Shown: one piece after another, positions 1 through 64,000 of the stretch
Layout: each line of letters begins with the position of its first letter
Position numbering within the stretch: position 1 is the stretch's first letter
Assembly (NCBI GenBank): GCA_016926875.1
Contig: JAFGNU010000073.1
Coordinates: 1-64,000 of the forward strand
DNA from: Anaerolineae bacterium
Lineage (GTDB): Bacteria; Chloroflexota; Anaerolineae; Aggregatilineales; Aggregatilineaceae
Length of the DNA: 64,000 bases
Direction of reading: 5' to 3'
Notes under the pieces: model-generated
Database searches by the model: none
What the model was told of the DNA's origin: nothing
What the model saw: the letters and a program-made list of their open reading frames with translations, nothing else
Program-made: the position numbers and the translations under genes

Positions 1-583
1 CGTCGATCTGGCTTTCGCCGATGTCCGCCGTGCGCAGCACCCGCGCCTTGATGGTCCCCACCCCACCCACCCGTTCGCGCAGATACGGGATCACCGTGGC
101 GGCCAAAATATCCTTCATTTCTTTGGGCACACCGGGCAGGCTGATGACTGTACCCTGCCCGGTTTCCACGATATAACATGGCGCCGTGCCCAGCCGGTTG
201 GGGACCGGGATCGCGCCCGCCGGAAGGTACGCCTGGACGCGGTTATTGTCGCTCATCCGCGCCCGGAACTGGCGAAAGCGCTCCGCGATCTCATCCAGCA
301 GCTCCGGGTGAAATTCCAGTTCGCGGTCGGTCGCGTCGGCGACTGCCTGCCGGGTCATATCGTCCACCGTCGGCCCCAGCCCACCCGTTGTGATCACGAC
401 ATCTGCACGGCTCAATGACTGGCGGACCGCGTCGGTGATGCGCTGGCGGTTGTCGCCCACGGTGATCATGTAAAACACGTTCATGCCGATGTCGCGCAGT
501 TGGCGCGCGATATAGGTCGAGTTCGTATCCACGATCTCGCCCAACAACAACTCGGTCCCGATGCTGATGACTTCAACGTTCAT
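1..583 (-). CDS. cinA: CinA N-terminal (molybdopterin-binding-like) domain, partial
   Basis: The gene runs off the left edge, so only about 194 N-terminal codons are present; it starts at the ATG complementary to 581-583. The N-terminus matches the CinA/MoeA-like fold: 'EVISIGTELLLGEIVDTN' at the start, 'TTGGLGPTVDD' near residue 80, and 'LPGVPKEM' near residue 155, the usual order in CinA. CinA proteins act in nicotinamide nucleotide recycling (pyrophosphatase domain, with a deamidase domain that would lie outside the window). No ribosome site or partner gene is visible upstream except the divergent-free gap to the cNMP-binding gene, which is on the same strand and ends 92 bases before this start. 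The ORF track missed it because it is open at the edge. Confidence 0.93.
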   Translation of the reverse strand, partial: MNVEVISIGTELLLGEIVDTNSTYIARQLRDIGMNVFYMITVGDNRQRITDAVRQSLSRADVVITTGGLGPTVDDMTRQAVADATDRELEFHPELLDEIAERFRQFRARMSDNNRVQAYLPAGAIPVPNRLGTAPCYIVETGQGTVISLPGVPKEMKDILAATVIPYLRERVGGVGTIKARVLRTADIGESQID

Positions 584-675
584 AGTGTCTCCCACAGGTA
601 GTGATAAGAGAGCAAAAAACGCACGGCCCTGTCTTCTCAACCGTGCGTCTACACTCAGCCGTATTGTGTTCGGTG

Positions 676-1167
676 TTAGTCGGATTGGGGCGGCGACCAG
701 GTCAAATGCTCGCGAACCTGCAAGTCTGTATTGCGAATCTTCATCGCCAGGTCTGCCGCCAGGTTGCGCATCAGCCGGTAACCAAGCTGCGGGTACGTGT
801 CGCACAGCAGCATCAGCTTATCACGCGGGACGATCAGCAACTGGGTATTGTGCCGCGTGCAGCGTGCCGCTGCCGACCGCAGCCCTTGATCCACCAGCGC
901 CACCTCGCCAAATGACTGTCCGCGCCGCATGGTTGCAATCGTGCGCGGGCCAATGTCGTCATCCTCGCCGATCATCGCCGGGTCAAGCTGAATTTCGACC
1001 TCACCTTCTGCGATCACGTACAGTTCGTCACCGGCAGTGTTTTCCGCGAACACCACGTCCCCGGTCTGGTAGGTACGCTCCTCGCAGATCGACGCGACCA
1101 GTTCAAGCTGTGTATTCGTCAGTTCGTAGAAAATATCCGCATTTTTCAGTATGCTGGTGATGGGCAT
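676..1167 (-). CDS. Cyclic nucleotide-binding domain protein
   Basis: A 163-residue protein consisting of one cNMP-binding (CAP_ED) beta-roll and a short tail. Seen: 'YQTGDVVFAENTAGDELYVIAEG' region (gly-rich turn of the roll) and 'GQSFGEVALVDQGLRSAAARC', which corresponds to the phosphate-binding cassette (FGE-AL-RSA-A). There is no helix-turn-helix after it, so it is not a CRP-type transcription factor; the final helices are 'RLMRNLAADLAMKIR'. I prefer the ATG at 1165-1167, because GGAG lies 6 bases before it; the ORF track uses a TTG two codons upstream. A promoter-like element lies just upstream. The ligand (cAMP, cGMP or none) and partner are unknown. Confidence 0.85.
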   Translation of the reverse strand: MPITSILKNADIFYELTNTQLELVASICEERTYQTGDVVFAENTAGDELYVIAEGEVEIQLDPAMIGEDDDIGPRTIATMRRGQSFGEVALVDQGLRSAAARCTRHNTQLLIVPRDKLMLLCDTYPQLGYRLMRNLAADLAMKIRNTDLQVREHLTWSPPQSD

Positions 1168-1209
1168 TGTCAACTCCAGCCCCTTTGCATTATGTGGTAT
1201 CTGGGCGTG

Positions 1210-1239
1210 ATTGTAGCACGATCACAAAAACCCTGGCAA
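1210..1239 (-). promoter_or_regulatory. Sigma-70-type promoter for the cNMP-binding gene
   Basis: On the minus strand TTGCCA is followed after 18 bases by TACAAT; the predicted start of transcription is about 35 bases before the ATG at 1167. Read directly from sequence; activity is inferred. Confidence 0.5.
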
Positions 1240-1279
1240 GATTGGTATATGCAGCCGGATTAAGATCAGGGACACGCAC

Positions 1280-1654
1280 ATGACCGGCCACCGGCAAACC
1301 CTGGGCCAGCGCGCCGAAACCCTGGTAACCAGCCGCTTGCAGCGCGCCGGATATACGATCCTGGCCCGCAACTGGCGGCATGGTACGCTGGGCGAACTGG
1401 ACATCGTCGCCCGGCAGGACGATGAGATCGTGTTTGTCGAGGTGCGCGCGCGGCGTGGGCCGCTGCACGCCGCCGTCGAACAGGCGCTTGCCAGCGTGGA
1501 CGCGCGCAAACAGGCGCGGCTGGTCGCCCTGGCCGAAGCCTACCTGTCGGCGCACGACATGCACAACACCGCCTGCCGGATCGACGTGGCCGCCGTTGGC
1601 TGCCAGGATGGTAAACTGGTAGTGGAGGTGATCAAAAATGCAGTCGGCTGGTAG
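1280..1654 (+). CDS. yraN: YraN/UPF0102 family endonuclease-like protein
   Basis: A 124-residue protein of the usual UPF0102 length. It has the family core: 'GQRAETLVTSRLQRAGY' helix, 'NWRHGTLGELDIVARQDDEIVFVEVRARRG' (G-E-x-D-x-x-x-x-D-x-x-x-F-V-E-V-x-x-R, the restriction-endonuclease-like PD-(D/E)xK core), then 'SVDARKQARLVALAEAYL'. Members are Holliday-junction-resolvase-like in fold, but their role is not settled. Its stop codon overlaps the annotated start of miaA by 17 bases, so the two are probably co-transcribed. Confidence 0.93.
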   Translation: MTGHRQTLGQRAETLVTSRLQRAGYTILARNWRHGTLGELDIVARQDDEIVFVEVRARRGPLHAAVEQALASVDARKQARLVALAEAYLSAHDMHNTACRIDVAAVGCQDGKLVVEVIKNAVGW

Positions 1655-2699
1655 TCAAACCATCAGCGCGCTGCCAACCGCAGCCCACCGCGCCGTGTCT
1701 GCCCGCGCACAGCCTGATACATCACCCGATCCCATCCCCGATCCGGCGCCGGACCAGATCAGCCCCCTGCCCGGCTCGCCCCTGGTTGTGATCCTCGGCC
1801 CGACGGCGTGCGGCAAAACCGCGCTTTCGATCCCACTCGCGCAGGCAGTGAACGGTGAGATTGTGTGCGCCGACAGCCGCCAGATATACCGGGGCATGGA
1901 CATCGGCACCGCCAAGCCCACGCCCGCCGAACGCGCCGCCGTCCCCCATCACCTGCTGGACGTGGTCACGCCGGACCAGACATATACCCTGGCCGAGTAC
2001 CAGCGCGCCGCTTACGATACCATCAATACCATTCACGCGCAGGGCAAGCTGCCGCTGCTGGTCGGCGGCACCGGGCAGTATATCACCGCCGTGGTCGAGG
2101 GCTGGGGCATCCCTGAAGTGCCGCCTAACCCCGATCTGCGCGCCGAACTCGAAGCGTTTGCCGAACTCTACGGCGCCCGCGCCCTGCATGACCGCCTGCA
2201 CACCCACGATCCCGCCGCCGCCGACCGGATCGATTACCGCAACGTGCGACGTGTCATCCGGGCGCTGGAAGTCTACCTGGAAACCGGCACGCCGATCTCC
2301 GTCTTGCAGCGCAAACAGCCGCCGCCGTACCGCATCCTATTGCTGGGCCTGACCCTGCCGCGCGAGGTGCTCTACCAGCGCGCCGACGACCGCATCGACC
2401 GGATGCTGGCGGACGGCCTGCTGGATGAGGTTCGCGCTCTGCTGGAAGCGGGCTATACTTGGACATGTCCGGCCATGAGCGGACTGGGCTATGCGCAGTG
2501 GCAGCTTTACCTGGACGGTGCCACGTCCTATGATGAGGCAGTCGCCGCCATCCGGCGCGAAACGCGCGCCTACATCCGCCGTCAGGATACCTGGTTCAAG
2601 GGACACGACACCGGGACATACTGGCTCGATCAAGCACAGATCATCCCGGCAGCAGTGGTGAGGCTGGTCCATCACTGGCTTGCCAACGAAGGAGCATAA
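1638..2699 (+). CDS. miaA: tRNA dimethylallyltransferase MiaA
   Basis: Transfers a dimethylallyl group from DMAPP to N6 of A37 in tRNAs reading U-starting codons. Seen: P-loop 'GPTACGKTALSIPLA' (residue ~53), 'CADSRQIYRGMDIGTAKP' that holds the catalytic Asp and the tRNA-recognition loop, 'HHLLDVV', 'LVGGTGQYITA', 'DYRNVRRVIRALEVYLETG', and 'PAMSGLGYAQ' plus 'RRQDTWFKG' near the end. The ORF is 353 residues, against about 300-316 typical; the first ~48 residues are Pro/Ala/Asp-rich with no family match. A GTG at codon 20 or a later non-ATG start is possible, so the N-terminus is uncertain. The DMAPP substrate could come from the mevalonate route hinted at by the mevalonate kinase at 32.7 kb. 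Confidence 0.96.
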   Translation: MQSAGSQTISALPTAAHRAVSARAQPDTSPDPIPDPAPDQISPLPGSPLVVILGPTACGKTALSIPLAQAVNGEIVCADSRQIYRGMDIGTAKPTPAERAAVPHHLLDVVTPDQTYTLAEYQRAAYDTINTIHAQGKLPLLVGGTGQYITAVVEGWGIPEVPPNPDLRAELEAFAELYGARALHDRLHTHDPAAADRIDYRNVRRVIRALEVYLETGTPISVLQRKQPPPYRILLLGLTLPREVLYQRADDRIDRMLADGLLDEVRALLEAGYTWTCPAMSGLGYAQWQLYLDGATSYDEAVAAIRRETRAYIRRQDTWFKGHDTGTYWLDQAQIIPAAVVRLVHHWLANEGA

Positions 2700-3451
2700 T
2701 GGGCATGGCACGCAGACGAACGCAGCAGAGCAGGTGGGGCCTCGGCGGGCGGATCAGCTCAGTTGACCGCCGGACAACCGGGATCGGCGTGGCCGCCGTG
2801 ATCCTGCTGCTGGCGCTCGTTATGCCGCGCGTCTACCCGGCAGCCAAGCAAGGCCCGACGTGCTCCGACCTGGCGCCCCCGATTGGCGGCAACAACCGCT
2901 CGATCCTGGCGCAAACCGGCAGCGACCGGCAAAGCCTGGACCTGAACCTTTCCCTGGAAAACGACACCATCCGGATAAACGAACCACTCCAGGTGCGGCT
3001 GACGTTTGTCAACGAGGACAGCGGCCCGGTTATCCTGTATCTGAACCCGCTTACGCCGTCCCTCAGCCGCTACGAGGGCAGCGCAGGTATCACGTTTGAG
3101 ATCACGCGCATCGATACCAACGTGGCGCTGGTCGATCCCGTCGCGCCGCCCGCCCCGCCGACGACGTTTGATCCCGACGAAGAACTGCACCTGCTGGGCG
3201 CGCGCGCCCGCTGCACCGAAACGTTTGAGTTCTCCGCGACCAAGCTCCAGTCAATTGGACTGGCGCAGGGCGAGTACCGCATTCGCGCCTTTTATCGCAA
3301 CAACAACCCCGGCGATCCCGCCCCGATCCGTCCTGCCAACGCGACCGCCACGCCCGCCTACTTTGACCAGGGCGTCTGGACCGGGGATGTATCATCCGAG
3401 GAAGTGATCTTCACCGTCATCCAGCCGGGAGCCAGCACGCCCGTCCCGTGA
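2699..3451 (+). CDS. Membrane-anchored protein with a beta-sandwich domain, function unknown
   Basis: The ATG overlaps the TAA of miaA by one base (TAATG), so it is translationally coupled to it. The 250 residues comprise a basic N-terminus, one membrane segment at about 27-46 ('GVAAVILLLALVMPRVY'), and an outside domain with 'LDLNLSLENDTIRINEPLQVRLTFVNEDSGPVILYLNP', typical of immunoglobulin-like/BsuPI-type sandwiches in which strands alternate and 'N..gp..' turns recur. Two Cys (near 55 and 165) could form a disulfide. I do not recognise the family; an adhesion or envelope role is only inference. Confidence 0.7.
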   Translation: MGMARRRTQQSRWGLGGRISSVDRRTTGIGVAAVILLLALVMPRVYPAAKQGPTCSDLAPPIGGNNRSILAQTGSDRQSLDLNLSLENDTIRINEPLQVRLTFVNEDSGPVILYLNPLTPSLSRYEGSAGITFEITRIDTNVALVDPVAPPAPPTTFDPDEELHLLGARARCTETFEFSATKLQSIGLAQGEYRIRAFYRNNNPGDPAPIRPANATATPAYFDQGVWTGDVSSEEVIFTVIQPGASTPVP

Positions 3452-3461
3452 TGAGGCGCGC

Positions 3462-4274
3462 TTATTCTCTGCCGGGCCGCGAATCCAGGCTGCCCGCCAG
3501 CAGGTTGATAGCCAGCACCGTCAAACTGAGCGCAGCACCGGGCGCTGTCGCCACCCAGGGCGCGGTACGGAACGCCGCCCGCCCGTCGGCCAGCATCACG
3601 CCCCAGTCCGGCGCGGACAGGTCGCCCCCATAGCCCAGGAACATCAGCGCCGCGCTGTTCAGGATCGCCCAGCTCAGCATCACGCCCGCGAAGGCCAGCA
3701 GCGGCGGGGCAATCGTCGGCAGCACATGCCGCCACAGAATGCCAGCCGGTCCCGCCCCGGCAGCCCGCGCCGCTTCGATGAACATGCGGGTCCGTGCTTC
3801 GAGCACCGCCGCCCGCGTCACCCGCGCATAGGCCGGGATGCCCGCGATCCCCACCGCCAGCGCGATCTGGATCGCTCCGCTGCCCAACAGCGCCACCAGC
3901 GCCAGCGCCAGCAGCAGCGCCGGAAACGCCAGCAGCGCATCCATCAGGATCATCAGCGCCCGGTCGATCCAGCCGCCAAAGTAGCCCGCCGCCAGCCCGG
4001 TGATCAGGCCCGGCAGCAGGGTCACGCCGACTGTCAGCAGCGCCACGCCCAATGTACGCCGCCCGCCGTACAGCGTCCGGCTGTACACGTCCCGGCCTAA
4101 CAGGTCCGTCCCAAATAGATGCTGCCACGAGGGGGATACAAGCTCCGCGCCGGTTGTGGCGTCGCGCGGATCGGTGCCGGTCAGCAGGGGCGCCAGGATC
4201 GACAGCAATACGATCAGCCCTAACAATCCCGCTGCCACCCGCCGCCGGTGGTTTGTGGTTCGCGCCGCTATCAT
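3462..4274 (-). CDS. ABC transporter permease, DppC/OppC type
   Basis: A 270-residue inner-membrane subunit of a peptide/nickel-type importer. Seen: 'HLFGTDLLGRDVYSRTLYGGRRTL', the hallmark of the DppC N-terminal region, then 'MDALLAFPALLLALALVALLG' and the EAA coupling loop 'FIEAARAAGAGPAGILWRHVLP'. Five to six membrane segments. It follows the DppB-type gene by 3 bases on the same strand, and the binding protein lies before that, so the order is SBP-permease-permease. No ATP-binding genes (DppD/DppF) follow: the next gene is convergent and ends 10 bases away. Confidence 0.95.
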   Translation of the reverse strand: MIAARTTNHRRRVAAGLLGLIVLLSILAPLLTGTDPRDATTGAELVSPSWQHLFGTDLLGRDVYSRTLYGGRRTLGVALLTVGVTLLPGLITGLAAGYFGGWIDRALMILMDALLAFPALLLALALVALLGSGAIQIALAVGIAGIPAYARVTRAAVLEARTRMFIEAARAAGAGPAGILWRHVLPTIAPPLLAFAGVMLSWAILNSAALMFLGYGGDLSAPDWGVMLADGRAAFRTAPWVATAPGAALSLTVLAINLLAGSLDSRPGRE

Positions 4275-4277
4275 GGC

Positions 4278-5201
4278 TCACCGGTCCATCCGCACGCGCG
4301 GATCGATCAGCCCGTACAGCACGTCCGCCAGCGCGTTGATCAGGCTGTAAGTCACCGCCGACAGCGCCACCAGCCCTTGAATCACCGGGTAATCGCGCGT
4401 GTCGATGGCCGCCAGCAGCACCTTGCCCAGCCCGCGCCGCGCGAAGATCATCTCGGTGATGACCGTGCCGCCCAGCAAAAAACCCAGTTGCAGCGCCACC
4501 ACCGCCGTCACCGGCAGCAGCCCAACCCGCAGAATGTGATCCAGCACGTCGCTTTCCGGCAGGCCCTTCGCCCGCGCCGTCCGTATGAAGTCCATCGCCG
4601 CCGCAGCCCGGATGCTGCCCGCCGTCACGCGCGCAATACTGCCCGCCGTGTGGAAGCCCAGCACGCACACCGGCAGGATCAAATAGCGCACGCCGCGCCC
4701 GCCCACGCCCGGCAGCACGTCGAGCACTGTCGTAAACAGGTAAATCGCCAGCGTGCCCGTCCAGTACACCGGTGTAGACAGCGCCAGCGATGCGATCCCC
4801 TCGGCGGCATAGCGCACGCCCGCCGGTCGCCCGACCCCGCTCAACACGCCCAGCCCTACCCCCAGCGCCACCGCTACCAGCAGCGCCCCACCTGCCAGTG
4901 CCGCCGTGGGACCGAGGTTTTGCGCAATCATCTCACTGACCGGCTGGCCGGATACCAGCGATTCACCCAGATCACCGCGCAGCACGTCCGCCAGATAGAG
5001 CGCGTACTGCTGCCAGACCGGGTCATCCAGGCCGAGTGCTAACCGCCGCGCCGCGATCTCGGCGTCCGACGCGCCCGCGCGGGCCATCGTCGCATCCAGC
5101 GCATCGCCCGGCAGCCAGCGCAGCACCCCAAACGCCAGGCTGACTGCCAGCCACGCGACCAGGATTGCCGCGCCGAACCGCTGCAAAGCATACGCGATCA
5201 T
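4278..5201 (-). CDS. ABC transporter permease, DppB/OppB type
   Basis: The first permease of the dipeptide-type importer. I choose the ATG at 5199-5201 ('MIAYALQRFGAAILVAWLAV'), because the longer ORF in the track would overlap the binding-protein gene and adds 21 non-family residues. Seen: 'LPGDALDATMA' after the first membrane helix, 'DPVWQQYALYLADVLRGDLGES', the EAA loop 'DFIRTARAKGLPESDVLDHILR', and 'TVITEMIFARRGLGKVLLAAI' near the end. 307 residues, the normal length. It lies 13 bases after the SBP stop and 3 bases before the DppC-type gene. Confidence 0.95.
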   Translation of the reverse strand: MIAYALQRFGAAILVAWLAVSLAFGVLRWLPGDALDATMARAGASDAEIAARRLALGLDDPVWQQYALYLADVLRGDLGESLVSGQPVSEMIAQNLGPTAALAGGALLVAVALGVGLGVLSGVGRPAGVRYAAEGIASLALSTPVYWTGTLAIYLFTTVLDVLPGVGGRGVRYLILPVCVLGFHTAGSIARVTAGSIRAAAAMDFIRTARAKGLPESDVLDHILRVGLLPVTAVVALQLGFLLGGTVITEMIFARRGLGKVLLAAIDTRDYPVIQGLVALSAVTYSLINALADVLYGLIDPRVRMDR

Positions 5202-5214
5202 CGCCGGGGATGAG

Positions 5215-6858
5215 TTACGAGGTAAGCTGCAAGTTGCGCAGCAGCGGCCACCAGCCCTGCGCACTGAAAATCACGCCGTCCAGCCGCGCCGATGTACCGT
5301 TCAGGTTGATGTACTCACGGATCGGCAGCACCACCGCCTGCTCCATGATGCGAAGCTGCGCCGCCGCATACAACTGCGCGCGGGCGTCGTCGGCGTTTTG
5401 CCGGATTCCTTCGGCCAGCCAGCCGTCCAGTTCGGGATCGCTGATGCCGGACCAGTTGCGCGCCCCATCGCTGCGGTAAAACTGGTCCAGGATGCTGGCA
5501 TCCACGCCAAAGTCGTACATCCCGATCAGGTTGTATTCGCCCGCGTTGGCATATTCGAGCAGCGTCGGATAATCCGGCACCTGGATCAATTCGAGATCGA
5601 TCCCCAGGTCGCGCCACTGGCTCTGGATTAACTGTGCTACGTCCGCCATCTGGTTCCAGGAAGCAAACACCATCGTCAGCGCCAGCGGTTCGCCGTCCAG
5701 GTCCAGGATGCCGTCGGCGTCCGTATCCGCATAGCCAAGCCCTTCCAGCAGCGAGCGCGCGTAGCCCGTGTCATATGGGTACAGCCGCTCAACTTCGGGG
5801 CTATAAAACGGCGTGACCGATACCAGCGGCCCGTAGGCAACCGGCGATTGTCCCTGAAACACTGCGTCACTGATCGCCGTGCGGTTGGTGGCGTACAACA
5901 GCGCCTGCCGGATCATGAATTCATCGGTCGGTGCGCGCCGGGTGTTGATAAAAAACTGCTGCGGCGTGCCCGCAATCGGCGTGCGGAGGATGCGCAGCGC
6001 CGTGTTACCGGCCAGCAGTTCCGCGTCGGTCGGCAGCAGTTCACCGATCATCTGCACATCACCACCCTCTAACGCGAGGCTGCGCGTGGGCGGATCGGTG
6101 TAGAAGCGAAATTCGACCGTGTCTACCGACTGGTCACTGGCAGGCGCATAAAACACCGGTCCCCATGCATAATCCTCGTTGCGCCGCAGCACGATCCGGT
6201 CGCCGGGCACAAATTCCACCAGCTTGTATGGTCCGGTCCCGACCTGGTGCCACTGGTACGAGTTTTTAGTCTGCTCTCTCAAAGCTGTCGGGCTGGCGAT
6301 ACCCAGGTACACCTGGCTCAGCGCATCCAGCAGCGGCGCGTAGGGTTCCGACAGGCTGAGCCGGATCGTGTACTCATCTACGATTTCGTAGCCGGTGTAC
6401 GGTCCCAGCAAAAAGCGCGCTTTCTGCGATCCGATCTCCGGGTCCATAATCCGGTTCAGGTTCGCGCCAACCGCCGCCGCATCAAAGCGCGTCCCGTCGT
6501 GGAATGTTACATCCCGGCGCAGCGAAAACGTCCACGCCAGGCCGTCGTCCGCCATCGTCCATGTTTCCGCCAGCCCAGGCACAAAGCCCATCGTCTGCGG
6601 GTGGCGGTAGATCAGCGTGTCGTAGACCGAATAAAACGGGATGCCAAGCTCGTTCGACAGGTGAATATGCGGGTCAAAGCCGGACGGGTTCAACGTCAGC
6701 CCGTAGACAATCTTATTCCCGGCGTCCTCGTCGGACTCCGCATCGTCGTGCAGGGCCAGCAGCCCTACCACTGCCATACCCAGGCAGCACACCAGCATCA
6801 GCACGCCCAACACGCCCAGGCGCGCCGGTGCACGTTTTCGGATCGGTTCAAAGCTCAT
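5215..6858 (-). CDS. Peptide/oligosaccharide-type ABC substrate-binding protein (SBP family 5)
   Basis: 547 residues with an N-terminal membrane segment (about 14-36) but no lipobox, so it is probably tethered by an uncleaved helix. Family 5 marks: 'YGLTLNPSGFDPHIH', 'VYDTLIYRHPQTMGFVPGLAETW', 'WTFSLRRDVTFHDGTRFDAAAV', 'GTGPYKLVEF', 'NEDYAWG' and 'RQALLYATNRTAI'. An acidic loop 'DTDADGILDLDG' near residue 380 resembles a calcium-binding turn and is common in SBPs of this phylum (recalled, not checked). It begins the importer operon with the two permeases. The ligand cannot be read from sequence. Confidence 0.94.
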   Translation of the reverse strand: MSFEPIRKRAPARLGVLGVLMLVCCLGMAVVGLLALHDDAESDEDAGNKIVYGLTLNPSGFDPHIHLSNELGIPFYSVYDTLIYRHPQTMGFVPGLAETWTMADDGLAWTFSLRRDVTFHDGTRFDAAAVGANLNRIMDPEIGSQKARFLLGPYTGYEIVDEYTIRLSLSEPYAPLLDALSQVYLGIASPTALREQTKNSYQWHQVGTGPYKLVEFVPGDRIVLRRNEDYAWGPVFYAPASDQSVDTVEFRFYTDPPTRSLALEGGDVQMIGELLPTDAELLAGNTALRILRTPIAGTPQQFFINTRRAPTDEFMIRQALLYATNRTAISDAVFQGQSPVAYGPLVSVTPFYSPEVERLYPYDTGYARSLLEGLGYADTDADGILDLDGEPLALTMVFASWNQMADVAQLIQSQWRDLGIDLELIQVPDYPTLLEYANAGEYNLIGMYDFGVDASILDQFYRSDGARNWSGISDPELDGWLAEGIRQNADDARAQLYAAAQLRIMEQAVVLPIREYINLNGTSARLDGVIFSAQGWWPLLRNLQLTS

Positions 6859-6883
6859 AACTGACTAAACTGCCTCGCTCGTC

Positions 6884-7600
6884 TTACGCCTGCGGTTGCC
6901 GCCCCACGTACAGCCCGCGCCCGGTCAACCCGTCTGCGTCATAGATCACATCCAGGCCGCTGTTTTGGAACGCTTTCAGGTATTCTTCGTGCGTGAACAG
7001 GCCGAGTTCGTGATTCTCGGTGAAATACTCGATCCCGTCCGGCGTAGCCACCAGGAAATGAAACACATTGCGGCTGATAGAGTCGTCGCGCTCGCTGATC
7101 GTTACCCGCGCCACCTTCAGGTCGGGCCGGTTTACAAAGTTGGCGTGTACGCTGCCGGGATGCCAGTCGTCCGGTGCGAACCAGGGTTCGATGATCACCA
7201 GCCCGCCCGGTTTGATATGGCGGCTCATTGTACCCAACGCTAACCCCAGCCGGTCCACTGTCCGCACGTAGCCAATCGCGCTGAACAGGCAGGTGATCAC
7301 ATCCACCTGTTCGCCCAGCTCAAAATCGACCATGTCAGCTTCGAAGAACGGCACATCCGGGCAGCGCTGCCGGGCAGCGTCCAGCAACCCAGGGCTGATA
7401 TCCAGCCCGCTGACCGTGTAATGCTGCCGCAGGTATTCAAGATGCCGCCCGGTGCCGCACGCCACGTCAAGCAGGTTTTTGCCCTCGCTGCGTCCATATT
7501 GTTCGATCCGGGTGTGGATGATCTGCGCCTCGCGCTCGTAATCTTTATAATCGTAGATGGCATCGTACCAGGCGGCTGATTTGTCGAATGAATCACACAT
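6884..7600 (-). CDS. Class I SAM-dependent methyltransferase
   Basis: A 238-residue Rossmann methyltransferase. Seen: motif I 'LLDVACGTGRHLEYL' (~42), motif II acidic end 'VSGLDISPGLLDAAR', 'FFEADMVDFELGEQVDVITCLFSAIGYV' (motif IV region), and 'HIKPGGLVIIEPWFAPDDW'. The N-terminal 'SAAWYDAIYDYKDYEREA' and the 'FSAIGYV' stretch resemble amino-sugar N,N-dimethyltransferases of the DesVI/TylM1 type, but the substrate is not certain. GGAG sits 5 bases before the ATG. It ends 25 bases from the SBP gene start on the same strand and could share its transcript. Confidence 0.9.
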   Translation of the reverse strand: MCDSFDKSAAWYDAIYDYKDYEREAQIIHTRIEQYGRSEGKNLLDVACGTGRHLEYLRQHYTVSGLDISPGLLDAARQRCPDVPFFEADMVDFELGEQVDVITCLFSAIGYVRTVDRLGLALGTMSRHIKPGGLVIIEPWFAPDDWHPGSVHANFVNRPDLKVARVTISERDDSISRNVFHFLVATPDGIEYFTENHELGLFTHEEYLKAFQNSGLDVIYDADGLTGRGLYVGRQPQA

Positions 7601-7634
7601 ATAGACTCCAGATGCTCACCACCAGAACATATCA

Positions 7635-7648
7635 AGCGCCAAGGCGCT
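7635..7648. repeat. Perfect 14-bp inverted repeat upstream of the methyltransferase
   Basis: AGCGCC-AA-GGCGCT, 34 bases before the methyltransferase start, inside the divergent gap to the PrsW-like gene. It could be an operator, an RNA hairpin, or a fragment of a dispersed repeat; nothing more can be said. Confidence 0.4.
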
Positions 7649-7759
7649 AAGTGATTGATGGGCACACTCCCGGCGGCGCGGTAAAATCCACCGGGAAGCA
7701 GTTGGGTGAGTCTACCACTGCCCCCGCCTGTAATCAATAGATACACAGGAGCATGAGGT

Positions 7760-8665
7760 TTGTCATTTGAACCGATCCTGCTCGCGCCGGAAGAAGAACC
7801 GGAAGAGCTATACCCCTACCGGCGCGTCTGGCGGACAAGCTGGCTGGAAGTTGGCGTTCTGCTGATCGCCGTGCTGACCATCTACGTGCTGACCGACTTC
7901 CTCGGCGCCCTGCCCCCGGACCTGAGCGACAGGCTGCCCAAGCTTGGCGTCGCGCTGCTGCCATTGGCTGCGTGGTTCGTCTTTTCGTACCGGGGTGAGC
8001 GCCGCGCCCTTCAGCCGCGCGCCGGACTGGTCGGCACGTTGATCCTGGGGGCGCTGGTTGCCAATGGCATCGCTGTCCCGCTTGAAGAACGCCTCTTTAC
8101 CCCGGACCGCTGGCTGCTGTCCGCCGGTTTTTTTGGACGCGTGCTGGGTTACATGTTCACCCTGGGCGTCACTGCCGAATTCCTGAAATACGCCGTCCTG
8201 CGCTACACCGTCTGGCCGCGCCACTTTAACCAGCGCCTGGACGGGGTAGCTTATGCACTGGCGGCTGCGATTGGTTTCGCGGGCGTGTATAACGTGCGTT
8301 TTGCGCTCTATACCGACGCCACCCTGAACGCGACCGCTCTCCGTGTCGCAAGCACCACGCTGTCACAACTTGCCGTCGCGCCGGTCATGGGCTTTTTCCT
8401 GGTCGAACTGCTGATCGGGCGCAAACCGATTGCCTGGTTGCCGATAGGGCTGTTCCTGGCCTCGTTTCTCAGCGGGCTGTATTACGCCTTCCGAGGCATC
8501 GCCATCATCAGCGGTCTGAACGTCGGGGCAACAGGCAGTTCGCCGGTTCGCGGCCTGGCGCTGGCTTTTGGACTGGTAGCAATCGTGTTTATCTCGATGG
8601 CATTCATCATCGAAAGCGCGGATACCCGGATGGAAGCGCTCACCGGGCGGCGGGAGGCGCTATGA
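7760..8665 (+). CDS. PrsW-like multi-pass membrane protein
   Basis: 301 residues with about eight membrane segments. The start is a TTG at 7760 with AGGAG 8 bases upstream; the nearer ATG at 7753 is out of frame and stops at once. 'TLGVTAEFLKYAVLRY' followed by 'RLDGVAYALAAAIGFAGVYNVRFAL' resembles the PrsW/CAAX-like intramembrane protease core (E-E-x-x-K then D-G-x-x-Y-G-x-x-x-G-x-G-F-A-x-x-E-N). Here the first motif has one Glu (AEFLK) and the second has YN instead of EN, so activity is doubtful. Its stop overlaps the next gene by 4 bases (ATGA), and that gene overlaps the protease gene, forming a three-gene unit. Confidence 0.7.
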   Translation: MSFEPILLAPEEEPEELYPYRRVWRTSWLEVGVLLIAVLTIYVLTDFLGALPPDLSDRLPKLGVALLPLAAWFVFSYRGERRALQPRAGLVGTLILGALVANGIAVPLEERLFTPDRWLLSAGFFGRVLGYMFTLGVTAEFLKYAVLRYTVWPRHFNQRLDGVAYALAAAIGFAGVYNVRFALYTDATLNATALRVASTTLSQLAVAPVMGFFLVELLIGRKPIAWLPIGLFLASFLSGLYYAFRGIAIISGLNVGATGSSPVRGLALAFGLVAIVFISMAFIIESADTRMEALTGRREAL

Positions 8666-9270
8666 GCGATTACCTGATCCGCGACGACGCCGCGCCCGGC
8701 CTGACCTTTACCCAGCGCTGGAACAGCTACCTGGCTGTGGCAACGGTGCTGCTGATGCTGGCCTTTGGCTTAACGCTGCGCAACAATGCCCTGAACGCTA
8801 CCCAAACCTTCGAAGACCTCGAAGCAGGCGTCCGGGCGCAGCTTCCGCGCGGCTGGCTGCTGGATGCTGAAAGCGCCGATTACGTCTTCCGCGCCGAAAA
8901 CCCCGACGCGCTGCCGTTCAAGACGCTGCTCCAGGTGTCGGTGCTGCCCATCGGGTCGGACGCGACACCGCGTAATGTGCTGGACATTCTGGACATCCAG
9001 CGCGCCACCCGGTTTTCCGCCTACCGCGTCATCTCGCGCACCGAGGAAACCCTGCGCGACGGCTCCGACGCAATCCGCATGACCTACGCCTACACCCAGG
9101 AAGAACGCAACCCGTTTCTAGAAAGCGTCCCCGTCGTGGTACAGGGTGTAGACGTGGTTGTTCTGCGCCGCTCACAGGCGGTCGTGATCACCTACCGCGA
9201 AGAGCGCAGCGCGTTCGAAAACAACCTGTATTACTTCGAAAACCTGCTGCAAAGCGTGGAAATATTCTGA
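8662..9270 (+). CDS. Small membrane-anchored protein, function unknown
   Basis: 202 residues: a short cytoplasmic start, one membrane helix at about 23-43 ('NSYLAVATVLLMLAFGLTLR'), then an outside domain of mixed alpha-beta look with 'VRAQLPRGWLLDAESADYVF' and 'LRDGSDAIRMTYAYTQEE'. It overlaps the PrsW-like gene before it by 4 bases and the protease gene after it by 1 base (TGATG), so the three should be made together. No family recognised. A role as substrate or partner of the neighbouring protease is inference. Confidence 0.7.
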   Translation: MSDYLIRDDAAPGLTFTQRWNSYLAVATVLLMLAFGLTLRNNALNATQTFEDLEAGVRAQLPRGWLLDAESADYVFRAENPDALPFKTLLQVSVLPIGSDATPRNVLDILDIQRATRFSAYRVISRTEETLRDGSDAIRMTYAYTQEERNPFLESVPVVVQGVDVVVLRRSQAVVITYREERSAFENNLYYFENLLQSVEIF

Positions 9271-11588
9271 TGCTGCATCGCTACCACTCTCTCCTGTTCC
9301 GGATCGCGCTCGCTATCAGCCTGATCAGCCTGCTGATCGGGCTGGGCGTGCTGCTGCCCCTACCCCGCAGCGGGCAGGCGCAGACAGGACCGGAAAACGA
9401 AGAAGAAACAGAAGCCGAGCCGCCGCCGCCCCTGGTTGAACTCAACGAAGACGTGATCAAGCGTGCGACCGTGTTCATCATGCAGACGTACAACACCGAA
9501 GGCCAGCCGAATATCTCGTGTGTCGGATCGGGCACGCTGGTCAGCGCCGACGGGCTGATCCTGACCAACGCGCACAACGCCCTGCCGAGCGAGATGTGCC
9601 CCGCCGATACGCTGGTCATCGCCGTGACCGTGCGCCTGGACGAGCCGCCGATCCCCACCTATACCGCCGAAATCGTTGATGCCAGCCGGGGATTGGACCT
9701 GGCGATCCTGCGCATCAACGGCCACCTGGACGGGCGCGGTATCGAGCCGGGCAGCTTGCAGCTCCCGTTTGTGGAACTGGGCGATTCCGAGGCCGTCGCG
9801 CTGGACGATACGATCACCATCATCGGCTATCCCAACATCGGCAATGACCCGGTCAGCGTCGAACGCGGCACGGTCAGCGGCTTCACGGCAGAGGCGCGCA
9901 CCGGTGACCGCGCCTGGATTCGCACCAGCGCCACCATTCCCGGCACGATGAGCGGCAGCGGCGCGTACAACCGGGACGGTAAACTGGTCGGCATTCCTAC
10001 CATCGCGCCCGCCCGTTCCGGCGGCGTCACGGTAGACTGCCGCGTAATCCAGGACACCAACCGCGACGGGCGTGCCGATCAAAACGATACCTGCGTGCCG
10101 GTCGGGGGCTTTATCAGCGCGCTGCGACCATCCCGGCTGGCGCGCGGACTGGTCCGGGCTACGGCGCTCGGCATCCGCCAGGGTGAAGAACTGACCGGGA
10201 GCACCGCCGCTGCCACCGCAGGCAGCCCGGTATTCAGCCGCCCGTTTTTTTCCACGCGCATCAATGAGGCGGGCGTGCCAGCCAATGTTGTCAGCGGTGT
10301 GCCGGGCGGCATCGACAGCCTGTACCTGTTCTTTGACTATGACAACATGGTTGATGGGTTGATCTACGAACTACGCGTTACCGTGGACGACGTCCCCGAC
10401 GCGATCTACAGCCTGCCGCCTGTCACCTGGAGCGGCGGCGCGCGCGGCACATGGTATATCGGCAGTTCGGGCACGCCCTGGCGCAACGGCTTTTACGATT
10501 TCCGCCTGTTCATCGAAGGGCGCGAAGCCACCAGTGCCCGCATCCTGATCGGCGGCGGCCCGCGCGACAACCCGGCCTTTTCCGACATCATCTTTGGCCT
10601 GCTGGATGCCGACGGCAACCTGGCCGGGACCAACTATGTCCTGCCCGAAGGCAGCGGCATCCAGGCGCGGTTTAACTACCGCAATATGGCACCCGGCACG
10701 CCCTGGACGCACCGCTGGTTTTACGAGGGGACCGAACTCTTCCGCAATGACGAATCCTGGGACGGCGGCGACCAGGGCACGCGCATCATCACCGCCCAGG
10801 CCGACTTTTTGCCCGGCCAGTACCGCCTGGAACTGTACATCGAGAGCGTGCTGAGCGCGACGGCGGATTTTGTGATCGCGGGCGGGGCCGAGGTGGCAAG
10901 CGCCGTCATCTTTGATAACTTCCGGTTTGCTACCGACGTGGCTGAAGGGGCGCCTGCCGGGACGATCCGCAGCGAGTTTTCTGCCGGAACCGAAAGGCTG
11001 TATACCTTTTTCGACTGGCGGCTGCTGGCGCCCGGCACCACCTGGACGCGCCGCTGGCTGGTCGATGGCGACGTGCTGTTCGAGGTCACCGGGCCGTGGG
11101 ATGCCGGGCCGGACGGGCAGAACTACTTTGTTAGCCTGGACAGCCTGGGCACGCTGCCCGACGGCACCTATGGGCTGGAGATCAGCATCGCCAACGTGGT
11201 GCTGCACAGCGTCACGGCCAAGGTCGGGCTGGGCCAGCTCCCGGTCGAAGCCTTCGCCAGCGCGGCAGGCGCGCAGATGGTCGGGCGCATCACCGACGCC
11301 GACACCGGCCAGGGCATTCCCGGCGCGATGTTCATCGTGCTGGACGCGGAATACAGCATCGAAGATTTCACCTGGACGCAGGCACAGGTGCTCGGCGTGT
11401 CGCTGGCCGACAGCCAGGGCTATTTCCAGATTCCGGCGCTGCTGCCGCGCGGCACGCTGGATGAACCGATCCTTTACAGCGTGCTCGCCCGCGCCGAAGG
11501 CTACCTGCCCCTCAGCGCGGACGGCATCATCGTGGTCGACCAGACCAAAAGCCCGGTTGAAATCAATGTCGAATTGAGTCGCAATTGA
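9270..11588 (+). CDS. Secreted trypsin-like serine protease with beta-sandwich modules
   Basis: 772 residues with a signal or anchor helix at about 11-31. Residues ~60-245 form a DegP/S1C-like protease: 'ILTNAHNAL' (His102), 'RGLDLAILRING' (Asp143) and 'GTMSGSGAYNRDGKLVGI' (Ser228), so the whole catalytic triad is present. An acidic loop 'DTNRDGRADQND' at ~262 looks calcium-binding. After it come three similar ~115-residue beta modules ('FFDYDNMVDGLIYELRV', 'RFNYRNMAPGTPWTHRWFYEG', 'FFDWRLLAPGTTWTRRWLVDG'), then a carboxypeptidase-regulatory-like domain 'MVGRITDADTGQGIPGAMFIVLD'. The modules suggest binding to a surface or polymer. The gene is the last of the overlapping three-gene unit. Confidence 0.87.
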   Translation: MLHRYHSLLFRIALAISLISLLIGLGVLLPLPRSGQAQTGPENEEETEAEPPPPLVELNEDVIKRATVFIMQTYNTEGQPNISCVGSGTLVSADGLILTNAHNALPSEMCPADTLVIAVTVRLDEPPIPTYTAEIVDASRGLDLAILRINGHLDGRGIEPGSLQLPFVELGDSEAVALDDTITIIGYPNIGNDPVSVERGTVSGFTAEARTGDRAWIRTSATIPGTMSGSGAYNRDGKLVGIPTIAPARSGGVTVDCRVIQDTNRDGRADQNDTCVPVGGFISALRPSRLARGLVRATALGIRQGEELTGSTAAATAGSPVFSRPFFSTRINEAGVPANVVSGVPGGIDSLYLFFDYDNMVDGLIYELRVTVDDVPDAIYSLPPVTWSGGARGTWYIGSSGTPWRNGFYDFRLFIEGREATSARILIGGGPRDNPAFSDIIFGLLDADGNLAGTNYVLPEGSGIQARFNYRNMAPGTPWTHRWFYEGTELFRNDESWDGGDQGTRIITAQADFLPGQYRLELYIESVLSATADFVIAGGAEVASAVIFDNFRFATDVAEGAPAGTIRSEFSAGTERLYTFFDWRLLAPGTTWTRRWLVDGDVLFEVTGPWDAGPDGQNYFVSLDSLGTLPDGTYGLEISIANVVLHSVTAKVGLGQLPVEAFASAAGAQMVGRITDADTGQGIPGAMFIVLDAEYSIEDFTWTQAQVLGVSLADSQGYFQIPALLPRGTLDEPILYSVLARAEGYLPLSADGIIVVDQTKSPVEINVELSRN

Positions 11589-11730
11589 ACCGCGTCCGCA
11601 GAGGTGAAAAGATCGGCGCGCGTGGGCGTATCATAAGTATAGAGCGCTGCTGCGGCCTGGTTTTCGCCCCACCGGGCGAGTATACTGATCATCACGACGC
11701 GGCTTTGGCCCAATTGGACACTGGCGGCTT

Positions 11731-14580
11731 GTGATGCGACGGTTTGCCCACTGGTTTCTGATCGGTCTGATCGCGCTGGCATGTCTTCCGGGCGCGCCCT
11801 GCGCTCGATCAGCCATGCCCATTGACGACCCGATGAGCCAAAAAATCGAGACGATCCGCGCGTCCCTGTCAGCAGAGGAACGCGTCGGGCAGTTGATGCT
11901 GGTCACGTTCCGGGGAACCGACATCGGGCCGGGCACCGCGATCCACACGTTGATTACAGAATACAACCTCGGCGGCGTGGTGCTGCTGGCCGAAAACGAC
12001 AACATCGCCGGGCCAGACGACACGCCGGGCCAGGTCAAAGTCTTGGCCGAAGACCTGCAACAGCTTGCCTACGAGGCCATCCTGGAAACAGATGGGCAGG
12101 CCAGCGGGCGATCCTTTGTCCCGTTGTTTATTGCTACCACGCACGCAGGCAACGGCCAGCCCGGCACCCAGATCGCGCTGGGCACGACCCCCCTGCCCAG
12201 TTATATGACGCTCGGCGCTACCTGGAATCCCGATTATGCCCGGCAGGTTGGCGAGATCGCGGGCAGCGAACTGAGTGCCATGGGGATCAATATGCTGCTC
12301 GGCCCGGCGCTGGATGTCGTGCAGCAGCCCCAATCCGAACACACGCTTGATCTGGGCGTGCAGTCGTTTGGCGGTGAACCGTTCTGGGTCGGCAAGATGG
12401 CCCAGGCGTATATCACCGGCGTGCACGAGAGCAGCCAGGGCCGCATTGCCGTGATCGCCCAGCACTTCCCCGGCCTGGGGCTGGCCGATACCCAGCCGGA
12501 CCAGGAAATCCCGGTCGTGCCGCGCTCTGCCGAAGAACTGCGCCGTTTCGACCTGCTGCCCTTTTACGCCGTTACAGGTGACGCCGCCAATACACCCGCC
12601 CGCGCAGAAGGCATTCAATGCGCCAATGTGCGCTACCAGGGCGAAAATATCCGCTCGATTACCCGCCCGATCTGCGTGGATGAGCAGGCCGCCGGGCAGT
12701 TGCTCAACCTGGACTACTTCCGCGACTGGCACGAGCGCGGCGTGCTCATCAGCAGTTCGTTAGGCAGCCAGGCCATCCGCCGCTATTACAACATCGACCC
12801 GTTCCCACACCGCCAGGTGGCGCGCGAAGCCCTGCTGGCCGGAAACGACATCCTCTACCTGAACGATTTTGGCCCCCGGCCTGGTGATGACCAGATCGAA
12901 AACGTGATCGACGTCATCAAGTTTTTTGCCGAGCGGTACGAAAGCGATCCCGTTTTCCGCACCCAGGTAGACCGCTCGCTGACACGTGTTTTACGGCTCA
13001 AGCTGACGTTGTATGACGGCGACCTCTCGCCGGAAAACGTCCAGACGCCCGTCAGCGACATCACCGCCGTCGGGCAGGCCGGCGCCGAACTGTATTCCAT
13101 CGCACAGCGCAGCATCACCTTGATCGCGCCGGGCCGCGAAAGCCTGCCCCCTACCCCGGCGCGCAACGACACGATCCTGATCTTCACCGACACGCGCAGC
13201 GCACAGCAGTGCTCCGGTTGTCCCATCTACGATCAGGTGCCGGTTGACGGGCTAGAAGCCGCCATCGAGCGCATGTATGGCCCATACGCGGGCGCGCAGA
13301 TTCGCCCGGAACAGATCACCAGCTTTTCGTTTGTCCAATTTGCCGCCTACTTCGGCGATGCCAGCACCTCATCGCTGGACGACGACGCGCTAAAAACCCG
13401 GCAGCTTGTCGGCGACGCGCTGCGCAGCGCGGACTGGATTGTATTCGTTTCGTTGGGCATCTCTCCCACCCGGACCGAGTCGGGTATCGTGCAGGATTTT
13501 CTCGAAACCGAAACCGCCCTGGCCGAACAGGCGCACGTCGTCGTGATCGCGCTCGGTGCGCCAACCTACCTGTCTTCAACCGAAATCGGCAAGCTCGCCG
13601 CCTATTACGGCCTGTACAGCCACACCCAGCCCGCCATTGACGCTGCCGCCCGCGCATTGTTCCAGGAAACCAGCTTCACCGGCGTGCTGCCGATCAGTCT
13701 GCCAGCGGTCGGATACGACATCTTTGAAGCAACCGCGCCCGAACCAGGCCAAACGATCCAGCTTGTGATCGAGACATTAGGGGATCGCTCGGTGCGTTCG
13801 CCAACCGACCCCACCGAGCCGCTGACGATGTTTGTGGACGAAAAACTCACCCTGCGCACCGAACCAATCGAGGACCGCAACGGGCACCCCGTACCGGATA
13901 ACACCCCGGTTGAGTTCATGCTGACCTTTATCACGGACAACCTGCAAACCCGCCAGTATGGCGCCACCCTGGACGGCGTGGCCTATACCAGTTTCACCCC
14001 CAACCGGGCGGGACATGTCCAGATCACAGCCGCCTGCGCAGACGCCACCCAGTCGTACACGTTCCAGATCATTATCACCGACGCGAGCACCGACGCCCAG
14101 GCGAACCAACCGGCTGCCGAGAACGGTTCGCCCGGCCCCGGCGAAACGCCATCGCCCGAAGCCGCGCTCACCTCCCCGGACGATACCGGCGACGACTTCG
14201 CCAGCATCCTCGGCGAACCACTCTCCCAGGCGGAAAATGAATCCGGTGCAGGCGGCGATACGTCCGGCGCACAAAACGAGTCTGACAGCCGGTGGCTGCA
14301 TGTAACCGACCTGTTCCTGTCGCTGTTTGGGCTGGCGCTGATGAGCATACTGGCGTTTTCGCTGGGACTGTCGGCCACACTCACCACCGGCGGCGGCATC
14401 CGGGTTGTGTTGGGCAGCGTCGTCGCGGGCCTGATCGGGTATATTTATTATGGTGTGAGCGCCCCCGGCGCAAACCAACTTCACACGCTGTTGGATAGCC
14501 TGGCCCCGATTGTAACAACGCTGGCCTCCGGGTTGGTAGGGCTGCTGGCTGCGTGGTGGTCGCTGCCCCACCACCGCTGA
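11731..14580 (+). CDS. GH3-like protein lacking catalytic residues, membrane-anchored
   Basis: 949 residues; the start is GTG 11731 or ATG 11734. A signal-like segment (8-20) precedes a glycoside hydrolase family 3 barrel (~38-420): 'RVGQLMLVTFRGTDIGPG', 'YNLGGVVLLAENDNI', 'GATWNPDYARQVGEIAGSEL', 'GINMLLGPALDV'. The usual K-H-F-P-G-H-G...D-S-H-x-x-x-P is 'QHFPGLGLADTQPDQEIP', and the nucleophile segment V-I-x-D-D-L-x-M is 'LISSSLGSQ', so the His/Asp pair and the Asp nucleophile are all missing. Residues ~455-670 match the GH3 C-terminal sandwich ('ALGAPTYLSS'). A Big/invasin-like domain (~695-790), an acidic linker and two or three C-terminal membrane helices follow. It is probably a non-enzymatic glycan-binding or structural protein. 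Confidence 0.85.
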   Translation: MMRRFAHWFLIGLIALACLPGAPCARSAMPIDDPMSQKIETIRASLSAEERVGQLMLVTFRGTDIGPGTAIHTLITEYNLGGVVLLAENDNIAGPDDTPGQVKVLAEDLQQLAYEAILETDGQASGRSFVPLFIATTHAGNGQPGTQIALGTTPLPSYMTLGATWNPDYARQVGEIAGSELSAMGINMLLGPALDVVQQPQSEHTLDLGVQSFGGEPFWVGKMAQAYITGVHESSQGRIAVIAQHFPGLGLADTQPDQEIPVVPRSAEELRRFDLLPFYAVTGDAANTPARAEGIQCANVRYQGENIRSITRPICVDEQAAGQLLNLDYFRDWHERGVLISSSLGSQAIRRYYNIDPFPHRQVAREALLAGNDILYLNDFGPRPGDDQIENVIDVIKFFAERYESDPVFRTQVDRSLTRVLRLKLTLYDGDLSPENVQTPVSDITAVGQAGAELYSIAQRSITLIAPGRESLPPTPARNDTILIFTDTRSAQQCSGCPIYDQVPVDGLEAAIERMYGPYAGAQIRPEQITSFSFVQFAAYFGDASTSSLDDDALKTRQLVGDALRSADWIVFVSLGISPTRTESGIVQDFLETETALAEQAHVVVIALGAPTYLSSTEIGKLAAYYGLYSHTQPAIDAAARALFQETSFTGVLPISLPAVGYDIFEATAPEPGQTIQLVIETLGDRSVRSPTDPTEPLTMFVDEKLTLRTEPIEDRNGHPVPDNTPVEFMLTFITDNLQTRQYGATLDGVAYTSFTPNRAGHVQITAACADATQSYTFQIIITDASTDAQANQPAAENGSPGPGETPSPEAALTSPDDTGDDFASILGEPLSQAENESGAGGDTSGAQNESDSRWLHVTDLFLSLFGLALMSILAFSLGLSATLTTGGGIRVVLGSVVAGLIGYIYYGVSAPGANQLHTLLDSLAPIVTTLASGLVGLLAAWWSLPHHR

Positions 14581-14632
14581 CAAAACAGCGGGCAAACTAC
14601 TATTTTCGCTCACTCTAAAGGAAATTTGCATC

Positions 14633-16498
14633 ATGGACAAACTAACAATACGCGGTTCTAGATTGATCGACACATCCGGGCGCGAGGTGATGCTGCGCGG
14701 CGTGAACCTGAGCGGCGCTACCAAAACGCCGCCGGACGAACCCACCCACATCGCCAACAACTTTGCTCACCACCGTGATGTATCATTCATCGGGCGTCCC
14801 TGTCCGCGTGACGAAGCGCGTGAGCACTACGAGCGCCTGCGCTACTGGGGATTCAACGTGCTGCGCTTCCTGACTACCTGGGAAGCAGTCGAGCACGCCG
14901 GGCCGGGCCAGTACGATACCGATTACCTGGACTACCTGGAAGAAATGGTTGCGCTAGCGGGCGAATACGGCCTGTATGTATTCATTGATCCGCACCAGGA
15001 TGTGTGGAGCCGGATGACCGGCGGTGATGGCGCGCCGGGCTGGACGCTGGAAGCCGTTGGATTTGACATAACCCGGCTGGACGCCAGCGAAGCGGCGATC
15101 ACCATGCAGCACCGCTATCCCAATTACCCGACGATGGTCTGGCCTACCAATGCATCCCGGCTGGCCTGCGCGACCATGTTCACGCTGTTTTTTGCAGGCA
15201 GCCTGGTTGCACCGGGGATCACCATCAACGGCTTGCCCGTTCAGGACTTCCTACAAAACTCGTTCATCCGCTCGATCCAGCAGATCGCCCGGCGCGTCAA
15301 GGACATGCCGCACGTGCTCGGCTATGGTCCGCTCAACGAACCGGGCACCGGCTACCTGGGCATTCAAGACCTGAACGCCCCGCAGCCATCCCTCCACCAG
15401 TTCGAGGCGTTCCTGACGCCTGCCGACAGCATCCTGGTAGGGGCCGGATTCCCGCGCACCGTGCCACAGCTTGAGCGGCGCGATCTCACCTATGTGCCCA
15501 CCGACCAGACAACCGCCATCAACCCGGATGGCGTCTCGGCCTGGCAGGGTGCAGATATCTGGCAGCAGCTTGGCGTGTGGGGTTATGACGCCGACGGCGG
15601 CCCGGTGATCCGGCAGCCGGACTATTTCGCCGCCACAAACTTCCTGCGCGACGGGCTGATCCCCTTCAGCAAACGCTATGCGCAGGCCATGCGCGAGGAG
15701 CAGCCGGACGCGATCATCTTTCTCGAAAGCAACCCCTCCGAATCAACCGAATTCGCCATCAAGCCCGGCGAGCTGGACGCGGTCGTCCATGCGGGCCACT
15801 GGTATGACAGCCTGATGCTGCTCACCAAGCGCTTTGACGGCGAGCAAGCCTACGACCGTATAGAGGGGCGTATTGTCAGGGGACGCAGCCGGATCGCCGA
15901 CATCTACAAAGAAAACATTGCCGCGCTGTGCGCTGTTTCGCAGCGAATGGGCGGCGTGCCCACGTTGATCGGGGAATTTGGGCTGGCCTATGATATGAAC
16001 GACCAGCGCGCCTATCAAGACGGCGATTTTTCGCTGCACGAACTGGCGCTCAGCCTGTACTACGACGCGCTGGATGCCAACCTGTGCCACTCCACCCAGT
16101 GGAACTATACACCCGACAACTCCAACTGCTGGGGTGACAACTGGAACCAGGAAGACCTCAGCATCTTCAGCCGGGACCAGCAGGCCAACCCGCTAGACAT
16201 TCACAGCGGCGGGCGTGCGATCAAGGGTTTCAGCCGTCCCTACATACGCCGCGCGGCAGGCGCGATCACGCGGGTGCAGTTTGATCACACCAGCGGCGTC
16301 TTTTCGGCTTCCGTTAAGGTTGATGCCGGGATAGATGCTCCAACGCTGATCTATGTGCCGAGCATCTGGTACAGGGCAGGCTATACCGTCGAAGCAGACA
16401 GTGGGACATGCTCGCCGCAGGACGACAACCCGCATATCCTGGCCTGGCGCGGCGCAGACGCGGGTGAGCAAACGATCACGATCAGGCCGAAGTCATAG
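14633..16498 (+). CDS. GH5 family glycosidase (endoglycoceramidase/glucosylceramidase-like)
   Basis: 621 residues. The N-terminus 'GREVMLRGVNLSG' and 'LRYWGFNVLRFLTTWEAVEHAGPG' are GH5; 'FIDPHQDVWSRMTGGDGAPGW' is the signature seen in endoglycoceramidase-related members. Acid/base Glu236 lies in 'GPLNEPGTG', and the nucleophile Glu448 in 'LIGEFGLAYD'. The last ~90 residues form a beta domain ('YIRRAAGAITRVQFDHTSGVF') like the C-terminal domain of those enzymes. No signal peptide is visible, so an intracellular role is likely unless export is non-classical. AAGGAA is 9 bases before the ATG. The true substrate, glycolipid or other beta-glucoside, is not settled by sequence. Confidence 0.9.
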   Translation: MDKLTIRGSRLIDTSGREVMLRGVNLSGATKTPPDEPTHIANNFAHHRDVSFIGRPCPRDEAREHYERLRYWGFNVLRFLTTWEAVEHAGPGQYDTDYLDYLEEMVALAGEYGLYVFIDPHQDVWSRMTGGDGAPGWTLEAVGFDITRLDASEAAITMQHRYPNYPTMVWPTNASRLACATMFTLFFAGSLVAPGITINGLPVQDFLQNSFIRSIQQIARRVKDMPHVLGYGPLNEPGTGYLGIQDLNAPQPSLHQFEAFLTPADSILVGAGFPRTVPQLERRDLTYVPTDQTTAINPDGVSAWQGADIWQQLGVWGYDADGGPVIRQPDYFAATNFLRDGLIPFSKRYAQAMREEQPDAIIFLESNPSESTEFAIKPGELDAVVHAGHWYDSLMLLTKRFDGEQAYDRIEGRIVRGRSRIADIYKENIAALCAVSQRMGGVPTLIGEFGLAYDMNDQRAYQDGDFSLHELALSLYYDALDANLCHSTQWNYTPDNSNCWGDNWNQEDLSIFSRDQQANPLDIHSGGRAIKGFSRPYIRRAAGAITRVQFDHTSGVFSASVKVDAGIDAPTLIYVPSIWYRAGYTVEADSGTCSPQDDNPHILAWRGADAGEQTITIRPKS

Positions 16499-16529
16499 TG
16501 AGGATTTACCGATCCGATAACACCAGGGA

Positions 16530-17543
16530 TTATGGCGCGGCCAGCGTCACGATCAGGGCTACAAGCACCAGGATACCGGCCAGGATCGCCAGCACCATGT
16601 TTCCCTGGGCAATCGCCAGCTCAGATGAGCGATCCAGGGCGCGCAGATCGGCCCGCCGCAAACCGGGCGCAAAACCGCGTGCGGGCAGCGTGCCCTGCCT
16701 CAACAGCGCGTCGATAAACGTCTGCACATCCGGCGGGCGGTCGTCGGGATGCATCGACATCGCCCACAATACGGCGCGCGCCGTCCGGTCGCTGATCGCC
16801 GGGTTGATGTCGCGCGGATCGCGCAGCGAGCGCGGTCGGAGAAAACGCTGGCGGGCTTCGGCGGGTGGTGTGCTGGTCAGCAGGTGGTACAGCGTCGCGC
16901 CCAGCGCGTACAGGTCGCTGCGCACGTCGGTATGGCCCATATCGCCGCCGTACTGTTCCAGCGGCGTATACAGCGCGGTGCCCCGGCCCTGCACAACCGT
17001 GATCGTCCGGCTTTCATCGGAGGACAGCAGCTTGACCAGGCCAAAATCAACCAGCTTGATCAGGCCATCGGGTGTTATCTTGATATTGGAGGGCTTGATA
17101 TCCCGGTGCAGCACGGCAAATTCCTGGGTGTGCAGGTAGCGCAGCGCGTCGGTAAGCTGCCGCGCCCATTCGAGCACCTGCCGTTCCGGTATAAATTCGC
17201 CGCGCCGCAGCGCCTGATCAATCGCTTGCCTCAAATCGTATCCTGGCACAAAATCCATAACCAGGAAGTCTCGCTCACCGTCCGAGAAAAAGTCGGAGAC
17301 TTTCGGCAGATTGGGATGATCAAGCTGGGCCAGGATGCTGGCTTCCCGCTGGAACTGGCGGCGATCCTGTTCCAGGATATCCGGTTCGATGTCCGGGTCG
17401 GGGTGAATCTCTTTGATGGCCGTATAGCGCCCTTCCAGGCGCACGTCGGCTGCCTTGTAGATGCAGCCCATACCGCCCTGGCCGATTATCTCGATGATTT
17501 TATAGCGATCGCGCAGCACATCGCCGGGCTTGAGGCGAATCAT
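16530..17543 (-). CDS. Ser/Thr protein kinase (PknB type) with C-terminal membrane helix
   Basis: The start is set at the ATG 17541-17543 ('MIRLKPGDVLRDRYKIIEIIG'), giving 337 residues; the longer ORF adds 37 residues unlike the family. All kinase motifs are present: 'GQGGMGCIYKA', 'AIKEIH' (Lys), 'HRDIKPSNIKI', 'LVDFGLVKL' (DFG), 'GTALYTPLEQYGG' (substitute for APE) and 'TDVRSDLYALGATLYHLLT'. A single membrane segment closes the protein ('MVLAILAGILVLVALIVTLA') with almost nothing outside, so it lacks the usual sensor domain (PASTA or other). It is divergent from the FHA-winged-helix gene, a plausible substrate. Confidence 0.95.
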   Translation of the reverse strand: MIRLKPGDVLRDRYKIIEIIGQGGMGCIYKAADVRLEGRYTAIKEIHPDPDIEPDILEQDRRQFQREASILAQLDHPNLPKVSDFFSDGERDFLVMDFVPGYDLRQAIDQALRRGEFIPERQVLEWARQLTDALRYLHTQEFAVLHRDIKPSNIKITPDGLIKLVDFGLVKLLSSDESRTITVVQGRGTALYTPLEQYGGDMGHTDVRSDLYALGATLYHLLTSTPPAEARQRFLRPRSLRDPRDINPAISDRTARAVLWAMSMHPDDRPPDVQTFIDALLRQGTLPARGFAPGLRRADLRALDRSSELAIAQGNMVLAILAGILVLVALIVTLAAP

Positions 17544-17729
17544 CAGTTTGGCTATACTCCAATCAGTCGCCGGTGGCGAATGGATCACAATGGCAGCCGG
17601 GCAGCGCTGCCGTACAGGACAGGCTAAGTCCCCTCTGGTGGGTAATGGTAGCATGTTCCGGGCCGGTGATCACGTCGATTCGACTGCGGCTCTCATTCGC
17701 TCAGGCGGCGGTATTGGCAGGGTGCGCTC

Positions 17730-17758
17730 ACCATAGCCCGGCGCACACAAATTGTCAA
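17730..17758 (-). promoter_or_regulatory. Promoter of the Ser/Thr kinase gene
   Basis: TTGACA, 17 bases, TATGGT on the minus strand, leaving a leader of about 180 bases before the kinase ATG. The -35 box overlaps the region just before the FHA gene's ribosome site, so binding near the FHA start could affect the kinase promoter. Confidence 0.45.
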
Positions 17759-17768
17759 GGAAAAAGCC

Positions 17769-18431
17769 ATGTCAGATGCAGCAGATAAACCGGTACTCAT
17801 CATCCATGAGGGTGAAAAAGCAGGCCAGCGCTGGACCATCCACGAAGACGAGCTGGTTATCGGGCGCGGGGGCGAATGCGGCCTCGTATTACCGGAGCGG
17901 CAGGTATCGCGCGAGCATATCCGCATCTTCCGCGACGGCGACGCCTACTACCTGGAAGACCTGGACAGCAAAAACGGCACCTGGGTCAATGGCAAGCAAA
18001 TCCAGGCCAGCCAGATACTTTTGCGCGACGGCGACGAGATTCAGATCGCGCTGGCCGTCAAGATCACGTTCGTCGGTTCCGAGGCCACTGCCCCGCTGTT
18101 GATCGATGAACTGCCGGGCACGCTGGGCCGCCTCCAGATCAACCGCGACTCGCGGCGCGTGTTCATTACCGGCATCGAAGTCGATCCGCCGCTCAGCCTG
18201 CCGCAGTACCGCCTGCTCGAACTGCTGTATGACGGGGCGGGCGCGGTCTGCACACGGGACGAGGTGATCGCCACCGTCTGGCCGGACGCCGTCGGGGAAG
18301 GCGTCAGCGAGCAGGCTATCGACGCGCTGGTGCGCCGCCTGCGCGACCGGCTGGCCGAAGTCGACCTGGAGCACCAGTACATTGTGACGGTGCGGGGGCA
18401 CGGCTTCCGCCTTGATAACCCGGTCGACTAG
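17769..18431 (+). CDS. FHA domain fused to OmpR-type winged helix, transcription regulator
   Basis: 220 residues. FHA domain at ~28-100: 'VIGRGGECGLVLPERQVSREHIRIFRD', then 'LEDLDSKNGTWVNGKQI' and 'LRDGDEI', with the phosphothreonine-binding R, S-R-x-H and N-G present. Residues ~125-217 form a Trans_reg_C winged helix: 'LPQYRLLELLYDGAGAVCTRDEVIATVWPDA', recognition helix 'VSEQAIDALVRRLRDRLAE', wing 'YIVTVRGHGFRLDN'. There is no response-regulator receiver domain. Divergent pairing with the kinase suggests that phosphothreonine binding controls DNA binding, an EmbR-like arrangement but with domain order FHA first. AAGGA lies 8 bases before the ATG. Confidence 0.93.
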   Translation: MSDAADKPVLIIHEGEKAGQRWTIHEDELVIGRGGECGLVLPERQVSREHIRIFRDGDAYYLEDLDSKNGTWVNGKQIQASQILLRDGDEIQIALAVKITFVGSEATAPLLIDELPGTLGRLQINRDSRRVFITGIEVDPPLSLPQYRLLELLYDGAGAVCTRDEVIATVWPDAVGEGVSEQAIDALVRRLRDRLAEVDLEHQYIVTVRGHGFRLDNPVD

Positions 18432-18543
18432 ATCGATACCGGTTCATCACGTTCGATTTTGCCAACTCTGGGGATGACAATACCCCGTCCTCGGAGTTGC
18501 GTCTTTTGCGATTGCAATAACTACATCCGAAGGAAGGCACACC

Positions 18544-19665
18544 GTGAGCGCAACGCCGCTGACGTATGCAGAAGTGAATCTGGAACATATCGCGCACAAT
18601 GCGCGCGTTATCAAGCGCCATATCGGGCCATCCGTCGCGCTGATGGCGGTCGTCAAAGCCAACGCTTACGGTCATGGCGCGGTCGAGGTGGCACGTACCG
18701 CGCTGGCGTCCGGCGCGGACTGGCTGGTGGTCGCGCGGATCGAGGAAGGGCTTGAACTGCGAGCCGCTGGCATCACGGCGCCGGTCCTGGTGGCGGGTTA
18801 CACGCCGCCCGATGCCGTCGAAGCCGGGGTCGAACACGACCTGGCGCTGGCGGTCACCGAACCGCCGGTGGCGGAACGCATCTCACGCGCGGCGCAGCGC
18901 CAGGGGAAGACCGCGCGCGTGCATGTCAAGGTGGATTCGGGTATGGGGCGCTACGGGCTGCTGCCGGACGAGGTCGTACCGCTGTTTGATCACCTGGCCT
19001 CCCTGCCCGGCATCACTATCGAAGGCGTTTTCAGCCATCTGGCAGTAGCCGAACTCCCCGACAAGGCGTATACATGGCAGCAGTTCCACACGTTTGAGCG
19101 GGTATTGGAGCAGTTGGACACAGCGGGCTACCGGGTGCCGGTGCGCCACATCGCCAACAGCGCCGGTGCGCTTGATCTTCCGCCCATGCACCTCGACGCC
19201 GTGCGGGTTGGCGTTGCGCTGTACGGACTCCGCCCCTCAGACGAGGTTGAACCGTCCGTGCCCCTGAAACCTGCGCTGGCGTTGAAAAGTCACGTGGTCC
19301 GCGTCAGCACGCTGCCTGCCGGGTCCAGCATCAGCTACGGGCGCACGTATATCACGCCGCGCGAGATGGCGGTTGCCCTGGTGCCGGTCGGCTATGGCGA
19401 CGGGTACCACCGCCTGATTTCCAATCGCGGCGCGGTGTTGATCAACGGCAGGCGCGCGCCGCTGATCGGGCGCGTCTGTATGGACCAGTTTGTCGTGGAC
19501 GTGTCGGCGGCTGGCCGTGTGGCCGTGGGCGACGAGGTGGTGTTGATCGGGAACCAGGGGGAGGCCAGCATCCCGGCTGAAGAAGTCGCGCGCTGGGCCG
19601 ACACCATCAACTACGAGGTCACGACGGCGCTGCTGCCCCGTGTCGCGCGTGTTTTTGTGCCATAA
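18544..19665 (+). CDS. alr: Alanine racemase
   Basis: 373 residues; GTG start at 18544 with GAAGGA about 8 bases before it. PLP enzyme interconverting L- and D-alanine for cell-wall peptide synthesis. Seen: 'MAVVKANAYGHG' (PLP lysine near residue 39), 'VHVKVDSGMGRYG', 'GVFSHLAVAE', 'HIANSAGAL', 'VRVGVALYG', catalytic Tyr in 'SISYGRTY', 'PVGYGDGYHR' and 'GRVCMDQFVVD'. Length and motif spacing are normal. It stands alone between the FHA regulator (same strand, 112 bases before) and the convergent TIR-FGE gene. Confidence 0.97.
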   Translation: MSATPLTYAEVNLEHIAHNARVIKRHIGPSVALMAVVKANAYGHGAVEVARTALASGADWLVVARIEEGLELRAAGITAPVLVAGYTPPDAVEAGVEHDLALAVTEPPVAERISRAAQRQGKTARVHVKVDSGMGRYGLLPDEVVPLFDHLASLPGITIEGVFSHLAVAELPDKAYTWQQFHTFERVLEQLDTAGYRVPVRHIANSAGALDLPPMHLDAVRVGVALYGLRPSDEVEPSVPLKPALALKSHVVRVSTLPAGSSISYGRTYITPREMAVALVPVGYGDGYHRLISNRGAVLINGRRAPLIGRVCMDQFVVDVSAAGRVAVGDEVVLIGNQGEASIPAEEVARWADTINYEVTTALLPRVARVFVP

Positions 19666-19724
19666 GGGGAAACGCTGGCCGTTCCGCTATGACGCCTTTG
19701 TGCTGCCAAAAACCACCAAAATCG

Positions 19725-19781
19725 TTTCGCGCTGCGCGCGAAAGGGGCTGGCGCTACGCGCCTGCTGCTGCGCAGCACCGC
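19725..19781. repeat. Cluster of three perfect palindromes between convergent genes
   Basis: In the 137-base gap between alr and the TIR-FGE gene lie TTTCGCGC-TGC-GCGCGAAA, then GGCGC-TAC-GCGCC, then TGCTGCGCAGCA, almost end to end. None has a T-run, so they are not classical terminators. They resemble the palindromic units that often sit between convergent genes (REP-like), but no second copy was seen in the window. Confidence 0.5.
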
Positions 19782-19802
19782 CCCCCCAGCGATCAGAAAA
19801 AC

Positions 19803-21860
19803 CTATAGAGAAGGGGGACGCACCAACCGAAACCCGAAGTGGTCGTTCCGAGAAGCCGGATGGTAGAGGTCGCGGGACACGCAGCGCGCGAAGTCTCGAT
19901 TGAAGAACCACGCCCCGCCGCGCACCACCCGCGAGGCGTCACTGTCCCCGTCCTCACGCCCATCGTCCGCCCGGTAGGGATACGCCTGGTATAACGTGCT
20001 GGTCCATTCCCACACGTTCCCGCTCATATCCAGCGCCCCCACCCACGACGCGCCCCCTGTCCGCTGTTCCGGGCCAACGGGTGCCGTTCCGCCCTCACAA
20101 CCAGACGTATTTGCCTGTTCACAGGTTGGTGCCTCGTTTCCCCAGGGATACAGCCACCCATCCGGTCCCCGCGCGGCGTACTCCCATTCCGCTTCGGTTG
20201 GCAAACGCCCGCCTACCCACTCACTGTAAGCCCTGGCCCCGTACCACGACACCTCTACCACCGGGTGATCCTCATAGCCTGCGTCCGCTGCCCACGTTCC
20301 CCCCTGCTGGTGAATGCGCACATAGTCGCTGTCAGCCTCGAGCCAAGTTGTTCCGCCTTCCGACTGGTTGCCCTGCGCGTTCAGAAAGGCCGCGTACTGC
20401 GCGTTGGTCACTTCGTACCGGCTGATCCAGAACGGCTCTTCAAAGCACTGCTCATTGTCTTCGACATCTTCGCCCATCTCAAAACAGCCCGCAGGCACCA
20501 GCACCATCTCCACGCCGTCGAATGTCTGCACCACCGGCTCCCAGTCATCGTTGCCCCCCTCGAATGTGCGCGCCCGGTCCAGCGCGGCTTGCCGCGGGTC
20601 GGGGGTTGTGGTGGGCGTGCTGGTGGGAGTAGAAGTATATGTTGAGGTGGCAGTGGCTGTCGCCGTGCTGGTTGGTGTATGCGTGAACGTGGGTGTACTA
20701 CTTGGCGTAGCGGTTGCTGTTAGCGTGGGCGTGGCTGAAGAGGTATTGGTGGGCGTGCTGGTTGGCGTCGGCGTGACCGTCGGCGTGAACGTGGGTGTAT
20801 CGCTGGGCGTGGCAGTAGCGGTCGGTGTGGGTGTGGCTGAAGGCGTATCGCTGGGCGTCGGCGTGAATGTCCACATCGTCGCCGTGAGCGTCTGGAACAC
20901 TACCGCCATCGCAGCATCATAGGTCAGCGTCAGGTTGGGCGTCGGCAGCGGGGTATCCGTCGCCGTTGGCGTATATGAGGGCGTATAGGTCCACAACGCC
21001 GCCGTCGCGCTGGCATCCTGGTCCGCCGCGACTTTGCTGGCCGTTACATCCATCCACACCTGGGTTTCCAGCGGCAAGGTAGGCGTTGGGGTGCTGGTCG
21101 GCGGGGGTGTATCGGACGGGGTGAGCGTCTCGGTCGGGGTATCGGTAGCAGTGGCCGTTGCCGTTTCAGTCAACGTTGGCGTTTCGGTCGGCAGCGGGAT
21201 TTCGGCGGCTTCTTCCGTCCCGGCGGCGGCGACCGCTTTGGTCTGTTCCGGCGTGGTGTCCTCGCCGTCACCATCCCCCAGCACCCCGCTCAACGCGATC
21301 ACTATCGCCGCCAGCGCCAGCAGCGCGATCACCGCGCCAGCTACCCACAGGCCCCTTGCTGACCGTTCGGGCGGCTTATCCGGCACCGGCGGGCGGCTGA
21401 TCGGCTGAGGACTCTGCGGGGGCGGTGGCTTTGGCGGCACTTCGTCCAGCAGCCGGTGGGCCGATGCATACAGCCGCGTGATCGCGCCGGTATCCCGAAC
21501 TCCCCGCGACATATCGACGTAATGCGTGCGCCGCAGCAGCGCGGCCAGATCAGGTGGCACCGGGCCGGGATAGTTGGTTTTGGGACGCACGATCACGGGC
21601 AGCACCTGCTTGTGCAGTCGCAGCGCTTCGCGGTATTCCGACTGGCAGTAGGGCGAGGCCAGCGACTCGTTCGAGATCAGGTAAACGAACAGTTCACAGT
21701 CTGCCACCTGGGCCAGGATCGTCTGCCACCAGTCCACGCCGCCGTGAATATCGTCGTCAAACCAGACGCTGTCCGGCCCATACACGCGGCGCAGCAGCGG
21801 CACCAGCCCATCAATGAACTGGCGGTCTGCCCGGCTGTAGGAAATGAAAATACGCGCCAT
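19803..21860 (-). CDS. TIR domain-TM-Thr/Pro linker-FGE-like protein
   Basis: Start at ATG 21858-21860 ('[15 protein letters not shown]'), 685 residues; the ORF track's start adds 32 unlikely residues. Order: TIR domain (~3-115) with 'FISYSRAD', '[13 protein letters not shown]' and '[17 protein letters not shown]', where Glu75 matches the NAD-cleaving glutamate of TIR NADases; Pro-rich stretch; one membrane helix (~171-192); Thr/Pro/Ser-rich linker (~220-420); FGE-sulfatase/SUMF1-like domain (~445-685): '[12 protein letters not shown]', '[23 protein letters not shown]', '[11 protein letters not shown]', '[13 protein letters not shown]'. The two catalytic Cys of true FGE are replaced (Phe, Ala), so the domain probably binds rather than oxidises. 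TIR would be inside, FGE outside. A possible signalling or defence protein; see findings. Confidence 0.92.
20601..20873 (-). repeat. Low-complexity Thr/Pro codon repeat inside the TIR-FGE gene
   Basis: About 90 codons reading T, P, S, A in patterns such as 'TPTPTAT' and 'TSTPTSTP'. The DNA is GT-rich on the plus strand and imperfectly periodic, so slippage length change is possible. It encodes the extended linker between membrane helix and FGE domain; it is not a CRISPR or minisatellite array. Confidence 0.8.
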
Positions 21861-21882
21861 GATAGCCCCCTGAACCAGCGTG

Positions 21883-21896
21883 CGGACACCTGTCCG
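21883..21896. promoter_or_regulatory. Operator-like inverted repeat at the TIR-FGE promoter
   Basis: CGGACA-CC-TGTCCG, a 14-bp perfect dyad centred at about the predicted transcription start of the TIR-FGE gene and 23 bases before its ATG. Its position would let a bound dimer block initiation. The binding protein is unknown. Confidence 0.4.
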
Positions 21897-21898
21897 GT

Positions 21899-21927
21899 AG
21901 TATATATCGCGCCCGATTTGCCGCCAA
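21899..21927 (-). promoter_or_regulatory. Promoter of the TIR-FGE gene
   Basis: TTGGCG, 17 bases, TATACT on the minus strand; predicted start near 21892, about 32 bases before the ATG at 21860. It lies after the stop of the relic ORF, so the full-length gene has its own promoter. Confidence 0.5.
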
Positions 21928-21964
21928 GCAACACAACAACACCGCCCCCACGGCAATCAGCGCT

Positions 21965-22126
21965 TCAGGGAGAAAGGGGCCGCACTATTCGGAATCCAAT
22001 GAGGTTGACCTGGTCCCCCGGAAGGCCGTAGTAGCGATACACGGCGCGCACAAAATACTGGCTGAGGTGCCACGCCCCACCGCGCAGCACCCGCACCCCG
22101 TCCGCGTAACTGATGAATATCTTCAT
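21965..22126 (-). pseudogene. Internally deleted relic of a second TIR-FGE gene
   Basis: A 53-codon reading frame too short for the track. It starts 'MKIFISYA', matching the first residues of the neighbouring TIR domain ('ARIFISYS'), and then passes in frame into 'DGVRVLRGGAWHLSQYF' and ends 'IGFRIVRPLSP', matching the last ~45 residues of the FGE domain ('[16 protein letters not shown]' ... '[11 protein letters not shown]'). About 630 residues are missing between the two ends. It lies upstream of the intact gene on the same strand, as expected of a tandem copy. The ribosome site is weak. Whether the short peptide is made is unknown; a decayed paralogue is the simplest reading. Confidence 0.85.
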
Positions 22127-22210
22127 GGTGTCAGGTCACTTTGTAGCAGGTACTGCCCCTATTATTAACGGAGCCGCCGCATCAAGCAACCGCAAACCGT
22201 GAACTGCATC

Positions 22211-22247
22211 AAAAAACGCCCCCGCCGCATTGTGTGCAGCCGGGGCG
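22211..22247 (-). terminator. Intrinsic terminator after the deaminase-CYTH gene
   Basis: On the minus strand CGCCCC...GGGGCG stem (with inner GC pairs) followed by six T, 46 bases after the stop of the 22293-24272 gene. Confidence 0.75.
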
Positions 22248-22292
22248 CCACTCCATATGACATTAAGAACCCGCGCTAAGCCAGCAGCGCGC

Positions 22293-24272
22293 TCAGCACA
22301 GGTCGACGTACTCCATGCGCACGCGGTCCGCCTGCTCGATAGCCAGGATGTCGTTCAGGATTTCGGTGGTCAGCGCGGCTTTAAACTCCGCGTCTTTTTG
22401 CGACCACGTGCGCGACTTGATCTCGATATAACGCGCCTCGACCTGTGGTTCCACGATCCGGTCCAGGTTCGCATAAAACAACACGCCCTTATACAGGATA
22501 TGCCAGCGCAGCCGGTCCTTTTGCACTTCACATTCCCGCCGGGCCTGGAAATATTCGCGGTAAAAGCGCAGCGGGCGGTCGGCGGGCGCGATAAAGCGCG
22601 AACGCGACAGCAGCACCGCCTCGTCAAACTCGCGCTCTTTTTCGGGGATGGTGTACGTCAGCCGGGTGCGCACGCTGACCAGTTGACCGTCTTCGCTGAC
22701 CAAGTCATCCTCGCGGTAGCGAACGCGCCCCTGCTGCTCGTCCTCGAACAGGAAATAGGTGTCGTACTGCCGGTAATGCTTGTGCCGCACGATCTCCACG
22801 CTCGGATGGTCCAGCAGGCGCCGGATCAGGTCTTCGCCGTCGCCGTTGATCCGCGCCTTGACCTGAATCTCAAAGCTCTCTTCCTGCTCCAGGCCGCCAA
22901 TCGCCACCAGCTTATTCAGTACGTTGCCCTCGCGCGCAATCAGGAAGGCGTCGATCCGGCGTGCATAGTCTGCCGCCTCCCGCCGAATCTGGTCCGCGTC
23001 CAGCGTCAGCAGGGACCGGTCACGCATCAACCACTGGCCGTTGACCATCACGTGCTGCACGTCCGATGCCTGGCTGGCATACACCACCTGTGAATAAGCG
23101 CTGTTCGGATCGCGCTCAAACTTCGGCGCGTTGTGCAGCGGGTCGCGGTCCAGCACGATCAGATCAGCCCGCTTGCCCACGTCCAGGCTGCCGGTGATAT
23201 CGCCCAGGTGCATCGCCTCTGCGCCCCAGCGGGTTGCCATCAGCAGCGCATCTTTGGCGGGCAGCACCATCGGGTCGTAAGTTGCACCCTTGATCAGCAG
23301 CGCCGCCAGCCGCATCTCCTCGAACATATCCAGGTCATTGTTACTGGCCGGGCCGTCCGTGCCGACGCTCAGCCGGACACCGCGTTCCAACATCTCCTTG
23401 ATCGGCGCAATGCCGCTGGCCAGCTTCAGGTTGCTGGTGGGATTATGCGCCACCGCTACCCGGTGCTTCGCCAGCGCGATGATCTCCTCCGAATCGATGT
23501 GCACACAGTGCGCCGCGATCGTCTTGGCCCGGAAGACGCCCAGGTCTGCCACGCGATGCACCACGCGCTTCTGGTATTTCTCCCAGCTTTCATCCGCTTC
23601 CAGGCGCGTTTCGGAGATGTGAATCTGGAGCGGCACATCAAACTCAACCGCCAGATCGGCGCACGCCTGCAAAATCTCGTCCGTGCAGGTATACGGCGCG
23701 TGCGGCGCCACCGACGGCACGATCAGCGGGTGATCTTTCCACTCCTCGATAAAGCGGCGTGTATAGGCCAGGCTGTCTTCGTAGCTGTCCGCGTCCGGCG
23801 ATGGGAACTTGAGCACCGTTTGCCCGCACACGGCCCGCAGCCCGGCCTCGGCAATCGCGGCGGCGACATCGGCCTCATAGTAGTACATATCCACCGCCAG
23901 CGTCGTCCCGCCCCGGATCATTTCGGCGCAGGCCAATTGAGTCCCCAAGCGGCAGTACTCCGGGCTGACGAATTCGCGCTCGGTCGGCATCATGTAGCCC
24001 ATCAGCCACACGTCCAGCCGCAGGTCATCCGCCATCCCGCGCAGCAGCGTCATCGCCATGTGGGTATGCGTGTTTACCAGGCCCGGCAGCACAAACTGGT
24101 CCCGGCAGTCGATCACCTCGTCCGCCTCGTATTCGGCCCGGATGACCTCGGCGGGACCAACCGCCGCGATGCTGTCTCCCTGGATCGCAACCGCGCCGTC
24201 CGGGAACCGGTCCAGCGCCTTGTTCATTGTCAGAACCATACCACCAACAAGCAGCGTATCGACTTTCTTCAT
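22293..24272 (-). CDS. MtaD-type amidohydrolase (SAH/MTA deaminase-like) fused to a CYTH domain
   Basis: 659 residues; GGAAG precedes the ATG by about 9 bases. Residues 1-~445 are a complete amidohydrolase: metal site 'LVNTHTHMAMTLLRGMADDL' (His69, His71), 'APHAPYTCTDE', 'LQIHISETRLE', 'IAAHCVHID', 'AHNPTSNLKLASG', 'VGTDGPASNNDLDMF' and closing 'KRADLIVLD'. These match S-adenosylhomocysteine/5'-methylthioadenosine deaminases. From ~465 a second domain begins with 'ESFEIQVKARI', continues 'QYDTYFLFED', 'VRYRED', 'VRTRLTYT', and ends 'EARYIEIKSRTW': the CYTH (class IV cyclase/triphosphatase) pattern, with the second Glu of ExExK changed to Gln. Normal MtaD is ~430 residues, so this is a true fusion. 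Confidence 0.9.
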   Translation of the reverse strand: MKKVDTLLVGGMVLTMNKALDRFPDGAVAIQGDSIAAVGPAEVIRAEYEADEVIDCRDQFVLPGLVNTHTHMAMTLLRGMADDLRLDVWLMGYMMPTEREFVSPEYCRLGTQLACAEMIRGGTTLAVDMYYYEADVAAAIAEAGLRAVCGQTVLKFPSPDADSYEDSLAYTRRFIEEWKDHPLIVPSVAPHAPYTCTDEILQACADLAVEFDVPLQIHISETRLEADESWEKYQKRVVHRVADLGVFRAKTIAAHCVHIDSEEIIALAKHRVAVAHNPTSNLKLASGIAPIKEMLERGVRLSVGTDGPASNNDLDMFEEMRLAALLIKGATYDPMVLPAKDALLMATRWGAEAMHLGDITGSLDVGKRADLIVLDRDPLHNAPKFERDPNSAYSQVVYASQASDVQHVMVNGQWLMRDRSLLTLDADQIRREAADYARRIDAFLIAREGNVLNKLVAIGGLEQEESFEIQVKARINGDGEDLIRRLLDHPSVEIVRHKHYRQYDTYFLFEDEQQGRVRYREDDLVSEDGQLVSVRTRLTYTIPEKEREFDEAVLLSRSRFIAPADRPLRFYREYFQARRECEVQKDRLRWHILYKGVLFYANLDRIVEPQVEARYIEIKSRTWSQKDAEFKAALTTEILNDILAIEQADRVRMEYVDLC

Positions 24273-24488
24273 AAGTATCTTCCTTCCCTATGTAAAATTC
24301 CGCGTATTATAGCGTATTCCCTACCGGACGGTAGCCGCCGATCACCGCGTCCCCACACGACCGCGATGCTATCCGCCGCACCCAGATCGCCAGCTTGTTT
24401 TTCTGATTGTCGGTGCACCGCCGCCAATTGCCAACATCGCCGGGCTGGCAAGAACCCGCAGGCTGCGTACAATCATACACAAACCAGA

Positions 24489-24525
24489 GCCATTAGCCGT
24501 TAGCTTTTGGCGATTAGCAGGCAGC
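24489..24525 (+). repeat. Heptamer-unit repeat array, copy A1
   Basis: Reads as consecutive 7-base units of form NNTTRGC: CATTAGC, CGTTAGC, TTTTGGC, GATTAGC. The same unit style occurs at 24576-24616 (inverted), 37747-37788 and 43132-43174. Confidence 0.75.
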
Positions 24526-24551
24526 AACCGGTTATTCCGTCCACTGCTGCC
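24520..24551. repeat. Hairpin between the two heptamer arrays
   Basis: GGCAGCA and its exact complement TGCTGCC are 18 bases apart and lie at the centre of the two inverted arrays, so the whole 24489-24616 segment is a large imperfect palindrome. Confidence 0.55.
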
Positions 24552-24575
24552 AGGCAATAACCAAAGCGCTCACCT

Positions 24576-24616
24576 GGCTTTTGCTAACCACCAATCGCTA
24601 ATTGCTAATAGCTGGC
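24576..24616 (-). repeat. Heptamer-unit repeat array, copy A2 (inverted)
   Basis: On the minus strand: TATTAGC, AATTAGC, GATTGGT, GGTTAGC, then AAAAGCC. Aligned unit by unit with A1 in opposite orientation. Confidence 0.75.
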
Positions 24617-24665
24617 TGTTTGATCGGTTACAAATCATACGAAAGACAGCGAGGCAACCTGTGCC

Positions 24666-26831
24666 ATGCAGCTATTTCGACGGGATGTACTGCGTTCCCT
24701 GGAAGCCGGGATTGTCGGCCTGCTCCTGATCCAGACGGTGCGCCATGTGTTCGCTACACTCTATGCGCACGCCAGCAGCGCCGACCTGGTTGAGCGTGTG
24801 CCCAACCCGGACACGCTGAGCGATGTGCCGGGCGTGGTCAAGCTGGCGACCACCCAGGGCGAAATCGCCACCCTGATCGCGCTGCTGTTGCTGCCCCTGC
24901 TGGCGCTGATCATCAGCCGGTGGGGGATCAGCTTCCCACTGACCGTGATCCTGGCCGCGTTGGGCCGTTCGATGGCGCTCCAGGTGCCGGACCTCGAAGT
25001 CCCGATGGCGTCACTGGCTGCCGGGGCCGGGCTGCTCTACCTAGCACTGGTGATTGCCCGCCGCCCGGCGCACTTCCCTACCGTGATCCTGGCCGGGTTT
25101 GCCGCCGATCAGGTGATCCGCGCGCTGGGCGATACATATGATCGCACCTGGCAAAGCGACTACGTGGTCAGGTTCGCAGATGGTTTTGAACCGGACATGG
25201 GCCTGCTGGTATCGATCACCGCCGTGCTGCTGATCCTGCTCTCGATTGTGCTGTGGTATATCGAGCGGCGGCAGGAACTGCGCGAACGGCAGGAAGAAGG
25301 CTACGCGCCGCCTCTGCGCGGGTTGCTAAATACCTGGGGCGGGCTGGCGCTGGGCGGTGTTTTCTTTATCGAATTTACGCTGCTCTCGCTGCCCAATGCC
25401 GTTGCGCGCTGGTCAGGTACGGATTACGCCGGGCTGGTGCCCTGGCTGCTGGCAGCTACCACTCTGCCCCTGGTGCCCGAAGTACGCGACGTTGCGCGCC
25501 GCTTTGCGGGCATGTTCGACAGCGCGTGGCGCGGTTGGTTCTGGGTGCTGCTGATCTCGCTGCTGCTGGTCATCGGGCGCGGCTACGACGGCTTGCTGGC
25601 GGGCGTGGCGCTCGTCTTTGCGCAGTTCTTTGTCGGCCTGACGCTCTGGTGGCTGGTTCAAACCGGCCTGCCCCGCCGCAACTTTACCGGCCTGACGGTG
25701 CTGTTCGCGGTGGTGACGTTTGCCGTGCTGGCAACCGGCGACTACTTCACCTATGACTACGCCTATGTGCGTAACCTGTCCGATCCATATCAAAACGTAG
25801 GCGACGTGCTGCGCGCCTTTCGGGATATGGGTCTGGGCCTGACCCTGATCGCGGTGCTGCTGCTCTCGATCCCGATGATCCTGGCGCGGCGGCGCATCCC
25901 CTGGCGCGGCGGTCCTGCCGGGCATACGCTGCTAGTGCTGGCGCTGGTGCTGGGCGTGAGCTTCGCCGGGGCGGCCATCGTGGGTAACACCGTTGTTCGC
26001 CGCCCACCAAACCCGGACTGTATGCGCGTGGCAACCTACAACATTCACGGTGGATATTCGCAGTTCTTTGATTCCAACCTGGACGGCGTGGCCGAGATCA
26101 TCGAACTGGCCGGAGCGGATGTCGTGCTGCTGCAAGAAGTGGATGCCGGGCGGCTGGTTAGCTTTGGCATCGATCAACCGTATTGGCTGGCGCGCCGGTT
26201 GCAGATGGAGCACACTTTCTTCCCGCAAAACGAAGCGCTGCAAGGTCTGGCCGTGCTCAGCCGCGTACCGATTGTGGATATGGAGGGCCTGCTGCTGCCC
26301 AGCGAGGGCAACCAGGCGGCGGTGATGCATGTCACGCTTGATCCGGAGCGGCTGGTTGCAGACCCGCTGGCCGACGAGATCGGGAACCTGCACATTTACA
26401 ACGCCTGGCTGGGCTTCCGCGAAGCCGAACGCGACGGCTCCCCGGTCCCCGAAGGCGAGCAGGATCAAAACCGCCAGCTCAGCACCATGCTCAACTGGCT
26501 CGCCGGACAGCACGGTCCCGCCTGGACCGACCGGATCATGCTCGGCGGCACGTTTAACCATGGGCCGGACTCGCCGCTGTATAAAAAGCTGCGCATGGAC
26601 AACCTGGACAATCCCGCCATCAAAGACCCATTCGCCGGGCTGCGCGCCGAAAACGCAAAAACGCTCTACCTGGTGGACGGCACCACCGCGCGCTACGATT
26701 ACCTGTGGATTTTTAACCTGCCGTTCACCGGCGTGCTGGTCGATGACAGCGCCGAAGCGGCCAATACGTCCGATCACCGCCCGGCCATTGTTGCGATCAA
26801 CCGCCGCGAGGGGGTCACCTGCCAGCCGTAG
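24666..26831 (+). CDS. Polytopic membrane protein with C-terminal endonuclease/exonuclease/phosphatase (EEP) domain
   Basis: 721 residues. Residues 1-~450 hold about ten membrane segments. The last ~270 residues are an EEP domain: 'MRVATYNIHGGYSQFFD', 'ADVVLLQEVDAG', 'QGLAVLSRVPIVD', 'RIMLGGTFNHGPDSPLY' and 'TSDHRPAIVA'. The family's G-G-D-F-N has Thr in place of the Asp, while the metal Glu (LQEVD) and final Asp-His (SDH) remain, so activity may be reduced or changed. The EEP domain is likely outside the membrane, as in other membrane-linked members that act on lipids or phosphodiesters. GAGG is 11 bases before the ATG. The gene is alone, divergent from the deaminase-CYTH gene. Confidence 0.87.
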   Translation: MQLFRRDVLRSLEAGIVGLLLIQTVRHVFATLYAHASSADLVERVPNPDTLSDVPGVVKLATTQGEIATLIALLLLPLLALIISRWGISFPLTVILAALGRSMALQVPDLEVPMASLAAGAGLLYLALVIARRPAHFPTVILAGFAADQVIRALGDTYDRTWQSDYVVRFADGFEPDMGLLVSITAVLLILLSIVLWYIERRQELRERQEEGYAPPLRGLLNTWGGLALGGVFFIEFTLLSLPNAVARWSGTDYAGLVPWLLAATTLPLVPEVRDVARRFAGMFDSAWRGWFWVLLISLLLVIGRGYDGLLAGVALVFAQFFVGLTLWWLVQTGLPRRNFTGLTVLFAVVTFAVLATGDYFTYDYAYVRNLSDPYQNVGDVLRAFRDMGLGLTLIAVLLLSIPMILARRRIPWRGGPAGHTLLVLALVLGVSFAGAAIVGNTVVRRPPNPDCMRVATYNIHGGYSQFFDSNLDGVAEIIELAGADVVLLQEVDAGRLVSFGIDQPYWLARRLQMEHTFFPQNEALQGLAVLSRVPIVDMEGLLLPSEGNQAAVMHVTLDPERLVADPLADEIGNLHIYNAWLGFREAERDGSPVPEGEQDQNRQLSTMLNWLAGQHGPAWTDRIMLGGTFNHGPDSPLYKKLRMDNLDNPAIKDPFAGLRAENAKTLYLVDGTTARYDYLWIFNLPFTGVLVDDSAEAANTSDHRPAIVAINRREGVTCQP

Positions 26832-27095
26832 AATCCCGGCTCGGACAGCATGTCACCATTGACGGAACACGCCGGGGCCAGTATAGTTGGCCGCATGATT
26901 ACCACGATGAATATGGCGCAAGTCAGTTAGCCGGGGACCACATCCCGGCACCCCCTCCGGTTGTTCTTACGCGCCCCGGTGACCTGCCGGGAGCGCGCCG
27001 GTTCCGTTTTCCTTGTTTCCAGTCCCAATACCCAACCGAATCCGGGCGCGCACCTGCGTCCAGATTCATCCCATGTCTGCATGTAAAGGAAGGCA

Positions 27096-28376
27096 TTGAC
27101 CTTGTTCTTTTCTACCACACCCTATCACGAACAACTCGGTGACGGCCTAGTCATGAAATCGGTCGCCACACACGGCGACGTCGAGCGGTTGGCGGCCTTC
27201 AACGCCGCGATCCATGACGCGCAGGTTGACCCCATGACCCGCGCCCTGATCGAACACCACCCGCATACCCGCCCGGAGCACTGGCTGTATGTCGAAGACG
27301 AGGCCAGCGGTGCTATCGTCTCGGCGCTGTGCCTGATCCCCTGGACCTGGCGCTATGAGGATGTCACGATCAAAGCCGGGGAAATGGGCATCGTCGGCAC
27401 GCACGAAGATTACCGGCGGCGCGGCCTGATCCGTAAGCTGGTAGCGCGCTTCAAAACGCTGCTGCACGAAGGCGAGTTCGACCTGAGCCATATTCAAGGC
27501 ATCCCGTACTACTACCGCCAGTACGGCTACGAGTACGCGATCCCGCTGGAAGGCGGCTGGCATATCCAGATGCACCAGATTCCCGACGCCGACACGGACG
27601 AGGTGCCGCGCTACAGCGTCCGCCGGGCCGCGCTGGACGACCTGCCCGTCCTGATGCAGCTATACAACGACGCAGCGCAAGACCTGAGCATCTCCGCCGT
27701 ACGTGATGAAGCGGTCTGGCGCTTCCTGATCGAGCACGAGCCGGGCACCGCCAACCAGAGCGAAATCTGGTTGCTGCTGGACCATACTGGGACGCTGGTC
27801 GGATATTACCGCCTGGACCGGTTTGGATTTGGCGAGGGCTTGAACGTCATGGAAGTATCGCGCCTGAGTCACGAGGCCGCCGTCGCGCTGCTGCGCCAGC
27901 TAAAAGCAGCCGCCATCGAGCGCAAAAAACCGTATATCAAGCTCGGTGCGCCAACCAACACGGCGCTGGTCCAGGCGGCGCGCTGTTGGGATGCGCGCGA
28001 CACAGGCCGCTATGCGTGGCAGATTCACCTGGTGGACGTGGCGCGCCTGCTGCGCAAACTGGCGCCGGTCTTTGAACGCCGCCTGGACGCCAGCCCGTTC
28101 GCCGGGCTGACACAGACGATCCGGCTGGACCTGTACCGCGAAGCGTTTGACCTGCGCTTCCAGGCTGGCCGGTTGGCGAACGTGGAAGCAGTCGGCTTCA
28201 CCGACGGGGGCGATCTGCGCCTGCCGCCGCTGCTGTTTGCGCCGCTGGTGCTGGGGCATCACAGCCGTGAAGCGCTGCAAGCCATGTACCCGGACGTATC
28301 GACTTGGGGGCAGATGGGCTATCTGGCCGATGTGTTGTTCCCGAAGGTTGACTCGTTTATCTATACGATCTACTGA
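27096..28376 (+). CDS. GNAT-family acetyltransferase, Eis-like two-domain type
   Basis: 426 residues. The first GNAT domain has 'WRYEDVTIKAGEMGIVGTHEDYRRRGLIRKLVARF', the V-x-x-x-x-x-x-R-R-x-G-L/I-x-x-L acetyl-CoA-binding motif, preceded by 'GAIVSALCLIPW'; 'GIPYYYRQYGYEYAIPL' is a common Eis/GNAT mark. A second half (~190-300) looks like a degenerate GNAT, and the C-terminal ~100 residues could be the SCP2-like domain of Eis. The acceptor is unknown. The start is TTG 27096, or TTG 27102, which has AAGGAAGG 8 bases before it; an ATG at 27153 is also possible. Its end overlaps the convergent reductase gene by 7 bases. Confidence 0.82.
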   Translation: MTLFFSTTPYHEQLGDGLVMKSVATHGDVERLAAFNAAIHDAQVDPMTRALIEHHPHTRPEHWLYVEDEASGAIVSALCLIPWTWRYEDVTIKAGEMGIVGTHEDYRRRGLIRKLVARFKTLLHEGEFDLSHIQGIPYYYRQYGYEYAIPLEGGWHIQMHQIPDADTDEVPRYSVRRAALDDLPVLMQLYNDAAQDLSISAVRDEAVWRFLIEHEPGTANQSEIWLLLDHTGTLVGYYRLDRFGFGEGLNVMEVSRLSHEAAVALLRQLKAAAIERKKPYIKLGAPTNTALVQAARCWDARDTGRYAWQIHLVDVARLLRKLAPVFERRLDASPFAGLTQTIRLDLYREAFDLRFQAGRLANVEAVGFTDGGDLRLPPLLFAPLVLGHHSREALQAMYPDVSTWGQMGYLADVLFPKVDSFIYTIY

Positions 28377-29245
28377 TTTCTGCTGGTTTCCCACCGCGCC
28401 CTTGCTTGCGCTACCGTGAGCAGGGGCGTATTCACTATCGACCGTGCGCGCGTAATATCCAATACCAGCGATTTAGGGCGGCTGCCGGGCGCCTGCGCCA
28501 TATCGACGTGCAACGCCGGGTCAATGCCCAGCGCGTCCAACAGCGCCGTACCCAGGTCGTAGCGGCTGAGCGGTTCCGGTCCGACCACGTGCAGCAGCCC
28601 TGCCGCATCCGTGTCGGCCAGTTCCAGCAGCACATCGGCCAGGTTCACCGCCCAGATCGGGCAGCGCACCTGATCGACGAACAGGCGCAGTCTCTCGCCC
28701 CGTTCAATCGCGCGCAGCATCCACGCCACCTGCGCGTTGGCCGGATCAAAATCGTAGATCAGGCTGGTACGCACCACCAGCGCCCCCGGACAGATCGCCA
28801 GCGTATCGCGTTCCATATCCACCTTGGCGTGCCCGTAATCACTGCCGGGTGCCGGTTGGGGCGGCGAATCCTCGGTATACAGCGTCTTGGCCCCGTCGAA
28901 TACCAGGTCGGTTGACAGCGCAACCAGCCGCGCGCCCACCTCAACCGCTGCCTGGACCACGTGCCGCCCCGCCAGCCGGATCGCGTCTGCAAAGCCCGCG
29001 CCGCTGCGCTCGGTGACAGCAGTGTGAATGATGACGTCTGGACGCACGGCGCGCACCAGATCATGCACCGCGCCCGGATCGCGCAAATCCAGCCGGACCG
29101 GCCTGCCAGCGCGCACCCGGTCAGGATGCGCCAGGCAGGTGCCCGTCACGTACCAGCCGGACGCTGCCGCCCGTTCGGTCAGCGGAGCGCCGAGCGTGCC
29201 GCTGGCCCCGGTGACCAACAGCCGCCGGTCCGTGTTCTCCGGCAC
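28370..29245 (-). CDS. RmlD-type NAD(P)-dependent sugar-nucleotide reductase
   Basis: 291 residues of the extended SDR family: 'LLVTGASGTLGAPLTERA' (G-x-x-G-x-x-G), 'LDLRDPGAVHDLVRAVRPDVIIHTA', 'LVALSTDLVFDG', 'DYGHAKVDME' (catalytic Tyr-x-x-x-Lys), 'VVRTSLIYD' and 'HVVGPEPLSRYDLG'. This order is that of dTDP-4-dehydrorhamnose reductase and close relatives. No other rhamnose genes lie near. The start is GTG at 29243-29245, 3 bases after the rnc stop, so it is translated from the rnc transcript. Confidence 0.9.
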   Translation of the reverse strand: MPENTDRRLLVTGASGTLGAPLTERAAASGWYVTGTCLAHPDRVRAGRPVRLDLRDPGAVHDLVRAVRPDVIIHTAVTERSGAGFADAIRLAGRHVVQAAVEVGARLVALSTDLVFDGAKTLYTEDSPPQPAPGSDYGHAKVDMERDTLAICPGALVVRTSLIYDFDPANAQVAWMLRAIERGERLRLFVDQVRCPIWAVNLADVLLELADTDAAGLLHVVGPEPLSRYDLGTALLDALGIDPALHVDMAQAPGSRPKSLVLDITRARSIVNTPLLTVAQARARWETSRNQ

Positions 29246-29248
29246 CGG

Positions 29249-29965
29249 CTACCGTGCCTCATCAAAGATCACGTCGCCCGCGTCGATTGCATCCAGGGCG
29301 TTTTGCGCGGCAGCCTGCGCAGCCAACTGCTTGCTGTGCCCAACGCCCTGTCCACACTCCACTGAGCCGATTAGCACCACTACTGTGAATTCTTTGGCAT
29401 GATCCGGTCCCCGGCTGCCAATCGTCCGGTAGACAGGTGTTTCGCCCAATGTCGCCTGGCTCCACTCCTGGAGCAGGCTTTTAGCGTCCTTATCGGTTGA
29501 ATATTCAAGGATGCTGCTCACAGCAGGGCCGAACAGCGGTTCAACCAGCCTGCGCACCGCGTCCATCCCCTGGTCGAGATATAAAGCCCCGGACAGCGCC
29601 TCGAACGCGCCGCACAAGTTCTTGGGGCGCCGCCGCCCGCCGGATTCGTCCTCGCCCCGCCCCAACAGCAGCGCTTCTCCCAGGCCAAACTGCTGCGCAA
29701 AACGGGCCAACGTTTCGGTACGCACCAGCCCGGCGCGCAGGCGCGTCAGCCGCCCCTCGTCCATTTCCGGGTAGCGATCATACAACCACGCCCCGGCGAT
29801 GAAGTCCAACACGGCATCCCCCAGGAATTCTAACCGTTCGTTATCTTCCAGCGAGTGCTCCGGGTGCTCGTTCAGGTACGAGCGGTGCGTCAGCGCGCGC
29901 TGCAACAACGACAGGTCATCAAACCGGATGCCAAACTGCTCTTGAATCATGTTTAGATCGAGCAT
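29249..29965 (-). CDS. rnc: Ribonuclease III
   Basis: 238 residues, usual length. Cleaves double-stranded RNA in rRNA and mRNA processing. Seen: 'ALTHRSYLNE', signature 'NERLEFLGDAVLDFI' (~42), 'RLTRLRAGLV', 'GRGEDESGGRRRPKNLCGAFEALSGALYLDQG' containing the second metal-binding Asp/Glu region, and a C-terminal double-stranded RNA-binding domain (~160-232) with 'KSLLQEWSQATLGETPVYR' and 'GHSKQLAAQAAAQNAL'. All catalytic acids are present. First gene of a two-gene unit with the RmlD-type reductase. Confidence 0.97.
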   Translation of the reverse strand: MLDLNMIQEQFGIRFDDLSLLQRALTHRSYLNEHPEHSLEDNERLEFLGDAVLDFIAGAWLYDRYPEMDEGRLTRLRAGLVRTETLARFAQQFGLGEALLLGRGEDESGGRRRPKNLCGAFEALSGALYLDQGMDAVRRLVEPLFGPAVSSILEYSTDKDAKSLLQEWSQATLGETPVYRTIGSRGPDHAKEFTVVVLIGSVECGQGVGHSKQLAAQAAAQNALDAIDAGDVIFDEAR

Positions 29966-30173
29966 AAGCCTGTACCCCCTCGCTCTCAGTTATCCGGCCA
30001 TGCCGATAGCCGGATGACGCTATGCCATCTACAAGAACACCCGCCTGGCTGCGGGCGTTGCGGGAAAACCGGAAAGACATCAATCGTCAGCCTTCAAGCT
30101 CTTCTACAGCAGGCCGCCGATCAGGCAAGCTCAGACGGACGGGCCGCTGGACACCGGGCTTGTGGCGGGCAGT

Positions 30174-30683
30174 TCAGACAAAGTTGATCCGAATCACCAG
30201 CCGCCCCAACCGCAGTTCATCCCCATCGCGCAGAATCCGGGGTTCGCCAGGGATCAAGCGCTGCCCGTTCAGATAGGTGTTGTTCGAACTGCCCAGGTCC
30301 ATCACAGTGATGGTGTCATGTTCGCGGCTCAGCACCATATGGCGGCGTGATACGCCTGTCTCAACGGCCCCTACGGGCGTCAGGTCGATGTCGGGCTGGG
30401 ATACCGCCGGATCGTCGTGACCACGTCCCAACACCAGGCTTCCGCTGATATCTACGATCAGTTCTTCGTCCACGTCTCGAAAATGCAGTTTTAACCTGTT
30501 CTCCTGGGCAAAATAGGCTGTACCCCAGCGCCGTTGTGGCGAAAGCGCTTGGTAGGCGTCGTCATCCAGCCGGATGGTGGCGTTTGGCAGCTCGCCAAGG
30601 CCCAGCGGCAGGATATGTCCACAGGCGTAGCAATAGGTGTCCATATCGGTGTTTTCTTTTCCACAGTTAGGGCAAGCTTGCAT
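30174..30683 (-). CDS. Zinc-ribbon and FHA domain protein
   Basis: 169 residues from ATG 30681-30683 ('MQACPNCGKENTDMDTYCYACG'), with AAGGGA upstream; the longer ORF adds 14 residues. The first ~25 residues form a C-x-x-C...C-x-x-C zinc ribbon. Residues ~85-165 are an FHA domain: 'LVLGRGHDDPAVSQPDIDLTP', 'ETGVSRRHMVLSRE', 'DLGSSNNTYLNGQRL', 'LRDGDELRLG'. Such proteins are read as phosphothreonine adaptors; the Ser/Thr kinase at 16.5 kb is a possible partner. No enzymatic domain. Confidence 0.92.
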   Translation of the reverse strand: MQACPNCGKENTDMDTYCYACGHILPLGLGELPNATIRLDDDAYQALSPQRRWGTAYFAQENRLKLHFRDVDEELIVDISGSLVLGRGHDDPAVSQPDIDLTPVGAVETGVSRRHMVLSREHDTITVMDLGSSNNTYLNGQRLIPGEPRILRDGDELRLGRLVIRINFV

Positions 30684-30802
30684 TGTTTTTTCCCTTGTGT
30701 CGCGCACCTTGATAACCAGGATCATGCCAGAAGAAAGCGCGTTCCTGTCAGAACGTGGTACAAGTATACACCGTGTTCTCGTGGTAATGGTAGCAATTTC
30801 GA

Positions 30803-31600
30803 TCAGGTTCCCAGTCCGCTGTGTGGCACCACCGCGTCGATCAGGTCGTCAAGATCGGGCACCCCGGCAGCCATGCCCATCGCCAGCCACGCCAGGAATT
30901 CAACATTGCCTGCCGGGCCTTTTAGCGGTGACGGAATCACGCCGCGCACCACGTAGCCAACCGACTGCGCTGCCGCCAGCACGTCGCGCAGCACGCGCCG
31001 GTGGATGGCCGGGTCGCGCACCACGCCGCCCTTGCCTACCTGCTCCTTGCCCGCTTCGAACTGCGGCTTGATCAGTGTGATCACGTCCGCAGTGTCCGCC
31101 AGCCAGCCCTGGATCACCGGCAGCAGCAGGCGCAGCGAGATAAAAGACGCGTCCACCACCACCAGGCTGACGTGTTCGTCCAGCGCTTCGACATAACGCG
31201 CGTTGGTGCGCTCCATCACCACCACGCGCGGATCGGTGCGCAGCCGGTAATCAAGCTGCCCGTAGCCCACGTCAATCGCGTAGACCTTTGCCGCGCCGTG
31301 TTGCAGCAGGCAGTCGGTGAACCCGCCCGTGCTCGCGCCCACGTCCGCACACACCCGCCCCTCGACCGCCAGCGGGAAGACCGCCAGCGCCCCGGTCAGC
31401 TTGTCCCCGCCCCGGCTGACAAAGCGCGGCTGCTGCTGTACTTCCAGCGGGACATCATGCGGCACACGCATCCCCGGCTTGTCGCGTATCTCGCCCCGGA
31501 CACGCACTTCCCCGGCCATGATCATCCGGCGCGCTGCTTCGCGGCTGGGCGCCAATCCACGCCCGGCCAGCAGCACATCCAACCGCACCTTGTCCGCCAT
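30803..31600 (-). CDS. tlyA: TlyA family rRNA 2'-O-methyltransferase
   Basis: 265 residues from ATG 31598-31600 with GGGGA 5 bases upstream (the track starts one codon earlier at GTG). N-terminal S4 RNA-binding domain 'RLDVLLAGRGLAPSREAARRMI', linker 'FVSRGGDKLTGAL', then an FtsJ-like methyltransferase: 'VCADVGASTGGFTDCLLQHGA', 'VYAIDVGYGQLDYRLR', 'VVVDASFISL', 'LIKPQFEAGKEQVGKGGVVRD', 'NVEFLAWL'. The Lys-Asp-Lys-Glu tetrad is complete. In mycobacteria this enzyme methylates 16S and 23S rRNA and is needed for capreomycin action; here the target is inferred. Confidence 0.95.
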   Translation of the reverse strand: MADKVRLDVLLAGRGLAPSREAARRMIMAGEVRVRGEIRDKPGMRVPHDVPLEVQQQPRFVSRGGDKLTGALAVFPLAVEGRVCADVGASTGGFTDCLLQHGAAKVYAIDVGYGQLDYRLRTDPRVVVMERTNARYVEALDEHVSLVVVDASFISLRLLLPVIQGWLADTADVITLIKPQFEAGKEQVGKGGVVRDPAIHRRVLRDVLAAAQSVGYVVRGVIPSPLKGPAGNVEFLAWLAMGMAAGVPDLDDLIDAVVPHSGLGT

Positions 31601-31697
31601 CACGATCCCCCATCTGGTTCATGTGGCCGGGGCGTATCTGCCCGCCAACGAACGCCCAACGACCGGCTCACGCCCATTGTACAGATTCTCATGCAAC

Positions 31698-31726
31698 TTA
31701 TCATCCGGCGTATTCCCTGGTATAAT
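31698..31726 (+). promoter_or_regulatory. Promoter of the UbiA-mevalonate kinase operon
   Basis: TTATCA, 17 bases, TATAAT, about 25-45 bases before the possible start codons of the prenyltransferase gene. Confidence 0.6.
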
Positions 31727-31754
31727 GCGAACCTGTTGTCTGTTGTATAGGTAG

Positions 31755-32696
31755 ATGTACCAGGGGTTTACAGTGCAAGCCGTGAAAGCACCTTTCAAAT
31801 CGATCTGGGTCACCATCCCCGCGCCGGTACGCGGTCTGCTCCGCATTATGCGCCCCCGGCAGTGGGCCAAAAACGCGGCGGTATTCGCCGGAATCCTGTT
31901 CGACAAACAGATCACTGACCCGGAGCCGTTCGCCCGCGTCCTGGCGGCATTTGCCCTGCTGTGCCTGTCCGCCAGCACTATTTATATCATAAACGACCTG
32001 GTGGACATCGAGCGCGACCGGGCGCATCCTAAAAAACGTAACCGCCCGCTGCCGTCCGGCCAGCTCCCGGTGGCGTGGGCTGTCGTTGCTGCCGCGCTCC
32101 TGCCGGTGATCGCCGTCGGGGCGAGCCTGTTCTACTGCCCGGCCCTGACAGCCGTGCTGGTCACCTACCTGGGACTGCACATCGCCTATTCGTTCTGGCT
32201 GAAGAATATCGTCATCATTGACGTGTTCGCCATTGCAGCAGGCTACCCGCTGCGCGTGGTAGCGGGCATCGTCGTGATCGACGTGATGCATTTTTCGCCC
32301 TGGCTGTACGTGTGCACCGGGATGCTGGCGTTGTTCCTGGCCGTTGGCAAACGCCGCCAGGAGCTTATCATGCTGGCCGACGACGCCGAAACCGTCCGTG
32401 TCACCTATAAAGACTACAATATGCCGCTGCTGGATGATATGCTGCGGCTGGTGACTACCGGCACCGTGATCACCTACACGCTGTATACCATCGAAGCCGA
32501 AACCATCCGCAGCAACGGCCACCGGATGCTGCTCACCGTGCCGTTCGTGTTATACGGTATCTTCCGCTACCTGTACCTGATCCACGTGCGCGACGAAGGC
32601 AGCGCCCCGGACGAACTGCTGTTCAAAGACCTGCCGCTGCTCGGCGCAGTAGTCCTGTGGGTGCTGGCGGTTGGCATCGTCCTCTATGTGAGCTGA
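31755..32696 (+). CDS. UbiA-type prenyltransferase (decaprenyl-phosphate phosphoribosyltransferase-like)
   Basis: 313 residues with eight or nine membrane helices. 'IMRPRQWAKNAAVFAGILF' and 'IINDLVDIERDRAHPKKRNRPLPSG' (first Asp-rich motif N-D-x-x-D-x-x-x-D) plus 'VFAIAAGYPLRVVAG' (second motif region) match the UbiA subgroup containing DPPR synthases, which join polyprenyl phosphate to PRPP. A GTG at 31773 has AGGGG 6 bases before it and may be the true start. Followed after 4 bases by mevalonate kinase, which fits a role in polyprenyl metabolism. Confidence 0.88.
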   Translation: MYQGFTVQAVKAPFKSIWVTIPAPVRGLLRIMRPRQWAKNAAVFAGILFDKQITDPEPFARVLAAFALLCLSASTIYIINDLVDIERDRAHPKKRNRPLPSGQLPVAWAVVAAALLPVIAVGASLFYCPALTAVLVTYLGLHIAYSFWLKNIVIIDVFAIAAGYPLRVVAGIVVIDVMHFSPWLYVCTGMLALFLAVGKRRQELIMLADDAETVRVTYKDYNMPLLDDMLRLVTTGTVITYTLYTIEAETIRSNGHRMLLTVPFVLYGIFRYLYLIHVRDEGSAPDELLFKDLPLLGAVVLWVLAVGIVLYVS

Positions 32697-32700
32697 TCGC

Positions 32701-33690
32701 ATGGCCGTCACCAAGCCCGCCCAGGCGTCCGCGCCCGGCAAGATCATCCTGTTTGGCGAACACGCCGTCGTACACGGCCAACCCGCCATCGCCGTCCCGT
32801 TAAACGCCGTGCAGGTCACCGTGACCGCCGATCCCGCATCCCCCGGCAGCGGGCTGAGCGTCCACGCGCCGGATGTGGGGCACACGCTGCGCGTCACGCC
32901 AGACCATGATCCGGCAGATGATCCGCTGCATAACGCGCTCGGCTACCCGCTCCAGGTGGCGCTGCGCGCGCTGGATGTCCCCGTTCCTGACCTGGTGCTG
33001 ACGGTGCGCTCCACGATCCCAATTGCCAGCGGCCTGGGCAGCGGGGCCGCGCTGGCCGCCGCGCTGATCCGCGCCCTGGGCAGCGCGCTTGATTGCCCGT
33101 TTGATAACGAGACGTTAAACCCGCTGGTCTACGAGGTGGAAAAACGGCATCACGGCACGCCCAGCGGCATCGACAATACCGTGATCGTCACCAATCAGCC
33201 AGTGTACTTCGTCAAGGACCAGCCAATCCAGCCCTTCACCATCGCCCGGCCCTTTACGTTGCTGGTGGCCGACACCGGGCGCAGCAGTCCAACGCATATC
33301 ACAGTCGGTGACGTGCGCAAGTTGTTCGAAGCCGAGCCGGATCGTATCGGCGCCATCTTCACCCACATCGGCAGCCTCGTGGACATTGCGCGGTGGGCGA
33401 TAGAATCCGGTACAATTGGGGTGCTCGGCCCGCTCATGGACACGAACCATGCCCTGCTCCGCGACCTGACCGTCTCGTCCGACGAGCTTGAGCGGCTGTG
33501 CCACGCGGCACGGCAGGCGGGCGCGTGGGGCGCCAAGCTGTCCGGCGGCGGGCGCGGCGGCAACATGATCGCGCTGGCCGACCCGGCCCAGGCAAAACCC
33601 ATTGCCGAGGCGCTGCGCCAGGCCGGAGCCGTCAACGTGATCACCACCGTCGTCACGTCACCGGAGGATACCGATCAAACGCCAGGCTAA
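32701..33690 (+). CDS. mvk: Mevalonate kinase
   Basis: 329 residues of the GHMP family: 'SAPGKIILFGEHAVVHGQPAIAVPL' (substrate and nucleotide site), 'SGLGSGAALAAALIRAL' (phosphate loop), 'EKRHHGTPSGIDN' (the mevalonate kinase G-T-P-S-G-I-D) and 'GAKLSGGGRGGNMIAL'. Phosphorylates mevalonate with ATP. Bacteria more often use the MEP route, so this points to a lineage with a mevalonate pathway, as known in part of Chloroflexota. Co-transcribed with the UbiA gene. No other pathway gene is in the window. Confidence 0.95.
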   Translation: MAVTKPAQASAPGKIILFGEHAVVHGQPAIAVPLNAVQVTVTADPASPGSGLSVHAPDVGHTLRVTPDHDPADDPLHNALGYPLQVALRALDVPVPDLVLTVRSTIPIASGLGSGAALAAALIRALGSALDCPFDNETLNPLVYEVEKRHHGTPSGIDNTVIVTNQPVYFVKDQPIQPFTIARPFTLLVADTGRSSPTHITVGDVRKLFEAEPDRIGAIFTHIGSLVDIARWAIESGTIGVLGPLMDTNHALLRDLTVSSDELERLCHAARQAGAWGAKLSGGGRGGNMIALADPAQAKPIAEALRQAGAVNVITTVVTSPEDTDQTPG

Positions 33691-33696
33691 ACCCCT

Positions 33697-34293
33697 ATGC
33701 TGCCCATAGCCATAATCACCGCGCTGGTTTTGCTGCTGTTCATCGTCCTGGTGTCCAGAGCAGCCCTGAAGTATATCGGTGAGCATCCAGAAGCGCTGAC
33801 CACCAACTTCCCGGCTGCCTACCAGCGCTGCCATGTCACGTTTGCGCAGGTTGTCGAGCGCTATCAGCAGATCAAATCGCAGGTCACGTCCAGCAACGTC
33901 ATCACCTGGCAGGCACCCAACCAGCGCCGGTATACCATCGACTACTACGGCGTGGAAGAACGCGATCCGGCTGCCAGCCCGGACCTGTATCACCTGCCCT
34001 GGACACGCATTGGCGGGGTTGGTATCCGGATGCAGCCCGGCTTTAAGCTGGTCGATTTTAACCGGGACGGCTCAACCGACGGCCAGTACACGACCGGCTA
34101 CTCGTTTCACCTGCTGATCGTGCCCGTCAGCGGCAGCACAATCGACATCCCGATCCCGACCGATGGACGCCAGGATGCCGTCGACTTTGTGGCGCACACC
34201 GTTGCGCTGGCCGAACACCAGGGTAAACGGGTCAACGCGCTGGGCTTCGAAAAGCCGCCCGCGCCCCACAAACGCAAAATCCCCCGGTTCTGA
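33697..34293 (+). CDS. Membrane-anchored protein of unknown function
   Basis: 198 residues starting 6 bases after mvk. One N-terminal membrane helix ('IAIITALVLLLFIVLVSRA'), then a soluble domain with 'NVITWQAPNQRRYTIDYYGVEERD' and 'GFKLVDFNRDGSTDGQYTTGYSFHLLIVP'. The C-terminal tail is basic and Pro-rich ('PPAPHKRKIPRF'). I recognise no family; position suggests co-expression with mevalonate kinase, but not a shared function. Confidence 0.65.
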   Translation: MLPIAIITALVLLLFIVLVSRAALKYIGEHPEALTTNFPAAYQRCHVTFAQVVERYQQIKSQVTSSNVITWQAPNQRRYTIDYYGVEERDPAASPDLYHLPWTRIGGVGIRMQPGFKLVDFNRDGSTDGQYTTGYSFHLLIVPVSGSTIDIPIPTDGRQDAVDFVAHTVALAEHQGKRVNALGFEKPPAPHKRKIPRF

Positions 34294-34376
34294 GCACGCG
34301 GCGTTTTTGGTGCCCGGTCCAAACATAAGACCGGTGTTAGATTCCCTCCTGGTACGCGGGGCAGCGGCGACAAGTC

Positions 34377-34405
34377 TTGCTCTTGCCCACTCGCACAGCT
34401 ATAAT
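34377..34405 (+). promoter_or_regulatory. Promoter of the RseP-type protease operon
   Basis: TTGCTC, 17 bases, TATAAT; predicted start near 34412, leaving a leader of about 120 bases before the ATG at 34531. Confidence 0.65.
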
Positions 34406-34445
34406 TTTGATAAATGACGCACTGCAAACATTCTACACGGGTTCA

Positions 34446-34478
34446 AGGGGTGTCATCGTCTGACGCCCTCTTTGTTTG
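34446..34478 (+). terminator. Terminator-like hairpin in the RseP leader
   Basis: Nine-pair stem GGGGTGTCA / TGACGCCCT (two G-U pairs) with loop TCGTC, followed by T-rich TCTTTGTTTG. It lies after the promoter at 34377-34405 and before the gene, so it could act as an attenuator or stop read-through from the mvk operon. Confidence 0.5.
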
Positions 34479-34530
34479 CAGGATGTGCAGCACGCCTCGC
34501 CGCGCACTACAAGAGGTAAAGGTATAGGGT

Positions 34531-35937
34531 ATGACTGACTTCCTGTTAGGGGTAGCATCGTTCGGACTGGTGTTGATCCCGCTGATCATCATTCACGAAT
34601 TTGGGCATTTTATCGCGGCCAAACTGTCCGGCATCACCGTGCTGGAATTTGGGATCGGCTTCCCGCCGCGCGCCACGATCCTGTACAAGGGACGCGAAAC
34701 CCTGTACACCCTGAACTGGCTGCCCATTGGCGGCTTTGTGCGCCCCTTCGGCGAAGACTTTGTCAAACCCAAGACCGAGGCCGAGATGAGCCTGGACTGG
34801 CGCGAAGTCCACGAGCGCGGCATCAGCAACCCCAAGAGCGTATTTCAAGCCAATCCCTGGCAGCGCATGTTTTTCATGGCCGCCGGGCCGGGCATTAACC
34901 TGGTCGCCGCGCTGGCGCTGTTTATTCTCGTCGCGCTGATCGGGCAGCCTTTCGCCCGCGCCGATGTCACCATCTACGAAGTGCTGGCCGGTTCGCCCGC
35001 CGAACAGGCCGGGCTGCTGCCGGGCGATGTGATTCTACAGGTCAACGGTGACAAGGTGGAATCGGCGGACGAATTCAACGATATGATCCGCGACAACACC
35101 GGCGAGCCGGTTGACCTGGTTATCGAACGCGACGGTGAGCAGGTCGGCGTCTCGCTGACAGCCAGTGTGGTAGACTCCGCCGATGTTGAGCGGGTCTATA
35201 TCACGAACATCGAGCGGGATATGCCCGCCTATGACGCCGGGTTCGAAGTGGAAGACCTGATCGTCGCTGTAGACGGCGTCGAAGTCACCAGCCTGGAAGA
35301 ACTCCAGGACTATACCAAAGCACGCAAAGGCGTCGAGATCGAAGTTGCCGTGCTGCGCGGCAGTGATAAACTGGTGATCCCGGTGACGCCCAAAGAAGAC
35401 TCGGAAGGCGTCCCGCGCATGGGCATCGGCATCACCGGCGTCAAGCCTGCTATCATCGGTCTGACTGCCGTCAATCGCGACGCCGAAACCTACACAAAAG
35501 CGCTGCCCCTGGGCAAAGCCATCGAAACCGGCGTGGACGAGTTTGTCGACCTGCACCGGCTGATGGCCGACTTTGTGAAGGAGTTATTCGCGGGCAACAT
35601 GTCGGCCAACGAAGCGCGCCCGCTTAGCCCGGTCGGCATCGGCCAGATCGGCGGGCCGGTGCTGGAACAGAGCCTTGATGAAGAGGCCATGTACCCGATC
35701 GTGATGTTTGCAGCGTTGATCAGCGTGGCGCTGGCGATCACCAACCTGCTGCCGGTCCCCGGCCTGGACGGTGGACGCATCCTGTTTGTGATCATCGAGC
35801 TGATCCGGGGCAAACCGATGGAACCCGAACGCGAAGGGATCATTCACTTCATCGGCCTGCTGCTGATGCTCGCCCTGATCGCGTTTGCGCTGGTCAATGA
35901 CATCGTCAATCCAATCGATGTTGGGAACTTGAAGTAA
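34531..35937 (+). CDS. rseP: RseP/site-2-type zinc metalloprotease with two PDZ domains
   Basis: 468 residues. The first membrane helix carries 'IIHEFGHFIAA' (H22-E23-x-x-H26, zinc site and base); the last helix pair carries 'NLLPVPGLDGGRI' (third zinc ligand Asp). Two PDZ domains lie between (~145-215 and ~225-300): 'EVLAGSPAEQAGLLPGDVILQVNGDKV' and 'DMPAYDAGFEVEDLIVAVDGVEV'. Family members cut membrane-bound anti-sigma factors or signal-peptide remnants. No sigma/anti-sigma pair lies in the window. Followed after 17 bases by the HEAT-repeat gene. Confidence 0.95.
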   Translation: MTDFLLGVASFGLVLIPLIIIHEFGHFIAAKLSGITVLEFGIGFPPRATILYKGRETLYTLNWLPIGGFVRPFGEDFVKPKTEAEMSLDWREVHERGISNPKSVFQANPWQRMFFMAAGPGINLVAALALFILVALIGQPFARADVTIYEVLAGSPAEQAGLLPGDVILQVNGDKVESADEFNDMIRDNTGEPVDLVIERDGEQVGVSLTASVVDSADVERVYITNIERDMPAYDAGFEVEDLIVAVDGVEVTSLEELQDYTKARKGVEIEVAVLRGSDKLVIPVTPKEDSEGVPRMGIGITGVKPAIIGLTAVNRDAETYTKALPLGKAIETGVDEFVDLHRLMADFVKELFAGNMSANEARPLSPVGIGQIGGPVLEQSLDEEAMYPIVMFAALISVALAITNLLPVPGLDGGRILFVIIELIRGKPMEPEREGIIHFIGLLLMLALIAFALVNDIVNPIDVGNLK

Positions 35938-35954
35938 TTGCAGGACGACCTGAC

Positions 35955-36980
35955 ATGAACGCACCCGCCGACAAAGCCGCCCAGTTTGGCCGCACGTTGG
36001 ACTTGCTGCGCGATCCAGATGCGCCGTTTACCGCGGAAGCCATCTACAGCCTGTCCGATCTGGCAGGCGAACGTCTGGACGCACTGCGCGCGCGCTGGCC
36101 GGACATGCCCGCCAGCCGCCGCCACCGCCTGATCACGCGGCTGGTCGAAACGTCTGAAACAAACTTTGAGTACGACTTCAGCGCCGTGATCCGGCTGGCG
36201 CTGGATGATCCCAGCACCGAGGTCCGTAGAGCCGCTATCGACGGCGTTTTTGAAGAATGCCCCATGACCATCGTCCGGCGCCTGATCGACATGGCAACCG
36301 GCGATCCATTCTCCGAAGTACGCGCGGCGGCTGTCGGGGCGCTTGGCATCTTTGTGCTGCAAGGCGAACTTGGCAAGCTGCGCGAACCGATCAATACCCA
36401 GATTCAAGACACCGTGCTGGCGCTGCACGACAATTTGAGCGAATCCCTCGACGTTCGCCGCCGTGCGCTGGAAGCAATCGCCAACTGCGGGCGCGCAGGC
36501 GTCCAGGAGCGCATCCGCGAGGCGTATTACGCCGACGACCTGCCAATGCGCGCCAGCGCTGTATTTGCCATGGGCCGTTCGTGTGACGAACGCTGGGCGC
36601 CCCAGGTGCTCGAAGAACTGGCCAGCGACTACCCGGAAATGCGCTACGAGGCCGCCCGCGCCGCCGGTGAGCTTGAACTCCGGCGGGCGCTGCCCCAACT
36701 GATCGAACTGGCCTATGAGGACGACCGCCAGATTCAAGAAGTAGCGATCTGGTCGTTAGGCGAGATCGGCGGCAGCGCGGCGCGCGGCGCCCTGACCGAA
36801 CTGGCCGCGCTGGCCGAAGAAGTCAATGACAACGAGCTGCTAGACGCCATCGCGGAAGCGCAGGCCAACGCCACGCTGGCCGATGATGATATGCTCCCGC
36901 TGTTCGACTTTTCCTACTACGACGACGATCTGGACGAAATCGAGATCGACGACATGGATGATCTGGACGACGACCGCTGA
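35955..36980 (+). CDS. HEAT-repeat protein with acidic tail
   Basis: 341 residues, all alpha-helical by pattern. Repeats of about 30-35 residues recur, e.g. 'DDPSTEVRRAAIDGVFE', 'GDPFSEVRAAAVGALGIF', 'SESLDVRRRALEAIANCG', 'YADDLPMRASAVFAMGRSC', 'ASDYPEMRYEAARAAGEL', 'YEDDRQIQEVAIWSLGEIGG'. The C-terminus is strongly acidic ('DDDLDEIEIDDMDDLDDDR'). No catalytic motif, no export signal. Likely a scaffold; follows rseP on the same transcript and precedes a TPR protein. Confidence 0.85.
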   Translation: MNAPADKAAQFGRTLDLLRDPDAPFTAEAIYSLSDLAGERLDALRARWPDMPASRRHRLITRLVETSETNFEYDFSAVIRLALDDPSTEVRRAAIDGVFEECPMTIVRRLIDMATGDPFSEVRAAAVGALGIFVLQGELGKLREPINTQIQDTVLALHDNLSESLDVRRRALEAIANCGRAGVQERIREAYYADDLPMRASAVFAMGRSCDERWAPQVLEELASDYPEMRYEAARAAGELELRRALPQLIELAYEDDRQIQEVAIWSLGEIGGSAARGALTELAALAEEVNDNELLDAIAEAQANATLADDDMLPLFDFSYYDDDLDEIEIDDMDDLDDDR

Positions 36981-37074
36981 TCCGTGTGATCGGCTTTAGC
37001 CTACCTGTTGAATCTGACGCTCGACGGGGCCGCCCTGTTCGAGCGCCGTTATTGCACCCGGAGACGCACTGCTC

Positions 37075-37674
37075 ATGACCGACCTGACGCCGTCCAGCCC
37101 AGGCCCCGGCAAAAACGATCACCAGGACGATTCTGAACGCCTGGAAAACCAGCTCCAACACATGGCCGAGAAGCAGTTCCAACGTGATATGCGCCGGGCG
37201 GCAAACCTGCTTTCCAGTGGCAACGCGTATGACGCGATCCCCCTGCTGGAACGCTGCTATGCCTTCCGTCCGGATGACGTGGACGTGCTGACCAACCTGG
37301 GTGGGGCCTATATCCTGGCCGAAAAACACCGCCACGCCGTGCCGATCCTGGAAAAAGCCAGCGAGATCGCTTCGGATAATCCGGCAGTATGGTCTAACCT
37401 GGCCGCCGCTCACCTGGGCAAGCTGGTGACCGCCACGCGCGAGCGTCAGGACCGCGCCCTGGCCGCTTACCGGCGCGTGATCGAGATCGACCCGGCCTAT
37501 CCCAACGTGCATTACAACATGGGCCTGATCTACGTGGACCGGCGCGACTGGGATTCCGCTCACGCTGCCTTCACCCGCGCTATCAAAACCAATCCCCACG
37601 ACGGCGATGCTAAACGGATGCGCCAGCAGGTGGACGAGGTCCGCAGCCGCCCATCAAACCCCAACAACAACTGA
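37075..37674 (+). CDS. TPR-repeat protein
   Basis: 199 residues. Three to four tetratricopeptide repeats between ~50 and 190: 'LLSSGNAYDAIPLLERCYAFRPDDVDVLTNLGGAYILAEKHRHAVPILEKA', 'NPAVWSNLAAAHLG', 'ALAAYRRVIEIDPAYPNVHYNMGLIYVDRRDWDSAHAAFTRAIKTNP' (quoted in parts). The N-terminus is polar, with no signal. Protein-interaction role; the partner is unknown, though the HEAT protein just upstream is a candidate. Confidence 0.9.
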   Translation: MTDLTPSSPGPGKNDHQDDSERLENQLQHMAEKQFQRDMRRAANLLSSGNAYDAIPLLERCYAFRPDDVDVLTNLGGAYILAEKHRHAVPILEKASEIASDNPAVWSNLAAAHLGKLVTATRERQDRALAAYRRVIEIDPAYPNVHYNMGLIYVDRRDWDSAHAAFTRAIKTNPHDGDAKRMRQQVDEVRSRPSNPNNN

Positions 37675-37724
37675 TGCGGCGTTATTGGCATCGGTCGGCG
37701 CTTGTGGATAGGCGCCCGCCTGCC

Positions 37725-37733
37725 TGTTATAAT
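37725..37733 (+). promoter_or_regulatory. Extended -10 promoter element before the acylphosphatase operon
   Basis: TGTTATAAT (TGn plus TATAAT) about 175 bases before acyP; the -35 is weak. The heptamer repeat lies just downstream and would be in the leader RNA. Confidence 0.4.
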
Positions 37734-37746
37734 GGCGCACCAGCAC

Positions 37747-37788
37747 GTTAAGTGAACGGCTTTTAGCAGTTGGCGATCAGCGGTTAGC
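37747..37788 (+). repeat. Heptamer-unit repeat module, copy B
   Basis: GTTAAGTGAACGGC followed by TTTTAGC, AGTTGGC, GATCAGC, GGTTAGC. It matches the reverse complement of copy C (43132-43174) at about 36 of 42 positions. Confidence 0.8.
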
Positions 37789-37907
37789 ACAAAACGGGAG
37801 AACGCTTTGTTTCTTGCCTGATTCCCAGGAGTGGCAATCCGCTTCCCGCCAGCTAATCATATAAAATTGACGCTAATGGCTTTTCGTGTTCAGGAGATGC
37901 TGGTATT

Positions 37908-38204
37908 ATGTCGGATGCCCCCGCAGACGCGCCGGTCCGGCTGCACGCCGTTGTGCACGGGTACGTGCAGGGCGTGAACTTCCGCGCGAACACGCAGCGC
38001 GAAGCCGTGCGGCGTGGCCTGACCGGCTGGGTGCGCAACTGCTGGGACGGGACGGTCGAGGTAATCGCCGAAGGGCCGCGCCGGACACTCGAACAATTTG
38101 AACAGTATCTCCATCGCGGGCCGCTGGCCGCCACCGTTGAGCGGGTAGATGTGACATACGGCAACGCAACAGGCGAGTTCAGCGGGTTCCACATTCGCTA
38201 CTGA
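37908..38204 (+). CDS. acyP: Acylphosphatase
   Basis: 98 residues, typical size. Hydrolyses acyl phosphates. 'AVVHGYVQGVNFRANTQREAVRRGLTGWVRNCWDGTVEVIAEG' holds the phosphate-binding loop with catalytic Arg (V-Q-G-V-N-F-R) and the catalytic Asn (G-W-V-R-N). 'GEFSGFHIRY' is the usual end. Only 9 bases separate it from the next gene. The acetyl-CoA/acetyl phosphate genes near 46-49 kb give possible substrates, but this is inference. Confidence 0.96.
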   Translation: MSDAPADAPVRLHAVVHGYVQGVNFRANTQREAVRRGLTGWVRNCWDGTVEVIAEGPRRTLEQFEQYLHRGPLAATVERVDVTYGNATGEFSGFHIRY

Positions 38205-38213
38205 CGAGGCGCT

Positions 38214-39512
38214 ATGCAAGCACACCCCCATCGCTTTGCGTGGATTACGTTGATCGGCGCGCTGGTAATTTTTTGTCTTCTGTGTATTGGGACGATTGCT
38301 TTTGTACGCTGGTTGCTGCTGGAATCACCGACCGAACTCAGCGTGACCGTCCACGTAGGGCGCGGTACGGTTGGCCTGGCAGAGCCGGAAACGTCCGATG
38401 AAAAAGCCGTCCGAGGCGAAGCCCAGCTTGGCAGCGGCGACCGGCTGAGCACCGATAACGTGTCACAGGGCTACCTGGCGTTCTCCGATCCCTATTCCGG
38501 CAAAATCCTGGCAACGGTGACGCTGCACCATGACACAATCATCACGCTTGACAGCGCCAACCGCCCGCGCTTCAGCCTGAGCGACAACGCCTACACCATC
38601 CGGCTGACAGAAGCCAACGGCCAGCTAGACGTCTGGGTGAATTCCGGCCTGACACGCGAGATCCGGTTGAATATTGAGAGTGCGCTCGGCGTAGCGCGCA
38701 TCAGCCAGAGCGGGAACTACTTCCTCGAAAGCAACCCGTCCTACTTCAAGGCTACCGCGCGCAGCGGTGCCCTTACCCTGATCGACGATAACGGCCAGAC
38801 GCAGCACCTCGCCAGCACAACCGAAGCCACCATCTACCAGGGTGACCCGGTGATCCGTCTCACACAGGCGCCGACCGACCTGCTGCCCAACAGCACCTTT
38901 ACCGAAACCAACGACTCGGCCTGGCCGGTCGCCTGGAGCTGCGCCAACTACCCGTCGCCGGACAACCCCAACGGCCCTACCGGCAAATACGAATTTACAT
39001 CCACCGATGGGCGCCCAACTCTGCACATTCAACGCCTGCAATCCAATCCCGGTCCCGGCGGCACCGGCTGCGAACAGTTCCTGGCCGGGCCGGAAGGGCT
39101 GGATGTCAGCCAATATGATAGCCTGGTCTTGCGCGCCAGCATGATGGTGCACTATCAAAAGCTCAGCGCGTGCGGCGTGGCCGGGTCCGAGTGCCCGGTG
39201 ATGCTGTACATATCCTACCTGGATCAGGACGGCAACCCCCGCGAGTGGTATCACGGCTTTTATGCTGAATATACGCCCAGTGTTGGACGCACGCGCTGCG
39301 ATACGTGCCTGGAAGAACACGAGCGCATCAACAAAGATGCCTGGTACACCTACGAATCCGGCAACCTGTTCACCGACCTGCCGGAAGGCCAGCGGCCTGG
39401 CTCGATCATCCAGGTCAGGTTTTATGCATCCGGGCACGAATACGAAATCATGATCAACGAGGTCGCACTGCTCGCCACGCTGCCCGCCGAGGAGACAGCC
39501 GCCGCGCCGTAA
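38214..39512 (+). CDS. Membrane-anchored FecR-like protein
   Basis: 432 residues. One membrane helix near 12-33, then a beta-rich domain with 'AVRGEAQLGSGDRLSTDNVSQGYLAFSD', 'LRLNIESALGVARISQSGNYFLE' style strands and 'AQLGSGDRL', the pattern of FecR domains. The second half (~215-420) looks like a carbohydrate-binding-type sandwich: 'LPNSTFTETNDSAWPVAWSC', 'YDSLVLRASMMVHYQKLS', 'SIIQVRFYASGHEYEIMINEVALL', with several Cys. Surface role inferred. No sigma factor neighbour, so not a classical FecIR regulator. Confidence 0.72.
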   Translation: MQAHPHRFAWITLIGALVIFCLLCIGTIAFVRWLLLESPTELSVTVHVGRGTVGLAEPETSDEKAVRGEAQLGSGDRLSTDNVSQGYLAFSDPYSGKILATVTLHHDTIITLDSANRPRFSLSDNAYTIRLTEANGQLDVWVNSGLTREIRLNIESALGVARISQSGNYFLESNPSYFKATARSGALTLIDDNGQTQHLASTTEATIYQGDPVIRLTQAPTDLLPNSTFTETNDSAWPVAWSCANYPSPDNPNGPTGKYEFTSTDGRPTLHIQRLQSNPGPGGTGCEQFLAGPEGLDVSQYDSLVLRASMMVHYQKLSACGVAGSECPVMLYISYLDQDGNPREWYHGFYAEYTPSVGRTRCDTCLEEHERINKDAWYTYESGNLFTDLPEGQRPGSIIQVRFYASGHEYEIMINEVALLATLPAEETAAAP

Positions 39513-39532
39513 GACGCGCTGCTCACGCGCAA

Positions 39533-39561
39533 TTGCCCGCCGATCCCCGCCATGCTATACT
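39533..39561 (+). promoter_or_regulatory. Promoter of the zinc-ribbon membrane protein gene
   Basis: TTGCCC, 17 bases, TATACT (preceded by TGC, an extended -10), about 69 bases before the ATG at 39630. Confidence 0.6.
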
Positions 39562-39629
39562 CTCGACGTCCCGGCATGTACATGAACCGGTGCCGGGCCA
39601 GCGCTGCGATACGCCGCCGGAGTGAGGGT

Positions 39630-40202
39630 ATGACGCTCAACCAGGATACCATTAACAGCATTCTCTTGATCTCTATCACCATCAGCGGGGCAGTTGTAAC
39701 GGCCATCTGGATGGGCCTAATCCTGTGGACGTGGCGCGATATGCACCTGCGTTCACGTGACCTGCTGGCCCAGATCGCCGCCAGCCTGATGGTAGCCGTC
39801 CTGGGCATTTTTGGCGTGATCATCTACGTCATGCTCCGCCCGCCGGAAACGCTGGCCGAAGCCTACGAGCGCTCGCTCGAAGAAGAAGCCCTGCTTCAAA
39901 ACATCGAAGAACGCGCCGTTTGCCCCGGCTGTGGGCGTCCCACTACGGACGAATGGCAGGTTTGCCCCTACTGCCACACCAAGCTGAAAAAACCGTGCCT
40001 AAACTGCGGGCGGATGCTTGAGCTGCCCTGGAATCTGTGCCCCTACTGCGCCGCCAGCCAAGTTGACCAGGGCGCCATGATGGACGCCCCCCGCGCGCGC
40101 AGCATTGCCTCGCAGCTTGGCGCCACGCCTACCCCCCCACCCGGCTATGGCAATCTGCCTGAAGATGAGATGCTGGAGTTTATCGAAGACGACAATTACT
40201 GA
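39630..40202 (+). CDS. Two-TM protein with double zinc ribbon
   Basis: 190 residues from ATG 39630 ('MTLNQDTINSILLIS'); the earlier start in the track lies inside the promoter. Two membrane helices ('ILLISITISGAVVTAIWMGLILW', 'IAASLMVAVLGIFGVIIYVML'), a charged helix ('EAYERSLEEEALLQNIEER'), then 'CPGCGRPTTDEWQVCPYCHTKL' and 'CLNCGRMLELPWNLCPYCAA', two zinc ribbons. The tail is acidic ('EDEMLEFIEDDNY'). Function unknown; such ribbons usually mediate protein contacts. Confidence 0.8.
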   Translation: MTLNQDTINSILLISITISGAVVTAIWMGLILWTWRDMHLRSRDLLAQIAASLMVAVLGIFGVIIYVMLRPPETLAEAYERSLEEEALLQNIEERAVCPGCGRPTTDEWQVCPYCHTKLKKPCLNCGRMLELPWNLCPYCAASQVDQGAMMDAPRARSIASQLGATPTPPPGYGNLPEDEMLEFIEDDNY

Positions 40203-40238
40203 TCGCTCACTGCCTGCCAACCACCAAGGAGCCGCGCC

Positions 40239-42014
40239 ATGTTCAAACGAACGTACCGCCTTGCGCTTATGCTGTTCGTCCTCTTGATGATCCCGGTGGT
40301 GATCGTTTCTGCGCAAGAGCCGCCCGACGCCATCAACGACGCCCTGGCCGACCTGAGCGCCCGCGTCGGACAAAACCTGACCCTGGATGACCTGTCTACC
40401 TGGAACTGGAGCCAGACCAATTACCCGGATACCAGCCTGGGCTGTCCCCAACCGGACGAGGTATACGCGCAGGTGCTCACCACCGGCTACCGGTTTGAAT
40501 TCATCTACAACGGCGCGTACTATGATTACCGCGTGTCCGCCGACCGCAGCATCTTATTCCTGTGCACCAATCCGCCCGCCGAACCGGAATCGACCGAAGC
40601 CGTCAAGACACCGGCCCCCGCAACCACGCCGGTCACCATCGCCCCACCCGCTACCGTCGAGCCGACGATTCCGGGGCGCGTGGTTTGCGCGGGCGCCATG
40701 CCCACCCGGCTGATCGCGGGCACTCAGGCCACCGCGCGGGATAACGAGATTCCGAAAAACATCCGCAGCGCGCCCAACACGACCAGCGCCATCCTGGGCC
40801 AGATTCCCGGCGGCGGCGTGATCACTATTCTGGACGGGCCGGAATGCGCCGAAAACATGGTCTGGTGGCAGGTCGACTACGACACGCTGGTTGGCTGGGT
40901 ATCCGAAGGACAGAACGGCATTTACTGGTTCGAACCGTTGGCGCAGGCGCCCGACGTCTCGCCCGCCCCGGCAGATGAAACGCCCGCCCCGGCCCCGGCC
41001 ATCCCGGTGGAACCACAGCCGTATGATCTGCCTTCCAACCGCCAGGCGATCACGCCCACCAACGCGCCGCTGCTGGTCCGATTTGTCGAGCTGACGATCA
41101 ACGAGGAAGTGACCGCCCTGGACTGGTCGCCGGACGGCGGTTCGCTGGCCGCTTCGGGCGCGACCGGTATCTGGCTGTACAGCACCGCCGGGTTCACGCT
41201 GCCGCCGCGCCTGCTGCAAGACCCGAACGGCCCGGTCTATGACGTGGCATTCAGCCCGGACCGCACCACCATGGCCACCGCACACAACGACGCCAGCGTG
41301 CGCGTGTGGAATGTCGTCACCGGCGGGCAGCAGGCCGTGCTGCGCGATCATGCCCAGCCGGTGCTGGCTGTGGCGTTCAGCCCAGACGGGTCGCTGCTGG
41401 CATCTGGCGCGGGGAACCTGGCAACCGGCGAAGGCGGCGCGATCCGCTTGTGGGACACGGCGACCAGCACCCAGATCGCCGTGTTGTCAGAGCATACCGC
41501 CCCGGTCACGACTCTATCGTTCTGCCCGGACGGCACGTTCTTTGTATCGGGCAGCCTGGATACCAGCGTGCGGCTGTGGGACGCCGTCAGCGCCACGCTG
41601 GCGATCACGCTCTCCGGCCACAGCGGGCCGGTGCGGGCCATCGCGTGCAGCCCGGACGCGAATCGCATCGCTTCCGGCGGCGATGACGGGCTGCTGTACC
41701 TGTGGGATCCAACAACCGGCGACCAGGTGGCGCTCGAAGGGCACGCAGGCAGCGTGCTGGCGCTGGCGTTTAACCCTGTTGGCGACATCCTGGCATCTGG
41801 CGGTGGGCGCGTAGACGAGGTGGGCGACAGCAGCCTGCACCTGTGGGACCCAAACGCCGAAACCCAACTGGCCGTCCTGTCACCGGACGATCTCGGCGCC
41901 GCACCGGACGCGGTGATCACGGGTATCACGTTCAGCCCGGACGGCACCGCGCTGGTCGTTTGCCTGTTTGACGGGCAGGCCAGCACGATCCAGTTGTGGG
42001 GCATCACACCGTAA
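40239..42014 (+). CDS. Secreted SH3b-WD40 protein
   Basis: 591 residues; AAGGAG 7 bases before the ATG. Signal peptide 'RLALMLFVLLMIPVVIVSAQ'. A small N-terminal domain, a Pro/Thr linker, then an SH3b-like segment (~170-230: 'RSAPNTTSAILGQIPGGGVITILDGPEC', 'WWQVDYDTLVGWVSEG'). From ~275 seven WD40 blades can be read: 'VTALDWSPDGGSLAASG', 'VYDVAFSPDRTTMATAHND', 'VLAVAFSPDGSLLASGAG', 'VTTLSFCPDGTFFVSGS', 'VRAIACSPDANRIASGGDD', 'VLALAFNPVGDILASGGG', 'ITGITFSPDGTALVVC'. Extracytoplasmic binding protein; ligand unknown. Confidence 0.9.
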   Translation: MFKRTYRLALMLFVLLMIPVVIVSAQEPPDAINDALADLSARVGQNLTLDDLSTWNWSQTNYPDTSLGCPQPDEVYAQVLTTGYRFEFIYNGAYYDYRVSADRSILFLCTNPPAEPESTEAVKTPAPATTPVTIAPPATVEPTIPGRVVCAGAMPTRLIAGTQATARDNEIPKNIRSAPNTTSAILGQIPGGGVITILDGPECAENMVWWQVDYDTLVGWVSEGQNGIYWFEPLAQAPDVSPAPADETPAPAPAIPVEPQPYDLPSNRQAITPTNAPLLVRFVELTINEEVTALDWSPDGGSLAASGATGIWLYSTAGFTLPPRLLQDPNGPVYDVAFSPDRTTMATAHNDASVRVWNVVTGGQQAVLRDHAQPVLAVAFSPDGSLLASGAGNLATGEGGAIRLWDTATSTQIAVLSEHTAPVTTLSFCPDGTFFVSGSLDTSVRLWDAVSATLAITLSGHSGPVRAIACSPDANRIASGGDDGLLYLWDPTTGDQVALEGHAGSVLALAFNPVGDILASGGGRVDEVGDSSLHLWDPNAETQLAVLSPDDLGAAPDAVITGITFSPDGTALVVCLFDGQASTIQLWGITP

Positions 42015-42061
42015 CATAACAGGGCAGGGCTTTCACACCCTACCCCGTTCTGCATAGCATG

Positions 42062-42095
42062 CGGGCGCGCCGGATGCGGATAGCGCCCGTTTTGT
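42062..42095 (+). terminator. Intrinsic terminator after the WD40 gene
   Basis: CGGGCGC ... GCGCCCG perfect 7-bp stem followed by TTTTGTCTG, 48 bases after the stop codon. Confidence 0.7.
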
Positions 42096-42119
42096 CTGTC
42101 GCTGCGTGCTCTGTTGCCA

Positions 42120-43028
42120 TCACGTCAGCAGCGACAGCACTACGCTTAACGTCACAATGCTCAACAGGGTGCTGGTCAGAATCCCCGTCGTCACGAACTC
42201 GGCATCCCCGCCGAACTCGGTCGCCAGCACCCCGCTGATCACGGCGGTCGGCATACCGGACAGCGTGATCGCCACCTGGCGCGTTACCCCTTCCACGCCC
42301 AGCAGCGCCGTCAGCCCCACGGCGATCAGCGGGCCGATCACCAGCCGCATCCCTGACGCCAGCAGCACCGGTTTGACCTGGGACTTGAACGACGCCCGCG
42401 AAAGCTGAATGCCGAGCACAACCAGCATCGCCGGATTCGCCGCCTGCCCCAGCAAGCCCACCGAGCGCTGGATCGGCACCGGCATGGTGATATTGCCCGC
42501 GTTGAGAATAAACCCCACCAGCACCGCGTAGGGCAGCGGCACCGTCGCCACGTTGATCACCGCTTGCCTGGCCGACACGCTGCCCAATGACGCCAGGTAA
42601 ATCCCCAGTGTGTTCGACAGCACCACCGTTCCCATAAAAAATACCAGCGCCCGCTCCTCGCCTGCTGCACCGTAGGCAAACCGGCTTAACGGTAGGCCGT
42701 AGTTCCCGGCGTTGATCAGCACGGCGCACAGCACAAATGCGCTGCCGACCTTGCGATCCAGTCCTATCACTCCGGCGGCGCCCCAGGCCAACAGCACGAT
42801 CAGGATCGACATGGTCCCGGCAACCGCGATCAACTGCCCGGCCTCGCTGGCCGTCAAATCTGAGTTGGCAATGCGATCCAGCGCCAGGCACGGCGTGAAC
42901 AGGTAGATCACCACCCGCGACAGGGCGCGCGGATCGGGGGCAAACCGCCGGTCCAGCCAGGCGGACGCACCCGCCACCAAAAAGATGGGCAGAATCAGGT
43001 TGTACGCGACTTCAAAGAACGACGACAC
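42120..43028 (-). CDS. AEC family (auxin efflux carrier-like) transporter
   Basis: 302 residues, about ten membrane segments in two five-helix halves: 'NLILPIFLVAGASAWLDRRF', 'RVVIYLFTPCLALDRIANSDL', 'LINAGNYGLPLSRFAYG', 'LVGFILNAGNITMPVPIQRSVGLLGQAANPAMLVVLGIQLS' (quoted in part) and 'LSGMPTAVISGVLATEFGG'. The N-A-G-N-Y-G-L-P motif is the family mark. AEC proteins export or import organic acids such as malate; substrate unknown. GTG start at 43028. Confidence 0.92.
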   Translation of the reverse strand: MSSFFEVAYNLILPIFLVAGASAWLDRRFAPDPRALSRVVIYLFTPCLALDRIANSDLTASEAGQLIAVAGTMSILIVLLAWGAAGVIGLDRKVGSAFVLCAVLINAGNYGLPLSRFAYGAAGEERALVFFMGTVVLSNTLGIYLASLGSVSARQAVINVATVPLPYAVLVGFILNAGNITMPVPIQRSVGLLGQAANPAMLVVLGIQLSRASFKSQVKPVLLASGMRLVIGPLIAVGLTALLGVEGVTRQVAITLSGMPTAVISGVLATEFGGDAEFVTTGILTSTLLSIVTLSVVLSLLT

Positions 43029-43131
43029 GCGCAGCCCACTTTCTCAGGTGAAGGCAGATATTCAATGATAAATGAGGCGGCAGTCTACACACCGAACCGG
43101 TCGGCGCAACCCGGTGCCCGCCTGGATTTTT

Positions 43132-43174
43132 GGCTAACCGCTGACCGCTAACTGCCAAAAGCTATTCACTTAGC
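43132..43174 (-). repeat. Heptamer-unit repeat module, copy C
   Basis: On the minus strand GCTAAGTGAATAGC then TTTTGGC, AGTTAGC, GGTCAGC, GGTTAGC. The pyruvate kinase stop codon (TAA) lies in the first part of the module, so the repeat supplies or overlaps the end of the gene. Confidence 0.8.
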
Positions 43175-44645
43175 AGTCATCCACTTCACCGACACACATC
43201 ACCTTGAGAAAGTTCGTCTGGCCGCCCACGCCAAATGGCACCCCGCCCGTGATAATCACCAGGTCTTCCAGTTCCACCAACTCCATCTCGCACGCCTTGC
43301 GGACCGTCACCTCGATCATCTCGTCAATGGTTTCGAACTGCTCCACCAGGACCGGCGTCACGCCCCACACCAGCGCCAGCCGGTTATACGTCGCCTGGTT
43401 GGGAGTAGCCGCCAGGATTGGTGTATTGGGGCGCTCGCGGGCCATGCGCCGCGCCGTATACCCGGACCACGTGCTGGCCACAATCAGGCGCGCGCCGAGC
43501 AGCCGTGACAGCTCGCTCGTCACGTGGCTGATCGCTGCCGGGACCGTGCGGCGGCTCTCTTCGTGCAGTGCTTCCAGGCTCAGGCCGGGGTGCAATTCCT
43601 GGTGATCGCGGAGATACTGCTCGGCAATGTGGGCGATCCGCACCATCATTTCAACCGATTGGAGCGGGTACTTGCCAACCGCCGTTTCGCCGGACAGCAT
43701 AATCGCGTCCGTGCCATCAAAGATCGCGTTGGCAACATCGCTCGCTTCGGCGCGGGTCGGGCGCGGGCTTTCGATCATGCTGTTGAGCATCTGTGTCGCC
43801 GTGATCACCGGCTTGCCTGCCCGGTTGCAGCGGTGGATAATGTTTTTCTGGTACACCGGCACGCGTTCGGCAGGCGTCTCTACGCCCAGGTCACCGCGTG
43901 CAACCATGACCCCGTCCGAATGCTCCAGAATCGCGTCAATGTTGTTGACCGCTTCGGCTTTTTCGATCTTGGCGATCAGCGCCGCCTCGCCGTTCAGATG
44001 GCGCACCAGCCAGCCCAGCTCGCGCATATCCTCCGCCGAGCGCACGAACGACATCGCAATATAATCAACACCCTGTTCCAACGCGAACCTGACATCTTCA
44101 CGGTCTTTCTCGGTGATCGATGACAGCGACAGGTTGGCATCGGGTATGCTCACGCCCTTACGCGACTTCAACGGCCCGCCTGTCACCACTTCGCATACCA
44201 CGTCGTCACCGGCCCTGCTGCGTACTACCAGCTCAAGCTGCCCGTCATCGATCAACAGTCGGTTCTCAACGTTGAGATCGCGCAGCACGTCCGGGTGCGG
44301 CATCGGCACCACAAACGGCTGGTCCGGGTCGAGCGTCTGCCGCGCCGTCAGCGTGACCTGGTCGCCTTCGATCAGTTCGAGTGGGTCTTTTACCAGCGTG
44401 CCCAACCGCAGCTTTGGCCCCTGCAAGTCGGCCATAATCGCCACCACGGCGTTTTCTTCGGCAGCCAGGTCCCGGATGTTGGCGATATTCCGCGCGTGCG
44501 TGTCATGATCGCCATGACTGAAGTTGATCCGCGCCACGTCCATCCCCGCCCGGATCATCGCGCGCAGCATCCCGACATCCTGCGATGCCGGGCCGATGGT
44601 GGCAACAATCTTGGTGCGCTTATGGTCTTTGATCTTGGTGGCCAT
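43170..44645 (-). CDS. pyk: Pyruvate kinase
   Basis: 491 residues from ATG 44643-44645 ('MATKIKDHKRTKIVATIGPAS') with GGGAG 9 bases upstream; the longer ORF has 29 extra non-family residues. Converts PEP and ADP to pyruvate and ATP. Seen: 'ARINFSHGDHDTHARNI', 'MADLQGPKLRLG', 'SVSIPDANLSL' region, 'DYIAMSFVRSAEDM', 'LIAKIEKAEAVNNID', 'VMVARGDLGVETPAERVPVYQK' and 'PVITATQMLNSMIESPRPTRAEASDVANAIFDGTDAIMLSGETAVGKYP' (in part). Complete C-terminal allosteric domain. It follows enolase on the same strand. Confidence 0.97.
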   Translation of the reverse strand: MATKIKDHKRTKIVATIGPASQDVGMLRAMIRAGMDVARINFSHGDHDTHARNIANIRDLAAEENAVVAIMADLQGPKLRLGTLVKDPLELIEGDQVTLTARQTLDPDQPFVVPMPHPDVLRDLNVENRLLIDDGQLELVVRSRAGDDVVCEVVTGGPLKSRKGVSIPDANLSLSSITEKDREDVRFALEQGVDYIAMSFVRSAEDMRELGWLVRHLNGEAALIAKIEKAEAVNNIDAILEHSDGVMVARGDLGVETPAERVPVYQKNIIHRCNRAGKPVITATQMLNSMIESPRPTRAEASDVANAIFDGTDAIMLSGETAVGKYPLQSVEMMVRIAHIAEQYLRDHQELHPGLSLEALHEESRRTVPAAISHVTSELSRLLGARLIVASTWSGYTARRMARERPNTPILAATPNQATYNRLALVWGVTPVLVEQFETIDEMIEVTVRKACEMELVELEDLVIITGGVPFGVGGQTNFLKVMCVGEVDDC

Positions 44646-44687
44646 GCCCCAACACTCCCTTTTCCTATCGACCGCGCTATAAAATAC

Positions 44688-44726
44688 CAGACCTGAGAAG
44701 AGCGTCGCCACCCGTCCCCAGGTCTG
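44688..44726 (-). promoter_or_regulatory. Inverted repeat between enolase and pyruvate kinase
   Basis: CAGACCTG and CAGGTCTG, perfect 8-base arms with a 23-base loop, followed on the minus strand by GTATTTTATA. It could be a weak terminator after eno or an operator before pyk. Confidence 0.35.
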
Positions 44727-44770
44727 TGTCATTTACCAGTCATCCAGCACGGCCAGATTCGTTTACAATC

Positions 44771-46093
<1,323 letters not shown>

Positions 46094-46207
46094 TCACACG
46101 AGCCGGGCACCTGCCCAGCCCCAGGCTGTTTCAGTTGGAGCGAGCCAAACCATTCCCGCCCAGGTAGTTCCAACCGGACACGGTCAAAACCAGCCAGTCC
46201 GGCGGTA

Positions 46208-47290
46208 TTACAAACCCAGGTCTTCTACCAGTTGGGCGTAGTCGAGGTGTTCGGACAATATCGCCTGGAAGCGGCTCAGCTTCCCCGGCTGGCCGAGGCT
46301 GGTCTTGCCAAAAATGCCCTCGACCTTCTCCACCGCTTCGAGCGTGCTGTCGGGCACCAGCAGCACCGCCACGCCCAGTTCTTCGGCGCGCTTGATGATC
46401 GTCTGTGCAGGCCGCATGTTGCCGGTCAAGACCAGGCACGTTGTAGATGTTTCGAGCGCCGCCGCCTGGATATCCGTGCGGTCGCCGCCGGTAAACACCG
46501 CCTTATTCGACTGGCGGCGGAAGCGCGGCGCCACCGCGTCCACCGACATCGCGCCGACGGTCATCTGTTCAACCAGCCGCTCGCGCAGGTGTTCGCCGGT
46601 CAGCACCTCGGCGGCCAGCACGTCGATCATCTCTCCCACGCTGATCGCGCGCAGGTAGTGGTCGAACGGCAGTACACCGTACACGCGCACGCCTTGCTGC
46701 GCCAGGAACGGGATCGCCTGCTCTTGAAAGAACGCCGCCTGATCGCGGGGCACGCCGTTGATCACCACGCCCAACAAGCGGTCGTCCAGGCGCCGCTTGG
46801 CCCCTAGCACATCATCCAGCACGCACATTCCGGCCAGGGTCGGGTACGCCTTGTAGTTGACCACGCTCAATACCGGCACGTCAAGCTGTTCTACCAGCGT
46901 AAGCGTATTCAGGCCGACGGCGTAACCTTCGCGCATCGTCGCGCCGCCTTCCAGGATCAGAAGATCAGTATCTTCGAACGCCTGCCGGTATGCCTCCTCG
47001 ACCTCGGCCAGCAGGTCGCGTTTCAGCGTGCCGCTCATCACCTCACCCAGCAGGGCGGGCGTGATGACAACCGGCGACAGCATCCAGGGCGCGGCGGCCA
47101 GTCCCAGCGTGCGCCGCACAAAATCGGCGTCCTCGTCCAGCACGCGGCCCCCCGCGGTAGTCGGCTGAGCGCTGACCGGCTTCAGGTAGCCAACCCGCTT
47201 GCCCGCCGCCTGCACCCGCAGTCCCAGCCCCAGGCACAGCGCGGTTTTACCTGAAAACGTGCTGATCGACGTGATGTACAGGCTTTTCAT
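46208..47290 (-). CDS. Phosphotransacetylase-like N-terminal (BioD-like P-loop) and DRTGG domain protein
   Basis: 360 residues from ATG 47288-47290 ('MKSLYITSISTFSGKTALCLGLGLRVQ'); the longer ORF is not family-like. The P-loop domain (~1-210) resembles dethiobiotin synthetase: 'TFSGKTALCLGL', 'GYLKPVSAQP', 'LLILEGGATMREG', 'VLSVVNY'. Residues ~215-330 are a DRTGG domain: 'VGAMSVDAVAPRF', 'FTGGDRTDIQAAALE', 'CLVLTGN'. This is the N-terminal part of long-form Pta without the transferase domain; such stand-alone proteins are common next to acetate/acetyl-CoA genes. Here the next gene upstream on the same strand is ADP-forming acetyl-CoA synthetase. Its activity is unknown; a regulatory role is inferred. 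Confidence 0.88.
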   Translation of the reverse strand: MKSLYITSISTFSGKTALCLGLGLRVQAAGKRVGYLKPVSAQPTTAGGRVLDEDADFVRRTLGLAAAPWMLSPVVITPALLGEVMSGTLKRDLLAEVEEAYRQAFEDTDLLILEGGATMREGYAVGLNTLTLVEQLDVPVLSVVNYKAYPTLAGMCVLDDVLGAKRRLDDRLLGVVINGVPRDQAAFFQEQAIPFLAQQGVRVYGVLPFDHYLRAISVGEMIDVLAAEVLTGEHLRERLVEQMTVGAMSVDAVAPRFRRQSNKAVFTGGDRTDIQAAALETSTTCLVLTGNMRPAQTIIKRAEELGVAVLLVPDSTLEAVEKVEGIFGKTSLGQPGKLSRFQAILSEHLDYAQLVEDLGL

Positions 47291-47402
47291 CGGCTTGCCT
47301 TCTCGTATGATAAGCGCTCGTCCAACAGGAACCAGGGCAAGTCCCCAACTCACTGCCGGTGCGTTGGTTGGCAAATCCGGCAGATGCAGGCAGCCGGATT
47401 GA

Positions 47403-47416
47403 TGTAGGGGCGCCCC
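47403..47416 (+). repeat. Half copy of the TGTAGGGGCG repeat
   Basis: TGTAGGGGCGCCCC, sharing the first 10 bases with the full palindrome 80 bases away. Confidence 0.5.
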
Positions 47417-47484
47417 GGATGCAGTTATGCTTTTACTGCGGCAGTACCTGGGTGTCGTTCTAGCATCAGCAGGTTTGTGTTGTG

Positions 47485-47515
47485 TGTAGGGGCGACTCAC
47501 CGGGTTGCCCCTACA
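47485..47515. repeat. Palindromic TGTAGGGGCGAC repeat
   Basis: 31 bases: TGTAGGGGCGAC, short spacer, then GGTTGCCCCTACA. The arms pair over 11-12 bases with one G-T pair. It looks like a dispersed intergenic palindrome; similar 'GTAGGGGC' elements are recalled from Chloroflexota and other genomes, but this was not checked. Confidence 0.65.
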
Positions 47516-47621
47516 AGATCACGACACCATCAACCGCTCTCACACATGACCGCCTTATTTAGTAAAAGAGCAAGCTCTGCCCCTGTTAAATCAACTTCTG
47601 TGGTCCAGATGCGCCAGAAAC

Positions 47622-49721
47622 CTACTTCGACAGCACCAGCCGCATATCCAGCGTAGTTGCACCCTGGCCTTCTTCGTAGACCATCAAGGGGTTAATGTCC
47701 ATTTCTGCGATCTCCGGGAAGTCGGTCACCAACTGCCCAACGCGCAGCAGAATGTCAACAATCGCCGCACGGTCCGACGGCGGCGCGCCGCGCACCCCGC
47801 GCAGAATAGCCGCCGCGCGGATTTCGCCCAGCATAGCTTCGGCGTCCTGGCGGCCAAACGGCGCCACGCGGAAGGTTACGTCCTTGAGCACTTCCACCAG
47901 GATACCACCTAAGCCAAAAGTCACCAACGGGCCAAACTGCGGATCGCGGTTCATGCCGACCAGCACCTCGATGCCCCTGGTCGATACCATTTCCTGGATC
48001 AGACAGCCCCAGATGCGCGCGTCGGACTTGTAAGCTTTGGCGCTCTCGATAATCGTCGCAAACGCTGCGCGCACTTCGTCGGCGTGCTTCAGCCCAACCT
48101 TCACGCCGCCCGCGTCCGTCTTGTGCAAAATGTCCGGGCTGGCGATCTTGAGCACCACCGGGTAGCCGATCGCGTCGGCGGCCTTCACCGCCTCGTCTGC
48201 TGTCGCCGCCAGGGCATTCTTGGGCAGGCGCAGCCCGTAGGCTTCCGCGACCTTGAGGCTCTCGGCCTCGACCACGCTGGTACGGCCCTCGGCGCGCACG
48301 GCGTCAATCACTTCTTGAACCGCCGCTTTATCAACGTCGAACTGCACGATTTTGGCCCCGTCCCGGTCCCGCAGGTCGCAGTAATCCCGCATGGCTGCAA
48401 AGGCGTGCGCCGCCTGCTCCGGGAATTTGTAATTGGGTACGCCGTAGCTGGCCAGGATCACCTCGCCCGCCTGGGCGCGTTCTTCACCCATAAAAGCGCC
48501 CAGGATCGGCTTGCCAACCCGCTTGCTAAGCTGCCCGATAGCGTTGGCCGTTTCTTCGATCTCGGTCATGGCCTGCGGTGTGATGATACACAGCAGCCCG
48601 TCCACGTTTGGATCCGCCGCGATGACTTCCATCGCCGCCGCGTAGCGCTCGCCCAGCGCGTCGCCCAGCACGTCAACCGGGTTACCGGTGCTGGCTTCTT
48701 CCGGCAGGATTTCTTCCAATTTCTGGATCGTTGCATCTTCCATCTTCGCCAGCTTCATCCCGCTGCGCTCCAACGAATCGGTCGCCAGGATGCCGGGACC
48801 GCCCGCGTTGGTCACAATGGCGATCCGGTCACCTTCCAGCAGCGGCTGGTTGGCAAATGCGCGCGCGCTGTCGAACAGCTCTTCCAGCGAGTGCATCCGC
48901 AGCACGCCCGACTGGTAAAATGCCGCATCGTATGCCTGCTCCGACCCGGCCAGCGACCCGGTGTGGCTGGACACCGCGCGCGACCCGGAGGCCGTGACGC
49001 CGCTCTTGAGCACCAGGATCGGTTTCTTGCGGCTGACTTCGCGCGCCACGCGCATAAATTCCTGCCCGTTTGGTACACCCTCAATATAGGCCAGGATCAC
49101 GCGGCTTTCGGGATCATCGGCCCAGGCTTGCATCAGGTCGATCTCGCTGATGTCGGCTTTGTTACCCAGGCTGACGAACTTGCTAAAGGCAAGGTCCTGC
49201 GTCGCCAGCGACCAATCGAGGATGGCCGTTTGCAGCGCGCCGGACTGGGACATAAACGCAATACCGCCGCGCGGGGGCGTCCCGGAAGCGAAGGTCGCGT
49301 TGATGGGAGTGGCCGTGTCAATAATACCCAATACATTCGGGCCAATGATACGAATGTTGTACTGCTTGGCGATCTCGATTAGTTCCAGTTCGCGCTGCTT
49401 GCCCTCTGCGCTGGCTTCGCGGAATCCGGCGGTGATGATCACCACGGCCCGGATACCCTTTTCGCCACACTCGTGCATGACACCGGCCACATACTGCGCA
49501 GGTACCACGATCACGCCCAGATCAATTGCTTCCGGCACATCGCCTATTGTTGGATATGCCTTCAGCCCGCAAATTTCCTTGGATTTCAGGTTGATCGGGT
49601 AAATGTTACCCTTGTACCCGGATTGGAGTACATTGTTCACCACCGTATACCCAAGCTTACCGGGTTTGGAACTGGCTCCGATAATAGCCACAGACTTAGG
49701 TTTGAAAAATGCGTTCAGCAT
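47622..49721 (-). CDS. Acetyl-CoA synthetase (ADP-forming), fused alpha-beta
   Basis: 699 residues from ATG 49719-49721 ('MLNAFFKPKSVAIIGAS') with AGGAG 7 bases upstream. The alpha part (~1-455) has a CoA-binding fold ('VAIIGASSKPGKLGYTVVNNV', 'IIGPNVLGIIDTATPINATF', 'AFMSQSGALQTAILDW', 'FVSLGNKADISEIDLM') and 'AVSSHTGSLAGS' with the phospho-histidine. The beta part (~470-699) is an ATP-grasp: 'GYPVVLKIASPDILHKTDAGGVKVGL', 'VLVGMNRDPQFGPLVTFGLGGILVEVLKDV', 'EMDINPLMVYEEG' (in parts). Makes ATP and acetate from acetyl-CoA, ADP and phosphate, or acts on related acyl-CoAs. Close to the DRTGG protein and pyk-eno. Confidence 0.94.
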   Translation of the reverse strand: MLNAFFKPKSVAIIGASSKPGKLGYTVVNNVLQSGYKGNIYPINLKSKEICGLKAYPTIGDVPEAIDLGVIVVPAQYVAGVMHECGEKGIRAVVIITAGFREASAEGKQRELELIEIAKQYNIRIIGPNVLGIIDTATPINATFASGTPPRGGIAFMSQSGALQTAILDWSLATQDLAFSKFVSLGNKADISEIDLMQAWADDPESRVILAYIEGVPNGQEFMRVAREVSRKKPILVLKSGVTASGSRAVSSHTGSLAGSEQAYDAAFYQSGVLRMHSLEELFDSARAFANQPLLEGDRIAIVTNAGGPGILATDSLERSGMKLAKMEDATIQKLEEILPEEASTGNPVDVLGDALGERYAAAMEVIAADPNVDGLLCIITPQAMTEIEETANAIGQLSKRVGKPILGAFMGEERAQAGEVILASYGVPNYKFPEQAAHAFAAMRDYCDLRDRDGAKIVQFDVDKAAVQEVIDAVRAEGRTSVVEAESLKVAEAYGLRLPKNALAATADEAVKAADAIGYPVVLKIASPDILHKTDAGGVKVGLKHADEVRAAFATIIESAKAYKSDARIWGCLIQEMVSTRGIEVLVGMNRDPQFGPLVTFGLGGILVEVLKDVTFRVAPFGRQDAEAMLGEIRAAAILRGVRGAPPSDRAAIVDILLRVGQLVTDFPEIAEMDINPLMVYEEGQGATTLDMRLVLSK

Positions 49722-49745
49722 ATAGACTCCTACGAGGATCACTAA

Positions 49746-49762
49746 GCTAATCCCAGATTAGC
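49746..49762. promoter_or_regulatory. Operator-like dyad before the acetyl-CoA synthetase gene
   Basis: GCTAATC-CCA-GATTAGC, perfect 7-bp arms, 24 bases before the ATG. It also contains the GATTAGC heptamer of the dispersed repeats, so it may be a remnant of one instead of an operator. Confidence 0.4.
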
Positions 49763-49848
49763 GTACGGCAACCGTATTTGAGTGGAGTTACAGGCCCGGA
49801 CCAGGGAACCGTGCGCAGACTCGGTATCCCCGCCTGGCTGCGTAAAAC

Positions 49849-49871
49849 CATCTCCGGCGCACCCGGAGATG
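49849..49871 (-). promoter_or_regulatory. Hairpin in the acetyl-CoA synthetase leader, possible attenuator
   Basis: CATCTCCGG / CCGGAGATG perfect 9-bp stem, 5-base loop, followed on the minus strand by GTTTTACG. Located between the TATAAT at 49902-49907 and the gene. Confidence 0.4.
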
Positions 49872-49968
49872 TAGCGCGGTCATTCTTCCAGGCCACGCGT
49901 CATTATACCCCCCTCACCCCAACATGCTACAGAGGGAAGTCACCCACCTAGCAGTCAAATTACATCCC

Positions 49969-49997
49969 CTGGCAATTCTACCCGAGCGCGTTACAAT
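49969..49997 (+). promoter_or_regulatory. Promoter of the cysteine desulfurase-mnmA operon
   Basis: CTGGCA, 17 bases, TACAAT, about 45 bases before the ATG at 50042. Confidence 0.4.
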
Positions 49998-50041
49998 CTT
50001 ACCCGATTTTCCAGACAACTATCAAAGAAATTGGTAAACCC

Positions 50042-51223
50042 ATGACGCGAATCTATCTCGATCACAGCGCCACCACGCCGCTCGATCCGCGCGTGCTAGA
50101 AGCGATGCTGCCCGCTTTGGGCGATCTGTATGGCAATTCGATGTCCGTGCACAGCTTTGGCCGGGACGCCGAACGCACCATCGAACAGGCCCGCGACACA
50201 ATCGCCCGCCTGCTAAACTGCCGCCCGCACGAAGTTATCTTTACCAGCGGCGGCACCGAAAGCGACAACCTGGCGCTGCGCGGCCCGGCGCAGTCTGCCC
50301 GCACGGACGGTCGCCCCTTCACGCTGATCACCACGCCGGTTGAACATGCGGCGATCACGGTCACGGCGCGGCAGCTTCAACAGGTGCTTGGCGCAGCGCT
50401 GCGGATTGTGCCGGTAGACCATTTCGGGCGCGTCTCGCCGGACGCCCTGCGCGCAGCGCTGCAAAACCTGCCGCCGGACGGTATCACGCTGGTCAGCCTG
50501 ATCTACGCCAACAACGAGGTTGGCACCCTCAACCCGGTGGCCGAGTGCGCCGCGCTTGCGCACGAGTTCGGCGCGATAGTACACACCGACGCCGTGCAGG
50601 CCGCCGGGAACTTTGCGCTGGATATTGACGTGTTGGGCGTGGATATGCTGTCGATCTCGTCGCACAAGCTTTACGGGCCAAAGGGTACGGGGGCGCTGGT
50701 GCTGCGCGACGGCGTGGACTTTCTCTCGTCGCACAGCGGCGCCCGGCATGAAGACTACCGCCGCGCCGGGACGCACAACACCCCCGGCATCGTCGGCACG
50801 GCAAAAGCGCTTGAGATCGCACGCGCCGAACTGGACGATACCACCGCCCGCCTGAGCGCCCTCCGCGACCGGCTGATCGACGGTGTGCTGTCCCGCGTGC
50901 CGGATGTTGAACTGACCGGCCACCCTGCCGACCGCCTGGCAGGCCATGCCAGTTTTGCCTTTCGCAGCGTGGAAAGCAACACCCTGCTGATGATCCTGGA
51001 CCAGCACGGCATCGCGGCCTCGTCCGGCAGCGCGTGCAAGGTCGGCAATCCGCGCCCCTCGTCTATCCTGGAAGCGCTCGGCTACGGGCCGGACTGGACA
51101 CGCGGCGGGCTGCGCCTGACGCTGGGCCGCCATACGACGCAGGACGAGATCGATACCGTGATCGACGTGCTGCCCGACATCATTGAGCGCACCCGCAAGC
51201 TGAGCGCGATTTCCATGAGCTGA
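50042..51223 (+). CDS. Cysteine desulfurase (NifS/IscS family)
   Basis: 393 residues. PLP enzyme releasing sulfur from cysteine as an enzyme persulfide. Seen: 'IYLDHSATTPLDPRVLEAM', 'FTSGGTESDNLALRG', 'TPVEHAAITVTARQL', 'LVSLIYANNEVGTLNPVAECA', 'VHTDAVQAAGNFALD', 'LSISSHKLYGPKGTGALVLR' (PLP Lys), 'RRAGTHNTPGIVG', and 'AASSGSACKVGNPRPSSILEALG' with the catalytic Cys. The short C-S loop suggests group I (NifS/IscS-like). The adjacent mnmA, 6 bases downstream, is the likely sulfur acceptor route (tRNA thiolation), and Fe-S assembly is also possible. Confidence 0.96.
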   Translation: MTRIYLDHSATTPLDPRVLEAMLPALGDLYGNSMSVHSFGRDAERTIEQARDTIARLLNCRPHEVIFTSGGTESDNLALRGPAQSARTDGRPFTLITTPVEHAAITVTARQLQQVLGAALRIVPVDHFGRVSPDALRAALQNLPPDGITLVSLIYANNEVGTLNPVAECAALAHEFGAIVHTDAVQAAGNFALDIDVLGVDMLSISSHKLYGPKGTGALVLRDGVDFLSSHSGARHEDYRRAGTHNTPGIVGTAKALEIARAELDDTTARLSALRDRLIDGVLSRVPDVELTGHPADRLAGHASFAFRSVESNTLLMILDQHGIAASSGSACKVGNPRPSSILEALGYGPDWTRGGLRLTLGRHTTQDEIDTVIDVLPDIIERTRKLSAISMS

Positions 51224-51229
51224 CCCCGT

Positions 51230-52306
51230 ATGAACCAGAAGCCTCGCGTAGTGGTCGCCATGAGCGGCGGGGTGGATAGTTCGGTTGCAGCGGCGCTGCT
51301 GGTCGAGCAGGGCCATGATGTGATCGGTATGATGCTGCGCCTGTGGTCCGAGGACTGCGGCGCAGGCGGATCAAACCGCTGCTGCACGCCCGACCAGATG
51401 GCCGACGCCCGCCGCATCGCGGATCAACTCGGCATCCCCTTTTACGTGATCGACACGCAGGCCGTGTTCCGAAACACGGTCGTGCAGTACTTCATCGACC
51501 GCTACGCCGCCGGGCAGACGCCCAACCCCTGCCTGGAATGCAACCGCCTGATCCGTTTTGAGTGGCTGCTGGACCATGCGCGGGCGGTCGGCGCGGACTG
51601 CCTCGCCACCGGCCACTATGCGCGCACCGCCCCCGCCCCGGATGGCTCAATTCGCCTGCTGAAAGGCCGCGATCCGCGCAAGGATCAAAGCTACGTGCTG
51701 TCCGTGCTGACCCAGGACAAGCTGCGGCAGGTCTTGTTTCCGGTTGGTGACTATGTGAAAGCCGAGGTCCGCGCCATCGCCGCGCGGCACGGGCTGCCCG
51801 TCGCCAGCAAACACGACAGCCAGGATTTATGCTTCCTGGCCGATGGGGATTATCGCCGCTTCCTGGCCGAACATGCCCCTGACGCCGTGCGCCCTGGCCC
51901 GATTTTGACCCGTGACGGGCGCGAGCTGGGCCAGCATACCGGCCTGCCGTTTTATACCATCGGCCAGCGTAAGGGACTGGGCATCAGCGCCCCGGAACCG
52001 CTGTACGTGCTCGCCATTGATCCCGCGCGCAACGCCCTGATCGTCGGCACGCGCGCCGAACTGGGCCGGTCGGCGCTGATCGCCGGGCATGTGAACTGGA
52101 TCGCAGGCAGCGTCCCGCCTGAACCGCTCCGCGCGGACGTCAAAATCCGCTACACGGCGCGCCCTGCCCCGGCAGCGGTCCACCCGCTGGACGGTCAGCG
52201 CGTGCAGGTGGTGTTTGATGCGCCGGTCCGCGACATCACGCCCGGCCAGGCGGCGGTGTTTTATGAGGGGGATACCTGTCTGGGCGGAGGGATCATCGCC
52301 TTATAG
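51230..52306 (+). CDS. mnmA: tRNA-specific 2-thiouridylase MnmA
   Basis: 358 residues. Adds sulfur to U34 of Lys, Glu and Gln tRNAs. Seen: PP-loop '[17 protein letters not shown]', '[10 protein letters not shown]', '[25 protein letters not shown]' in part, '[23 protein letters not shown]' with catalytic Cys, '[10 protein letters not shown]', '[25 protein letters not shown]', second Cys in '[17 protein letters not shown]', '[14 protein letters not shown]'. Complete, with the C-terminal beta domains. Six bases after the cysteine desulfurase gene, an arrangement often seen because the desulfurase feeds it. Confidence 0.97.
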
Positions 52307-52315
52307 GAGAGCGCA

Positions 52316-53005
52316 TCACTGTTCGGCATTACGGTCTTTTTTTATGCGGTTTTTGAGCCACTGCCCAAATTTCTCAAGTTTCCCCATTATCCAAGGAAAC
52401 AGAACAGCGATACCAATCCCCACTATCACTACAACTTGGTCGGCCTCTACTGCTGCCATTGCTAAAACAACCAACCCCACAACAATTTGACCAAGTAGCC
52501 AAGCTGCTTGTATTATCTGCTCCGACTTGTACTTGTTGTTATGTTGTGCCTTTTGGATAGCACCTAACAGGTATTCATCTTCATCATCAGGGTTCGGCTT
52601 GCCAATATAGTCAACAATCAGCTTATCCAAATACCTGCTTTCAGAAGGAGGCATATACTTGTATAGATAAGACGCATACTTCAATTGCCCATCAGCAACC
52701 CCTGGTACATCCCACCATTCCATTGGACCAACTGCCCGTTGAACAGCACGAACAAGCAAATAGTACAGGAGCAGCACTACAAAAAGTCCAACCCAATACA
52801 GGTTTCCAACTTTCGCTTTTGTAAGCGTTATTTGCAGAGAGGCAATGATTCCAAACACCCCGCTGGTAACGCTTAATATGTCCCAAGCCTTTTTATCCAG
52901 GATTCGAGCCGATTCGCGTTGGCTTTTTAGTAGTGCGCTGAGATAGTTCACTAATTCGCGTTTTCGCTCAATATTATTGTATACTTCATTATCATCGTCC
53001 ATCAT
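52316..53005 (-). CDS. Four-TM protein in an AT-rich insert, function unknown
   Basis: 229 residues; codon use is clearly AT-richer than that of all neighbours. Cytoplasmic N-terminal helix ('RKRELVNYLSALLKSQRESARILDKKAWDIL' region), TM1 ~42-60, TM2 ~70-87, a polar middle (~88-165: 'WWDVPGVADGQLKYASYLYKYMPPSESRYLDKL', 'AQHNNKYKSEQIIQAA' in parts), TM3 ~166-186, TM4 ~190-207, basic tail. The 2+2 layout with a charged helix leading into TM1 and an N-x-x-K helix leading into TM3 is like membrane effectors of SLATT or Pycsar/4TM kind; this is pattern resemblance only. It is divergent from a Pro-rich peptide gene 34 bases away, and convergent with mnmA. Confidence 0.8.
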   Translation of the reverse strand: MMDDDNEVYNNIERKRELVNYLSALLKSQRESARILDKKAWDILSVTSGVFGIIASLQITLTKAKVGNLYWVGLFVVLLLYYLLVRAVQRAVGPMEWWDVPGVADGQLKYASYLYKYMPPSESRYLDKLIVDYIGKPNPDDEDEYLLGAIQKAQHNNKYKSEQIIQAAWLLGQIVVGLVVLAMAAVEADQVVVIVGIGIAVLFPWIMGKLEKFGQWLKNRIKKDRNAEQ

Positions 53006-53039
53006 TTAATACACCACCATTCCTCCAGGGAGTTACATC

Positions 53040-53243
53040 ATGCCAGATGATAAACCCAAAACCCCACCACCGCCAGACGATCCGCCAGGAGGCACTCCCG
53101 TTCCCGAAATCGATCAGCCGTCGCCACCGCCGCCACCGCCGCCAAACGATCCGCCGGGAGGCACCCCCGTTCCCGAAATCGATCAGCCGTCGCTGCCATT
53201 GGACGTGCCCGGCGATTGGCCGGGAGGCACTATCGTTGAATGA
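53040..53243 (+). CDS. Pro-rich repeat peptide, function unknown
   Basis: 67 residues; GGGAG lies 7 bases before the ATG, supporting translation. After 'MPDDKPKTPPPP' come two copies of 'DPPGGTPVPEIDQPS' separated by a Pro-run, and a third partial copy 'WPGGTIVE'. The underlying DNA repeats (53079-53123 and 53148-53192) differ at 2 of 45 bases, which shows recent duplication. No signal peptide or membrane helix. Divergent from the four-TM gene. The opposite-strand 101-residue ORF is probably a shadow. Confidence 0.65.
   Translation: MPDDKPKTPPPPDDPPGGTPVPEIDQPSPPPPPPPNDPPGGTPVPEIDQPSLPLDVPGDWPGGTIVE
53079..53192 (+). repeat. Tandem duplication, 45-bp unit at 69-bp spacing
   Basis: Copies at 53079-53123 and 53148-53192 match at 43 of 45 positions; both changes are synonymous third positions (CCA/CCG and ACT/ACC), so the peptide repeat is under constraint or very young. 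Confidence 0.85.
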
Positions 53244-53293
53244 GACAAAGCAGTCGATGATTTTTGCGTAGAGTAAACGATTAACTGCAAGAC

Positions 53294-54148
53294 TCAATAC
53301 ACGCTGCGCTTGATCACCTGCTGCACCTCGTCGCGCAGCAGCAGCATCACCAGCGTGCCGATCACGATATACGGGCCATAGGGCAGCGGCGTGAACCAGC
53401 GGTAGCGCCGCCGGACGATCAGGCGCCCGCCCAGGTACAGCACCGCGCCCGCCGCCCCGGTGAAGACCGTGATCAGCGATGCGAAGATAAACGCCTTCCA
53501 GCCGATCATCAGGCCGCTGAGCGTCGCCAGCATCACGTCGCCAAAACCAAACGCGACTTCTTCGTTACGTGTCAGCGCCGAAAACGCGCCGCCGCCCAGG
53601 TACATCGCAAAAAACAGCCCCAGGCCAAGCAGCCCGCCGTAGCCGTAGCTGGCAAATGTCCGGCCCTCTTCCGGCGAGATGGCCGCCACCAGCAGCGCAA
53701 AGAGACACGACGGCAGGATCACGATAAACAGGATCAGCCGGTGCTCGATGTCGATGACCGTGATCAGCAGCAGGATCGCCACGTACACAAACCAGAACGG
53801 CAGGTTTGGCTCGTCCGCCAATCCCAGCGCCATACCCGCAAACATCAGCCCGGAAACGATCTCCACCAGCGGGTAACGCCAGCCCAACCGCCGGGGGACC
53901 GGTACCGCTTCAGCCTCGCCGGACTCCGGCAGATCAGGCGTTACGGGGTCGCCGGTTGCGGGTGATTCACGCTGCCCGGTCACAAAGGCCGTGATGCCCA
54001 ACCAGGCCGATACCGGGCGCGGTATGCCGTCCGGGTAATGCGGCAGGCGCGGGTTCCGCTGGTCCGGCAGATCGTCCGCCAGGGCGTTGATCAGGCCGCC
54101 AACCAGCACGCCGACCAGTCCGGCGAAAACTGCTAACACGATTTCCAT
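53294..54148 (-). CDS. Prepilin peptidase (A24 family)
   Basis: 284 residues with about seven membrane segments. Catalytic Asp in 'LITVIDIEHRLI' and in 'VAFGFGDVMLATLSG', the two A24 motifs. 'RYPLVEIVSGLMFAGMALG' is usual. The N-terminal domain has 'GGLINALADDLPDQRNP' but lacks the zinc-binding C-x-x-C pairs and contains an insert ('TGQRESPATGDPVTPDLPESGEAEAVPVP'-like stretch, quoted in part); so it is probably peptidase without N-methylation, or with changed specificity. No pilus genes lie near. Confidence 0.92.
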   Translation of the reverse strand: MEIVLAVFAGLVGVLVGGLINALADDLPDQRNPRLPHYPDGIPRPVSAWLGITAFVTGQRESPATGDPVTPDLPESGEAEAVPVPRRLGWRYPLVEIVSGLMFAGMALGLADEPNLPFWFVYVAILLLITVIDIEHRLILFIVILPSCLFALLVAAISPEEGRTFASYGYGGLLGLGLFFAMYLGGGAFSALTRNEEVAFGFGDVMLATLSGLMIGWKAFIFASLITVFTGAAGAVLYLGGRLIVRRRYRWFTPLPYGPYIVIGTLVMLLLRDEVQQVIKRSVY

Positions 54149-54174
54149 CTTCCGATCTCGTCCTTCCTGCCTGC

Positions 54175-54351
54175 TTATTCTAGCATACGAGGCCGTCCTT
54201 CGGGCCGATCCAGCGTGTACGGCGCGGTGGGCGTTGGCGAAACCGGCGGGGGTGGCAGCAGCCTGAACGCGCTGCCCAGCACAACCAGCGCCACGATCAA
54301 TACCACCAGAACCAGCAAAAAAACACGGCTTGCCGCCGCCCGATCCGTCAT
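54175..54351 (-). CDS. Small single-TM protein
   Basis: 58 residues from ATG 54349-54351 with GGAGG 8 bases before it, better than the track's start. One membrane helix ('VFLLVLVVLIVALVVLGSAF') followed by a Pro-rich tail ('LLPPPPVSPTPTAP'). Lies upstream of the prepilin peptidase on the same strand, 26 bases before it, and may be co-transcribed. Function unknown. Confidence 0.6.
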   Translation of the reverse strand: MTDRAAASRVFLLVLVVLIVALVVLGSAFRLLPPPPVSPTPTAPYTLDRPEGRPRMLE

Positions 54352-54461
54352 CGTTTCACCCTCCAACACGAAGGATTATAGCAGAATTCCCCGGCAAACA
54401 GGTTCGTCAGTTTCCATGCCTGCCTATCGCCGCGACGTCAGCCACTTGTCAGGGATTCCAA

Positions 54462-54490
54462 TTGCCCCGAATGCGCTGAGATTCTATAAT
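54462..54490 (+). promoter_or_regulatory. Promoter of the NfeD-flotillin operon
   Basis: TTGCCC, 17 bases, TATAAT; start about 43 bases before the ATG at 54540. Confidence 0.65.
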
Positions 54491-54539
54491 AAAATTGAAA
54501 CCGATCAATAACCCAGTTAATAGATAGGGACATCCTACC

Positions 54540-55151
54540 ATGTTGACCCTCACAGCTAGCATCTTCAGTGATATGTCGGGTGACAGCACGCTCAATCTGG
54601 TTTTTGCTGCCGCCCTGTTTGTCGGGCTGGTATACTCCGTGTTCCTGCTCTTTTTCCACGGGATCGGCGAAGCATTTGGTGACCTGGACATCGATCTCGA
54701 CCTGGACGTTGATGCCGACATCGATCTGGACGTCGATCACGCGGGCGAAGCAGCCGGTGTCAGTATGCTGGCCGTCGCCAGCTTCATATCGGCGTTTGGC
54801 GCCTTTGGCCTGATCGCCGTCACGCTGTTTGAAGCCAGCGCTGTCGGCAGCCTGATCACGGCCCTGCTTAGCGGGCTGGTGATGGGCATCGCGGCGCAGG
54901 CGTTTTTCGTATACATTCTGTCACCAACCGTTAGCAGCAATGTCCAGCAGACCAGTCTGATCGGCCTTGTCGGCGAGATCACCACGCCTATCCCGGCGAA
55001 CGGCACGGGGCAGATCGCGTTTGTCGCTAAGGGTAGCCGGATGACCTACTCCGCCCGCTCGACCGACGAAACACTTCTTGTTGGACGCGGTACGCCGGTG
55101 CGCATCGAGCGCATCGTCGGGGGCGTGGCGTTTGTCAGCAAAATCGATTAA
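54540..55151 (+). CDS. NfeD-like membrane protein
   Basis: 203 residues. One N-terminal membrane helix ('LVFAAALFVGLVYSVFLLFF'), a striking Asp-rich stretch ('DLDIDLDLDVDADIDLDVD' at ~48-66), two or three more helices ('FISAFGAFGLIAVTLFEA', 'LITALLSGLVMGIAAQAFFVYIL'), and a C-terminal OB-fold-like domain ('QTSLIGLVGEITTPIPANGTGQIAF' in part, 'GTPVRIERIVGGVAFVSKI') as in NfeD. It sits 37 bases before the flotillin gene, the classical NfeD-flotillin pair. The Asp repeat is not typical of the family and may bind cations. Confidence 0.85.
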   Translation: MLTLTASIFSDMSGDSTLNLVFAAALFVGLVYSVFLLFFHGIGEAFGDLDIDLDLDVDADIDLDVDHAGEAAGVSMLAVASFISAFGAFGLIAVTLFEASAVGSLITALLSGLVMGIAAQAFFVYILSPTVSSNVQQTSLIGLVGEITTPIPANGTGQIAFVAKGSRMTYSARSTDETLLVGRGTPVRIERIVGGVAFVSKID

Positions 55152-55188
55152 TTCGGGTTAGTGCCTGTTGTAGAAAGGATTTAAGCTC

Positions 55189-56604
55189 ATGTCAGTAGCC
55201 GTAGGTTCATTTGTAATTCTGCTGTTTTTGTTCATCGTGTTTACGCTGGTGGCCGCCTGGGCCAGCCGCGTACGCAAAGTCGGGCCGAATGAAGTCCTGG
55301 TCATCTCCGGTAGGGGCCAGACCAACCGCGAAACCGGCGAACGAGAACCGTACCGCATCGTTACAGGCGGGCGCGCGTTCATCTGGCCGATCCTGGAGCG
55401 TGTAGATGTGCTGTCGCTGGAATTGATGACCATCGAGGTGGTTACCGACGACGTCTACACCAAGCAGGGCGTGGCCGTCACGCTCGAAGGGGTGGCGCAG
55501 ATCAAGATCGCCAGCGACAACGTGTCAATCCGTACCGCTGCCGAGCGCTTCCTGTCCAAGACCCGGATGGAGATCATCGACGTGGCGCACGAAACGCTGG
55601 CCGGGCACCTGCGCGCCATCATCGGCACGATGACCGTCGAGGAAATCTACCGCGAGCGCGACATCTTCGCCCAGCGGGTGCAGGACGTGTCGGCAGGCGA
55701 CCTGTCCAACATGGGGCTTGGCATCGATACCTTTGTGATCAAAGATGTGCGCGACAAAGAAGGCTATCTCGAAGCCCTGGGCCGTCCGCGGATCGCCGAA
55801 GTCAAGCGGGACGCGACCATCGCCGAACAGGAAGCCCGCACCAAAGAAGCCGAAGCCAAGCGTGACTATGAGCTGCAACAGGCCACCTACGATAACGAAG
55901 TCGCCCGCAGGCGCGCCGAAGCCGACCTCGCCGGAACGCTCCAGGCCAATATTACCAACCAGGCCGTGCGTGCCGAGGAAGTCCAGATCGAGGTCATCGA
56001 GAAGCAAAAGCAGATCGAGGTCCAGGAGCAAGAGGCGCTCCGCCGCGAGAAAGAACTCGAAGCGACCGTGCGCAAGCCCGCCGAGGCCCAGCAGTACGAG
56101 ATTCAAACGCTCGCCAACGCGGCTAAGTATGAAACCGAAACCCGCGCCGCTGGTGACGCGGCAGCCATCCGCCAGCGTGGTGAAGCCGACGCCGACGCGG
56201 CCCGCGCCAAAGGTATCGCCGCTGCCGAAGTCATCCGCCAGCAAGGGCTGGCCGAAGCCGAAGCGATGAACAAAAAAGCCGCTGCCTGGCAGCAGTACAA
56301 CCAGGCCGCCATCATCCAGCAGTTGATCGACGTGCTGCCGCAGGTCGCCAACGCGATTGCACAGCCACTCGCCAAGACCGACCGTATTGTCGTGATCAGC
56401 AACGGCGACGGCCCAGGTGCGGGCGCGTCCAAGATCAGCGCCGACATCACCAGCATCATCGCCCAGGTTCCGGCCACCGTCGAAGCGCTGACCGGCCTCG
56501 ACCTGACGCAGGCGCTCAGCCAGCTTCCTGGCGTGCTCAGCCAGCAAGAAACCGCCGTGCAGGGTTCCGCCAAGCCTGCCAAGGGCAAGAGTGAAGAAGC
56601 ATAG
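55189..56604 (+). CDS. Flotillin-like SPFH/band 7 protein
   Basis: 471 residues; AAAGGA 9 bases before the ATG. N-terminal membrane insertion ('FVILLFLFIVFTLVAAWASRVRK'), SPFH domain ('VGPNEVLVISGRG', 'GGRAFIWPILERVDVLSLELMTIEV', 'VYTKQGVAVTLEGVAQIKI', 'DLSNMGLGIDTFVIKDVRDKEGYLEALGRPRIAEVKRDA' in parts) and a long coiled coil of Glu/Ala/Arg/Lys repeats (~200-370). Flotillins organise membrane microdomains. Conserved C-terminal region 'QLIDVLPQVANAIAQPLAKTDRIVVI'. Encoded right after the NfeD-like gene and 3 bases before the M23 gene. Confidence 0.95.
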   Translation: MSVAVGSFVILLFLFIVFTLVAAWASRVRKVGPNEVLVISGRGQTNRETGEREPYRIVTGGRAFIWPILERVDVLSLELMTIEVVTDDVYTKQGVAVTLEGVAQIKIASDNVSIRTAAERFLSKTRMEIIDVAHETLAGHLRAIIGTMTVEEIYRERDIFAQRVQDVSAGDLSNMGLGIDTFVIKDVRDKEGYLEALGRPRIAEVKRDATIAEQEARTKEAEAKRDYELQQATYDNEVARRRAEADLAGTLQANITNQAVRAEEVQIEVIEKQKQIEVQEQEALRREKELEATVRKPAEAQQYEIQTLANAAKYETETRAAGDAAAIRQRGEADADAARAKGIAAAEVIRQQGLAEAEAMNKKAAAWQQYNQAAIIQQLIDVLPQVANAIAQPLAKTDRIVVISNGDGPGAGASKISADITSIIAQVPATVEALTGLDLTQALSQLPGVLSQQETAVQGSAKPAKGKSEEA

Positions 56605-56607
56605 TCC

Positions 56608-57810
56608 TTGGTGCGCGTTTTCAAACGGCTACGAAACATAGCAGCAGGGGCAAGACGGTTGCTGTCCCTGCTGCCGTATCATGTAATTGCCCTGATCGGG
56701 ATGCTGGCGCTGACCGGGTTTGCAGGCAGCGTGCTGATCGTCTATTCGCTGCTCACGGATGAACCCAGGCCAACGCGGCCCACCGGCCCGCATCCATCGC
56801 CCACCACCAGCCCTGTTTTTACGCTCACCTCTGTTCAGCCGACCCAACCGGTTGATCTCCCCCCCGATGATCCATCCCATACCGGCCCAGTTGTGTATGA
56901 TGTCACCGGCGCTTATGCCTTCCCCATCGCCGCCGATCCGGGCCTGTACACCTGGACACATTATCACTGGGACGGCAGCAACGCGGTGGACATCGAAGCC
57001 CGCTTTGGCCTGGACTACCCGGCCTTTGTGCGTGCCACCACCGCCCCGCTGGTAGCCATCACAAGCGGCAGCGTTGAGAACTACAGCGGCAGCATCGGCG
57101 GGCAGGGGTACATGCTGCACGGTGATGATGGGTTGGATTACTACTATGCCCACATGGCCGAGCAGTTTGTGCCGGACGGCGCGCACGTGGTCGCCGGGCA
57201 GCCGCTCGGTATCATCGGCAACTCCGGCAACAGCGCGCAGTTCATCGAGCCGCACCTGCACCTGGCTATCGGCCCGTGCGATTCGCTCTGGGATCACCAG
57301 CCCGCCGTCAACGGGGCCGAACACCTCGCCACGCTCTTTAACCTGGGTTGGCAGCAGCGTTCGCCCGCCGACGTGCCATATGCCATGCCGGAAGGCTGGC
57401 CCGCTCACCACCCGGCGCTGACCGTTGTCACCCCTTACGACCAGGCGGCTGAGGCAGGACTGGCGCAGCCCGCCATCGAGCTTGGCTTCACCGGGTCACC
57501 GCCAGACAATCCGCTGGACGTGATCGCCCCGCTGGACGGTGAAATCAACGTTATCCGCTGGACCGTGCATTACGGCACGCGCATCCAGATCACCAACCGC
57601 GCCGCCGATATCACCGTCGTGATCTCCGGCGTGGAAAACTGGCTGGCGCAAGATGGCGACGTGGTCCACCGGGGACAGGCTATCGGGCGTTGGAATCCGG
57701 CTAACCGCCCGCACCTGCACTACATGATCTTTCAAAACGGCGTTATCATCGACCCCACGCCATCGCTGGATCAGCGCACCCGGCCCGCCGGGGATGTTTC
57801 AGGCCAATGA
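56608..57810 (+). CDS. M23 (LytM) family peptidase-like protein with two domains
   Basis: 400 residues; TTG start 56608 or GTG 56611. One membrane helix ('VIALIGMLALTGFAGSVLIVYSLL'), a Pro/Thr linker, then an M23 domain with 'HYHWDGSNAVDIEA' (H-x-x-x-D zinc ligands), 'YYYAHMAEQFVPDGAHVVAGQPLGIIGNSGNS' in part, and 'EPHLHLAIG' (H-x-H). A second half (~290-385) repeats the fold: 'LDVIAPLDGEINVI', 'DGDVVHRGQAIGRW', 'RPHLHYMIFQNG', but has no H-x-x-x-D, so it is likely inactive. Acts on peptidoglycan outside the membrane. Its stop overlaps the next ORF's longest start, but not the chosen one. Confidence 0.9.
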   Translation: MVRVFKRLRNIAAGARRLLSLLPYHVIALIGMLALTGFAGSVLIVYSLLTDEPRPTRPTGPHPSPTTSPVFTLTSVQPTQPVDLPPDDPSHTGPVVYDVTGAYAFPIAADPGLYTWTHYHWDGSNAVDIEARFGLDYPAFVRATTAPLVAITSGSVENYSGSIGGQGYMLHGDDGLDYYYAHMAEQFVPDGAHVVAGQPLGIIGNSGNSAQFIEPHLHLAIGPCDSLWDHQPAVNGAEHLATLFNLGWQQRSPADVPYAMPEGWPAHHPALTVVTPYDQAAEAGLAQPAIELGFTGSPPDNPLDVIAPLDGEINVIRWTVHYGTRIQITNRAADITVVISGVENWLAQDGDVVHRGQAIGRWNPANRPHLHYMIFQNGVIIDPTPSLDQRTRPAGDVSGQ

Positions 57811-57883
57811 CAAGCGCCCTCGCCTGGTGCGTATAATGAAGTGGCTGAACCCTGATCGCTCACATCTGGAGACAAAAATCACG

Positions 57884-59455
57884 ATGCCCGTTTTTCGCCG
57901 GACGTTTTCACTTGTACTGTTGTTCGCGCTTGCGCTGGCCGCCGTTGGGCAGGGACTCGCGCCCGCCCGCGCCCAGGATACCGGCACGATCACCATTGGC
58001 ATGACCGATCTGCCCAACACGCTCGATCCCGGCGAAGCCTACGACTTCGCAGCCTGGGAAGTGCTTTGCCACCTGTACACCGGCCTGACGCGCCAGGTGC
58101 CCGGCACGTTTGATTATGAACTGGCGCTGGCCGAGAGTTACACCGTCAGCGAGGACAGGCTGACCTACACCTTCACCCTGCGCGACGATGCCGTTTTCAC
58201 CGACGGCACGCCGATCACCGCGCAGACGTTTGTCGATTCGATCACCCGCGTCCGCGCCTTAAAAGAGGATGCCGAGCAGGCCATCGAGCCGTATGTGGCA
58301 GCCGTCGATGCGACCGGCAGCGGCGAGCTGGTCTTTCACCTGACGCGCCCGGTGCCCTATTTCCTGGCGCTGCTCGCGCTGCCGCCCTACTTCCCGGTAC
58401 ATCCCATCCTGGTCGCCAAAACCCAGCCCGTACCCTACCCGCAAGCATTGATCGGCAACGGCCCCTTCCTGCTGGAGAGCTTCACCGCCCGCACCGAGAT
58501 CGTGCTCACCGCCAACCCGGATTACGCCTACGGCCCGCCTGCCACGACATCGACCATCGTGCTGCGGCGCTACGAGAAATCGCAGGACCTGCGCGAAGCG
58601 CTGCGGGATCACAATGTTGATCTCGCCTGGCACACCCTGTTCTTGCAGGACGTGATCGATCTGGCAGCCGAAGATGACCTGACGCTGATTGAAACGCCTA
58701 GCACCCGCGTGTTTTATATGTATATGTGCCACGACCGTGACCCGTTTGACGATCCGCTGGTCCGTGAAGCGATCACGTACCTGATCGACCGGCAGAGCGC
58801 CGTCGACACGGTATTCAGCGGGCATCTCACCCCGCTAACCAGCATGATCCCGTCCGAGTTCGCAGACGCCTACGCGCCGATCTGGCCCGACAGCCGCGAC
58901 CAGGAACGCGCCGAAGACGTGCTGCGCGCGGCAGCCTACAGCCCGCGCGGCACTTCGCGCCTGACCTTCACTGTCTTGATCTCGTTTCACACCTACGGCA
59001 ACCTGTTCGTTTCCGCCGTCAACCAGCTATACCGCACCAGCTTCTCGCCCAGCGATTTTGTTGAAAGCGGCATCTACTGGGACGTCGAAACCGACGCCAT
59101 GCTGCCCGCGCTGGAACGCGGCGAGGCGCCCAATATGGTCTTCGGTTGGACGCCGATTGTGCCCCACCCGGCAGCCTACCTGCGCCCGCTGGTCCATTCC
59201 GCCGAAACAATCCCCAGCAGCGGCAGGTATGCCTCCACCGAAACGGACACATTGCTGGACGAGGCCGCGCTGCTGGATGACCCGGTAGAGCAGGGCGCGC
59301 GCTACCGCGACGTATCTGAATGGCTGCTGGCGCGCTACGACATCATCCCCCTGTGGCAGGAGCATCTCCAGGTCGTCGCCTGGAAGGACATCAACGGCAT
59401 CCAGCTAGAGCCAAACTTCTTTTTGCATTACGATCAACTGGCGCGGGCGGAATAA
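57884..59455 (+). CDS. Peptide-type ABC substrate-binding protein (SBP family 5)
   Basis: 523 residues from ATG 57884, chosen because it starts a clean signal peptide ('RRTFSLVLLFALALAAVGQGLAPARAQ'); the track's start lies inside the M23 gene. Family marks: 'ITIGMTDLPNTLDPGEAYDF', 'LALAESYTVSEDRLTYTFTLRDDAVFTDGTPITAQTF' in parts, 'GNGPFLLESF', 'ANPDYAYG', 'PLVREAITYLIDRQSAVDTVFSGHLTPLTSMIPSEF' in parts, 'LARYDIIPLWQE'. No permease or ATPase genes lie beside it, so it is an orphan binding protein that may use transporter parts encoded elsewhere. Confidence 0.93.
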   Translation: MPVFRRTFSLVLLFALALAAVGQGLAPARAQDTGTITIGMTDLPNTLDPGEAYDFAAWEVLCHLYTGLTRQVPGTFDYELALAESYTVSEDRLTYTFTLRDDAVFTDGTPITAQTFVDSITRVRALKEDAEQAIEPYVAAVDATGSGELVFHLTRPVPYFLALLALPPYFPVHPILVAKTQPVPYPQALIGNGPFLLESFTARTEIVLTANPDYAYGPPATTSTIVLRRYEKSQDLREALRDHNVDLAWHTLFLQDVIDLAAEDDLTLIETPSTRVFYMYMCHDRDPFDDPLVREAITYLIDRQSAVDTVFSGHLTPLTSMIPSEFADAYAPIWPDSRDQERAEDVLRAAAYSPRGTSRLTFTVLISFHTYGNLFVSAVNQLYRTSFSPSDFVESGIYWDVETDAMLPALERGEAPNMVFGWTPIVPHPAAYLRPLVHSAETIPSSGRYASTETDTLLDEAALLDDPVEQGARYRDVSEWLLARYDIIPLWQEHLQVVAWKDINGIQLEPNFFLHYDQLARAE

Positions 59456-59531
59456 GCGGCCCTACCCGGTTTCGCGTATCACGTGTACAATCTGGCCTCC
59501 GGTTCCATCCAACAACCTGAGGCTTTTTTGC

Positions 59532-60428
59532 ATGACAACCCTGAGCGAACACATCGACATCCTGACCGACAGGGTAATGAACGGCAGTCGCGGCCTGGAC
59601 GAAGTACTGGATTTCCTCGAACGCTGGATCAACGACCATGCTGCCACTCTCACCGCAACCGAGCGCAAGCAGTTCGACGCTACAGTAGATGCTGGCAAAA
59701 CAACCAGCATCAACTATTCCCTGGTAAACAACGTCTTGCGGCTGCACACGGCCCGGCTGCTGTATCGCTTAGATGCGCAGCAGGCAGCGCCGCCTGCCCC
59801 GGACGATAAGCTGAACCCCTACGAACAGGCGCGCGAGGATTTTCACCGGGTGTTCAAAGAAACCGAACAGGGCATCAACGAAGCGCAGATCGATCTCGCC
59901 ATCGCCAATGCGCACCAGTTTTTGGGCAACATCAACGCCAAGCGAAACTGGCTCGATACCGCGTTGAAGCACCTGCCGAGTGTCGCCGCTGTTGACCTGA
60001 CCAGTATGGCGCGCAGTATGCCAGCGATGCCGCTGCCCCGTTCGTCCTGGCTCCGGCGTATTGGCATCAACCTGATACTGCCCTCGCTCGAACGACTGGC
60101 CGAACAACACCGGGACGACCTGGCACAGATCGCCTACTCACAAGCCAACCAGATCATTCTGCTGGCACACCTGATCGGCACATCCTTTGAGTCCATCCAC
60201 GAGCGCCAGCGGGCCGGGCGGGCTTTCCGCGTCGCCGCCCATTTGATCGTGCGCAATAACGGCATGCAGAGCCACGAGGATCCCGCGCAGTTGCTCGACA
60301 TGGCCGAACCACTCCACGCTTACGAACCGGAAGCTGCGCGAGTGCTCGCCCAGCAGGCCCGCGACCTGTGCGTCGCGTCACCGGACGACGACAGCCTGGC
60401 CCGCGCCAACGCGATCCTTTACACCTGA
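59532..60428 (+). CDS. Alpha-helical protein of unknown function
   Basis: 298 residues; GAGG 9 bases before the ATG. Helical throughout, with no membrane segment: 'DILTDRVMNGSRGLDEVLDFLERWINDHA', 'NPYEQAREDFHRVFKETEQGINEAQIDLAIANAHQFLGNINAK' (in parts), 'LPSLERLAEQHRDDLAQIAYSQANQIILLAHLIG'. The middle resembles TPR-like helical pairs, but no motif is strong enough for a name. Followed by a bidirectional terminator, so it ends its transcript. Confidence 0.7.
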   Translation: MTTLSEHIDILTDRVMNGSRGLDEVLDFLERWINDHAATLTATERKQFDATVDAGKTTSINYSLVNNVLRLHTARLLYRLDAQQAAPPAPDDKLNPYEQAREDFHRVFKETEQGINEAQIDLAIANAHQFLGNINAKRNWLDTALKHLPSVAAVDLTSMARSMPAMPLPRSSWLRRIGINLILPSLERLAEQHRDDLAQIAYSQANQIILLAHLIGTSFESIHERQRAGRAFRVAAHLIVRNNGMQSHEDPAQLLDMAEPLHAYEPEAARVLAQQARDLCVASPDDDSLARANAILYT

Positions 60429-60463
60429 CCGGCGGCTGTCCACCCTGCTGCGCTCCCCGGATC

Positions 60464-60498
60464 AAAAAAGAGGAGCACCGTTGGGTGTTCCTCTTTTC
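60464..60498. terminator. Bidirectional intrinsic terminator
   Basis: AAAAAA, GAGGAGCACC, loop GTTG, GGTGTTCCTC, TTTTCT: a 10-bp stem (one G-U) with A-run and T-run on opposite sides, between convergent genes (59532-60428 and ferredoxin). Confidence 0.9.
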
Positions 60499-60521
60499 TG
60501 TCAGTCGTTTAGCTACGGGGT

Positions 60522-60869
60522 TTAGCCAGCGGCGTCGTAGCCGGGGCCTTTTTCAAAGAAATCGTAGTTCGGCTGGATGTCTTCCGTCAGGTCCACGACC
60601 TCACCGCCCTCGGCCTCGTACTGCTTGCCGCCGAAGGGGATACGGCCCTGCCCCGCAGCCATCGTGTACTCGGACGGCACCTCGTCCTCGACAAAGATCG
60701 CCTCGAATGGACACTCCGGCACACACGCCCCGCAGTCAATGCAGGTGTCCGGATCGATGAAAAACCAGGGCCATTCATTCTCCGGCTTGCCGGGAACGAT
60801 ACATTCCACCGGGCATACTTCCACGCATGCGCCATCGCGCAAGCAAAGGCTGGTAATAATATGCGTCAT
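60522..60869 (-). CDS. Ferredoxin with two 4Fe-4S (or 3Fe/4Fe) motifs
   Basis: 115 residues; GAGGAG 8 bases before the ATG. First motif 'SLCLRDGACVEVCPVECI' (Cys 9, 15, 19, 23), second 'CIDCGACVPECPFEAI' (Cys 43, 46, 49, 53): eight Cys, with C-x5-C in the first motif rather than C-x2-C, so the first cluster may be 3Fe-4S or an irregular 4Fe-4S. The C-terminal ~50 residues are acidic. Electron carrier; partner enzymes are not in the window. Confidence 0.94.
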   Translation of the reverse strand: MTHIITSLCLRDGACVEVCPVECIVPGKPENEWPWFFIDPDTCIDCGACVPECPFEAIFVEDEVPSEYTMAAGQGRIPFGGKQYEAEGGEVVDLTEDIQPNYDFFEKGPGYDAAG

Positions 60870-61028
60870 TTTAACTGCTCCTCTATCAGGTTAGTCACAA
60901 AAAGGAGATCCATCGGTAGCCGACTTATCTCACTATACCGCGATATATGGAGGCTTTCCTGTGACAAATAATAGCGAGAAACCATGACGATAAGCACAGC
61001 TTACCCCCAAACGCCCATCTTATATACC

Positions 61029-61064
61029 AAAAACGGGCACCCAGCATTATACGCCAGGTGCCCG
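61029..61064 (-). terminator. Intrinsic terminator after superoxide dismutase
   Basis: CGGGCACC / GGTGCCCG perfect 8-bp stem, with five T following on the minus strand, about 64 bases after the stop. Confidence 0.8.
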
Positions 61065-61127
61065 CCCGTGCCCAGTCAAGCGATCAGCGGTCAGGGCCGG
61101 ACCATACCGGCCAGCCGCCAGGAGTGT

Positions 61128-61739
61128 CTAACCGCGCGCCGCTCTAAAACGCTCGGCCACGTCGGCCCAGTTCACCACGTTCCACCACGCATCCACGTAT
61201 GCGCCGCGATTGTTCTGGTATTTCAGGTAATAGGCGTGTTCCCACACGTCGAGCACCAGCAGCGGGGTCACGATCCACTGGGTCAGGTTCTGGTGCTTTT
61301 CTGCCTGGAGCATCTGGAGCTGTCCCAGCTCCGGCTCCCAGACCAGCAGCCCCCACCCGCTGCCCTCAACCGCCTTTGCCGCCGCGCCAAAGTGCGCCTT
61401 AAACTTCTCGAAGCTGCCAAAGTCCTTATCGATCTGCCCGGCCAGTTCGCCGGTTGGCAAACCGCCGCCGCCGTTGCCGGGTGGGGCCATGTTCGGCCAG
61501 AAAATGCTGTGCAAAAAGTGCCCGGAGCCGTGGAACGCCGCCTCGCGCGACCAGTGTTTGACCAGTCCATAATCACCAGACTCGCGCGCCTGCGCCAGCA
61601 TTTCTTCCGCTTTATTCAGCCCGTTCACATAGCCCAGGTGGTGCTTATCATGATGCAGGCGCATGGTCTGCTCGTCGATGTACGGTTCCAGCGCGTCGTA
61701 TGCATACGGCAGCGGGGGCAGTTCGTGTTTGTTTGCCAT
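61128..61739 (-). CDS. Superoxide dismutase (Fe/Mn type)
   Basis: 203 residues, full length. 'LPPLPYAYDALEPYIDEQTMRLHHDKHHLGYVNGLNKAEEML' holds the first metal His (in 'HHDKHH'), 'AAFHGSGHFLHSIFWPNMAPPG' the second, 'DVWEHAYYLKYQNNRGAYVDAWWNVVNWADV' (in parts) the last Asp and His. 'GSGWGLLVW' is conserved. Metal choice (Fe or Mn) is not settled. AGGAGAGG before the ATG. Own terminator; monocistronic. Confidence 0.97.
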   Translation of the reverse strand: MANKHELPPLPYAYDALEPYIDEQTMRLHHDKHHLGYVNGLNKAEEMLAQARESGDYGLVKHWSREAAFHGSGHFLHSIFWPNMAPPGNGGGGLPTGELAGQIDKDFGSFEKFKAHFGAAAKAVEGSGWGLLVWEPELGQLQMLQAEKHQNLTQWIVTPLLVLDVWEHAYYLKYQNNRGAYVDAWWNVVNWADVAERFRAARG

Positions 61740-61884
61740 GAGTTTCCTCTCCTTGATAAATTCGCGTGTTTTGCAGAACGTGCGAGTGTGACCAGCCAGT
61801 GCAAGAAAACGGCGAAAAGTACATTCAGAGGGGCACCAGGTGGTAATAAAGCAGTCACGCCGTTTCCTCTATATTGGTGATTAT

Positions 61885-61924
61885 AAAAAAACGCCCGGCT
61901 CAGCGACAACCGCCGCCCGGCGTT
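61885..61924 (-). terminator. Intrinsic terminator after mreB
   Basis: Minus strand: AACGCC-G-GGC / GCC-G-GGCGTT-type stem (one C-C mismatch on the plus strand) followed by seven T, about 40 bases after the mreB stop. Confidence 0.8.
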
Positions 61925-61963
61925 CTTACTCAACTTTTATGCAGCGCCTGGACTCGCCGCCTG

Positions 61964-62971
61964 CTACATCCCTTGCAGTGTCCGGCGCATAAACGCCAGG
62001 TCTTCCAACGCGCGCCCGGCCCCAACCGCCGTTGATACCAGCGGGTCTTCGGCGCGATAGGCGGGCACACCCACCGCCCGCGTGATATAGTTGTCAATGC
62101 CGCGCAGCAGCGCCCCGCCGCCTGTCAGCACGATCCCCCGGTCGATGATGTCCGAAGCCAGTTCCGGCGGGGTTTTTTCCAATACGGCTTTGGCCGCGCC
62201 GACAATCGAAGACAGCGGTTCTTCGATAGCTTCCATCACTTCGCTGGTTGTAACGGTGATCGTGCGCGGCAGCCCGCCCACCTGGTCGCGTCCCTGAATC
62301 TCCATACTCAGTTCTTCGCCAATATCCGCCGCCGCGCCGATCTGGATTTTGATCGATTCGGCGGTCGGCTCACCGATCACCAGGCTGTATTTGCGCCGGA
62401 TATAGTTGATAATCCCCTCGTCCAGGCGCATACCGCCCATCCGCACGCTGTCGGCCACAACGATACCGTTCATGGCCAGCACAGCGGCTTCGCTGGCCCC
62501 ACCGCCCAGGTTAAAGATCATGTTGCCCGCCGGGGTGCTGATCGGCAGGCCCGCGCCCAGCGCCGCCAGCAGCGGCTCCGGCAGCAGGTACGCCTCGCGC
62601 GCCCCGGCCCGCACCGCCGCCTCGTGGACAGCACGCTTCTCGACGCTTGTCACGCCATACGGCACGCTGAGCATCACCTCCGGCCCGCGAAACCGCATCC
62701 GCCCGCCAACCTTCAGGAAGAAATAGCGCAGCATCGCTTCGGTGACCTCGTAATCCGCGATCACGCCGTCGCGCAGCGGGCGCAGCACTTCGATATGCTC
62801 CGGGTGGCGCCCGTACATATCGCGGGCTTCCTGGCCCACCGCTACCACGCGCTCCTCCTCAATCGTGAGCGCTACCATCGCCGGTTCCTGGAGCACGATC
62901 TGTCCCCCGGCGTATATCATCACATTGACCGTCCCCAGGTCAACGCCAAGCTTCTTTGAGAAAAGTCCCAT
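61964..62971 (-). CDS. mreB: MreB/Mbl rod-shape actin homologue
   Basis: 335 residues from ATG 62969-62971 ('[23 protein letters not shown]') with GGAAGG upstream; the track start adds 11 residues. Actin-fold ATPase that directs cell-wall growth. Seen: '[12 protein letters not shown]' (phosphate 1), '[40 protein letters not shown]' (in parts), '[42 protein letters not shown]' (in parts), '[17 protein letters not shown]' (phosphate 2; MreB normally has 'DIGGGT', here 'NLGGGA'), and '[18 protein letters not shown]' (adenosine). The Asp-to-Asn change in phosphate 2 is unusual. No mreC/mreD follow. Confidence 0.95.
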
Positions 62972-63129
62972 GCTGTAACCGCCTTCCAGGTTCAGCGTCA
63001 CCACTCACGCTAAACATACCGCAACCTGCGCTGCGAGGCGAAAACAAAGATCGCACCGGGATCGCACGCCCTGGCGCGATGCTATTTGATTCTTCCGGCA
63101 GCACGTCTACAGGCGGCGCCAGGTTGTAC

Positions 63130-63585
63130 TCAGCCGATCTCGTCTTCGTCTTCCCGTACTTGAATCTGGTACCGGGGCCGATCCATCACCCGCTGGGCGA
63201 TGCGTGCTTCGATCTCGGCCCGGCGAAGCTCGCGCATCACCTGGGTCCGTTCGCCAGCCGGACTTGACTCCATCAACCGGCGGGCGCGTTCACGGGCAGC
63301 CCTGGCCGCTTCATAATCGATTTCCGCCGCAGCTTTTGCATCGTCTGCCAGCACGATCACCTTGTCCGGGCGAATGTCGACCACGCCGCCAAACACAACA
63401 AAACCGTGGACTGTATCGCCTTCAATGATCTGTAACTCGCCTTGATCGCGCAGCGTGGTCAGCAGCGGCGTATGGCGGGGCAGCACACCCATCTCACCCT
63501 GGCTGCCCGGCACAATCACGATGTCGGCGTTGTAGGTGTGATACAGTTCGCGCACCTGCGACACTACTCGAACCTCCAGCGGCAT
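63130..63585 (-). CDS. atpC: ATP synthase epsilon subunit
   Basis: 151 residues; GAGGAG 8 bases before the ATG, 24 bases after atpD. N-terminal beta-barrel 'PLEVRVVSQVRELYHTYNADIVIVPGSQGEMGVLPRHTPLLTTL' (in parts) and C-terminal helical hairpin 'DYEAARAARERARRLMESSP'. Couples c-ring rotation to catalysis and inhibits ATP hydrolysis. Last gene of the atp operon, followed on the same strand by mreB after 159 bases. Confidence 0.96.
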   Translation of the reverse strand: MPLEVRVVSQVRELYHTYNADIVIVPGSQGEMGVLPRHTPLLTTLRDQGELQIIEGDTVHGFVVFGGVVDIRPDKVIVLADDAKAAAEIDYEAARAARERARRLMESSPAGERTQVMRELRRAEIEARIAQRVMDRPRYQIQVREDEDEIG

Positions 63586-63609
63586 CGTTCTCGCTCCTCA
63601 ACCGGCCTA

Positions 63610-64000
63610 TCAGCCGTTGTTTCCGGCTTCATCATACCGATCCAGTACATCCTCAATCGGGCCAGCCATATAGAACACCTGCTCCGGGATATGGTCTACT
63701 TCACCATCCAGGATCATGCGCGCGCCGCGCACCGTATCATTCACCGACACATAGCGCCCCTCGCGGCCCGTGAACTGCTCGGCCACAAACATTGGCTGGC
63801 TCAGGAAATACTGCAAGCGCCGGGCACGTCCTACCATGTGCCGGTCTTCTTCGGTCAGTTCATCGATCCCCAGGATGGCGATGATGTCCTGCAAGTCTTT
63901 GTAGCGCTGCAACACCTGCTGCACTTCGCGCGCCGTATTGTAGTGTTCCTCGCCGACCACCTGCGGGTCCAATACGCGGCTGGTGCTGGCCAGCGGATCG
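63610..64000 (-). CDS. atpD: ATP synthase beta subunit, C-terminal part
   Basis: Open at the right edge; the ORF track shows only the part after an internal Met, but the frame continues to the edge as '[20 protein letters not shown]'. The 130 residues are the C-terminal helical domain: '[53 protein letters not shown]' (in parts) with the DELSEE-like 'IDELTEED', then '[21 protein letters not shown]'. The catalytic domain lies outside the window. Identity is certain. Confidence 0.97.

Follow-up and report, generated by a model that had tools for sequence, protein, structure and literature searches.

An adenosine-type deaminase of Chloroflexota fused to a CYTH-fold domain with a remodelled tunnel

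Architecture of the fused protein

The window, that is, the whole stretch of 64,000 nucleotides analysed here from an Anaerolineae bacterium (contig JAFGNU010000073.1), carries on its reverse strand an open reading frame of 659 codons that runs from an ATG start through to a stop and contains two domains in one frame (Table 1). A preliminary description based on the sequence had read this frame as an MtaD-type deaminase joined to a CYTH domain. The Pfam Amidohydro_1 match (252 bits), an hhalign comparison (E = 2e-8) and the fold matches described below bear out this reading. The AlphaFold2 model of the whole protein has a pLDDT of 90.7, with the strands of the CYTH part in TTM order.

Table 1. 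Features of the fused gene and its neighbours in the window
Feature	Position	Strand	Evidence
Fused ORF, 659 aa: MtaD-like deaminase and C-terminal CYTH-fold domain	22293..24272	(-)	Orthologous ORFs of similar length in relatives
Amidohydrolase (cog0402, MtaD/DadD-like), residues 1-440	22953..24272	(-)	Pfam Amidohydro_1, 252 bits; PRK09045, 458 bits; model match to 4f0r
HxH metal-ligand motif (H69, H71)	24060..24068	(-)	Invariant in 40-sequence alignment A1; 80-81/81 in wider set
CYTH/TTM-fold domain, residues ~455-655	22308..22910	(-)	hhalign probability 95.4, E = 2e-8; top matches in fold search
E468-x-Q470-x-K472, in place of CYTH ExExK	22857..22871	(-)	Q in 40/40 fused, E in 24/24 comparison domains
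R518-x-R520, predicted triphosphate-binding RxR, kept	22713..22721	(-)	40/40 fused; 24/24 and 20/24 comparison CYTH
K585-x-R587-x-R589-W590, conserved basic strand of the tunnel, with R589 in addition	22503..22520	(-)	Invariant in 40/40; R587 in 24/24 comparison domains
E617-x-K619, in place of terminal ExE; Glu retained for metal 1, Lys instead of Glu for metal 2	22416..22424	(-)	K in 40/40 fused, E in 24/24 comparison domains
Divergent EEP-type gene	24666..26831	(+)	
Neighbouring TIR/FGE-sulfatase gene	19803..21956	(-)	

The preliminary description had also conceded that a split gene or a sequencing error might mimic a fusion, and had proposed to look for the same architecture in other genomes. 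The fused frame is present in 53 of 61 relatives and in 89 of 400 Chloroflexota genomes, and the fragments that were checked (G202 and G446) stop at contig edges. We can therefore dismiss both artifacts.

The product of the gene divergent from the fused gene is hydrophobic over a long N-terminal stretch and has an endonuclease/exonuclease/phosphatase (EEP) domain at its C-terminus (PGAP2IP-like). Of the 25 loci compared, 16 have a gene of this type next to the fused gene. The other neighbour listed in Table 1 codes for a protein with a TIR domain at its N-terminus and an FGE-sulfatase domain at its C-terminus; between them lie a hydrophobic segment and a long low-complexity linker rich in Thr and Pro.

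Distribution of the fusion

The genomes with the fused frame belong to Anaerolineae, the class of the source organism, and to five families of other classes (f32, f42, f68, f71 and f89). Every match to the deaminase part that scores at least 468 bits lies in a frame of at least 659 residues, and unfused paralogues score at most 305 bits; the only intermediate match is G202, which is cut by contig ends. The genomes searched contain neither an unfused orthologue of the deaminase part nor a free copy of the C-terminal domain. The pairwise distances of the two domains correlate with a coefficient of 0.89, and the rate of change in the C-terminal part is only 1.23 times that of the enzyme part; the two domains co-evolve.

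Searches of mobile elements gave no match to the C-terminal domain on plasmids and no match on viral contigs. The plasmid collection holds 130 records with deaminase homologues, all of them unfused, and none spans 80% of the fusion. The fusion is likely restricted to Chloroflexota. This statement can be no stronger, since the scan of contigs from all species used patterns derived from the query alone, and these patterns missed even members outside its own class. Within the phylum, the C-terminal domain appears to be conserved across most of one class and in further families.

The deaminase domain

The N-terminal domain, at 252 bits, lies above the Pfam cut-off for Amidohydro_1 (25 bits) and contains the expected metal-binding and catalytic residues: H69, H71, H218, E221, H255 and D306 are invariant in the 40-sequence alignment A1 and occur in 80-81 of the 81 sequences of a wider set. 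In the PDB this domain matches the MTA/SAH deaminase 4f0r from C. violaceum (E = 4e-99, ~40% identity), and its model matches the same structure with a TM-score of 0.96 normalized by the target. Fold and catalytic residues are common to the cog0402 deaminases that act on MTA, SAH or adenosine (4f0r/4f0s from C. violaceum, 4dyk/4gbd from P. aeruginosa, and TM0936). In contrast to the fused protein, these enzymes have no C-terminal CYTH domain.

Among the matches listed, none reaches its NCBIfam equivalog cut-off (PRK09045, 458 of 540; PRK15493, 320 of 779; PRK07228, 362 of 522), and so the substrate cannot be named by sequence alone and the protein is classed only as MtaD-like. The model PRK07228 stands for the 5'-deoxyadenosine deaminase DadD of the M. 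jannaschii type, to which the fused protein is related (361.7 bits), yet below the curated cut-off of 522.

The genome of the source organism also encodes an SAH hydrolase, an MTA phosphorylase together with a PunA-type (inosine/guanosine) phosphorylase, and two classical adenosine deaminases. With these enzymes present, there is no support for SAH or MTA being an orphan compound left to the fused enzyme alone. The sole by-product for which this genome has no obvious dedicated enzyme is 5'-deoxyadenosine. Since the other candidate substrates have dedicated enzymes, 5'-deoxyadenosine is a reasonable candidate for the main substrate. Deamination of 5'-deoxyadenosine is known from M. jannaschii, and routes from MTA to inosine-type compounds are known from P. 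aeruginosa (PMC6302742). In two other lineages (L105 and L121) the fused gene adjoins an inosine/guanosine phosphorylase gene, which fits an inosine-type product.

Other neighbours recur locally. In three lineages a gene for a PunA-type phosphorylase is followed by one for a likely membrane protein of ~260-276 residues (L164:1520-3239, L105:5664-7333 and L121:2479-4207); the two copies of the latter that were scanned gave no Pfam match. In two genomes outside the class of the source organism, a dephospho-CoA kinase gene overlaps or directly follows the fused gene (L110:6442-7095 and L112:5383-6015; the domain scan covered the L110 copy). This arrangement suggests an operon in these two genomes. 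Across the phylum, the compared loci show no conserved operon partner of the fused gene, and the neighbours differ by lineage (EEP protein, RNase III, CinA, or the dephospho-CoA kinase CoaE). Gene neighbourhood names no ligand for the CYTH-fold domain.

The C-terminal domain has the CYTH/TTM fold

From the window protein alone, the assignment of the C-terminal domain is weak: it scores 15.1 bits against PF01928 (E = 0.021), where the gathering cut-off is 23.2. Its relatives make the case. PF01928 matches 25 of 40 orthologous C-termini with a best E-value of 6.4e-7, and at least eight fused relatives lie above the gathering cut-off with scores of up to 31.1 bits. By hhalign we also compared the family profile with the CYTH domains of 24 further CYTH proteins found in the phylum; most of these proteins are short single-domain frames, and two have ~520 residues. 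This comparison gave a probability of 95.4 and an E-value of 2e-8 across 170 columns. The same profile shows no similarity to the VTC domain (PF09359; probability 4%), which excludes membership in that family despite an ExK motif common to both.

Searching the PDB with the single sequence of the C-terminus returned one weak and unrelated match, and a profile search with the C-terminal family returned unrelated weak matches only. Since these searches were uninformative, a comparison at the level of the fold was required. The AlphaFold2 model of the C-terminal domain (mean pLDDT 89.8) has the TTM strand order and the topology of an eight-stranded tunnel. This is the fold of CYTH/TTM hydrolases and class IV cyclases such as SaTTM, ygiF, AtTTM3, ThTPase and CyaB. 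The top Foldseek matches are indeed TTMs, namely SaTTM (7nsf/7ns9), CyaB (2fjt), ThTPase and AtTTM3 (E = 2.6e-7; TM-score by target up to 0.73). Profiles, relatives above the Pfam cut-off and the fold together make the CYTH assignment firm. The claim of the preliminary description that the last ~190 residues form a CYTH domain, which it had exposed to profile comparison and structure prediction, thus holds once relatives are included.

The Mediator subunits Med18 and Med20 are also among the nearest fold matches. These proteins share the tunnel fold, but they are eukaryotic structural subunits with no link to a deaminase. They represent non-catalytic TTM folds in which catalysis is believed to have been lost (PMC4641920). 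By analogy, the domain described here could be a degenerate CYTH domain kept only for folding or oligomerisation. We consider such a scaffold very unlikely, because the charged residues that follow an inward-pointing pattern (positions i and i+2 of each strand) rank with the best conserved in the domain, whereas in a scaffold they would be free to drift.

The tunnel keeps one half of its active site

We mapped the tunnel sites by a profile alignment of 40 fused proteins with the 24 comparison domains. E468, K472, R518, R520, K585, R587, D604 and E617 are kept in all 40 fused proteins, so that the RxR, the KxR, the Asp, the metal-1 Glu and the first-motif Lys are the same as in CYTH/TTM enzymes. 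The differences from these enzymes are equally consistent: ExQxK stands for ExExK, ExK stands for ExE, the Lys of LTxK is gone, and the tunnel is basic. Position 559, a Glu in 21 of 24 comparison domains, is Arg in 26 and Gln in 14 of the fused proteins. Position 561 (Glu in 20 of 24) has become hydrophobic, mostly Ile, and position 541 (Lys in 21 of 24) is Thr in 37 of 40. The charge summed over 17 tunnel positions averages +5.3 (4 to 6) in the fused proteins versus -0.4 (-1 to 1) in CYTH domains found elsewhere in the phylum. Y500, F507, F509 and W623 are conserved aromatic residues of the domain.

These changes are consistent in at least two class-level groups. In the wider set of 81 sequences, Q470 and K619 each occur in 80, with one sequence deviating at each position. 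Odd residues also occur at several catalytic positions that are invariant elsewhere, which suggests misaligned or damaged rows. Position 541 varies in this set (T/L/I/V/M), and Lys is absent among the residues listed.

Previous work on AtTTM3 and ygiF has shown that the equivalent of E617, invariant in characterised TTMs, binds the substrate metal (site 1), and has assigned the equivalents of E468, Q470 and K619 to the catalytic metal site 2 (Martinez et al., PMC4641920). In ygiF this catalytic site consists of Glu4, Glu6 and Glu162; mutation of Glu6 or Glu160 impairs activity, and TTM hydrolases need the metal-2 site (PMC4641920). By these assignments, the substrate half of the tunnel is kept in the fused proteins (E617 with R518, R520, K585 and R587, 40/40), and the catalytic half, with the ExExK motif and the acidic patch of site 2, is lost (Q470, K619 and R/Q559).

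The preliminary description had noticed the Gln at the second Glu of ExExK and had suggested that the CYTH part may bind instead of catalyse. The Gln is real, and the sequence pattern supports binding more strongly than this residue alone would, since four further positions of the acidic patch or its support are changed as well, invariantly or nearly so. As for the metal-binding acids to be sought in the tunnel, the profile alignment recovers the metal-1 residue E617 and also E468, and finds the metal-2 patch replaced. A class of CYTH proteins in Anaerolineae (L135, L146 and L148) has NxExK as its first motif and lacks the first Glu, not the second. The genome of the source organism encodes a separate CYTH protein (L166:2560-3177) with intact ExExK and ExE motifs (ETEVK...EVE), which is usable as an internal control.

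What the domain may do

The preliminary description had suggested that the fusion may couple two removals, with the deaminase clearing SAH and MTA while the CYTH domain hydrolyses triphosphate by-products. The fusion itself would suit this coupling, but we find the proposal hardly credible, given that every member has lost the hydrolytic metal-2 site to other residues and that the SAH hydrolase, the MTA phosphorylase, the adenosine deaminases and an intact CYTH protein are encoded elsewhere in the genome.

Loss of site 2 is nevertheless no proof of inactivity, since VTC-type polymerases are active transferases with the same ExK and no acidic patch. The ExK in the last strand is found in all nine VTC-domain proteins of the phylum, and Vtc4p is known to function without the acidic patch (PMC4641920). 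The C-terminal domain could accordingly be a second active enzyme that performs a one-metal phosphotransfer or some other unknown reaction on a triphosphate, which the invariance of many tunnel residues would fit. The fusion would then join two consecutive or opposing steps. This reading seems unlikely to us. The profile comparison with VTC fails, and the surrounding genes point to no obvious phosphorylated partner molecule. The VTC domain also differs in its first motif, which is RxDxK-like.

A tunnel with a charge of about +5 might instead dock polyP or RNA 5' ends, in which case it would serve to localise the enzyme and not to regulate it. Links to polyP are known for CYTH-CHAD proteins, and in L105 a frame that reads as ppk1-like lies four genes downstream of the fused gene. 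This ppk-like neighbour occurs at one locus only, however, and the conserved aromatic residues hint at a ligand that is partly organic, which makes docking improbable.

Since site 1 is kept and site 2 is lost, the domain is best read as a ligand sensor. We infer, with about an even chance of being right, that the CYTH-derived domain built into this adenosine-type deaminase binds a triphosphate without hydrolysing it and tunes the deaminase in cis. The deaminase would act on adenosine, 5'-deoxyadenosine, MTA or SAH, take off the 6-amino group and release inosine-type products. The basic tunnel residues and the single Glu would hold a triphosphate-Mg complex at site 1, and with the water-activating site of three Glu residues gone, the ligand would be held and not cleaved. 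The most likely ligand would be ATP or another organic triphosphate, the organic part of which Y500, F507, F509 and W623 may contact. Occupancy of the tunnel would then modulate the deaminase. The more specific view that the domain is an allosteric sensor of ATP or another triphosphate which dispenses with metal site 2, a CYTH fold put to use as a regulatory ligand-binding module and fixed in two groups of Chloroflexota, is plausible but tentative.

Conclusions

To our knowledge, nearly all described roles of CYTH/TTM domains are those of triphosphatases, cyclases or polymerases. In the open-access papers searched we found none that treats an amidohydrolase together with CYTH, or a deaminase fusion together with a CYTH domain, and no description of this fusion, in agreement with the preliminary description. 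CYTH fusions described elsewhere involve HD, exopolyphosphatase, nucleotidyl kinase and CHAD domains, with no deaminase listed (PMC8233210). The domain of the window protein falls below the Pfam cut-off despite its apparent conservation, which marks a gap in annotation. If the proposed sensor function is true, this family would exemplify the conversion of a TTM into a sensor in nature, with the triphosphate site kept, the catalytic site rebuilt, and the domain always tethered to a deaminase. The removal of adenosine-type by-products would then be tied to a triphosphate signal.
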